Positions 1 through 35,886 of a stretch of DNA of 35,886 nucleotides are shown piece after piece; positions within the stretch are counted from its first letter, which is position 1; every line of letters begins with the position of its first letter. The position numbers were made by a program, and so were the translations under genes. The notes under the pieces are model-generated. The model saw only the letters and a list, made by a program, of their open reading frames with translations, had not been told where the DNA came from and made no database searches. The DNA comes from Candidatus Rokuibacteriota bacterium. GTDB taxonomy: Bacteria; Methylomirabilota; Methylomirabilia; Rokubacteriales; CSP1-6. The stretch spans positions 1-35,886 of the forward strand of contig QHSL01000029.1 of NCBI GenBank assembly GCA_003220435.1, given 5' to 3'.

Positions 1-50
1 TCGGCCACGACTACGGCGGACGCCTGATGGCCGCCTGGCTCGACCGCTGA
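1..50 (+). CDS. C-terminal end of an unidentified protein (partial)
   Basis: The third forward frame is open from the window edge and reads GHDYGGRLMAAWLDR before a TGA at 48-50. Only 15 residues are visible, so the family cannot be named. The GHDYGG start is reminiscent of an alpha/beta hydrolase, but that is only a resemblance. It points the same way as the amidohydrolase operon, from which it is separated by the 71-476 repeat element. Confidence 0.4.
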   Translation, partial: GHDYGGRLMAAWLDR

Positions 51-70
51 CCATTCCGGCGGTCGTGGGT

Positions 71-476
71 TCGACGGCGAGGGCGTGACAGGGTCGAGAC
101 GACCACGCGGCACGCGTCCGCATGCCGCTTGCGGCTGGGCTCCATCCCGGCGCGACGACGTCCGTCGCCGCTACCAGGGCACGGGTCCCTTCGACCCTGT
201 CACGCCCGCACCGTCGACCACACGACCGGTTCTCCGCAGCGTGGCTCACTCCTGAGCGAGAGACTGGTGACGGCTCGCTGCGAAGCTGGACCGCTGAGCG
301 AGAGACGGCGCTGGGTCAGGCGGTGAGGGTGCGGCAGGGGTCGAAGGAACCCGTTCCCTCCACGCGGCGACGGACCGTTCTGCGCCGGGATGGAGCCCAG
401 CCGCAAGGGTATGCGGACGCATGCCGCGTGGTTGTCTCGACCCCTGCTGCGCCCTCTCCGGCTGACCCAGCGCCGC
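71..476. repeat. Nested inverted-repeat element: two hairpin units in opposite orientation
   Basis: This fills most of the 496-base gap between the first gene end and the amidohydrolase. Unit 1 (71-217) is bounded by 71-97 and 191-217, which are inverted copies matching at 25 of 27 positions. Unit 2 (305-476) is bounded by 305-344 and 437-476, inverted copies matching at about 35 of 40. The units are inverted copies of each other: 91-170 pairs with 365-443 almost throughout, and several differences are transitions that keep G-U pairing in RNA. A short direct repeat CTGAGCGAGAGAC sits at 252-264 with a near copy at 293-306. Reading frames across it are of low complexity and look spurious. No transposase is present, so it resembles a MITE, a BIME-like repeat pair or a structured RNA. 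Bases 477-546 hold only the ribosome binding site of the next gene. Confidence 0.8.
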
Positions 477-546
477 CGCCCCTCGGCGCTCGCTTGACTC
501 ATTCGCGCGGATGCATCACGATCCGCGTACTGCGAGGGAGGATCCG

Positions 547-2016
547 ATGGCCTATTCGACAGACTCGAAGTCGACAGCGGTTCGCGCGCAGCTCGACCAT
601 CCGGTCATCGACGGCGACGGGCACTGGCTGGAGCCGGTCCCGATCTTTCTCGACTACCTGCGCCAGGTTGCCGGCCCGTCGGTCGTCGACCGCTTTACGA
701 AGACGGCGAGGGAGCACATCGAGCGGGGCTGGTACACGATGACGCCGGCCGAGCGGCTCGATCGGCGGCCCACCCGGCCGACCTGGTGGGGTGAGCCGGC
801 CAGCACGCTCGATCGCGCGACCGCGATGGTGCCGAAGCTCTTCTACGAGCGGCTCGACGACTTCGGGATCGACTTCGCGCTGCTCTACACCTCGCTCGGC
901 CTCTTCCACATCGCCAACCCGGACGAGGAGCTGCGCCGGGCCATCGCGCGCGCCGTGAACCACATGAACGCGGAGATGTTCCGGCCGTACGCCCACCGCG
1001 TCGCGCCGGCGGCGGTGGTGCCGGTGCACACCCCGGAAGAGGCGATCGAGGAAGCAACGTATGCGGTGCGCGAGCTCGGCATGAAGGTCATCATGATCGC
1101 CAACCACGTGCGGCGGCCGGTCCCCGCGTTCGCGCGGCAGGCCGCCGACGCCACGCAGGTGCGCCACTGGGTCGACTCGCTCGCGTTCGAGAGCGCCTAC
1201 GACTACGACCCGCTCTGGGCGAAGTGCGTGGAGCTGAAGGTGGCGGTGACGGCGCACTCCGGCAGCATGGGCTGGATGGGCCGCGAATCGGTCGGCAGCT
1301 TCACGTTCAACCACATCGGCCACTTCGCGACGGCCAGCCACGCCTTCGCGAAGGCCCTGATCCTCGGCGGTGTGGTCCACCGTTTCCCGTCGCTCCGGTT
1401 CGCGATGCTCGAGGGTGGGGTGGGTTGGGCCTGCAACCTCGTGACCGATCTGATCGGGCACTGGGAGAAGCGCAACGGCCGCGCGATGGAAGCCCACACC
1501 CGCCCGACCAACCTCGACCGGCAGCGGCTCAAGGACCTGTTCGCCCGCTGGGGAGGGCACGCGTACGAAGACAAGATGGACGAGCTGATGAATTGCCTCA
1601 GCCTGGTCCCGCCGTTCCGCTCGGTCGAGGAGATGACCGAGCGCGAGTACCGCGAGCAGCTCGACGACTTCGCGGCTGCGCACGTCGGCTCGGCCGAGGC
1701 GCTGCGCCGGCAGTTCGCCGAGCACTTCTACTTCGGCTGCGAGGCCGACGATCCGACGACCGCGTGGGCCTTCGACACGCGCGGCCATCACCGCCTGCAC
1801 CCGATCTTCAGCTCCGACGTCGGACACTTCGACGTGACCGACATGACCGAGGTGCTCGAGGAAGCCCACGAGCTGGTCGAGCACGGGTTGATCACGCAAG
1901 ACGATTTCCGCGAGTTCGTGTTCGGCAACGCCGCCCGCCTGCACACGAGCCTCAACCCCGACTTCTTCAAGGGCACGGTGGTGGAGGACGCGGTGGCCAA
2001 GGAGCTGGCGCGCTGA
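547..2016 (+). CDS. Amidohydrolase family protein (ACMSD-like, Amidohydro_2)
   Basis: A 489-residue metal-dependent hydrolase of the amidohydrolase-2 type, expected to have a TIM-barrel fold. The strand-1 motif is IDGDGHWLEP (residues about 21-30), i.e. D-x-D-x-H rather than the classic D-x-H-x-H. HSGSMGW lies mid-protein, and SSDVGHFDVTDM near the C-terminus supplies a late aspartate expected at the metal site. I start at ATG 547 because GGGAGGA lies directly upstream; the in-frame ATG at 511 adds 12 residues and lacks a good site. The sirtuin gene overlaps its stop, so the two are probably translationally coupled. Substrate cannot be told. Relatives include decarboxylases and hydrolases of aromatic or lactone compounds, usually annotated only as amidohydrolase. 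Cytoplasmic, with no signal peptide. Confidence 0.88.
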   Translation: MAYSTDSKSTAVRAQLDHPVIDGDGHWLEPVPIFLDYLRQVAGPSVVDRFTKTAREHIERGWYTMTPAERLDRRPTRPTWWGEPASTLDRATAMVPKLFYERLDDFGIDFALLYTSLGLFHIANPDEELRRAIARAVNHMNAEMFRPYAHRVAPAAVVPVHTPEEAIEEATYAVRELGMKVIMIANHVRRPVPAFARQAADATQVRHWVDSLAFESAYDYDPLWAKCVELKVAVTAHSGSMGWMGRESVGSFTFNHIGHFATASHAFAKALILGGVVHRFPSLRFAMLEGGVGWACNLVTDLIGHWEKRNGRAMEAHTRPTNLDRQRLKDLFARWGGHAYEDKMDELMNCLSLVPPFRSVEEMTEREYREQLDDFAAAHVGSAEALRRQFAEHFYFGCEADDPTTAWAFDTRGHHRLHPIFSSDVGHFDVTDMTEVLEEAHELVEHGLITQDDFREFVFGNAARLHTSLNPDFFKGTVVEDAVAKELAR

Positions 2017-2768
2017 TCGACAAGGTCCGGCGGTTCATCGACGAGGCCGAGCGCATCGTGGTGCTGACCGGCGCCGGCATCTCGACCGACTCCGGCATCC
2101 CTGACTTCCGGGGGCCACAGGGCGTATGGACGAAGAATCCGGAAGCCGAGAAGATGTCGACGTTGCAGAACTACGTCGCCGACCCCGAGGTGCGCAAGCG
2201 GGCGTGGCGCAGCCGGCTCGACTCACCGGCGTGGCAGGCGAAGCCCAACGACGGCCACCGCGCGCTGGTCACGCTGGAGCGGAGGGGCAAGCTCGACACG
2301 CTGATCACCCAGAACATCGACGGGCTCCACCAGAAGGCCGGCTCCTCCCCTGAGCGTGTGATCGAGATCCACGGCACCATGCACGAGGTCGTCTGCCTCG
2401 CGTGCGGACAGCGGGCACTTATGGAGCGGGCACTGGCGCGTGTGCGCGCCGGCGAGGAAGACCCGCCGTGCCGGACCTGCCGCGGAATCCTCAAGTCGGC
2501 GACGATCTCTTTCGGGCAGGGGCTCGTGGAGGACGATCTGCGCCGCGCCCAGCGGGCGGCCGCCGCTTGCGATTTCATGTTCACGGTCGGCACGAAGCTG
2601 TCGGTCTACCCGGTCGCCGGCGTCGTCCCGGTCGCCAAGCGGGCGGGCGCGCGGGTCGTGATCCTGAACGCGGAGCCGACGGAGATGGACGAGCTGGCCG
2701 ATGTGGTGCTCCGCGGCTCGATCTCCGAGCTCTTGCCCCGCCTCGTGGAGAGCGCCGAGTGCCGGTGA
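2013..2768 (+). CDS. cobB: NAD-dependent protein deacylase, Sir2 family
   Basis: Removes acyl groups from protein lysines using NAD+, giving nicotinamide and O-acyl-ADP-ribose. From the start used here the protein is 251 residues, normal for bacterial sirtuins. Visible motifs are the NAD site TGAGISTDSGIPDFRG (19-34), TQNIDGLHQKAG (99-110), catalytic His120 in EIHGTMHE, and a zinc ribbon with C128-x2-C131 and C153-x2-C156. No ATG, GTG or TTG lies near the expected N-terminus. CTG at 2013 overlaps the preceding TGA as CTGA and is preceded by AAGGAG at 1999-2004, an ideal Shine-Dalgarno distance. It sits in the middle of a three-gene overlapping operon with two hydrolases, so it may regulate acylation in the same catabolic route; that role is inferred. 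Confidence 0.9.
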   Translation: MIDKVRRFIDEAERIVVLTGAGISTDSGIPDFRGPQGVWTKNPEAEKMSTLQNYVADPEVRKRAWRSRLDSPAWQAKPNDGHRALVTLERRGKLDTLITQNIDGLHQKAGSSPERVIEIHGTMHEVVCLACGQRALMERALARVRAGEEDPPCRTCRGILKSATISFGQGLVEDDLRRAQRAAAACDFMFTVGTKLSVYPVAGVVPVAKRAGARVVILNAEPTEMDELADVVLRGSISELLPRLVESAECR

Positions 2769-4699
2769 CCCGGTTCGAGGTCCGGCTGAAACGTCCGCTC
2801 GCGGGGGGCGCGTCGTTCGGCGATGCCGGCGCCTACGAGGAGCTGAAGGGGGCCCTTCGCTTCTCGGCCGACCCCAAGCACGAGGCGAACGAGCGGATCA
2901 CGGATCTGGTGCTGGCGCCGCGCGCGAGTGGAGGCCGCGTCGAGTTCGAGTCGGACGTCTCGATCCTGCTGCCGGTGGACCGCGCTCGGTGCAGCGGGCG
3001 CGTGCTGCTCGACGTGGTCAACCGCGGCAACACGGTCGCCGTCCCCAACTTCAATCGCGCGACGCGTCCCATCTTTCGCCCGGGCGCGGATCCCGATCCA
3101 CCGGTCGACGTCGGCGATGGGTTCCTGATGCGACGCGGCTTCGTGGTCCTCTCGTGCGGCTGGCAGTGCGATCTTCCAGCCGTGCCCGGGCTCTTGGGCC
3201 TGCGTGCGCCCGAGGCGATCGATCTCCAGGGCGGCCGCCTCACCGGGCGCGTCTACACGCAGCTCCAGAGCCCGGAGGCCGTCTCGTGCATGATGCTGTC
3301 CGATCGCGGCCACCGCCCCTATCCGGCGGCGGATCTCGACGAGCGCGACGCCATCCTCACGGTGCGCGATCAGCCCGACGGCCCGGCGGTCACGATCCCG
3401 CGCGCCCGGTGGCGCTTCGCGCGCGTCGCCGGCGGCCAGCTCGTCGCGGACCCGCACTACGTCTGGTATGACGGCGGCTTCGAGAAAGGGCGCCTCTACC
3501 AGGTGGTCTATACGGCGCGCGGCGCCCCGATACTCGGCGCCGGCATCGCCGCGCTCCGCGACGCGGCAGCCTGGCTCAAGCACGGCACGGCGCGCGAGGA
3601 CAACCCCGCGCCCGGCCGACTGCGTCACGCGTACGCGTACGGCCGTTCGCAGACCGGCCGGCTCCTGAGGACGCTGATTTACCACGACCTGAACCTGGAC
3701 GAGCGCGGCCAGGAAGCGCTCGACGGCATCATCGCCAACGTCGCGGGCGGGCTCCGCGGCGAGTTCAACCAGCGGTTCGGCCAGAACTCGAAGGACCGGC
3801 CGCACATGATGGACGGCGTCGTGCCGTCGACCGCCGAGGAGCTACATCGCCGGCTGGCCGCGCGCCGGAGCCCGCTGCGCGTCTTCTACACGAACAGCTC
3901 GGCGGAATACCACCGTGGCGACGCCTCGCTGGTGCACACCGACCCCGAGGGCATGCGCGACGTCTCGTCGGGGCCATCGGCGCGCGTCTACCACTTCGCC
4001 GGCACCGAGCACGGGCTGGGCGTGTGGCCGCCGACGGACCGGCGGGTGGCCGCGGCGGATCCGTCCGAGCCGCTCGAGCACTCGCAGAATCTGCGGAACA
4101 CGATCGACTACGCGCCGCTGCTGCGCGCGTGCTTGGTGAACCTCGACCGCTGGGTCACCGAGGGCGTCGAGCCGCCGGCCAGCCGCCACCCGCGCCTCGT
4201 CGACGGCACCGCGGTGCCGTTCGAGATGCTGAGCCAGGTGTTCGGTCGCATCCCCGGCGCCGCCTATCCGCGCCACCACGCGCGGCCGTGCCGGCTCGAC
4301 TTCTCGTCGCTGCCGCCGCGTCCCGGGCCTCCGTGCGGCTCGCTTGTGTCGGACGTCGACGCCGACGGCAACGAGGTCGCCGGCATCGTGCTGCCCGAGG
4401 TGGCGGTGCCGCTCGGCACCCACACCGGTTGGACGCTCCGGCATCCCGAGATCGGCGGCGCGGAGCAGCGGCTGGTCTTCGCCGGCGCGACGATTCCGTT
4501 CGCCCGCACGCGCCGCGAGCGCGAGGCGGCCGGCGACCCGCGGGCGTCGCTCGAGGAGCGCTATCGCTCGCGCGACGACTATCTCGGGCGCGTTCGGCAC
4601 GCCGCCGCGGCGCTCGCGCGCGAGCGCTACATGCTCGACGAAGACATCGAGCTGGCCGTCACGCTCGCGGCGCGAGCGTGGGACCACTGGACCACCTGA
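2759..4699 (+). CDS. Alpha/beta hydrolase domain-containing protein (Abhydrolase_10-like)
   Basis: A 646-residue predicted esterase or hydrolase of the large alpha/beta hydrolase-domain family. The N-terminal part begins PVTRFEVRLKRPLAGG and contains a beta-rich region. The nucleophile elbow is GRSQTGR, with Ser297 the likely catalytic serine, followed by IIANVAGGLRGEFNQRFG. A late histidine in HFAGTEHG is a candidate for the triad. GTG at 2759 is chosen because GGAG at 2747-2750 lies eight bases upstream; GTG at 2765 is an alternative. The start overlaps the sirtuin stop by ten bases, placing it in the same operon as the amidohydrolase and sirtuin. No signal peptide is evident. Specific substrate unknown. 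Confidence 0.82.
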   Translation: MPVTRFEVRLKRPLAGGASFGDAGAYEELKGALRFSADPKHEANERITDLVLAPRASGGRVEFESDVSILLPVDRARCSGRVLLDVVNRGNTVAVPNFNRATRPIFRPGADPDPPVDVGDGFLMRRGFVVLSCGWQCDLPAVPGLLGLRAPEAIDLQGGRLTGRVYTQLQSPEAVSCMMLSDRGHRPYPAADLDERDAILTVRDQPDGPAVTIPRARWRFARVAGGQLVADPHYVWYDGGFEKGRLYQVVYTARGAPILGAGIAALRDAAAWLKHGTAREDNPAPGRLRHAYAYGRSQTGRLLRTLIYHDLNLDERGQEALDGIIANVAGGLRGEFNQRFGQNSKDRPHMMDGVVPSTAEELHRRLAARRSPLRVFYTNSSAEYHRGDASLVHTDPEGMRDVSSGPSARVYHFAGTEHGLGVWPPTDRRVAAADPSEPLEHSQNLRNTIDYAPLLRACLVNLDRWVTEGVEPPASRHPRLVDGTAVPFEMLSQVFGRIPGAAYPRHHARPCRLDFSSLPPRPGPPCGSLVSDVDADGNEVAGIVLPEVAVPLGTHTGWTLRHPEIGGAEQRLVFAGATIPFARTRREREAAGDPRASLEERYRSRDDYLGRVRHAAAALARERYMLDEDIELAVTLAARAWDHWTT

Positions 4700-4744
4700 G
4701 TCGTCACTCGGCCGACGATCCGGCGCGCCTGGCGGATCGCGCCA

Positions 4745-4985
4745 TCACGAGCGGTCGGCGATCGCCTGGGCCGCCTCCGCCGAGGTGCGCACTCGCTCCA
4801 CGCCTTCATCCAACCGTCGAACAGGGAGCGCTCGTCCGTGCGCATGAGCTGGAAGCACCGGAAGTAGTCGAGGTCCACCCAGCTGCTGACGTATTCGAGC
4901 CCGGGCGGGAGCTGACGGCCGCGCTCGCGGGCGCGCCGATAGATCTCCGGGGCCGCGCATGCGGGATCTCCTCGACGATGTGCTA
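4745..4985 (-). pseudogene. Broken DUF3303-like gene
   Basis: On the minus strand one frame encodes EIYRRARERGRQLPPGLEYV, then SSWVD, RCFQLMRTDERSLFDGWM and KAWSE, which matches the pattern I know for DUF3303 family proteins of about 90 residues. The family's C-terminal stretch (VRTSAEAAQAIADRS then stop) follows in another frame. The roughly ten residues expected between these blocks are missing, so a small deletion has shifted the frame. At the 5' end HIVEEIPHARP appears in a third frame with no good start codon, suggesting a second lesion near 4950. Flanking bases 4700-4744 and 4986-5042 hold nothing recognisable. Sequencing error could mimic this, but the missing segment argues for genuine decay. 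Confidence 0.65.
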
Positions 4986-5042
4986 CGGCTCCTGACTCTT
5001 TCCGTCCCGGAACGAGCGTCGTCTCTCAGCGCTCGAACGTTA

Positions 5043-5057
5043 GCCGATCGGATCGGC
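5043..5057. promoter_or_regulatory. Palindrome upstream of the protoglobin gene (possible operator)
   Basis: GCCGATC-G-GATCGGC is a perfect 7-base inverted repeat around one central base, centred 43 bases before the GTG at 5093. A -10-like TAGAGT follows at about 5081-5086. The placement suits a regulator site for the protoglobin gene, but no regulator gene adjoins it and no second copy was seen. Confidence 0.3.
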
Positions 5058-5092
5058 CCTGGCAAGGCGAGGGCATGGTGTAGAGTCCGGGC

Positions 5093-5629
5093 GTGAGCTC
5101 GTACCTGCCGGGAACCGACATGACGCGCTTCATCCGCGAGCTGATGGAGTTCGTCGCGCTGAGCGACGACGACATCGAGGCGATTCGTCGCACCGCGCCC
5201 GTGGTGCTCGCGCACGAGGACGCGTTCACCCGGGCGCTCTACGACCACTTCCTCAAGTTCGAAGCGACGGCCCGGTTCTTCCTGGGTGACGACGGACGGC
5301 CGGATGCAGCGAAGCTCGAGCGGCGGCGGCACAGTCTGGCGCGCTGGCTACGCGAGACGGCGGAGGTCGCGACGACCCAGGAATTCTCCTACTACCTGCT
5401 CGCGGTCGGGCTCTCCCACAGCCACCGTGCCGACAGCCGCGGCGGCGTGGTGCCCCCGCACTTCGTCGTGGGCGCGATGAGCCTTGCCCAGACCGCGCTG
5501 GCGCGCCTCTTCCGCGAAACGCTCGGCGATGCGGGGAGGGCGCTCGAGGCGAGCCAGGCCTGGAACAAGCTCCTGCTCGTGCACCTGAGCGTCCTGCTCC
5601 TCGGCTACGTCCCGCCGGCGCGCCCCTAA
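5093..5629 (+). CDS. Single-domain protoglobin
   Basis: A 178-residue heme protein of the protoglobin/globin-coupled-sensor fold. The segment LYDHFLKFEATARFFL is the characteristic early helix of this family. LAVGLSHSHRADSRGG and VPPHFVVGAMSLAQ give candidate histidines for the proximal heme ligand. No methyl-accepting, GGDEF or kinase domain follows, so it is a stand-alone globin that may bind O2, NO or CO. It ends in a hydrophobic helix (LLLVHLSVLLLGYV) that belongs to the globin core. GTG 5093 is used; ATG 5120 is an alternative that drops nine residues. It is convergent with the FecR gene. The 63 bases between them are GC-rich and contain CGGCGCGCCG (5639-5648), with no uridine tract. Confidence 0.85.
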   Translation: MSSYLPGTDMTRFIRELMEFVALSDDDIEAIRRTAPVVLAHEDAFTRALYDHFLKFEATARFFLGDDGRPDAAKLERRRHSLARWLRETAEVATTQEFSYYLLAVGLSHSHRADSRGGVVPPHFVVGAMSLAQTALARLFRETLGDAGRALEASQAWNKLLLVHLSVLLLGYVPPARP

Positions 5630-5692
5630 GGGCGCGGGCGGCGCGCCGCGCTATGAGACGTGCGCTGCGCGCCGAATCCGAGGGCGACTAAT

Positions 5693-6583
5693 TTAGTTAC
5701 GGACGCCAGAGAGCAGGCTGTTGGTGACGGTCTTCATGACGTTCGGCGTAACCGGATTCTTCACGGTGTTCACCGTCGTCGTGACCGTGTTCACGACCGG
5801 GGCAACGATGCGCGTGTCGGGCGTGGTGCCGGGGACGGCCTGGATCGCATCGTTGATGGCCGCTTCCTTCACCTGCGCGTTCAGGGCCTCCGTGCTGGCG
5901 GCCGGGCCGGTCTGCGGCACGAAGCTGAATAGCACGGCAAGGCTCTCGGCGGTCTGTCGTGTGATCTGCTGAGGCGCGCCGATGGGCCTGGACGTGGTCA
6001 CGATCACCCGTTCGAGCATTCTGACGTCCACCGCGGAGCCGGTGAGCCGTCCAGCGCCGTCGAGCTTGGTGACGTCGACGAAGCCCTTGAGGATCGTGAT
6101 CGTCGACCGGTGGCCGTCGATCACGGGCTCGACCTCCGCGATCACGACGGTCCCGCGGACGGCGACGACCGCGTTCGGCGTCCTGATCTCGACGATCTCG
6201 CCCGACTTCATCTTTTCCTTGGCCACGGCGATCGCCGCCCGGCCGGCGGCGAGGCGCACCGTCGCCGTCCCCGGGATCTCGGTGATCGTGAGCACCGAGC
6301 GCTCTCGCGCCGTGACGGTCGCCTTGCCGCCGAGCAGGACGCGCACCGCGGAGTTCTCGCCTGTCGTGATCCGGTCGTGAAGCCGAACGTCGTCCTTGAA
6401 ATGGAGCGGCGCCGGCTGCGGGAGCGAGGCGCGCGCGACCGTCGCCGTCCCGACGACCTTCGTGACCACACCGGCATGCGGCTCTTCGGATCGGGCCACC
6501 GTCGGCAACGCCAGCACCGCGAGCGTGAGCAGGAGAGTTCCGAGAGCGCCGCGCGGGCGGCTCGACCGCGTGAACGTGTCCAT
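5693..6583 (-). CDS. Secreted FecR-domain protein
   Basis: A 296-residue exported protein. The N-terminus is a clear signal peptide: a basic start, then the hydrophobic GTLLLTLAVLALPTVA, with likely cleavage near ARSEE. A FecR-type domain follows: LHDRITTGENSAVRVLLG, RLAAGRAAIAV, EIRTPNAVVAVRGTVV and GFVDVT are typical of the all-beta FecR repeat. The C-terminus is a valine/threonine-rich low-complexity tail with repeated TVTTTVNTV-like units. ATG 6583 has GGAGGAG six bases upstream. No FecI sigma factor or TonB receptor is nearby, so it is not a classical iron-citrate regulator. It is more likely a periplasmic or surface protein. The 210 bases upstream (6584-6793) show only the hairpin listed next. 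Confidence 0.85.
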   Translation of the reverse strand: MDTFTRSSRPRGALGTLLLTLAVLALPTVARSEEPHAGVVTKVVGTATVARASLPQPAPLHFKDDVRLHDRITTGENSAVRVLLGGKATVTARERSVLTITEIPGTATVRLAAGRAAIAVAKEKMKSGEIVEIRTPNAVVAVRGTVVIAEVEPVIDGHRSTITILKGFVDVTKLDGAGRLTGSAVDVRMLERVIVTTSRPIGAPQQITRQTAESLAVLFSFVPQTGPAASTEALNAQVKEAAINDAIQAVPGTTPDTRIVAPVVNTVTTTVNTVKNPVTPNVMKTVTNSLLSGVRN

Positions 6584-6757
6584 GCCATCTCCTCCGGAAA
6601 TCGGGTTGACGAAAGTCCGGAGAAGCGAGACCGCAAGACGAGTGCCACGGGGGGCCCGCGCGACGCGGCGATTCGTCGGGGTGTTGGGGAACCGGCCCCG
6701 CGCGCGTGGCGCGGATTGGGTCGGATCGTTTCTTCTCGCGTGACGTGTTTCTGATCG

Positions 6758-6777
6758 CTCCGGAAGGGTTTCCGGAG
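6758..6777. terminator. Hairpin downstream of pdxH, terminator-like
   Basis: CTCCGGAA and TTCCGGAG form a perfect 8-base stem closed by the four-base loop GGGT. It lies 16 bases beyond the pdxH stop on the minus strand. There is no uridine run on either side, so intrinsic termination is uncertain. It could equally stabilise the 3' end of the five-gene minus-strand transcript. Confidence 0.4.
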
Positions 6778-6793
6778 ATGTGGACGCGCCCGG

Positions 6794-7372
6794 CTAGGGC
6801 TGGAGGCGTGTGGCGCGCCAGGCGCCGCCGCTGAAGCCGTCGGCGGCGGGCGCGAGCGCGCGCGTCCACAGCGCGCGATCGTGGGCGCGGGCGGGCTGGC
6901 CCACCCACAGCTCGACGCGCTCAGCCCACACGCGGTAGCCGCCCCAGCGTTTGGGGCGCGGCACGTCGTCGGCGAACAGGCTCGTCGCCTCCGCGATCTT
7001 CGCCAGGTACGCCGCGCGCGAGGCGATCGGCTGGCTCTGGTCGCTCGCCGTCGCGGCCAGGCGTGCGTCGCGCGGCCGCGAATTCCAGTACGCGTCCGAG
7101 TCCGCGTCGGGCGCCGGCGTCACCGGTCCCTCGATCCGCGCCTGACGCTCGAAGGCGTCCCAGTGAAAGACGAGCGCCGCGCGCGGGTTGACCTCGAGCG
7201 CGCGGCCCTTCGCGCTCTCGCGGTCGGTGTAGAAGCCGAGCCAGCCGGCGTGCGTGTCGATGCCGCGGCACAGCACGAGTCGAGCGGAGGGGCGACCGTC
7301 GGGCTCGACGGTCGCGAGCGTCATCGCGTGCGCGTTCCTGATCTCGGCGAAGGCCTCCTGCTGCCAGCTCAC
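6794..7372 (-). CDS. pdxH: Pyridoxamine 5'-phosphate oxidase
   Basis: Oxidises pyridoxine or pyridoxamine 5'-phosphate to pyridoxal 5'-phosphate with FMN. MTLATVEPDGRPSARLVLCR is the FMN-binding start of the fold. FYTDRESAKGRALEVNPRAA, VFHWDAFERQARIEGPV, YWNSRPRDARLAATASDQSQ and W-G-G-Y-R-V toward the end are family signatures. GTG at 7372 gives 192 residues, but the frame remains open upstream with PEPLPEDPLPLLVSWQQEAF, which matches the usual PdxH N-terminus. CTG at 7411 would give 205 residues, closer to the family norm, and would begin just after the upstream gene's stop. It is last in the minus-strand run with the FMN-dependent 2-hydroxyacid dehydrogenase and nitroreductase, all flavin enzymes. 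Confidence 0.92.
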   Translation of the reverse strand: MSWQQEAFAEIRNAHAMTLATVEPDGRPSARLVLCRGIDTHAGWLGFYTDRESAKGRALEVNPRAALVFHWDAFERQARIEGPVTPAPDADSDAYWNSRPRDARLAATASDQSQPIASRAAYLAKIAEATSLFADDVPRPKRWGGYRVWAERVELWVGQPARAHDRALWTRALAPAADGFSGGAWRATRLQP

Positions 7373-7418
7373 CAGGAGCGGCAGCGGGTCCTCGGGAAGG
7401 GGCTCGGGCAGCGCCGGC

Positions 7419-8507
7419 TTAGTAACCCTCTTCCTCCAGGAGCGGGAACGCGCTGGTCACGTGGGCCGGCCGCACCGGCGCCGCCGGATGGAGATACGAC
7501 GGGTCGACCGCCGTGAGGCGGTTGACGCCGAGGAGTCCGCAGCAGAGGCGGACCTCCTCTTCGAGGAGCTCGAACACGCGCACGAGGCCGGTCTGGCCGG
7601 CGGCGGCGAGACCGCAGCACGACAGGCGCCCGATGCCGACGACCTGCGCGCCGAGGGCGATGCCCTTCACGACGTCGGTGCCGCGCATGAACGCGCCATC
7701 GACCATGACCGTCGCGCGGCCGCGCACGGCAGCGACGACCTCGGGCAGGATGTCCATCGTGCCGCGGCCGTGGTCGAGCTGCCGGCCGCCGTGGTTGGAG
7801 ACGTAGACACCATCGACACCGTGGTCGCACGCAAGCGCCGCGTCCTCGGCGGTGGCGATGCCCTTGAGGATCAGCGGGATGTCGTGGAGGTCCTTGAAGC
7901 GCTTCACGTGGTCCCAGCTGAGCGCGGCCTGGAACTCGTGTCCGGTCGCGCGCGTGCGCCAGGGCTTGACGAAGCGCCGGGCCAGGTCGCGCTCCCGGCG
8001 GCTGTAGACCGCAGTGTCCACCGTGAGGCAGAACGCGGCGTAGCCGTGGTCCTGCGCGCGCTTCACGTGATCGTCCACCCACGCGTCATCGCCGCGGACG
8101 TAGAGCTGGAAGATGCGGAAGTTGTCGGCCGCCGCCGCCACCGCCTCGAGGCCGGGGTTGCAGACCGAGCTCAGCATCTGCGGCACGTTGAACTCCGCGG
8201 ACGCCTTCGCGGCGGTGGCGCCGCCGCCGGGCTCGAAGCTCTCGACGGACCCGACGGGCGCGATCATCACCGGAATGCGCACCGGCCGCCCGAACAGCGT
8301 CGAGGAGGTGTCGATCTTCGAGACGTCGCGCAGCACCCGTGGCCGGAACGCGAGCGAATCGAGCGCCTGCCGGTTGCGGCGCAGTGTCGTCTCGGTCTCG
8401 GTGCCGCCGGCGAGATAGTCCCACGGGCCCGGCGCCAGATTCATACGCGCCGCTCGGACGACCTCGTGGAGGGTCTGGAATCGGCTCTCTAGGTTCGAAG
8501 GTGACAT
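7419..8507 (-). CDS. FMN-dependent alpha-hydroxyacid dehydrogenase (LldD/glycolate oxidase family)
   Basis: A 362-residue enzyme that oxidises an L-2-hydroxyacid such as lactate, glycolate or mandelate to the 2-oxoacid. Family marks seen are WDYLAGGTETETTLRRNR near residue 25, IPVMIAPVGSVESFEPGG, FQLYVRGD, LTVDTAVYSRRERD, PLILKGIATAEDA, the active-site YVSNHGGRQLDHG with its catalytic histidine, and the phosphate-binding VDGAFMRGTDVVKGIALGA and QVVGIGR. ATG at 8507 (MSPSNLESRF) is chosen because the 35 residues upstream are of low complexity and lie over the nitroreductase end. No strong ribosome site precedes it. The nitroreductase stop lies 28 bases upstream. Substrate is not determined; lactate is only one possibility. 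Confidence 0.88.
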   Translation of the reverse strand: MSPSNLESRFQTLHEVVRAARMNLAPGPWDYLAGGTETETTLRRNRQALDSLAFRPRVLRDVSKIDTSSTLFGRPVRIPVMIAPVGSVESFEPGGGATAAKASAEFNVPQMLSSVCNPGLEAVAAAADNFRIFQLYVRGDDAWVDDHVKRAQDHGYAAFCLTVDTAVYSRRERDLARRFVKPWRTRATGHEFQAALSWDHVKRFKDLHDIPLILKGIATAEDAALACDHGVDGVYVSNHGGRQLDHGRGTMDILPEVVAAVRGRATVMVDGAFMRGTDVVKGIALGAQVVGIGRLSCCGLAAAGQTGLVRVFELLEEEVRLCCGLLGVNRLTAVDPSYLHPAAPVRPAHVTSAFPLLEEEGY

Positions 8508-8535
8508 GGACGGGAACGATAGACGAGGACGCGCC

Positions 8536-9159
8536 TCATGTCCAGGGTACCGGCGCGCCCCAGCGGTTGAGGTACGTGGTCTCCGCGGTCGGCAGCCGCC
8601 GGCTGGGGCCATAGGCCGTGCGCGGATAGCCGAGCGGGATGCAGAAGTGGAAGGCCACGTCCTTGGGGATCGCGAACATTGCGCGGAAGCGGTCCATCAC
8701 GGTGGGGTGAAGCGTGGTCGGCACGGAGCCGATGCCGAGCGCGTGCGCCGCCAGCATGAGATTCTGCGCCGCCGGGATCACCGAGTTGGCGGTGCCCGGC
8801 GGCACCGCGCACGCGAACACGACGCACGGCACGTCCTTCATCTCGTCGGCCAGCTCGCTGGCGAGCTTGTAGTTCTTCTCCTCCGGCGGGATGTCCGCCC
8901 GCTTGGTCCAGCCTTTCTCCTCCTTGCGCTTGGCCCACCACGCCTCATGGTAGATCTTGCCGAACTCTCGGATGGCGTGGCGATCGGTCAGCACCAGGAA
9001 GCGGCCGATCTGGCGGTTGCCGCCGTTCGGCGCCTTGACGGCGGCGTCGATGATCAGATGGATGTCCTCGATCGGGATCGGGTCGGGCTTGAAGCGCCGG
9101 ACCGAGCGCTGGGTCAACATCGCCTCGCCGAGCGGCATCTTCAGTCGGTCGAACGCCAT
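8536..9159 (-). CDS. Nitroreductase family protein
   Basis: A 207-residue FMN-dependent NAD(P)H oxidoreductase. The N-terminal motif LTQRSVRRFKPDPIPIEDI with AAVKAPNGGNRQ is the standard FMN-binding start. Mid-protein SVIPAAQNLMLAAHALGIGS and the late FCIPLGYPRTAYGPSRR complete the fold. ATG 9159 has AAAGGAG about eight bases upstream, so the longer open frame is not used. These enzymes act as dimers on nitroaromatics, quinones or unsaturated carbonyls; the true substrate is unknown. It lies between an amidase and a 2-hydroxyacid dehydrogenase in a same-strand run. That pattern suggests a small catabolic operon. Confidence 0.9.
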   Translation of the reverse strand: MAFDRLKMPLGEAMLTQRSVRRFKPDPIPIEDIHLIIDAAVKAPNGGNRQIGRFLVLTDRHAIREFGKIYHEAWWAKRKEEKGWTKRADIPPEEKNYKLASELADEMKDVPCVVFACAVPPGTANSVIPAAQNLMLAAHALGIGSVPTTLHPTVMDRFRAMFAIPKDVAFHFCIPLGYPRTAYGPSRRLPTAETTYLNRWGAPVPWT

Positions 9160-9187
9160 GCGCTCGCTCCTTTCATAGCCGCGCCTC

Positions 9188-9217
9188 GGCCGGCGGGGCC
9201 CCAGCCCCGCGCCGGCC
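9188..9217. other. GC-rich hairpin in the amidase-nitroreductase gap
   Basis: GGCCGGCGGGGC (9188-9199) pairs with 9204-9217 across a short loop, with a two-base bulge. It lies on the amidase-nitroreductase transcript in an 89-base spacer. No uridine run follows on the minus strand. It could attenuate or process the transcript; otherwise the spacer contains only the nitroreductase ribosome site. Confidence 0.4.
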
Positions 9218-9248
9218 TGCGGCGCGCACGTCCCCAGCGTGAGAGCGG

Positions 9249-10637
9249 TCAAATCTTGGGATGGCGCGTGTGCCAGCCGGTGGCCTGCTCGTAGGTGTGA
9301 CCCACGCGCAGCACCGTCGCCTCGTCGAACGGCCGGCCGGTGATCTGGATCGACAGCGGCAACCCGGACGCGGTGAAGCCGCACGGCACCGCGAGGGCGG
9401 GCAGGCCCGTCAGGTTGAACGGCGACGTGTTACCGCGCGGGAAGCCGTATTCGGGATCGTAAACCGTGGCGAACGTGGGCGCCGGCTTCGGGCTGGTCGG
9501 CGTCGCGAGCACGTCGACAGAGCGCAGCACGTTGGTCATCTCGCCGCGCAGCCGGGCGCGCAGGCGCTGCGCCTGCACGTACTCAGAGGCGGTGATGAGC
9601 CCGCCCGCCAGCATCCGCTCGCGCAGGATCTCGCCGAAGCGCTCGGGGTGCGTTCTTAGATCTTGCTCGTGATAGGCGAACGCCTCGGCCAGCAGGATGA
9701 CCATGTTGGCGCCCGCCGCCTGGATGCTGGGGATCTGCACGTCCTGCACGGTGGCGCCAAGCTGCCGCAGCGTGGCCAGCGCCTGCTCGAACGCCTTGTC
9801 GACCTCGACGTCGATGCCCTCGAAGAAGAACTCGCGCGGAACGCCGACCCGCAGCCCGCGCACCCCGCGGCCGAGCGGCGTCACGTAGTCGCCCACCGGC
9901 TCACGGCTCGACGCCGGATCGGCCGGGTCGTAGCCGGCCAGGGCCTCGAGCAGGTACGCGCAGTCCTCGACGGTGCGCGCCATCGGCCCGGTGTGGTCGA
10001 GCGTCCACGAGAGCGTCAGCACACCGGCGCGGCTGCAGCGGCCGTACGTCGGCTTGAGCCCTGCGATGCCGCAGAACGACGCGGGACCTCGGATCGAGCC
10101 GCCGGTGTCCGAGCCGAGCGCGCCGAAGGCGAGCCCGGCGGCGAGCGCCGCCCCCGAGCCGCTCGAGGACCCGCCGGGCATGCGCTCGAGGTCCCATGGG
10201 TTCCGGGCCGCCGGGAACCGGTGGCCCGGGAACTGGATCCCGAACGCGAACTCGTGGGTGATCAGCTTGCCGAGCATCACGGCGCCGGCGCGCTGCAGGC
10301 GCTTCACGCACGTGGCGTCCTCGTCCGGCACCCAGTCGGCGAGCAGCGCCGAGCCGCCGGTGGTGAGGATGCCGCGGGTCGCGTAGATGTCCTTGTAGCC
10401 GACGGGGATCCCGAGCAGCGGGCTGGCGTGCACGCCGCGGCTCAGCGCGGCCTCGGCGGCCTTCGCGTCGGCCAGGGCGCGATCGGCGGTGACGGTGACG
10501 AACGCGTGCAACCGCGGGTCGAGGCGCTCGACGCGCTCGAGGAGCGCGCGCGTCAGCTCGACCGGCGACAGGTCCCGCCGCCGCAGCCGCGAGCTGATCT
10601 CGCGTATGGTCGCGTAGCAGAGCTCCTCAGCGGCCAT
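9249..10637 (-). CDS. Amidase signature family amidohydrolase (GatA-like)
   Basis: A 462-residue amidase with the Ser-Ser-Lys triad. The catalytic lysine is in GIPVGYKDIYATRG. The glycine/serine-rich signature is MPGGSSSGSGAALAAGLAFG, and the second serine with oxyanion loop is in GSDTGGSIRGPASFCGIAGL followed by KPTYGR. The C-terminus has NLTGLPALAVPCGF and PLSIQITGRPFDEATVL, typical of the family. The length fits stand-alone amidases and GatA. The gene just upstream encodes a GatC/AtzG-like small protein whose end overlaps this start by 11 bases, so a two-subunit enzyme is likely. No gatB is nearby, which argues against the tRNA amidotransferase. Substrate unknown. Confidence 0.93.
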   Translation of the reverse strand: MAAEELCYATIREISSRLRRRDLSPVELTRALLERVERLDPRLHAFVTVTADRALADAKAAEAALSRGVHASPLLGIPVGYKDIYATRGILTTGGSALLADWVPDEDATCVKRLQRAGAVMLGKLITHEFAFGIQFPGHRFPAARNPWDLERMPGGSSSGSGAALAAGLAFGALGSDTGGSIRGPASFCGIAGLKPTYGRCSRAGVLTLSWTLDHTGPMARTVEDCAYLLEALAGYDPADPASSREPVGDYVTPLGRGVRGLRVGVPREFFFEGIDVEVDKAFEQALATLRQLGATVQDVQIPSIQAAGANMVILLAEAFAYHEQDLRTHPERFGEILRERMLAGGLITASEYVQAQRLRARLRGEMTNVLRSVDVLATPTSPKPAPTFATVYDPEYGFPRGNTSPFNLTGLPALAVPCGFTASGLPLSIQITGRPFDEATVLRVGHTYEQATGWHTRHPKI

Positions 10638-10821
10638 GGTCGTCTCGCGCGCGCTCGGCGTCGAAGGTGACGGCGGGCTCGAGCGTCCTGACCGCCCGCG
10701 AGTCCAGCGCGTGAATCGGCTGGAGCGCGTCGGTCAGCAGCCGGCGCACGAGCTCGAGCCGGTTCTCGGGGATCTCGATGCGCGCGGCGCGCATCCGGTC
10801 GCGTAGCTCTTCCAGGGTCAT
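10627..10821 (-). CDS. Small GatC/AtzG-like amidase accessory subunit
   Basis: A 64-residue protein, all-helical in appearance, with IEIPENRLELVRRLLTDALQ, then IHALDSRAVRTLEPAVTFD. The pattern of an early helix pair, a central LD and a late EPAVTF resembles GatC and the AtzG-like (DUF4089) subunits that accompany amidases. The ATG at 10821 has GGGAGGAG just upstream. Its stop lies within the start of the amidase gene, so expression is probably coupled. The likely role is to stabilise or complete the amidase. The assignment rests on pattern and position; primary sequence similarity is weak. Confidence 0.65.
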   Translation of the reverse strand: MTLEELRDRMRAARIEIPENRLELVRRLLTDALQPIHALDSRAVRTLEPAVTFDAERARDDHGR

Positions 10822-10840
10822 GGCACTCCTCCCGTGTGGC

Positions 10841-10846
10841 AGAATA
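10841..10846 (-). promoter_or_regulatory. Possible -10 box for the amidase operon
   Basis: On the minus strand TATTCT lies 20 bases before the ATG at 10821, with GGGAGGAG in between. No convincing -35 was found. The rest of the 137-base divergent gap (10822-10958) shows nothing else clear, except GGAG before the ABC gene. Confidence 0.3.
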
Positions 10847-10958
10847 CCGCGAGCCGCAACGAAGCGGGAGGCGGATCGATGACGCGCCGCGCTCGTGGAC
10901 GACCGACATCATCGCACGCGGTCGGGGCCGTGGTGGAGCGTCCCGTGGAGCGCGCGGG

Positions 10959-12029
10959 ATGACGCCGGGCCGCCGCGCCGCGCGCATCGAGCTCTCGCGG
11001 GTGACGAAACGCTTCGGCGACGTGGCCGCCGTGCGCGACGTCAGCTTCACGGTCGACGCCGGCAGCCTCGTCACGCTGCTCGGGCCCTCGGGCTGCGGCA
11101 AGACGACGACGCTGCGGCTGATCGCCGGCCTGGAGATCGCGTCGTCGGGACGCATCCTGATCGGCGACGACGACGTGACGAGGCTGGCCGCGACCGACCG
11201 GAACGTGAGCATGGTGTTCCAGAGCTACGCGCTGTTCCCGCACATGTCCGTGCTCGAGAACGTCGCGTACGGGCCGCGCGTCGCCGGCCAGCCGCGCCGC
11301 GAGGCCGCGCGGGCCGCGCGGGAGGCGCTCGCCGGCGTGGGGCTGGCCGAGCTCGAGACGCGGCTGCCCAGCGAGCTCTCGGGCGGCCAGCAGCAGCGCG
11401 TCGCGATCGCCCGCGCGCTCGTCCTGGAGCCGCGCGTGCTACTGTTCGACGAGCCGCTGTCGAACCTGGACGCGCGCCTGCGCCGGCAGATGCGGGAGGA
11501 GATCCGGGCGCTCCAGCGGCGACTCGGGATCACGGTGGTGTACGTGACGCACGATCAGGAGGAGGCGCTGGGGGTCTCGGACCGGATCATCGTGATGAAC
11601 CAGGCCGTCATCGCGCAGGAGGGGCCCCCGCGCGATCTCTACGAGGCGCCGGCCGACGTCTTCGTGGCGGGCTTCATGGGCGAGGCCAATCGCGTCAAGG
11701 GCGTCCTGCGCCGCCTCGACGAGCGGACCGGGCGCGTCGCCATCGGCGGCCTCCGCTGCACGCTGCCACATCGCGGCCTGGGCGACGGCGTGGTCGACGT
11801 CGCGATCCGGCCCGAGGCGATCCTGATCGAGCGCGGCGCCGCCGCCAACGGGGCCCTGCGCGGCACGGTGAGCCACGCGGCGTACCTCGGCTCGCGGATG
11901 GAGTACTCGATCGCCTCCGAGATCGGCGAGCTGTTCGTCACCAGCCCCGCCGTGGACGCGCCGCTGTCGCCGGGCGCCGCGGTGGCGCTGACGCTGGCCG
12001 ACCACGGCATCACGCTGATCCGGCCATGA
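10959..12029 (+). CDS. ABC transporter ATP-binding protein with C-terminal TOBE domain (PotA/UgpC/FbpC type)
   Basis: A 356-residue ATPase subunit of an ABC importer. Walker A is GPSGCGKTT (residues 42-50), the Q-loop is MVFQSYALFPHMSVLENV, the signature is LSGGQQQRVAIARAL, Walker B is VLLFDEPLSNLDA and the H-loop is VYVTHDQEEAL. The last 110 residues form the TOBE/OB regulatory part, typical of polyamine, iron and sugar importers. ATG 10959 has GGAG nine bases upstream; the longer frame is low complexity. No permease or binding-protein gene is adjacent, so its partners are encoded elsewhere. Its stop overlaps the YbaK gene as ATGA. Substrate cannot be assigned from the ATPase alone. Confidence 0.93.
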   Translation: MTPGRRAARIELSRVTKRFGDVAAVRDVSFTVDAGSLVTLLGPSGCGKTTTLRLIAGLEIASSGRILIGDDDVTRLAATDRNVSMVFQSYALFPHMSVLENVAYGPRVAGQPRREAARAAREALAGVGLAELETRLPSELSGGQQQRVAIARALVLEPRVLLFDEPLSNLDARLRRQMREEIRALQRRLGITVVYVTHDQEEALGVSDRIIVMNQAVIAQEGPPRDLYEAPADVFVAGFMGEANRVKGVLRRLDERTGRVAIGGLRCTLPHRGLGDGVVDVAIRPEAILIERGAAANGALRGTVSHAAYLGSRMEYSIASEIGELFVTSPAVDAPLSPGAAVALTLADHGITLIRP

Positions 12030-12514
12030 TCGACCCCCACGTCGTCCGGGCCCTCGATGGACTCGGCGTGCCGTACGAGCTGATGGAGATCGATCCGGCG
12101 TTTGCCGACACCGCCGCCTGCTGCGAGAAGTACGGGCTGCCCCTCGAGAGCGCCGGCAACACGATCGTCGTCGCCTCGAAGAAGGAGCCGCGGCAGTATA
12201 GCGCGTGCGTCGTGAAGGCCACCACGCGGCTCGACGTGAACCGGGCCGTCCGGAGCCTGATGGGAGTCTCCAAGGTCTCGTTCGCCTCGGCGGAGGAGAC
12301 GAAGGCGCTCACCGGCATGATGCTCGGCGGCGTCACGGTGTTCGCGCTGCCGTCGGACCTGCCGATCTACGTGGACGACCGGCTGATGGAGCTTCCGTGG
12401 GTGATCCTGGGCAGCGGCAGCCGGTCGTCCAAGATCAAGATCGCGCCCGAGGTGTTCCGGCGGATCCCGAACGCGACGATCGTGCCGGGGCTCGCCGTCG
12501 ACGTCCCGCGCTAG
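12026..12514 (+). CDS. YbaK/EbsC-family aminoacyl-tRNA deacylase
   Basis: A 162-residue single-domain protein of the YbaK/ProX editing family, which hydrolyses mischarged tRNAs such as Cys-tRNA(Pro) or Ala-tRNA(Pro). Seen motifs are SAGNTIVVASKKEPRQYSAC, VVKATTRLDVN, VSKVSFASAEETKALTGMML, GGVTVFALPSDLPIYVDDRL and WVILGSGSRSSKIKI. The GSGS-R-S and GMMLGGV-P blocks are the family core around the binding pocket. The start codon overlaps the ABC stop (ATGA), so the two are translationally coupled, an odd partnership. The exact tRNA substrate cannot be told. Confidence 0.88.
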   Translation: MIDPHVVRALDGLGVPYELMEIDPAFADTAACCEKYGLPLESAGNTIVVASKKEPRQYSACVVKATTRLDVNRAVRSLMGVSKVSFASAEETKALTGMMLGGVTVFALPSDLPIYVDDRLMELPWVILGSGSRSSKIKIAPEVFRRIPNATIVPGLAVDVPR

Positions 12515-12545
12515 CGCAATTCGCCACCCGACGATGGAGGACACG

Positions 12546-13262
12546 ATGGACCGCACGAAGAGCGTGGTCACGGCCGAGCGATTCGCCTCCGGCCTGACGT
12601 TCGACCAGTACGTCGCGTACGTGGCCACCCCCGAGAACCTCAAGCGTGAAGGCTCCGGCGGCACGCCGCGCCGCGACTGGAGCGCCCATCTGCGCGCGAG
12701 CTACGAGGCGCTGAGGCTCGCGGACTCACAGGCGGCGGCGATCAAATGGCTGGCCGGCCGCCCGAACGGCCCCGCCAACGTGCTGGTGATCGCCGAGGAG
12801 TGGTCGTCGGACTGCCGCCGCGACGTGCCGATGCTGGCGCGGCTCGCGGACGCGGGCGGGCTGGAGCTCCGGATCTTCCGCCGCGACGGTCATCGGTTCA
12901 GCGCCAGCCACCATCCGACCCTCGCCGAGGCGCCGGATAGCAACGCCGACATCATGGCGGAGTTCCTCAACGCGAAGAACGGCCAGACCTGGCAGTCGAT
13001 CCCCGTCGCGGTCTTCTACACGAGAAACCTCGAGTACCTCTACCACTACACCGAGTACCCCGCGATCTATCACAAGGACCGGGTGGTCGCTCAGATCCGC
13101 GCGGCGCGCGCGGGCGAGAGCAAGGACGATACCCGGACGCGGGGCGACCGTGAGTTCCTGGAGCTGCAGCAGTCGTCGTTCTTCCGCGTCTGGGCGTCGG
13201 CCGGCGCCGACGAGATCCTGAGCGCGCTCCACGAGCGGCTGGTCGTCGGCTCGCTCGGCTGA
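12546..13262 (+). CDS. Thioredoxin-fold protein lacking the first active-site cysteine
   Basis: A 238-residue soluble protein with a thioredoxin-like domain in its middle. NVLVIAEEWSSDCRRDVPML corresponds to the strand plus the active-site turn, where the usual W-C-x-x-C reads W-S-S-D-C. One cysteine is therefore kept and the first is serine. WQSIPVAVFYTRNLEYLYHY resembles the following strands with a proline before the third. The N-terminal 60 residues and the C-terminal helix EFLELQQSSFFRVWASAGAD are unassigned. Resembles Thioredoxin_9-type proteins. ATG 12546 is preferred over 12534 because GGAGGA at 12536-12541 sits just before it. With a single cysteine it may bind or glutathionylate rather than exchange disulfides. 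Confidence 0.72.
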   Translation: MDRTKSVVTAERFASGLTFDQYVAYVATPENLKREGSGGTPRRDWSAHLRASYEALRLADSQAAAIKWLAGRPNGPANVLVIAEEWSSDCRRDVPMLARLADAGGLELRIFRRDGHRFSASHHPTLAEAPDSNADIMAEFLNAKNGQTWQSIPVAVFYTRNLEYLYHYTEYPAIYHKDRVVAQIRAARAGESKDDTRTRGDREFLELQQSSFFRVWASAGADEILSALHERLVVGSLG

Positions 13263-13290
13263 GCGTCACGTCCGCCGCCTCCCGGCGCCG

Positions 13291-14481
13291 TCACTCCGTC
13301 AGGATCCAGGCGTTGTGGCGGAAGGGGTCGTAGCGCTCGCGGCGCGCGCAGAAGCCGGTGGTGGCGATCACGCGCCGCATCTGCTCGTCGGTCGCCCGCC
13401 GCGCCGAGAGGAAGAGGTCGAGGTCCTGGAAGGCGACGAGCCCGGCCTCACGCTGGCGGCACAGGTTGCGGGCGCGGTTGAAGAACACGATGGGATCGCA
13501 GGCGATCCGCGTGTCGAGCCGCAGCTTCAGGTCGCGACGGGTCGTCGTGCCGTCGGGGTGGCGCAGCTCGGCCCAGCCCTCGCAGAGCGGGCGGGCGTCG
13601 AACATGTGGAGCGCGTAGAGCCTCCCCTCGCCCGTCAGCGCGTGGTCGCCCGGGAATGTGTAGGGCGCCAGCTGCAGGAGCGAGAATCCGACCGCGGTCA
13701 CGTAGACCGAGGGACGGGCGCGGCCCGTCCACAGGGCGGCCAGCAGGCCGCCCGGCGGATCCGTTGGCGCGACGGCGCGGCTCAGCGGGAAGATCGCGAG
13801 GATCGCGAACATGAGCAACGGGTAGAAGAAGCCGACGACCTGCCACGACAGCGCGTGAAACAGGAGGAACTGGGCGAAGGCGGCCCAGAAGATCCACGCC
13901 CGCTTCGCCAGGAGGCCCCACGTGACGATCAGCTCCAGGACGATCACGTAGGCGCACGCGATGACCACGCCGACGCCGGAGAACGGCCACATCGGACGAT
14001 AGAGCCCCCCGCCCGAGATCCACTCCCAGTTGAGCTTGAGCGTGCCGGCCCAAAAGTAGAAGAGCGTGATCAGGACGCGGAGCGCCTGGCGCTTGCCGGG
14101 GACCAGCAGGTACACGAAGGTCGCCGCGAACGCCATGTAGTGCTGGTTCATGCGCAGGCGGTAGTCGAGCAGCATGACGGCCAGCTTGAGGACGTTGACC
14201 GCGATCAGCACGCCGACGCCCACCGCGGCCGCGAAATACGCGCGGAGCAGCAACGTCACGCCGGCCAGGGGCAGCACCCGGAGCGCGTGACAGTCGGGCG
14301 CCAGCGGCCAGCAGATCGGCTCGGCCTGCGCGTGCAGGAAGAGGGCGACGCGCTGGTCGATCCAGTAGAGATAGGTGACGACGTGCAGGAAGACCAGCGC
14401 CGCGCCGTACCAGCGGAGCGCGTCGTCGCGCTCGATCTCGGCGATCTGCGCGCGGAAGTATCCGGCGATCGCCGCGAGCAT
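13291..14481 (-). CDS. Multi-pass membrane protein, HTTM-like
   Basis: A 396-residue protein with about eight or nine hydrophobic helices in the first 285 residues, including LRWYGAALVFLHVVTYLYWI, YMAFAATFVYLLVP, LITLFYFWAGTLKLNW, VIVLELIVTWGLLA and FFYPLLMFAILAIFPLS. A polar tail of roughly 110 residues follows. The FYFWAGTLKLNWEW region with GGGLYRPMWP recalls HTTM (vitamin K-dependent carboxylase-like) membrane proteins, but the resemblance is weak and no catalytic residues can be confirmed. The tail contains several cysteines (PLCEGW, ACDP, NLCRQ, GFCARR) that may lie on one side of the membrane. It is divergent from tRNA-Leu. Function unknown. Confidence 0.7.
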   Translation of the reverse strand: MLAAIAGYFRAQIAEIERDDALRWYGAALVFLHVVTYLYWIDQRVALFLHAQAEPICWPLAPDCHALRVLPLAGVTLLLRAYFAAAVGVGVLIAVNVLKLAVMLLDYRLRMNQHYMAFAATFVYLLVPGKRQALRVLITLFYFWAGTLKLNWEWISGGGLYRPMWPFSGVGVVIACAYVIVLELIVTWGLLAKRAWIFWAAFAQFLLFHALSWQVVGFFYPLLMFAILAIFPLSRAVAPTDPPGGLLAALWTGRARPSVYVTAVGFSLLQLAPYTFPGDHALTGEGRLYALHMFDARPLCEGWAELRHPDGTTTRRDLKLRLDTRIACDPIVFFNRARNLCRQREAGLVAFQDLDLFLSARRATDEQMRRVIATTGFCARRERYDPFRHNAWILTE

Positions 14482-14501
14482 GGCGGGAGCCTAGCCTATA
14501 C

Positions 14502-14515
14502 TGTCCGGGCGGACA
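14502..14515. promoter_or_regulatory. Inverted repeat between divergent membrane-protein gene and tRNA-Leu
   Basis: TGTCC-GGGC-GGACA is a 5-base stem with a 4-base centre, flanked by TATACT (14498-14503) and by TATGCT at about 14523-14528. The second could be the -10 of the tRNA. The 63-base divergent gap leaves space for little else. It may be an operator or simply chance in GC-rich DNA. Confidence 0.25.
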
Positions 14516-14544
14516 ATTCGGGTATGCTGCGTGAGGCCGCTTCT

Positions 14545-14632
14545 GCGAGAGTGGCGAAACTGGCAGACGCGCTGGACTTAGGATCCAGTGGGCCAAAAGC
14601 CCTTGGGGGTTCGACTCCCCCCTCTCGCACCA
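14545..14632 (+). tRNA. tRNA-Leu (anticodon UAG)
   Basis: An 88-base class II tRNA. The acceptor stem GCGAGAG (14545-14551) pairs perfectly with CTCTCGC (14622-14628); the discriminator A (14629) and encoded CCA (14630-14632) follow. The D-arm TGGCGAAACTGGCAGACGC has the usual leucine form. Anticodon stem CTGGA/TCCAG encloses loop CTTAGGA, giving anticodon TAG at 14579-14581, so it reads CUA and possibly other CUN codons. A long variable arm (TGGGCCAAAAGCCCTT) and the T-arm GGGGGTTCGACTCCCCC complete it. The GHKL gene ends seven bases downstream on the other strand. Confidence 0.97.
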
Positions 14633-14639
14633 ACACCCC

Positions 14640-15371
14640 CTAGCGTTCGCTCCGCCACTTCCGGATCGCGACCGTAGTTCCCTCGCCGATCCGTGACGCG
14701 ATCCAGAGCTCGTCCATGAGGCGCCGGACTCCGGGCAGCCCGAGGCCGAGGCCGCCGGACGTCGAGAAGCGGTCCTGGAGCGCCAGCCCGACGTCGGGGA
14801 TACCCGGGCCTTCGTCGATCACCACCACTTCGATCCCGCGCGCGCGTGTGCTCTCGATTGCGCGAAAGATGATCTCGCCTCGCGTCGCGTAGGTGATGAG
14901 GTTCCGCACGAGCTCTGAGACCGCCGCCACGACGCTCGCCGACTCGGTGGGTGACATGCCGATACTGGCCGCGAGGGCGCGGCCCCGCTCGCGAGCGCCG
15001 AGGGCGTCCGTCTCGTTGCTCACCGGCAGCAGCGCCTCGCTCCGCACGCGCGCGGGCACCATCCCGGGAATAAGCGACCATCGGGTCGAATCGGAGGTGG
15101 CGCCGGCGTCGCGGCGCACCAGGACCCAACCGGCCGTCTGAAGATCTGTGGTGATATCGTGCCGGCGTCGATCCCAAAGCCGCCGCTCGGTCGTCACCCG
15201 GGCGTCTGCTCCGCGGCGCTGGCCGCTTCGCCGGTCGAGGACCACTTCCATGGTCGCGGCGACGAAATTGCGCCGGAGCGACGTGTAGGCGAGCAGCTCC
15301 TCGCGGGCCACCACCGCGAGGAGGGCGTACGAGCGCTCCGCCGGACGCTGACCCTCGCCCATACGTTCCAT
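14640..15371 (-). CDS. GHKL ATP-binding regulatory protein (RsbT/anti-sigma-factor kinase-like)
   Basis: A 243-residue protein. The last 130 residues are a GHKL ATPase of the RsbT/RsbW type: N-box SELVRNLITYA, G1 box VVVIDEGPGIPD, ATP-lid GGLGLGLPGVRRLMDE and a final GEGTTVAIRKW strand. Such proteins phosphorylate serine/threonine on anti-anti-sigma partners or switch general stress pathways. There is no dimerisation/phosphoacceptor histidine domain. The first 90 residues contain LDRRSGQRR, TTERRLWDRRRHDI and TAGWVLVRRD, a spaced arginine-rich region I do not recognise as a named domain. ATG 15371 is used (ATG 15362 is close); the further upstream open frame crosses the trigger-factor promoter region. 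No sigma or STAS gene is nearby. Confidence 0.78.
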   Translation of the reverse strand: MERMGEGQRPAERSYALLAVVAREELLAYTSLRRNFVAATMEVVLDRRSGQRRGADARVTTERRLWDRRRHDITTDLQTAGWVLVRRDAGATSDSTRWSLIPGMVPARVRSEALLPVSNETDALGARERGRALAASIGMSPTESASVVAAVSELVRNLITYATRGEIIFRAIESTRARGIEVVVIDEGPGIPDVGLALQDRFSTSGGLGLGLPGVRRLMDELWIASRIGEGTTVAIRKWRSER

Positions 15372-15492
15372 AGTCGTCAGAAGAACGGCCCCGGCGCAAT
15401 CGGGGAATTCCCAGAGAGTTCGGTCGGCATGGTGTCCCGACCGTGGCGTGATAGACTCCGAAGATCTTGAATCGCACCACACCGGAGCGTCG

Positions 15493-16764
15493 ATGAAGGT
15501 CGCGGTCGAGCCGATCGAGGGTTGTAAGCGGCGTCTCGCCATCGAGGCGCCGGTGGACGTCGTGCAGAAAGAGTGGGAGCGGGCCTACGGCCGCGTGCAG
15601 AAGCTGGCGCGCCTGCCCGGATTCCGGAAGGGCCACGTGCCGCGCTCGCTCGTCAAGGTGCACTTCTCCGACGACGTGCGCCGTGAGGTGGCCGAGCACC
15701 TGATCCCCGACGTCTACCGGCAGGCGCTCTCCGAGGCGAAGCTCGATCCGGTCAACGAGCCCGACCTCCAGGAGGTGCGGCTGGAAGAGGGCGCGCCGCT
15801 GAGCTTCGTCGCCGTCGTCGAGGTCAAGCCCTCGATCACGCTGGGCGAGTACAAGGGCGTCGAGGTCGAGCACGCGCCGAAGCCGGTGACCGCCGAGGAC
15901 GTCGACGGCGCGCTCGGGAACATGCGGGAGCAGCAGGCGCAGTTTCACGCCGTCGAGCGGCCGGCCGCCACCGACGACCTGGTGGTCGTCGACTACACGC
16001 TGACCATCGACGGGCACGAGCCGTCGAGCCAGACCGGCTACGAGTTCCTGGTGGGGGCCAAGACGGTGCTGCCCGAGATCGACGACGCGGTGATCGGCCT
16101 GCGCGCGGGCGACGACCGGCAGGTGGCGCTCCGCTTCACCGACGACCACCGGCGCGAGGACCTGCGCGGGCGTGGCGGCCAGGCCACCGTGAAGGTGATC
16201 GAGGTCAAGGAGAAGACGCTGCCGACGCTCGACGACGACTTCGCGAAGACGCTGGGTGAGTACGAGACGCTGGCGGCGCTGCGCGCCGAGGTGCTGAAAC
16301 AGCTCGAGGCGCGGCGCGAGCACGACGAGCGGAGGGCGCTCCAGGAGAAGATCGTCGACGTGCTCGTCGCCCGGCACGAGTTCACGGTGCCGGAGGCGCT
16401 GATCATGCGCCAGGTCGCCCACCGGATCGAGCACGCGCGCGAGTCCATGCGCCGGCAGGGGCTCGACCCGGAGAAGCTGCCGTGGGACTACCAGAAGCTG
16501 ATCGCCGAGCTGCGGCCCGGCGCCGAGACGGCCGTGCGCCGCGCCCTCCTGATCGAGGCGATCGCCGACCGCGAGGCGATCGCGCCCTCGGAGACGGAGG
16601 TGGACGCCGAGGTCGAGCGGCTCGCGCAAGCGAGTCAGCGTCCGACGCCCGCCGTCAGGCGTATGATGGAGAAGAGCGGCGATCTCGACGGGCTCCGGCA
16701 GGGGTTGCGTGACCGGATGACGCTCGAGCTGCTCGTCGCGAACGCGAAAGTGAGAGCCGGATGA
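15493..16764 (+). CDS. tig: Trigger factor (ribosome-associated chaperone / prolyl isomerase)
   Basis: A 423-residue chaperone that binds the ribosome exit tunnel and folds nascent chains. The N-terminal ribosome-binding domain carries [18 protein letters not shown], the tig signature near residues 38-55. An FKBP-like PPIase segment starts at [13 protein letters not shown] (about 158), with [18 protein letters not shown] and [10 protein letters not shown] long helical C-terminal chaperone domain follows, ending [15 protein letters not shown] 15493 has GGAG at 15484-15487. A -10-like TAGACT at 15452-15457 is placed for a promoter. It heads the conserved tig-clpP-clpX order, and its stop overlaps an in-frame clpP ATG (ATGA). 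Confidence 0.96.
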
Positions 16765-16802
16765 CAACGCGGAGGGAGCTCGTGAACAGGCGGAGATCTC
16801 CG

Positions 16803-17432
16803 ATGGGTCTGGTGCCGATGGTCGTCGAGCAGACGCCGCGCGGTGAGCGGGCGTTCGACATCTACTCACGGCTCTTGAAGGAGCGGATCATCTTCCTGCC
16901 GACCTTCATCGAGGACGAGCTGGCGAATCTAGTAATCGCCCAGATGCTCTACCTCGAAGCGGACGACCCGGACAAGGACATCTACCTCTACATCAATTCA
17001 CCCGGCGGCTCGGTCACGGCGGGCATGGCGATTTACGACACGATGCAGTACGTGAAGCCGGCGATCTCGACGATCTGCATGGGCCAGGCGGCCTCGATGG
17101 GCGCGCTCCTGCTGTGCGCCGGCGCCAAGGGCAAGCGCTTCTCGCTGCCGCACGCGCGGATCATGATCCACCAGCCGCTCGGCGGCGTGCAGGGCCAGGC
17201 GACCGACATCGACATCCAGGCCCGCGAGATTCTCCGGATGCGCGAAGAGCTGAACCGCATCCTCGTCCACCACACGGGCCAGGCCATGGAGAAGATCGAG
17301 CGCGACACCGACCGCGACTTTTTCATGACCTCGGAGCAGGCGAGGGAATATAGAATCGTCGACGAAGTCATCTCGTCCAAGCCGACGACACGCTCGGTGA
17401 GCGAACCAGTCGTACTCTCGACCCAGAAGTAG
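16803..17432 (+). CDS. clpP: ATP-dependent Clp protease proteolytic subunit
   Basis: The tetradecameric serine peptidase that degrades proteins unfolded by ClpX. Starting at ATG 16803 gives 209 residues and places the triad at canonical numbers: Ser98 in [12 protein letters not shown], His123 in [11 protein letters not shown] and Asp172 in [23 protein letters not shown] forms the oxyanion region. GGAG at 16793-16796 supports this start. An upstream ATG at 16761, overlapping the tig stop, would add 14 residues (a possible short propeptide) and cannot be excluded. The gene lies between tig and clpX, the common bacterial order, so it is co-transcribed with them. Cytoplasmic. Confidence 0.96.
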
Positions 17433-17439
17433 GGAGCGG

Positions 17440-18687
17440 ATGGCCCGTACACGCGAAGGCAGCAGTACCCTCCGGTGCTCGTTCTGCGGCAAGAGTCAGA
17501 ACGACGTCCGCAAGCTGATCGCCGGCCCGACCGTCTACATCTGCGACGAGTGCATCGAGCTCTGCAACGACATCATCGCGGAGGAGTGGGAAGAGGAGAA
17601 GTCGCGCGAGATCCGCGGCCTCCCCAAGCCTTCCGAGATCAAGACCGTCCTCGACCAGTACGTGGTCGGCCAGGAGCGCGCCAAGAAGGTGCTGGCCGTC
17701 GCGGTGCACAACCACTACAAGCGCATCGAGTCGGGCAACGAGGCGGACGACGTCGAGCTGCAGAAGTCGAACATCCTCATGATCGGCCCGACCGGCTCCG
17801 GCAAGACGCTGCTGGCCCAGACGCTCGCCAAGATGCTCCGCGTCCCGTTCACGATCGCCGACGCGACCACGCTGACCGAGGCGGGGTACGTCGGTGAGGA
17901 CGTCGAGAACATCATCCTGCGATTGCTGCAGGCCGCGGATTACGACGTGGAACGAGCCGAGCGGGGGATCGTCTACATCGACGAGATCGATAAGATCGCC
18001 CGTAAGTCCGAGAACCCGTCGATCACGCGCGATGTTTCCGGCGAGGGCGTGCAGCAGGCGCTGCTGAAGATCCTGGAGGGCACGGTCGCCAACGTGCCAC
18101 CGCAGGGCGGCCGCAAGCACCCGCACCAGGAGTTCATCCAGGTCGACACCTCCAACGTGCTGTTCCTGTGCGGCGGCGCCTTCGTGGGGCTCGACAAGAT
18201 CATCGAGAGCCGGGTCGGTCGCTCCGGGATGGGGTTCGGCGCCGAGATCAAGAGCCGCGAGGAACGCCGGATCGGCGAGCTGCTGGCGATGATCCAGCCG
18301 GAAGACCTCCTGAAGTACGGGCTGATTCCGGAGTTCGTGGGCCGCCTGCCGGTGATCGCGACGCTCCACGACCTCGACGACCAGGCCCTGACGCGCATCC
18401 TGCGCGAGCCGAAGAACGCGATCATCAAGCAATACCAGAAATACTTCGACCTCGAGAAGGTGCGGCTCAAGTTCACCGACGACGCGGTGGCGGCCATCGC
18501 GCGCGAGGCGCTCAAGCGCGGCACCGGCGCCCGCGGGCTCCGCGCGATCCTGGAAGAGGTCATGCTCGAGATCATGTACGACCTGCCCTCCATCCAGGGG
18601 CTCAAGGAGTGCGTGATCACCCGCGAGGTCATCCTCAACCGCGAGCGGCCGATCTTAGTCACCGAAGCGAAAGAACAGACGGCCTGA
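17440..18687 (+). CDS. clpX: ATP-dependent Clp protease ATP-binding subunit ClpX
   Basis: A 415-residue AAA+ unfoldase that feeds substrates to ClpP. The N-terminal zinc-binding domain has CSFCGKS and CDECIELC. Walker A is [12 protein letters not shown], the pore loop is [11 protein letters not shown], Walker B is [13 protein letters not shown], and sensor/arginine regions [19 protein letters not shown] and [14 protein letters not shown] follow. The IGF-type ClpP contact loop is seen as [16 protein letters not shown] lies just before ATG 17440, seven bases after the clpP stop. The rsmI gene begins at a CTG overlapping its TGA. Full length, with no anomalies. Confidence 0.98.
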
Positions 18688-19355
18688 GCGGCACCCTCTT
18701 TGTAGTCGCGACCCCGATCGGCAACCTCGAGGACGTCACCCTGCGTGCGCTGCGCGTCCTCCGGGAAGCCGACCTCATCGCCTGCGAGGACACGCGGCGG
18801 ACGCGCGCCCTGCTCACGCACTTCGACATCCACAAGCCGACCATCAGCTACTACGAGCACAACAAGCTGGCGCGCGGCCGCGAGCTGATGCGCGAGCTGT
18901 CGGCCGGGCGCTCGATCGCGCTGGTGACCGACGCCGGCACGCCGGGCATCTCCGACCCGGGCGTTCTGCTGGTGCGGGAGGCGCGCGCCGGCGGCTTCAC
19001 GGTGGTGCCGGTCCCGGGCCCGTCGGCGGTCGTCGCCGCGCTGTCGGCTTCGGGTGTGGCCGCCGACGGCTTCGTGTTCGAAGGTTTCCTGCCGGTGAAG
19101 CCCGGCCGGCGGGTCAATCGCCTCAAGGCGCTCCGTGAGCTCGAGACGACGGTCGTGGTCTACGAGTCGCCCCATCGCGTCCTGGCGACCCTCGCCGCGA
19201 TCGGCGAGGTCTACGGTGACGTCGAGCTGGTGGTGGCGCGCGAGCTGACCAAGCAGTTCGAGGAGGTTGTGCGCGCGACCGCCTCCGCTCACGTCGCGCG
19301 CCTCACGGCCGCCGAGCCGCGCGGCGAGTTCACGCTGATCATCCCGGCGATTTGA
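18684..19355 (+). CDS. rsmI: 16S rRNA (cytidine-1402-2'-O)-methyltransferase
   Basis: Methylates the ribose of C1402 in 16S rRNA using S-adenosylmethionine, tuning decoding fidelity. The protein begins [20 protein letters not shown], an exact match to the family's start, and continues [58 protein letters not shown] and [13 protein letters not shown]. It totals 223 residues, shorter than the E. coli enzyme because the C-terminal extension is missing, as in many bacteria. No ATG, GTG or TTG precedes the conserved start; CTG at 18684 overlaps the clpX stop as CTGA and encodes the residue where Met is expected. Coupling to clpX is therefore likely. Confidence 0.93.
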
Positions 19356-19373
19356 GGCGGGGGCGCGCCCGGC

Positions 19374-19946
19374 TCAGGGCAGCAGGTCGTCGACCGAAAT
19401 GCGGCCCGAGACTGCGGCCAACGGTGTGAGGATCTCGCCGGGTTGGGCGACGCTCAGTGACCCGTATCTCCAGCGACGACGGCCTTCGGCGATGGGCTCG
19501 CGATGCACTTCGACCACGCGATCGACGAGGTTCACGATCCAGTAGTCAGCAATACCCGCGCGCGCGTAGAGGCGCGCCTTGATCGTTCGGTCGAGCCGCA
19601 GGCTGTCGTGCGCGACCTCGACCACCAGGACCGGATCCGCCGGATGCCGGCGGAGATGATCACGGGCGACGCCCCGGACGACGGCGACGTCTGGCTCGGG
19701 CTCGGAGTCGGGATCGAGCGCGAGCGGCAGCTGGACTCGAATCGACCATCCCATACCGAACGCGGCTCGCAGCGCGTCCTCGACGAGCTGGATCGCGACG
19801 GCGTGTGGCGTGGTCTGCGGCTCGCTGACCGCCAGGCGACCGGCCAGCAGCTCCACCGGCTCGTCCTCGTGGAGCACGTCGAGGTCGATCAGCCGCTCGT
19901 ATTCGTGGCGCGTCCACCGACGGGTGCGGATAGGCGGATTGCTCAT
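19374..19946 (-). CDS. Uma2 family putative endonuclease (DUF820), copy 1
   Basis: A 190-residue protein of the Uma2/DUF820 family, which has a PD-(D/E)XK nuclease-like fold. RRWTRHEYERLIDLDVL, ELLAGRLAVSEPQ, PDSEPEPDVAVVRG, VLVVEVAHDSLRLDRTIKAR and YARAGIADYWIVNLVDRVVE are the family blocks. The acidic EPEPDV and the VEV...K residues are the presumed active site. It begins two bases after the stop of a close paralogue and ends in PLAAVSGRISVDDLLP. Function is unproven in bacteria; the family is often multicopy. It is convergent with rsmI, with an 18-base gap. Confidence 0.88.
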   Translation of the reverse strand: MSNPPIRTRRWTRHEYERLIDLDVLHEDEPVELLAGRLAVSEPQTTPHAVAIQLVEDALRAAFGMGWSIRVQLPLALDPDSEPEPDVAVVRGVARDHLRRHPADPVLVVEVAHDSLRLDRTIKARLYARAGIADYWIVNLVDRVVEVHREPIAEGRRRWRYGSLSVAQPGEILTPLAAVSGRISVDDLLP

Positions 19947-19948
19947 AG

Positions 19949-20521
19949 CTAGGGCAGGAGATCCGCCACCGGGATCCGCGCGTGCCGCATCGACAGAGGG
20001 GCTACGGCGCCCTCGGAGCGAAGCCTGGCCACCGAGCGATATCCCGAGCGGCCGCTTCCCGCTCCCCCGGGCAACCGGTAGACCTCGACCACTCTGTCGA
20101 CGAGGTTCACGATCCAGTAGTCGGTGATTCCGGCATGCGCGTAGACCCTCGCTTTCGGACCCCGATCGAGCCGGAGACTGGTGTCGGCGACCTCGACGAC
20201 GAGGTCGGCGATCGTTGGGGGGCCTACCGGCGCGTCACGGGGACTGCCGCGTACGACCGACACGTCGGGCTCGGGCTCCGAGTCGGGGCCCAGCGCCAGC
20301 GGCAGTTGGACGCGAATGCGCCAGCCATTTTCGAACACCGCACGGAGCGCCTCGACGACGAGCTCGACCGCGCGCGCATGCGGGTCGTGCTGCGGCTCGG
20401 CCACGACGAGGCGCCCCTCGATCAGCTCGATCGGGTCGTCTTCCTGGAGGAGGCCGATGTCGATCAGCCGGTCGTATTCTTGCCGGGTCCAGCGTCGCGT
20501 CCGGATTCGCGAGCCTGCCAT
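19949..20521 (-). CDS. Uma2 family putative endonuclease (DUF820), copy 2
   Basis: Also 190 residues and clearly paralogous to the gene just downstream, with the same blocks: RRWTRQEYDRLIDIGLLQED, ELIEGRLVVAEPQHDP, PDSEPEPDVSVVRGSP, LVVEVADTSLRLDRGPKAR and YAHAGITDYWIVNLVDRVVE. The two differ most near residues 115 and in the last 40. Identical length and end motif (ADLLP versus DDLLP) point to a tandem duplication. It is the first gene of the pair and is divergent from thiD across an 81-base gap holding a palindromic promoter-like site. Nuclease activity is inferred from the fold only. Confidence 0.88.
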   Translation of the reverse strand: MAGSRIRTRRWTRQEYDRLIDIGLLQEDDPIELIEGRLVVAEPQHDPHARAVELVVEALRAVFENGWRIRVQLPLALGPDSEPEPDVSVVRGSPRDAPVGPPTIADLVVEVADTSLRLDRGPKARVYAHAGITDYWIVNLVDRVVEVYRLPGGAGSGRSGYRSVARLRSEGAVAPLSMRHARIPVADLLP

Positions 20522-20574
20522 TTCTGGCGTCAGGGTAGCGGCACGCGGCGGCCAGCGTCAACGCCGGGCTTCGG

Positions 20575-20592
20575 ATACACAGCGTGTATACT
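20575..20592 (+). promoter_or_regulatory. Palindrome and -10-like box before thiD
   Basis: ATACAC-AGC-GTGTAT is a perfect 6-base inverted repeat (20575-20589) overlapping TATACT (20587-20592). The -10-like box ends ten bases before the thiD ATG, so transcription would start within a few bases of the codon, implying a leaderless or very short leader mRNA. No clear -35 was seen. The palindrome would let a dimeric regulator block the promoter. Confidence 0.4.
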
Positions 20593-20602
20593 TCGAGCGG
20601 CT

Positions 20603-21391
20603 ATGAGCATTCCGAAGGCCCTCACCATCGCCGGCTCCGATTCCGGCGGCGGCGCGGGCATCCAGGCGGATCTCAAGACCTTCTCGGCGTTTCGCGTGTT
20701 CGGGATGAGCGTGATCACCGCGGTCACCGCCCAGAACTCCGTCGGCGTCCAGGGCGTCTTCAACCTTCCGACCGAGTTCGTCGGCCGCCAGCTCGATTCG
20801 GTGCTCTCGGACTTCGGTGCCGACGCGGTGAAGATCGGGATGCTCTCGACCGCGCCGATCATCGGCGTGGTCGCCGACCGCCTTCGCGGGCATGAGACCG
20901 CACGCATCGTCCTCGATCCGGTGATGATCGCCAAGTCGGGCGACGCGCTGCTCCAGCCCGACGCGCGCGCGGTGCTCGCCAAGGAGCTCCTGCCCCTCGC
21001 CCTCGTGGTCACGCCGAATCTCCCCGAAGCGGCGGCGCTCGCCGAGATGGAGGTGGCGACCGAGGCCGACATGGAGGAGGCGGCGCGGCGGATCCTCGCC
21101 CTCGGTCCCAAGAACGTGCTGGTGAAGGGCGGCCACCTGCGGGACTCTGCGACCGACATCCTGTGGAACGGCCGCGACCTCACGCGCTTCACCGGACCGC
21201 GGCTGGCGTCGACCAGCACGCACGGGACCGGCTGCACCCTCTCGTCGGCGATCGCGGCGTGCCTGGCGCGCGGCCACGCGCTGCGCGACGCGATCAGCGA
21301 GGGGAAGGCGTTCGTGACCGCCGCGATCCGCGAAGGGTTCCAGGCCGGCCGAGGCGTGGGCGCCCTCCGGCACTTCGTCACGAGCTGGTAA
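20603..21391 (+). CDS. thiD: Hydroxymethylpyrimidine/phosphomethylpyrimidine kinase
   Basis: Phosphorylates HMP and HMP-phosphate to HMP-diphosphate for thiamine synthesis. The 262-residue protein has ALTIAGSDSGGGAGIQADLK at the start, MSVITAVTAQNS, AVKIGMLST, VLDPVMIAKSGDALL, VTPNLPEAAAL, LVKGGH and the anion-hole/catalytic STHGTGCTLSSAIAA, all diagnostic of ThiD. Length is normal. The start has no strong Shine-Dalgarno site but a -10-like box only ten bases upstream, fitting a leaderless transcript. The tatC ribosome site overlaps its stop region, so tatC is probably co-transcribed. No other thi genes adjoin it. Confidence 0.95.
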   Translation: MSIPKALTIAGSDSGGGAGIQADLKTFSAFRVFGMSVITAVTAQNSVGVQGVFNLPTEFVGRQLDSVLSDFGADAVKIGMLSTAPIIGVVADRLRGHETARIVLDPVMIAKSGDALLQPDARAVLAKELLPLALVVTPNLPEAAALAEMEVATEADMEEAARRILALGPKNVLVKGGHLRDSATDILWNGRDLTRFTGPRLASTSTHGTGCTLSSAIAACLARGHALRDAISEGKAFVTAAIREGFQAGRGVGALRHFVTSW

Positions 21392-21398
21392 GGAGGGC

Positions 21399-22160
21399 AT
21401 GACGGGGTCCGTCGACGAAAGCAAGATGTCGTTCCTGGAGCACCTCGGCGAGCTTCGCACCCGGATCGTCCGGGCCCTCACGGCCCTCCTCGTCGGCACC
21501 GTGATCGCGCTGCCGTTCAGCCAGTACATCGTCGACTGGCTGGCCAAGCCGGTGACCAAGCTCAACTACACGCTGGTGTTCACGGCGCCGGCCGAGGCGT
21601 TCTGGGTGCAGATGAAGGTCGGGCTGATCGCCGGGGTCTTCATCGCCTCCCCCGCGATCCTCTGGCAGGTCTGGGCCTTCATCGCGCCGGGGCTGCACGC
21701 GCACGAGCGGAAGTACGCGCTGCCGTTCGTGATCATCGGCTCGGCGCTCTTCATCCTCGGCGGCGCCTTCTCGCTGTACGTGGTCACGCCCTACGCCATC
21801 GCATTCCTGCTGAGCTACGCGCGGCCCGGGCTCACCCCGATGATCACGATCCAGAACCACGTCGACTTCCTGCTGAAGTTCACGCTGGCTTTCGGCGCCG
21901 TGTTCGAGCTGCCGCTGGCCCTCACGCTGCTGGCGCGGGTCGGGATCGTGAACGCGAAGATGCTCGCGAAGAACCGCAAGTACGCGATCCTCGGCGCGTT
22001 CATCGCCGGCGCCATCCTGACCCCCACGCCCGACGCCTTCAACCAGACGCTGATGGCGGGGCCGCTGATCATCCTCTACGAGGTCGGCATCGTGTGCGCG
22101 CGCATCTTCGGGAAGAAGCGCGCGCCGGCGCCGGAACCGGCGCCCGCCGAGACCGCCTAG
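21399..22160 (+). CDS. tatC: Sec-independent protein translocase subunit TatC
   Basis: The six-helix membrane receptor for twin-arginine signal peptides. MSFLEHLGELRTRIVRAL is the conserved N-terminal cytosolic motif, including the glutamate that contacts the RR motif. TAPAEAFWVQMKVGLIAG, YALPFVIIGSALFILGGAF, VDFLLKFTLAFGAVFELPLA and LTPTPDAFNQTLMAGPL follow as the family blocks. Length is 253 residues. The tail is rich in alanine and proline (RAPAPEPAPAETA). AAGGAGG at the thiD stop gives a strong ribosome site. No tatA or tatB is in the window, so they must be elsewhere. The DEAD-box gene starts directly after its stop codon. Confidence 0.97.
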   Translation: MTGSVDESKMSFLEHLGELRTRIVRALTALLVGTVIALPFSQYIVDWLAKPVTKLNYTLVFTAPAEAFWVQMKVGLIAGVFIASPAILWQVWAFIAPGLHAHERKYALPFVIIGSALFILGGAFSLYVVTPYAIAFLLSYARPGLTPMITIQNHVDFLLKFTLAFGAVFELPLALTLLARVGIVNAKMLAKNRKYAILGAFIAGAILTPTPDAFNQTLMAGPLIILYEVGIVCARIFGKKRAPAPEPAPAETA

Positions 22161-23618
22161 ATGGACTTCGGCTCCCTCGATCTGCCCGAGCCTGTGATGC
22201 AGGGGATCCGCGAGGCGGGGTTCGTCACCGCCACGCCGATCCAGGAGGCCGCGCTGCCGCTGGCGCTGCGCGGCAAGGACGTGGCCGGCCAGTCGCAGAC
22301 CGGCACCGGCAAGACCGCGGCGTTCCTGATCGCGGCGTTCACGCGCATGCTGCGCACGCCGGCGCCGACGGCGGCGCCGGGCGCGGGCGCGCCGCGCATG
22401 CTCGTCATCGCGCCCACGCGGGAGCTCACCGTGCAGATCGAATCCGACGCGCGGCTGCTCGGGCGGTTCACGCCGTTCCGGACGCTGGCCGTCTACGGCG
22501 GCATCGACTATGCGAAACAGCGCGAGACGCTGGCCGCGGGCTGCGACCTCCTGGTCGGCACGCCCGGACGCCTCATCGACTACCTCAAGCAGCGCGTGTG
22601 GACGCCCCGCCACATCGAGGTCCTCGTGATCGACGAGGCGGACCGGATGTTCGACATGGGGTTCATCGCCGACCTTCGGTTCATCCTGCGCCGGCTGCCG
22701 CCGCCCGAGAAGCGGCAGTCGTACCTGTTCTCGGCCACGCTCTCGTTCCGGGTGCTCGAGCTCACCTGGGAGTTCATGAACAACCCCTCGCAGATCACGA
22801 TCATGCCGCAGCAGAAGACGGCCGAGCGCGTGGAGCAGTCGCTCTTCCACGTGGGCCGCGACGAGAAGTTTACGCTCCTGCTGGGGCTCATGCGCCGCGA
22901 GGGCGGCGATCGGATCCTGATCTTCTCGAACACGCGCGAGGAGTCGCGACGCCTCGAGGACCGGCTCACGCGGAACGGCTACGAGACCCGCGCGCTCACC
23001 GGCGACGTGGACCAGAAGCGTCGGCTCAAGATCCTGAACGATTTCAAGGAAGGGCGGCTCCCCGTCCTGGTGGCGACCGACGTCGCTTCACGCGGTCTGC
23101 ACATCGAGGCGGTGAGCCATGTCATCAACTGGGACCTGCCTCAGGACGCCGAGGATTACGTGCACCGGATCGGCCGCACCGCGCGCGCCGGGGCCGGCGG
23201 CAAGGCGATCAGCCTCGTCGACGAAGCGAGCGCGCTCGACCTCGAGGCGATCGAGAAGTTCATCGGCCAGAAGATCGCGGTCGAATGGGCGGACGACGAT
23301 CTCTTCCAAGCCGAGATCAAGCCGACCGCGGAGGAGCGGAGGCGCTACGCCGAAGAGCGGCGCGCCCGTCTCGCGGCCCGCGACCGCTTCGGCGACCGGG
23401 GACGGCGCGGCGGCCGCGATCATGGGCGCGGCGGCCCCGAGCACGGACGCGGCGGAGGGGAGCGGCCCCGTCACGATCACGGGGGAGCCGCGTCCGCGCC
23501 GCCCCAGCCCCCGCAGCCGCCTCGCGAGGGCGGGCCGGGCGGTGGCGGGCGTCGACGGCGCCGCGGGCGCCGTCCCGGTGGTGGCGGAGGCGCGCGGCCC
23601 GAGAATCCGTCGGTTTAG
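22161..23618 (+). CDS. DEAD-box ATP-dependent RNA helicase with RG/GR-rich tail
   Basis: A 485-residue RNA helicase of the RhlE/RhlB/CsdA group. Motifs in order: Q motif TATPIQEAALPLAL, motif I SQTGTGKTAA, Ia PTRELTVQ, GG, Ib TPGRLIDY, II VLVIDEADRMFD, III FSATL, IV ILIFSNTREE, V VATDVASRGLHI, VI YVHRIGRTARAG. After residue about 390 the C-terminus turns into a basic glycine/arginine/proline-rich tail (GRRGGRDHGRGG and similar), typical of RNA-binding extensions. The ATG follows the tatC stop with no gap, so it is coupled. Its stop overlaps the stop of the convergent TPR gene by four bases. Likely roles are RNA decay, ribosome assembly or cold adaptation; which one cannot be decided. Confidence 0.95.
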   Translation: MDFGSLDLPEPVMQGIREAGFVTATPIQEAALPLALRGKDVAGQSQTGTGKTAAFLIAAFTRMLRTPAPTAAPGAGAPRMLVIAPTRELTVQIESDARLLGRFTPFRTLAVYGGIDYAKQRETLAAGCDLLVGTPGRLIDYLKQRVWTPRHIEVLVIDEADRMFDMGFIADLRFILRRLPPPEKRQSYLFSATLSFRVLELTWEFMNNPSQITIMPQQKTAERVEQSLFHVGRDEKFTLLLGLMRREGGDRILIFSNTREESRRLEDRLTRNGYETRALTGDVDQKRRLKILNDFKEGRLPVLVATDVASRGLHIEAVSHVINWDLPQDAEDYVHRIGRTARAGAGGKAISLVDEASALDLEAIEKFIGQKIAVEWADDDLFQAEIKPTAEERRRYAEERRARLAARDRFGDRGRRGGRDHGRGGPEHGRGGGERPRHDHGGAASAPPQPPQPPREGGPGGGGRRRRRGRRPGGGGGARPENPSV

Positions 23619-24340
23619 TCGGGGCTCCTGGCCGGCAAACTTCCCCTCGCGTGCTGTCGCTCGAAGATCGGCAGCGCCCACCGGTACAAGGTCGCGGCCT
23701 CGTCGTGGCGGCCCAGCCCGTCGAGGATCGACGCGAGGGCCGCGGCGTCGTCGGCGACGCGCGGATGATCGGGCCCGAGCGCCTTTCGGTGGATCGCGAG
23801 CGAGCGCCGCGCCAGGGGCTCGCCGAGCGCGCCCCGCCCCCGGGCGTGCTCGAGCTTGCCGAGGTTGTGATAGAGCGTGGCGACGGCCGGGTGGTCCTGG
23901 CCCATCGACTTTTCGGTCATGCCGAGGGCCCGCCGATAGACCGCCTCGGCGTCGGCGAAGCGGCCCTGACGCTTGTGAACCACTCCGAGGTCGTTGAGCA
24001 GGCCGGCGACCATGAGACCCTCGGGACCGAACGCCTTCTCGGCCACCGTGAGGGCCCCAAGGAGTAGCCGCTCGGCGCCGTCGTATCTTGCCCGGGCGCG
24101 TAGGACCAGTGCCAGACGGCCGAGAGACTGGACGAGCGCCTTGGCGCTGTCGGGTCGTCCAGCGGCCCGTCTGAGGATCCTGATCGACTCGCGGTAGTGC
24201 TTCTCGGCCAGCGCGTATGCGCCACGGCGCTCGTGAAAGCCGCCGCTCGCGTTCAGGATGCCGGCGAGCCAAGGGCCGGCGCCTCGCGAGCCGGCCTGGA
24301 GCAACCGTCTGCGCAGCCGCCTGAGCTTTCGCGTCATCAT
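23615..24340 (-). CDS. Tetratricopeptide-repeat protein (kinesin-light-chain-like TPR)
   Basis: A 241-residue protein made almost wholly of TPRs of the TPR_10/TPR_12 type. Repeat cores are seen as ALAEKHYRESIRILRRA, LGRLALVLRARARYDGAERL, LLNDLGVVHKRQGRFADAEA, LYHNLGKLEHARG and HDEAATLYRWALPIFE. The N-terminus is basic (MMTRKLRRLRRRLLQAG). ATG 24340 has GGAGGA six bases upstream; the longer frame has no site. TPRs mediate protein binding; the partner is unknown. It ends tail-to-tail with the helicase, the two stop codons sharing bases 23615-23618. The 169-base gap to the SIS gene (24341-24509) holds only the inverted repeat listed next. Confidence 0.8.
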   Translation of the reverse strand: MMTRKLRRLRRRLLQAGSRGAGPWLAGILNASGGFHERRGAYALAEKHYRESIRILRRAAGRPDSAKALVQSLGRLALVLRARARYDGAERLLLGALTVAEKAFGPEGLMVAGLLNDLGVVHKRQGRFADAEAVYRRALGMTEKSMGQDHPAVATLYHNLGKLEHARGRGALGEPLARRSLAIHRKALGPDHPRVADDAAALASILDGLGRHDEAATLYRWALPIFERQHARGSLPARSPD

Positions 24341-24358
24341 CGTCGTCCTCCGTCCTCT

Positions 24359-24374
24359 CGCCTCGTTCGAGGCG
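24359..24374. promoter_or_regulatory. Inverted repeat before the TPR gene
   Basis: CGCCTCG-TT-CGAGGCG is a perfect 7-base stem with a 2-base centre, ending 18 bases before the TPR start on the minus strand. It may be an operator or a leader hairpin. The rest of the gap shows no clear promoter. Confidence 0.25.
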
Positions 24375-24509
24375 CCCGTCGCGTGTTCGTCTGGCGCCAG
24401 GATGCAGCGCCGATGCCAAGCGACGGCGATGACCTCCAGAAATGTTTCTGCCGACTTGGATCGAGGGGTAGAGGCGACCAAGGACAGTCGGTCGGGCCTC
24501 TTGCCCGGG

Positions 24510-25589
24510 CTAGAGCGCCAGCGCTGCCCGCGCCCGGCCGTACGCCGGCTGATCGGCCCGGATCGCGTCGGGATTCACGCCCCGGCGGAGCGCCGTGTGG
24601 TAGACGAAGAGCTGCAGCGGCACCACGGTGAGGATCGGTGAGAGCAGCTCGTCGATTTGGGGAATCGCGATCGTCTCTGCCGCGAGCGGCGCGATCGCCC
24701 CATCGTCCTCGCGCGCGAGCGCGATCAGCGGCGCGCCGATCTCCTTCACGACGTGCGCGACGGCCAGGCAGCGCTCGTGCGAGGGCCCGGGCGGCGCCAC
24801 CAGGAACACCGCGTCCGCGGGCTCCAGCGCTGCCCAGGCGCCGTGCAGGAACTGCTCGCAGTTGAAGCCAGCCGTCGTCGCATGGGCGGCCTCGCCCATC
24901 TTCAGTGCCGCCTCGTACGCCGTCGCCGTGTTCGGCCCGCCGCCGACGAACCAGTAGCGATGGCGATCGGCGAAGCGGCCGGCGAGCTCCTCCCACGACT
25001 CCTGGCCGAGAAGCAGCGCGAGCATGTCCGGGATCGCGTCCAGCTCGTGGACAACGTCGCCGTTCCCGCCGATGGCCGCCGCCAGCGTCGTCAGGAGCGC
25101 CAGCGCCGACGTGTAGCTCACCGTGTGGGCGCCCGAGCGCTCCTGGTCGACGGTGCGGAGAGTCCAGTCGGCGACGGCGAGCCTGTCGGCGCCTTTGCCG
25201 GTGATCGCGACGCCGACACCGTCGCCGGCCTTCGCCCCGCCGAGCGCCTCGACGGCGTAGCGGTTGGTTCCCCCGTGGCTCACCACGACGGTGCCGGTGC
25301 GCGCTTCGGGCTCCCTCCAGTAGCTCGCGAGCTCGAACGCGTGAAAGGCGCGGGCGCGGAGGCCGAGGCGGCCGACCCGGGCGAAGAGCAGCTCCGCGAC
25401 GAGTGCGGCGTGCCAGGAGGTTCCGATGCCGGTGAGGAGCACGCGGTCCATCTCGCGCAGGCGCGCCGCCGCCGCCTCGATGGCCTCGCCCTGGCCGCGG
25501 GCGACGAGCCGCAGGGCGCCGGGCTGGGCGTAGATCGCGTCGTGCATGTGATACGGATGGCCGGAGCGGGTCGGAGGCTCTGCGGGCAT
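24510..25589 (-). CDS. Double-SIS-domain protein, GlmS-isomerase-like
   Basis: A 359-residue protein with two sugar-isomerase (SIS) domains and no glutaminase domain. VLLTGIGTSWHAALVAELLF matches the GCGTSYHA sugar-phosphate loop, VVVSHGGTNRYAVEAL the SQSG-T loop, and FVGGGPNTATAYEAALKMGE with CEQFLHGAWAALEP the second domain's glutamate/histidine region. The C-terminus keeps DQP but reads DQPAYGRARAALAL, without the Lys seen in GlmS (LAKSVTVE), so isomerase chemistry may be altered. Related proteins include AgaS and FrlB deglycases. It starts four bases after the crotonase stop and belongs to the same minus-strand operon. Substrate unknown. Confidence 0.85.
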   Translation of the reverse strand: MPAEPPTRSGHPYHMHDAIYAQPGALRLVARGQGEAIEAAAARLREMDRVLLTGIGTSWHAALVAELLFARVGRLGLRARAFHAFELASYWREPEARTGTVVVSHGGTNRYAVEALGGAKAGDGVGVAITGKGADRLAVADWTLRTVDQERSGAHTVSYTSALALLTTLAAAIGGNGDVVHELDAIPDMLALLLGQESWEELAGRFADRHRYWFVGGGPNTATAYEAALKMGEAAHATTAGFNCEQFLHGAWAALEPADAVFLVAPPGPSHERCLAVAHVVKEIGAPLIALAREDDGAIAPLAAETIAIPQIDELLSPILTVVPLQLFVYHTALRRGVNPDAIRADQPAYGRARAALAL

Positions 25590-25593
25590 GGCG

Positions 25594-26391
25594 CTATCTC
25601 GCCGACGGGAACGCGGGCGCGCGCTTCTCGCGGAGCGCCCGAACGCCCTCGCGCACGTCGGGGTGGGTGAACGACAGCATCTCGAGCGCCAGCGACTGGT
25701 CGAAGATCGGCCCGGCCTGCCGCAGCCAGTTGTTGAGCGCGCGCTTGGTCCAGCGGATCGACGGCTGACTGCCCTGCGCGAGCCGGTCAGCGACGTCCGA
25801 TGCCCTCGCCATCAGCTGATCGGGGGGCACGCACAGGCTCACGAGGCCGATCCGCTCGGCCTCCTTGCCGTCGATGAAGTCGGCGGTGAGCAGGTAGTAC
25901 TTCGCCTTCGCCATCCCGCAGAGCAGCGGCCAGAGGATCGCCGCGTGGTCGCCGGCGGCGACGCCGAGGCGCGTGTGGCCGTCGGTGAACCGCGCGGTCT
26001 CGGCGATGATGCTGACGTCGGCCAGGAGGGCGACCACGAGCCCGGCGCCCACCGCGACGCCGTTGATGGCCGAGACGACCGGCTTGTCGAGGTTGATCAT
26101 GTTGTAGACGAGGTCGGACGCCTCGCGCATCGTGCGCATGAGCGCGTCGGGATTCCCGGCCATCTCCTCGACCAGTCCGAGGTCGCCCCCCGCCGAGAAC
26201 GCCTTGCCGGCGCCGGTGACGAGGACCACGCGCGTTTTCGGATCGGCGTCGACCGTCAACCAGACCTGGGTGAACTCCCAGTGCAGGCGCGCGTTGGCGG
26301 CGTTCAGGACCTCGGGGCGATTGATCGTGACGAGGAGCACGCCGTTCGGCCTCGGCTCGAACGTCAGGTGCTTGTAGTCGGCGTAGTCCAT
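25594..26391 (-). CDS. Enoyl-CoA hydratase/isomerase family protein, copy 1
   Basis: A 265-residue crotonase-fold enzyme acting on an acyl-Co[32 protein letters not shown] (first oxyanion-hole block), [20 protein letters not shown] (second oxyanion block) and [19 protein letters not shown] are the family signatures. At the place of the usual second catalytic glutamate the segment reads [11 protein letters not shown], with aspartate instead, so it may be an isomerase, hydrolase or atypical hydratase. ATG 26391 lies ten bases after the ferredoxin-like gene and is in the operon with the SIS gene. A second crotonase is encoded nearby on the other strand. Confidence 0.9.
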
Positions 26392-26401
26392 GCGGTTCTC
26401 C

Positions 26402-26761
26402 TCAGGCGAGCTCGAGACCGACGCCGCCCCCGGTCCACGAGAACGAGTGCGCCATCAGCTCGTCGGACAGGGACGTGTCGGGCGCCGCGACCGCTGCCCG
26501 CACGTAGGCGAACACGGCGGCAAAGAGATCGGGCGTGTTGATCCGCTTGAACCACAGCGGGCGGCCGTGCAGGTAGACGAAGACCACGTTCGCTTCGCTG
26601 CACGGTCCGAGGCATTCGGAGAACGCGAGGCGCACGCGTCCCTGGAGCCCGGCGGCGTCGAACGCGCGCCGCATCGCCGGGGGCGAGAAGCGCGCGGCGC
26701 CGTTGTTGGTGTGTCCGCAGCAGCAGCCGAAGCACGTGAAGATCAGTCCCGCGTCAGCCAT
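26402..26761 (-). CDS. Small (2Fe-2S) ferredoxin-like protein
   Basis: A 119-residue protein with cysteines in the pattern seen in thioredoxin-like 2Fe-2S ferredoxins: FTCFGCCCGHTNNG near residue 10 and SECLGPCSEANVV near residue 50, followed by the strand VFVYLHGRPLWFKRI. DUF1636-type and NuoE-like ferredoxin folds share this arrangement. ATG 26761 (MADAG) is chosen because the frame upstream is low complexity; it overlaps the MFS stop by eight bases. It probably carries electrons or a metal in the operon with MFS, crotonase and SIS genes. The C-terminal tail (SFSWTGGGVGLELA) is unassigned. Confidence 0.7.
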   Translation of the reverse strand: MADAGLIFTCFGCCCGHTNNGAARFSPPAMRRAFDAAGLQGRVRLAFSECLGPCSEANVVFVYLHGRPLWFKRINTPDLFAAVFAYVRAAVAAPDTSLSDELMAHSFSWTGGGVGLELA

Positions 26762-27959
26762 GCATCGCCATGGTACCCGAGCTCTGCGAGCGCGCGAGGA
26801 GGAGGAGCGCCGTGAGGGCGAGCGCTGCCGTCCAGGCGACGGGCAGGAGCCCGATGAAGCGTGTCCCCAGCACGCCGGCGAGGAACGGCCCGAGGAACAT
26901 GCCGGCGTCGACACAGACGCGATAGAGCCCGGTGCGCCAGGCGATGCGCTCGGGCGCGGTCTCCTGCCGCAGCACGCTGAGCGGCAGCATCCAGCCCGTC
27001 ATCGCGAGGCCGAACAGCGCGCACCCGAAGACGACCACCGGCAACCCGCCGAAGCCGACCAGCGCGTTCGCGGTCGCCATCAGCAGGAGGTTGACGACGA
27101 GCACGCGGGCGGCGCCTTGCCGATCCGCCAGCAGGCCGGCGGGGATCAGCGCGGCGAGGTCGAAGAGTTGCGCGACCATCAGCAGCCACGCGACCCCGGA
27201 GCGCTCGAGCCCGAACTCGCGGCTGGCGCGCAGTGGGATCAGGAACTGCTCCATCGTCGAGTAGGCGATCGCGACCGCCGCGCCGGCCGCGAACGCCAGC
27301 GGCACCATCGAGCGTCGTCCGTTCGCGCCGGCCGCTGGGTACTCGTCGGTCACCATGCCGCTCGTTGCCGGGAGGCGCGACGACGCGCCGGCGCTCGACG
27401 CCGCCGGCAGTTCCACCAGCAGCGCGGGCACGAGGGCGAGGCCGATGAGCTGAGGGGAGCACGTGAGCAGGTAGGCGATGTTCCATTCGAGCTGCGACGG
27501 CAGCGAGGCGATCGCGACGGTGCCGCCGAGCATGCCGATCATCGCCGCGAACTCGTTCGCGTTCAGGGACGAGGCGAGGCTCCTCGCCGTCTGGAAGCGC
27601 AGGATCGCGGTGATCGACGCCATGATGCCGAGCGCCTGCCCGACGCCCATGAGCAACCGACCGAGAACCAGAAGCCCGAAGCCACCGCCGCTCGTGAGCA
27701 GGAGGACGCCGCCCGCCATGACGAGCGGGCCGACCCACAGCGCCCGTCGCAAGTGCTGCGTGAGGAAGAGGCCGATGGGGACGTCCGCGACCATGCGGGC
27801 GAAGCCGAAGGCGCCGGCCACGATCCCGAGCTGCCAGTCGGCCAGCGCGCCGGTCCGGGCGATCTCGGGAAGAACGGCGGGAAACGCTCCACTCGCGAAT
27901 GTGCTCGAGAAGGTCATCAGGCACAGCAGGCCGGTCAGGGACGTCACGAGGGCTTTCAT
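26754..27959 (-). CDS. Major facilitator superfamily transporter
   Basis: A 401-residue membrane protein with about 12 hydrophobic segments, such as LVTSLTGLLCLMTFSSTFA, WVGPLVMAGGVLLLTSGGGF, LLVLGRLLMGVGQALGIMAS and LVVNLLLMATANALVGFGG. A polar central loop (residues about 200-235) splits it into two six-helix halves. The loops GLFLTQHLRRALWVG and GLLADRQGAARVL fit the MFS motif A positions. ATG 27959 is chosen over the longer frame, which is basic and low complexity. It is the first gene of the minus-strand operon and only 17 bases separate its start from the divergent crotonase start. Substrate unknown; a drug or organic-acid carrier is possible. Confidence 0.87.
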   Translation of the reverse strand: MKALVTSLTGLLCLMTFSSTFASGAFPAVLPEIARTGALADWQLGIVAGAFGFARMVADVPIGLFLTQHLRRALWVGPLVMAGGVLLLTSGGGFGLLVLGRLLMGVGQALGIMASITAILRFQTARSLASSLNANEFAAMIGMLGGTVAIASLPSQLEWNIAYLLTCSPQLIGLALVPALLVELPAASSAGASSRLPATSGMVTDEYPAAGANGRRSMVPLAFAAGAAVAIAYSTMEQFLIPLRASREFGLERSGVAWLLMVAQLFDLAALIPAGLLADRQGAARVLVVNLLLMATANALVGFGGLPVVVFGCALFGLAMTGWMLPLSVLRQETAPERIAWRTGLYRVCVDAGMFLGPFLAGVLGTRFIGLLPVAWTAALALTALLLLARSQSSGTMAMHG

Positions 27960-27976
27960 GGTACAACCGATTGCCC

Positions 27977-28738
27977 ATGACCCAGCCACAAACGGTCCGC
28001 CTCGACGTCGACGGCCCCCTCGCACGCATGACCTTCAACCGGCCGGAGGTGCTCAACGCCGGCAACGCGCGGTTCGCCGCCGAGCTCGGCGAGGTCGTCG
28101 ACGCCCTCGGCGCGCTGCGCGACGTGCGCGTGGTGGTCATGACCGGTGCCGGGCGCGCATTCCAGACCGGTGTCGACCTCTCGGCGCTGGCCGCCGGCGA
28201 GCTCCGGATCGACGATCTGATCCGATGGGAAGACGCGATGACCGCGATCGAGCGCATGGACAAGCTGTTCATCGCGGGGATCAACGGGCACTGCGTCGGC
28301 GGTGGGCTGCAGCTGGCGCTGGTGTGCGACTACCGACTGGCCGCCGAGGAATCGCTGCTCAGCTTGCCGGCCGTCAAGGAGTGCCTGATCCCGTCGATGG
28401 CGCTCTACCGCTTGCCGCGGCTCATCGGCCTGGCGCGGGCAAAGGAGCTGATCTTGCTCGGTGAGCCGATCTCGGCGCGCGAGGGCGAGCGCATCGGCCT
28501 CGTGAACCGCGTGGTCGCGCCGGCGGACTTCGCGAAGGCGCTCGACGAGACGGTCGAGAAGTTCCTGGCGCTGCCGCCGGTGAGCGTGTCGGCGAGCAAG
28601 CGGCTGAGCACGCGCGCCTTCGACCTCGACTTCGAGACGTTCCGCCGGGAGATGAACGCCGCCCTGGCCGCGTGCTTCGAGTCCAACGAGCACCGGCGCG
28701 CGATGGACAATATCCGATCCAAGAAACGGAGCCGATGA
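27977..28738 (+). CDS. Enoyl-CoA hydratase/isomerase family protein, copy 2
   Basis: A 253-residue crotonase-fold protein. [36 protein letters not shown] (first oxyanion block), FIAGINGHCVGGGLQLALVC (second block), LPAVKECLIPSMALYRLPRL and GLARAKELILLGEPI define the family. The glutamate in VKECLIPS sits where one catalytic glutamate is expected, unlike copy 1. ATG 27977 has no clear Shine-Dalgarno site and is 17 bases from the divergent MFS start. Its stop overlaps the 2-hydroxyacid dehydrogenase start as ATGA, so these two are coupled. They may serve consecutive steps in degrading a branched or cyclic acid; that is inferred. Confidence 0.9.
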   Translation: MTQPQTVRLDVDGPLARMTFNRPEVLNAGNARFAAELGEVVDALGALRDVRVVVMTGAGRAFQTGVDLSALAAGELRIDDLIRWEDAMTAIERMDKLFIAGINGHCVGGGLQLALVCDYRLAAEESLLSLPAVKECLIPSMALYRLPRLIGLARAKELILLGEPISAREGERIGLVNRVVAPADFAKALDETVEKFLALPPVSVSASKRLSTRAFDLDFETFRREMNAALAACFESNEHRRAMDNIRSKKRSR

Positions 28739-29700
28739 TGAAGATCCTCTACACCCCGCTGATGATCGTCCCGTCCGTGTCTCCGGAGCAGCGCGCCGCG
28801 ATCCTCGAGGCCGCCGGCCCGGGCTCGACCTTCGTCGAGGCGAAGGACGCGGCGACCCAGCGGCGCGAGATCGTCGACGCCGACGCGCTCTTCGGCCGGG
28901 TGTCGCCCGAGATCTTCGGCCTCGCGAAGCGCCTGCGCTACTACCAGTCGATCGGCGCCGGCGTGGACTCGATCCTCACCCAGGAGTTGGTGGAGAGCGA
29001 CGTGCCGCTGGCCAGCGAGAAGGGCGGGGTCGGCATCCATCTGGCCGAGCACGCGTTCGCGCTGCTGCTGGCGCTCACGCGTGGCCTGCACACCGCGATC
29101 CGCAAGCCGGACTACAGCCTGCGCGAGCCGATCCGCATCCGGCAGCTCGAGCTCTACGACCTGACGATGGGGATCGTCGGCTTCGGCGGCACCGGCCGCG
29201 AGGTCGCGCGCCGGGCGCTCGGCTTCGGCATGCGCGTGCTGGCGGTCGACATCGAGGACGTGACACCGGAGCCCGGCGTCGAGGCGATCTGGAAGCCGGA
29301 TCGGATGGGGGACCTGCTGGGCGCGTCCGACGCGGTGGTGATCTGCCTGCCGCTCACGAAGGCGACCCACCATCTCTTCACCCGCGACCTCTTCCGCAAG
29401 ATGAAGAAGACCGGGTACCTTGTCAACGTGACCCGCGGCGCGATCGTCTACGGCGACGATCTGCTCAAGGCGCTCGACGAAGAGATGATCGCCGGCGCCG
29501 GGCTCGACGTCACCGATCCGGAGCCGCTGCCGGACGGCCATCGGCTCTGGAATCACCCGCGCGCGATCGTGACGCCGCACATCGCCGGCGGCTCGCCGCG
29601 GCGGGCCGGCCGCGTCATCGAGACGTTCTGCGAGAACCTGCGCCGCCTGCGGGGCGGCCAGCCGCTGATCGCGCTGATCGACAAGCGCAAGGGGTATTAG
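28735..29700 (+). CDS. D-isomer-specific 2-hydroxyacid dehydrogenase
   Basis: A 321-residue NAD(P)-dependent oxidoreductase reducing 2-oxoacids or oxidising D-2-hydroxyacids. The Rossmann motif is GIVGFGGTGREVARRALGFG near residue 145. The substrate-binding arginine is in VNVTRGAIVYGDDLL, the glutamate in DVTDPEPLPDGH, and the catalytic histidine in VTPHIAGGSP. The order D-E-H of the family is intact. GGAG precedes the start ATGATG at 28735-28740; the first ATG overlaps the crotonase stop. Length and layout match GyaR/phosphoglycerate-dehydrogenase relatives. The specific acid is unknown. It ends three bases before the convergent EamA-GNAT stop. Confidence 0.92.
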   Translation: MMKILYTPLMIVPSVSPEQRAAILEAAGPGSTFVEAKDAATQRREIVDADALFGRVSPEIFGLAKRLRYYQSIGAGVDSILTQELVESDVPLASEKGGVGIHLAEHAFALLLALTRGLHTAIRKPDYSLREPIRIRQLELYDLTMGIVGFGGTGREVARRALGFGMRVLAVDIEDVTPEPGVEAIWKPDRMGDLLGASDAVVICLPLTKATHHLFTRDLFRKMKKTGYLVNVTRGAIVYGDDLLKALDEEMIAGAGLDVTDPEPLPDGHRLWNHPRAIVTPHIAGGSPRRAGRVIETFCENLRRLRGGQPLIALIDKRKGY

Positions 29701-29703
29701 GGC

Positions 29704-31071
29704 TCACACCGGGCGCTCGAAGCCGTACTCGCGCGTCTGGTTGAGGTCGTCGGGCAGCGTCCGCTCGCCCCTCTGCTCGAAGCCCATGCGCTCGTAGAGG
29801 CGATGGGCCTGGTCGAAGCGAGTGTCCGACCAGAGGATCAGGCGCGAGATCTTCTCGGCGCGGCACCAGGCGAGCACGGCCTCGACCAGCGCCCGGCCGG
29901 TGCCGCGGCCGCGCAGGTGGGCGTCGAGATAGAGGCGATGGAGCTCGGCGGCGGCGCCGTCGAGCCGCTCGACGCCGACCGATCCCACGACGCGACCCCC
30001 GTCTCGGACGACCCAGAACGCTCCGCGCGGCGGCGCGTAGTGCTCGTCGAAGCGAAAGAGATCGGGCACCTCCGCGCGCGGTTCGTAGACGAAGCGGTAT
30101 TCCGCGTACACGCGGCCGATGAGGTCGACGACGCCGGGCGCGTCGGCTCGCGTTGCCGGCACGACGCTGAGCGTGTGATCGTCCCCGGCGGCCATGCGAC
30201 GCGACGCGCGCGCCGAGAGCACGATCACCGCGATTCCCAGCAGCACCAGCGCCATGCCCGCGAGCCGGAGCGCGCCGAATCGCTCGCCGAACACGAGCGC
30301 CGACGAGTACGCGCCCACGAACGGCACGAGCAGCGCGAACGGCGTCACCGTGGCCGCGGGATAGCGGCGCAGCAGCCGGCCCCAGATCGCGTAGGCCAGG
30401 ATCGTCGCAACCAGGCCGAGGTAGAGAACCGACACGACGCCGACCCAGGACACGCTGATCCAGGCCCCCCTCGCGGCTGATCGGACGAGCGCGGGCGGCC
30501 CGTCGACGATCAGCGAGAGCGCCAGCGCCGGGAGCGGAGGCACCAGGCTCAGCCACACCACCAGGTCGAGCATATCGACGTCGCGGATCCGCTTCAGGAG
30601 CACGTTGCCCACGCCCCAGCTGATCGCCGAGCCCAGCGCGAGGCCGAAGCCGACGGCGGTCAGATCGTGGCCGATCGTGAGGACGATCAGGACGAGCCCG
30701 GCGAACGCCAGCGCCACGCCCAAGAGTTGACGTCTCGTCGGCGTCTCGCGCAGCACCATGGCCGCGAACAGGATCGTGAACAGCGCCTGCGTCTGGACGA
30801 GGAGCGACGCGAGGCCCGGCGGTAGACCGTTGGCGATGGCGAAGAACTGGAGCAAGAACTGGCCCGCGTAGAGCGTCAGCCCGATCGCGACGAGGGTCGA
30901 CCACGCCAGCCGCGGCCGCGGCAGAACCAGGGCCGGCACCGCGGCAATCAGGAATCGGAGCGCGGTCAGCTGAGCGGGCGAGAAGCTGTCGAGGCCGAGC
31001 CGGGTCGCCACAAAGGCCAGCCCCCAGATCAGGACGACCAGCAGCGCGAGAGCGACGTGAAGGGGACTCAG
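29704..31071 (-). CDS. EamA (DMT) transporter fused to a GNAT acetyltransferase
   Basis: One uninterrupted frame encodes ten hydrophobic helices of an EamA-type exporter (residues about 1-300: LHVALALLVVLIWGLAFVAT, QFLLQFFAIANGLPPGLASL, LLGVALAFAGLVLIVLTIG, ATVTPFALLVPFVGAYSSAL and AGMALVLLGIAVIVLS), then a GNAT domain (about 310-455). The GNAT part shows AELHRLYLDAHLRGRGTGRA with the RGRGTGRA acetyl-CoA loop and AHRLYERMGFEQRGERTLP. GTG 31011 would cut off half of helix 1. CTG 31071 restores SPLHVALALLVVLIWG, the usual family start, and an in-frame stop at 31090-31092 excludes anything further upstream. Total 455 residues. A pump linked to acetylation suggests export or detoxification of an amine. 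Last gene of the operon, 13 bases after the small unknown gene. Confidence 0.85.
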   Translation of the reverse strand: MSPLHVALALLVVLIWGLAFVATRLGLDSFSPAQLTALRFLIAAVPALVLPRPRLAWSTLVAIGLTLYAGQFLLQFFAIANGLPPGLASLLVQTQALFTILFAAMVLRETPTRRQLLGVALAFAGLVLIVLTIGHDLTAVGFGLALGSAISWGVGNVLLKRIRDVDMLDLVVWLSLVPPLPALALSLIVDGPPALVRSAARGAWISVSWVGVVSVLYLGLVATILAYAIWGRLLRRYPAATVTPFALLVPFVGAYSSALVFGERFGALRLAGMALVLLGIAVIVLSARASRRMAAGDDHTLSVVPATRADAPGVVDLIGRVYAEYRFVYEPRAEVPDLFRFDEHYAPPRGAFWVVRDGGRVVGSVGVERLDGAAAELHRLYLDAHLRGRGTGRALVEAVLAWCRAEKISRLILWSDTRFDQAHRLYERMGFEQRGERTLPDDLNQTREYGFERPV

Positions 31072-31084
31072 CGCTCGATCGGCC

Positions 31085-31312
31085 CTAGCTCAGAATGGCC
31101 CGACGGTAGTGGCTCGGATAAACGATCGTCGGGCGCGCTGGCAGGGCGGCGAGGTCCTGGGCGATCTGCCAGCCGAGGGTCTTGAGCGCATCGACGTCGG
31201 ACCGTTCGCGGCCGGCCAGCAAGCGCCACGCCCCGTCCTCGTCCGGCGCGGCGATGATCACGGGCCCGATGAAATCGTCGTCGGCGATGCGCTCGAAGAA
31301 GTAGAGGGTCAC
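31085..31312 (-). CDS. Small protein of unknown function
   Basis: A 75-residue protein beginning TLYFFERIADDDFIGPVI and containing WRLLAGRERSDVDALKTLGW, then IAQDLAALPARPTIVYPSHY. I do not recognise a family. It looks like a compact alpha/beta domain without cysteines or membrane segments. GTG 31312 overlaps the stop of the HTH gene as GTGA, so translation is coupled; a longer frame upstream is low complexity. The tight packing between the HTH gene and the EamA-GNAT gene argues that it is real and works with them. Confidence 0.65.
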   Translation of the reverse strand: MTLYFFERIADDDFIGPVIIAAPDEDGAWRLLAGRERSDVDALKTLGWQIAQDLAALPARPTIVYPSHYRRAILS

Positions 31313-31590
31313 TTGGGCTTGAGGTCGGGGCGCTTCAGCGCGAGCGCCGACCACTCGAGCGTCGCCTTCTTCTTGAACTCGATCGCCTTCTCCCACTCGT
31401 CGAGCGAGTAGCAGTCGCGCTCGGCGACGCAGCGGATCTCGGTCACCGTGCGCTCGTCGAGGCCGAGGCGCTCGGCGATCTGCTGGTCGGAGAGGCCGGG
31501 CTGGTCGATCTTCTGGAACGAGTTGCAGAGCTTGAGCACCTCGTCCTTGTAGCGCTTGTAGACCTCGGGATCGAGCTTGAAGACGCTCAT
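31309..31590 (-). CDS. Small helix-turn-helix protein
   Basis: A 93-residue protein with a helix-turn-helix near residues 32-57: LSDQQIAERLGLDERTVTEI has the pattern of an HTH with the turn at GLDE, similar to sigma-factor region 4. The rest is helical and charged (DPEVYKRYKDEVLKLCNSF before it, LDEWEKAIEFKKKATLEW after). Three cysteines (in KLCNS, IRCVA and ERDCYS) could bind a metal or sense redox state, which fits its place among iron-sulfur genes. The ATG overlaps the stop of the iron-sulfur gene as ATGA. It may regulate this operon or act as a structural partner; not decided. Confidence 0.75.
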   Translation of the reverse strand: MSVFKLDPEVYKRYKDEVLKLCNSFQKIDQPGLSDQQIAERLGLDERTVTEIRCVAERDCYSLDEWEKAIEFKKKATLEWSALALKRPDLKPK

Positions 31591-32450
31591 TGCGACCTCA
31601 TCTCCTTGAGACCGTGGGCGGCGGGACACACGCGCATGCACTCGAAGCACTGGGCGATGTTGGTCGACGAGTAGGTGATGGCCCAGAGGCTCCGCGTGAA
31701 GAAGTCGCCGTAGAGGAGCATCTTGCGCTTGTCGCGATCGGGCTCGTTGAGCGTCTCCTCCAGCACCTTCTGGAAGCCGCCGACCCAGTGCGTGTGCACG
31801 CGCGTGTTGCAGCGCGCGGCGTCGTAGAAGGTCTGCACGGCGCGGCCGTTCTCGAGCTTGCCGGAGAGGCAGCCTCCGTCGGAAGCGGGACACGTCTTGA
31901 GGCACGGCGTTGTCCGCTCGCGCTCCCACATGTCACGGCAGGGCGGAGCCGGGCAGGCGGCGCTCGTCTCGACACCGTCGGCGTCGAGCGGCGCGGTGGT
32001 GATCACGGCGCTCCAGTACATGAAGCCGTGCTCGCGGTTCAGCACGGGGCCGGCCAACGACTTCGAGCCGAGGCCGGCGAGCTGGGCGGCGAGCATGAGC
32101 GAGAGGAACGGCGTGTCGCCGCTGGCGGTGCCGGGCGGCACGTAGAGCGCGTAGTAGCCGAGCTCGCTCTCGATGTACTGAGCGAGCCGGCGCCCCACCG
32201 ACTGGATGCGCTCGGTCGTGCCCATCGTCTGCATGACCCACGGCGAGGTCGCCGCCCAGTCGCCCTCGCGCGGCTGCGCCCCGCCGACCACCACGACCGC
32301 TCGGGCGCCTGGAAGCAGATCGACGGGCCGGTGCTTCTCGGGCGCGTGGGCGTCGAATGCGGTCGCGTCCGCGACGCCGCACACCGTCGCACCGGCCTTG
32401 AGCGCGACGGCCTTGAGCGTAGCGGCGGCGTTGGGCGGCAGTCCCGGCAT
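31587..32450 (-). CDS. 4Fe-4S protein, epoxyqueuosine-reductase/dehalogenase-like, copy 1
   Basis: A 287-residue iron-sulfur protein. The N-terminal half (LKAVALKAGATVCGVADATA, LLPGARAVVVVGGAQPR, LGYYALYVPPGT, LMLAAQLAGLGSKSLAGPV) resembles the flavin/corrinoid-binding fold of QueG and reductive dehalogenases. The C-terminal half carries cysteines in TPCLKTCPASDGGCLSG and AQCFECMRVCPAAHG, the second being C-x2-C-x3-C-P, so probably two 4Fe-4S clusters. It is paralogous to the gene upstream. ATG 32450 has no strong ribosome site; a hairpin (32461-32480) lies in the 64-base gap upstream. Queuosine synthesis is unlikely for both copies; an electron-transfer or dehalogenase-like role is possible. 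Cytoplasmic. Confidence 0.78.
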   Translation of the reverse strand: MPGLPPNAAATLKAVALKAGATVCGVADATAFDAHAPEKHRPVDLLPGARAVVVVGGAQPREGDWAATSPWVMQTMGTTERIQSVGRRLAQYIESELGYYALYVPPGTASGDTPFLSLMLAAQLAGLGSKSLAGPVLNREHGFMYWSAVITTAPLDADGVETSAACPAPPCRDMWERERTTPCLKTCPASDGGCLSGKLENGRAVQTFYDAARCNTRVHTHWVGGFQKVLEETLNEPDRDKRKMLLYGDFFTRSLWAITYSSTNIAQCFECMRVCPAAHGLKEMRSQ

Positions 32451-32514
32451 TATTGTAGCGGGTGCCGTGAGGCCGGCACCGCCGAGGGTGGCCTGAAAGA
32501 GATGCGTGCCGGCT

Positions 32515-33348
32515 TCATTCGAGCTTCCTGTACTTGCGGCCGACGGGGCAGACGCGCATGCACTCGAAGCACTGGGCGATCGAGTCGCGGAAGAAGCCGA
32601 GGGATTGCAGGCTCTTGGTGAAGAAGTCGCTGTAGATCATCGTCCGCCGGCGCTCGGGGTCGTCCTCGTTCACGATCTGGAGCAATCCCTTCTGGAACGA
32701 GCCGATGCCGTAGGTCTGTGCACGCGAGTGACATTTCTCGCGATCGTAGGTCGACCGCTGGATGCGCGCGTCCTGCACGGTCCCGCTGAGGCACGCCGGG
32801 CACACGCGTAGGCACGGTGTCGTCCCGATGCGCTTGTACATCGCGACGCAGCCGGGATGCGGGCACGCGGGCTCGGCCAGCGGCGCGTCGGGCTCGAGCG
32901 GCAGCGTCGTGATGAGCGCCGCGTAGTAGAGCAGGCCGTACTCCGGGTTCAGGATGATGTGCGCGGCCAGCGAGCGGGTGCCGAGCCCGGCCAGCTCGGC
33001 GGCGTGCATCATCGACATCGGCGGCTCGTGGCCGTGGACCGGCAGCGACGGCGCCTGGATCGCGTGGTGGGCCAGCGTGCCCTCGATGAAGTCGCACATC
33101 GCGTGGACCGCGACGTTCTCGCGGAGGTCGTAGCCGGTGATCTCCATCACGCGATGGTCCGGGGAGCGCCACGCCCCGGCGGTCGGCCCGTCGCCGCCGG
33201 CGACCACCACGCTCCGCGCCCCGGGCAGGATGTCCTCCGGGCGGTAGCCCTCCGGCACCTTCTCGCGGAACGCCTCGACCGACGCGATGCCGACCACGCG
33301 CGCGCCGGCCTTGAGGCCCACCGCCTTCACCTGCTGTTCCCGCGTCAT
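32515..33348 (-). CDS. 4Fe-4S protein, epoxyqueuosine-reductase/dehalogenase-like, copy 2
   Basis: A 277-residue paralogue of the preceding entry and first gene of the operon. Matching blocks are VKAVGLKAGARVVGIASVEA, ILPGARSVVVAGGD, MHAAELAGLGTRSLAAHIIL, TTPCLRVCPACLSG, SDFFTKSL and SIAQCFECMRVCPVGRKYRK. Further cysteines occur in PACPHPGC and DREKC, which may complete two 4Fe-4S clusters. The main difference from copy 1 lies in the middle loop (VHGHEPPMSMMH versus a longer loop). ATG 33348 has TGAGG six bases upstream. It is divergent from the acyl-CoA ligase with a 40-base gap. Two non-identical copies in one operon suggest a heterodimer, which is inferred. Confidence 0.78.
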   Translation of the reverse strand: MTREQQVKAVGLKAGARVVGIASVEAFREKVPEGYRPEDILPGARSVVVAGGDGPTAGAWRSPDHRVMEITGYDLRENVAVHAMCDFIEGTLAHHAIQAPSLPVHGHEPPMSMMHAAELAGLGTRSLAAHIILNPEYGLLYYAALITTLPLEPDAPLAEPACPHPGCVAMYKRIGTTPCLRVCPACLSGTVQDARIQRSTYDREKCHSRAQTYGIGSFQKGLLQIVNEDDPERRRTMIYSDFFTKSLQSLGFFRDSIAQCFECMRVCPVGRKYRKLE

Positions 33349-33373
33349 GACGGCCTCAGGATAATCCCTCCGG

Positions 33374-33379
33374 TATAAT
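33374..33379 (+). promoter_or_regulatory. Consensus -10 box before the acyl-CoA ligase
   Basis: TATAAT, a perfect -10, ends ten bases before the ATG at 33389, so RNA would start within a few bases of the codon and be nearly leaderless. A related ATAATCC repeat lies at 33361-33367. No good -35 at the usual spacing was found. The same geometry is seen before thiD. Confidence 0.45.
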
Positions 33380-33388
33380 CCGCCCGGC

Positions 33389-35275
33389 ATGAATTTCAGC
33401 GCGTTGCGCGCCAGCACGCTGCCCGGGCTGCTCGTCGACCAGGCGCAGACGCGTCCCGACCGCGTCGCGTATCGCTCGAAGGAGCTCGGCGTGTGGCGGG
33501 AGACGACGTGGCGCGCGTACGCGGAGCGCGTCGCCGCCGTCGCGGTGGGCTTCGCGCGCGAGTACCGTGTGGCGCGTGGCGAGACGGTGGCGATCATCGG
33601 CAACCCGTGCCCGGAGTGGGCGATCGCCGACCTGGCGGCGCAGGCGCTCGGCGCGATCACGTACGGGATCTATCCGACCAGCGCGCCCGGCGAGGTGCGC
33701 CACCTCCTCCAGCACGGCGGCGCGTCGCTGGTGGTGGCCGAGGACCAGGAGCACCTCGACAAGACCCTGGCAGTGCTGGACGAGTGCCCGGGCGTCCGCG
33801 CGGTGCTGGTGATCGACACCCGCGCGCTGTTCATGTACCGGAACGCGCTGGTGCGCCCGCTGGCCGAGGTCGAGCGCCTCGGCCGCGAGGCGCTGGCCGG
33901 CGAGCCCGACGCGCTCGTCCACCTGGCGCGGGCGGTGTCGTCGGAGGACGCGGCGACGATCATCTACACGTCGGGGACGACCGGACATCCGAAGGGCGCG
34001 GTCTACCGCCACGGCCCGCACCTGGCGGCCTGCGCCAACATCATCGCCCACTATCCGCTCCTGTCCGAGCGCGAGCATCGCGCCGTGGCGATGCTCCCGC
34101 TCTGTCACGCGATGGGCCGGAACCTCGCGATCACGATGCCGCTCATGTCCGCCATCGTGCCGCACTATCCGGAGTCCATCGACGCGTTCGCCGAGGCGCT
34201 CTACGAGATCCAGCCGACGTTCGTCTTCACGGTCCCGCGATACTTGCAGAAGTTCGCGGCGCACCTGCTCGTCGGGCTGGACCAGAGCTCCTGGATCAAG
34301 CGCGCGGCCTACCGCGCGGCGATGGCCGGCGGCCGGCGGGCGCTCGAGCTCCGCTGGAGCGGCGACGGCATCGGCGCCCCGTGGCGGCTCTCGTCGGCGC
34401 TGGCGCGGGCCACCGTCTTTCGCTGGCTGCTGGAGAAGGTGGGCTTCGCCCGGGTCGAGCTGGTGATCTCGAGCGGCGCGCCGCTGCCGCCGCCCGTCGC
34501 CATGCTCTGGCAGGCGTGGGGCGTGAACCTCTGCGAGGCCTACGGCCAGACCGAGACCGGCGGCGCGCTCGTCACCGGCCAGCGCGGACCGTATCCTCGT
34601 CCCGGCGACGTCGGCACCGGCGCGCCCAACATCGAGATCGAGCTGGACGGCGACGGCGAGGTGCTGGTCGCCGCGCGGGAGTTCTTCGGTGGCTACTGGC
34701 GCGACCCGGACGCGACGCAGGCACTGTACCGCGACGGCAAGCTCCTCACCGGCGACGTCGGCGAGTGGACCGCCGAGCACGCGCTCAAGCTCGTCGACCG
34801 GAAGAAGGACATCGTGATCACGGCAGGCGGCACGAACGTGAGCCCCTCGCGCATCGAAAATCTCCTGAGATCGAGCCCGTACATCAGCGAGGCCGCGGTG
34901 TTCGGCGAGGGCCGGCGCTACCTGGTGGCGCTGCTCGAGGTCGACGGCGAGACGGCCGGCGAGTGGGCGCGCGAGCACGGCCTCGTGCACACGGGCTACG
35001 GGTCGCTGGTGGCGCACCCGGACGTGCAGGCGCTGATCCGAGCCGAGGTGGCCCGAGCGAACGACGATCTCACGCGTGTCGAGCAGGTGAAGGCGTTCCG
35101 GCTTCTGCCGCGCGAGCTCGATCCCGAGCTCGAGGGCGAACCGGTGACGCCGACGCGAAAAGTGAAACGGCGGCTGATGGCCGAGCGCTACGGCGAGCTG
35201 ATCGAGTCGATGTACGGAGACGACGAGGAACAGAGGATCGCCGCCGAGGTGGCGGAGCTCCAGACGGAGGATTGA
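33389..35275 (+). CDS. AMP-dependent acyl-CoA ligase/synthetase (long-chain FAA1-like)
   Basis: A 628-residue adenylate-forming enzyme that activates a carboxylic acid to its CoA ester. The P-loop motif is TIIYTSGTTGHPKGAVY, with A4/A5 motif NLCEAYGQTETGGA, A7 motif KLLTGDVGEW, A8 motif VDRKKDIVITAGGTNVSP and the catalytic lysine region near the end (TPTRKVKRRLM). VDQAQTRPDRVAYRS at the start and the long insertion resemble long-chain fatty-acyl-CoA ligases. ATG 33389 lies just after a TATAAT box. One base separates its stop from the binding-protein ATG, so the two are co-transcribed. Together they fit uptake and activation of a fatty or aromatic acid; the substrate is not determined. Confidence 0.93.
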   Translation: MNFSALRASTLPGLLVDQAQTRPDRVAYRSKELGVWRETTWRAYAERVAAVAVGFAREYRVARGETVAIIGNPCPEWAIADLAAQALGAITYGIYPTSAPGEVRHLLQHGGASLVVAEDQEHLDKTLAVLDECPGVRAVLVIDTRALFMYRNALVRPLAEVERLGREALAGEPDALVHLARAVSSEDAATIIYTSGTTGHPKGAVYRHGPHLAACANIIAHYPLLSEREHRAVAMLPLCHAMGRNLAITMPLMSAIVPHYPESIDAFAEALYEIQPTFVFTVPRYLQKFAAHLLVGLDQSSWIKRAAYRAAMAGGRRALELRWSGDGIGAPWRLSSALARATVFRWLLEKVGFARVELVISSGAPLPPPVAMLWQAWGVNLCEAYGQTETGGALVTGQRGPYPRPGDVGTGAPNIEIELDGDGEVLVAAREFFGGYWRDPDATQALYRDGKLLTGDVGEWTAEHALKLVDRKKDIVITAGGTNVSPSRIENLLRSSPYISEAAVFGEGRRYLVALLEVDGETAGEWAREHGLVHTGYGSLVAHPDVQALIRAEVARANDDLTRVEQVKAFRLLPRELDPELEGEPVTPTRKVKRRLMAERYGELIESMYGDDEEQRIAAEVAELQTED

Positions 35276-35276
35276 G

Positions 35277-35886
35277 ATGACCTGGCTCTCGCTGCTCGTC
35301 GCGCTCCTCACCGTCGTCTCGCTGGCGCAACCGGCGGCGGCCCAGTACCGCATCGGCATGAGCGCGGCCATCACCGGCCCCGCGTCGTCGACCTACGCGC
35401 CGACCTACGAGGCGTACAAGGTCTACTTCCAGCGCGTGAACGACGCCGGCGGCATCAACGGCCAGAAGGTCGAGATCGCCTACGAGGACGACCGCGGCGA
35501 GCCTCAGCGCGCGGCGGCCAACGCCAAGAAGCTCGGCGAGGGCTCGATCCTCATGGTCAACGCGTCGACCTCCGCCACCTACAAGCCGTTCATGACCGAG
35601 TCGGAGAGCGAGAAGATCCCGCTGCTGTTCGGCGGCGGTGTCTGTCCCCGCGAGGCGTTCCCGCCGGCGAGCCCGCTCATTTTCTGCTCGACGTCGTTCG
35701 GCTCCAAGTGGGACAGCCGCTTCGCGCTGGGCTTCATCAAGGAGCAGTCGGGGGGCAAGAAGGTGAAGGTCGGCTTCGCCGCGCAGGACATCCCGCTCTC
35801 GCGGATCGAGCTCGAGTTCGCCGAGCAGCTCGCGAAAGAGATGGGCCTCGACCCGATCCCGGTCGTCGTGGTCCCGGGCAACACGC
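35277..35886 (+). CDS. ABC transporter periplasmic binding protein, LivK/Peripla_BP_6 type (partial)
   Basis: The open frame begins at ATG 35277 and runs off the window, so 203 residues are visible. A signal peptide is clear: WLSLLVALLTVVSLAQPAAA before QYRIGMS. The mature part shows AAITGPASSTYAPTYEAY, VNDAGGINGQKVEIAYEDD, the LMVNASTSATYKPFMTESES turn and KIPLLFGGG, all typical of branched-chain amino acid/amide-type binding proteins. GGAGG in the end of the ligase gene supplies the ribosome site. Location: periplasm, feeding an ABC importer expected downstream. In related bacteria such proteins often carry aromatic acids rather than amino acids; here it is unassigned. Confidence 0.9.
   Translation, partial: MTWLSLLVALLTVVSLAQPAAAQYRIGMSAAITGPASSTYAPTYEAYKVYFQRVNDAGGINGQKVEIAYEDDRGEPQRAAANAKKLGEGSILMVNASTSATYKPFMTESESEKIPLLFGGGVCPREAFPPASPLIFCSTSFGSKWDSRFALGFIKEQSGGKKVKVGFAAQDIPLSRIELEFAEQLAKEMGLDPIPVVVVPGNT

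Follow-up and report, generated by a model that had tools for sequence, protein, structure and literature searches.

MITEs, ERIC/IRU and NEMIS elements are 100-200 bp non-coding inverted-repeat elements that are dispersed between genes and keep their terminal inverted repeats conserved between copies. The REP, BIME and REPIN repeats (GTAG and CGTC super-families) are multicopy intergenic palindromes, found chiefly where the neighbouring genes converge or run the same way; they lie downstream of coding regions and often form dimers of opposite orientation (PMC3733652). REPs are 20-40 bp long and have a tetranucleotide foot, and the GTAG types are associated with a RAYT transposase (PMC3733652). 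In quasipalindromes, arm-to-arm correction through template switching is a known process (PMC8794818; PMC8604942).

Here we describe two palindromic units, A and B, at one end of the window (the whole 35,886-nt stretch of Candidatus Rokuibacteriota DNA that was analysed). They belong to a repeat of soil Rokubacteria that had not been catalogued before and that numbers about 30 copies in each genome; we found no paper on such a repeat in Rokubacteria in the open-access literature. As in the broad sense of REP/BIME, there are many intergenic palindromes located at gene 3' ends, some of them paired as dimers of opposite orientation, with several families per genome. Unlike the much shorter REPs, the Rokubacteria repeat is about 170 bp long, with a 78-nt core and copy-specific 43-bp stems, and its own genome (95.5% complete) has no match to RAYT (Y1_Tnp, PF01797), whereas control genomes were positive. 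The words enriched at its boundaries are CTAG and TAGC, not the GTAG of REP feet. Like MITEs, ERIC and NEMIS, it is a non-coding inverted-repeat element dispersed between genes; unlike them, its arms diverge between copies, the core alone is conserved, and no clean target duplication was found at the boundaries. The original prediction of a BIME-like pair or a MITE comes close, since the repeat is an interspersed palindromic family in which some copies form inverted pairs. It does not have the shared terminal repeats of MITEs: an arm taken from one copy fails to pair with that of another. The family lacks the tested defining features of both GTAG REPs and classical MITEs.

Units A and B and the anatomy of the family

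Recomputation of the inverted matches gave the reported 25 of 27 positions for 71-97 with 191-217 and 35 of 40 for 305-344 with 437-476, and A and B are indeed inverted copies of each other (91-126 with 408-443, 33 of 36). The true arms exceed the extent first noted in both units (Table 1), with 38 of 45 positions matched in A and 39 of 46 in B. Chance is excluded, since the best ungapped inverted repeat in positions 1-700 scores 34 (+1/-2) and the maximum in 200 shuffles is 14. On either strand the 441-nt region folds as one long stem with z of about -17.5. Several differences between arms had been said to preserve G-U pairing, and this applies to some: on the plus strand, A and B together have 14 arm mismatches, among them four G-T/T-G and three A-C/C-A.

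Table 1. Positions of units A and B and their parts in the window
Feature	Positions	Strand	Basis
Unit A	60-228	+	Arms plus core
Unit A 5' arm, G-rich	60-104	+	Recomputed inverted repeat
Unit A conserved family core, motifs CGCG-GCA-CGCG and TGG-GCT-CCA	105-183	+	Comparison of copies
Unit A 3' arm, C-rich, paired with 60-104	184-228	+	Recomputed inverted repeat
Spacer separating tail-to-tail A and B, 77 bp	229-305	none	
Unit B	306-475	-	Arms plus core
Unit B 3' arm	306-351	-	Recomputed inverted repeat
Unit B conserved core	352-429	-	Comparison of copies
Unit B 5' arm	430-475	-	Recomputed inverted repeat

The upstream gene ends with TGA at 48-50, and unit A starts nine bases past this stop codon. 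At the other end, a TTGACT box (494-499) lies 18 bp beyond the outer end of unit B's 5' arm and upstream of an amidohydrolase gene (511-2016, plus strand). Window positions 1-256 and the contig end G000:C127:62059-62314 overlap and are 97.7% identical. It is likely that the palindrome interrupted the assembly here and that C127 is the upstream neighbour contig.

There is no further copy within the window, as had been seen by eye, and about 29 others lie elsewhere in the genome. A BLAST search with unit A against its own genome (5.4 Mb, 147 contigs) gave dozens of matches on about 25 contigs, and a covariance model trained on 28 copies detects 31 copies there and 11-51 in each of eight other genomes of the genus. 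With this model, copies are found in 26 of 57 genomes of the family-level taxon, patchily spread over 11 of 24 genera; 38 genomes that belong to the phylum but not to that taxonomic family have none. The repeat also has no match in the phage, plasmid and viral contig collections. These counts, together with the two-sided stem changes described below, contradict the idea of a one-off local duplication without wider meaning, which had been reserved for the case of no other copy and no compensatory change. Nothing apart from the window itself speaks for such a duplication, and we give it practically no credence.

The comparison covered 132 distinct copies, drawn from at least nine genomes. Core length is 77-80 nt in all of them, and core matches are nearly all full length. 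The left half of the core is nearly invariant and contains two potential triloop hairpins (the CGCG-GCA-CGCG and TGG-GCT-CCA motifs); two inner pairs of the core covary. The stem around it has a median length of 43 bp and is 92% Watson-Crick, with a G-rich 5' arm and a C-rich 3' arm across copies. When the 5' arm of one copy is combined with the 3' arm of another, the median pairing is only 5 bp. The stem sequence is thus peculiar to each copy, yet complementary inside it. Arms of paralogous copies retain a weak likeness.

Gene 3' ends, locus histories and mobility

Of 117 copies, 83 have a co-directional gene on their 5' side, with a median distance of 16 bp from the gene's end to the element, and copies in convergent and divergent gaps number 40:6 versus 90:113 for background gaps in an 835-kb sample (p=7e-8), with genes called approximately by a simple GC-frame ORF script. 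Close opposite-strand pairs are arranged tail-to-tail in nine of nine cases, like A and B, and some of these loci are mutually orthologous. A tandem trio of same-strand copies about 180 bp apart is present at G007:C60:59877-60346.

The same locus is occupied in different species of the genus by 80 copy pairs, which indicates that many copies are old. Other loci differ between genomes. At the locus of the window, L031 has B without A, and L032, L036 and L039 are without both. The L019 locus lacks the element in G001, G003, G004 and G008, including the closest genome compared. Several element-free sites carry a short GC palindrome, as judged by eye, and these palindromes are compatible with deletion scars. 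At the L005 locus, G000 retains a minus-strand copy, G004 has a plus-strand copy and a truncated minus-strand one, and G008 has a fragment, a pattern as expected if an inverted pair had decayed differently in each genome. A coreless 20-bp hairpin in G006 was considered as an ancestral target; its stem resembles that of a hairpin with another core in G005, and it is more likely a deletion product for this reason. Separately, L035:1947-2205 consists of two core 5' halves joined in opposite orientations, which would suit either the loss of the central part of an inverted pair or a chimeric assembly.

Of 121 copies, 22 have CTAG near the 5' boundary and nine near the 3' boundary, versus a low background density, and some have it at both ends. 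These occurrences, the absence of the L019 copy from four genomes and the patchy distribution across genera would suit a non-autonomous transposon (MITE) that is still active and inserts at CTAG/TAG sites at gene ends by means of a putative transposase. However, CTAG is found at the stop codons of 93 of 735 genes here, which explains much of the 5' excess, and its role as a target site or duplication, confounded in this way, would be suggestive only. The arms are also not common to the copies as terminal repeats would be, the boundaries show no clean duplication, and most element-free sites could be losses, so that we consider an active MITE distinctly unlikely. No transposase is linked to the family, Y1_Tnp being absent from its own genome, and there are no near-identical arm pairs between paralogs beyond the overlap of contigs C127 and C92. 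With no linked transposase, no proven target duplication and no recent paralogs with near-identical arms found, present mobility would be conjectural. The copying of new arms from a source paralog was rejected on the same arm comparison.

Evolution of the stems

In 59 well-aligned ortholog stem pairs, 301 base pairs have changed on both sides and are still Watson-Crick, versus 181 changed on one side, counts that come from phylogenetically overlapping comparisons and do not equal independent events. Between G000 and G003, whose flanking genes are 8.7% diverged, 36 changes are two-sided and 32 one-sided. Transitions account for 110 of the 301 two-sided changes (37%); the corresponding shares are 46% for the core and 47% for flanking genes. 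A published benchmark from rRNA gives transitions as 61% of instantaneous compensatory changes (PMC8794818). Were the stems maintained by selection on RNA via G-U intermediates, double transitions should dominate; the lack of a transition excess argues against such intermediates and for arm-to-arm correction in DNA. Palindromes corrected by template switching would show two-sided changes at least as numerous as one-sided ones, without transition bias, as the stems do here, and correction of this kind would be the simplest reading of the substitution patterns, which come from MAG sequences. The arms would then remain complementary chiefly through quasipalindrome template switching, in which the hairpin extrudes at replication and a mutation in one arm is transferred to its partner; selection perhaps contributes. 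Template switching in quasipalindromes is described in single hairpins and RNA genes (PMC8794818; PMC8604942), whereas here a whole repeat family seems to be shaped by it.

The mismatches that persist in the stems are asymmetric. When each ortholog cluster contributes a single copy and the stems are read in the orientation of unit A, there are 66 A-C/C-A mismatches versus 20 G-T/T-G. The bias is 31:9 where both neighbouring genes are forward and 21:4 where both are reversed; it is independent of neighbouring gene direction, and the asymmetry therefore follows the orientation of the core. It could come from folding of the opposite strand, as RNA or single-stranded DNA, or from strand-biased mutation or repair, and it lies outside the predictions of the template-switch repeat model. 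A strand-specific asymmetry tied to core orientation, with a conserved core and a free stem sequence, would also fit an attC-like substrate for folded single-strand recombination, in which one strand is recognised as a hairpin. Copies are scattered singly or paired at orthologous loci, though, and form no cassette arrays, and we regard this explanation as highly improbable.

A functional RNA or 3'-UTR element is the main rival. The hairpin would be part of the upstream gene's transcript, or of one from the opposite strand, and act as a terminator, a shield of mRNA 3' ends or a regulator, and selection on the RNA would keep the pairing. The location of copies just past stop codons, the avoidance of divergent promoters, the strong covariation of the stem and the two covarying inner pairs of the core all agree with this. 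If the mismatches are viewed as wobble pairs, their asymmetry favours an RNA from the strand opposite unit A's orientation, but that is not the strand on which the host transcript usually lies. Neither strand of the conserved core folds better than its shuffles (mean z +0.41 and +0.49), and Rfam 15 gives nothing at gathering score, the matches present being all far below it. A T-run after the 3' arm, expected of an intrinsic terminator, was not seen by eye in the flanks inspected. Together with two-sided changes that are not transition-biased, the core folding and the Rfam result leave the structured non-coding RNA of the original prediction unsupported as the main reading. We consider a functional RNA rather unlikely; the results for core fold, Rfam and T-run favour a DNA repeat with a core that a protein would recognise.

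Nature of the repeat and wider relations

The repeat occupies many loci with a conserved core and copy-specific complementary arms, lies at gene 3' ends, forms tail-to-tail pairs and is present or absent at a given locus depending on the species. We conclude that A and B are probably interspersed non-coding palindromic DNA repeats of a REP/BIME- or MITE-like kind; among the genomes covered, the repeat is confined to a single Ca. Rokuibacteriota family. The core would be retained through recognition by a putative protein, most likely the system by which the element formerly spread, and copies would later have been lost by deletion, some leaving short palindromes. The repeat is ordinary in kind, as an interspersed palindrome, and unusual in its mode of evolution.

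Other long hairpins are present in these genomes. A search of 835 kb of two genomes found 24, mostly with G-rich arms, and none in first-order shuffles. A second family of long-stem hairpins has a 76-nt core, GGGATCCGACTGCTG...GCTGACTACACGGATCCC (L181-L184, L186; G007:C64, L216-L231). At the L024 locus, after the same gene, G000 and G003 carry the present family and G001, G004, G005, G007 and G008 the second one. A third type has 38-45 bp stems and a 15-16-nt loop, GAGTGGGGTTC(T)CGAA (G007:C64:53709-53814 and 157215-157305). It is conceivable, although we think it unlikely, that the present family, the GGATCC...GACTACACGGATCC family and the short-loop type belong to one class of long-hairpin elements with interchangeable cores, in which a core-driven, strand-specific process, reflected in the mismatch asymmetry that follows core orientation, builds and corrects the stems. 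If true, this class would represent a new type of element.

Perfect covariation in a stem is commonly taken to prove a functional RNA; in this family it seems to originate from mutation. Because the family offers many independent stems, and orthologs whose divergence is known, it could serve to quantify arm-to-arm correction in bacteria and as a calibration set for tests of covariation. To a little-studied and uncultured phylum it adds a class of repeats not catalogued before, one that seems to break assemblies.
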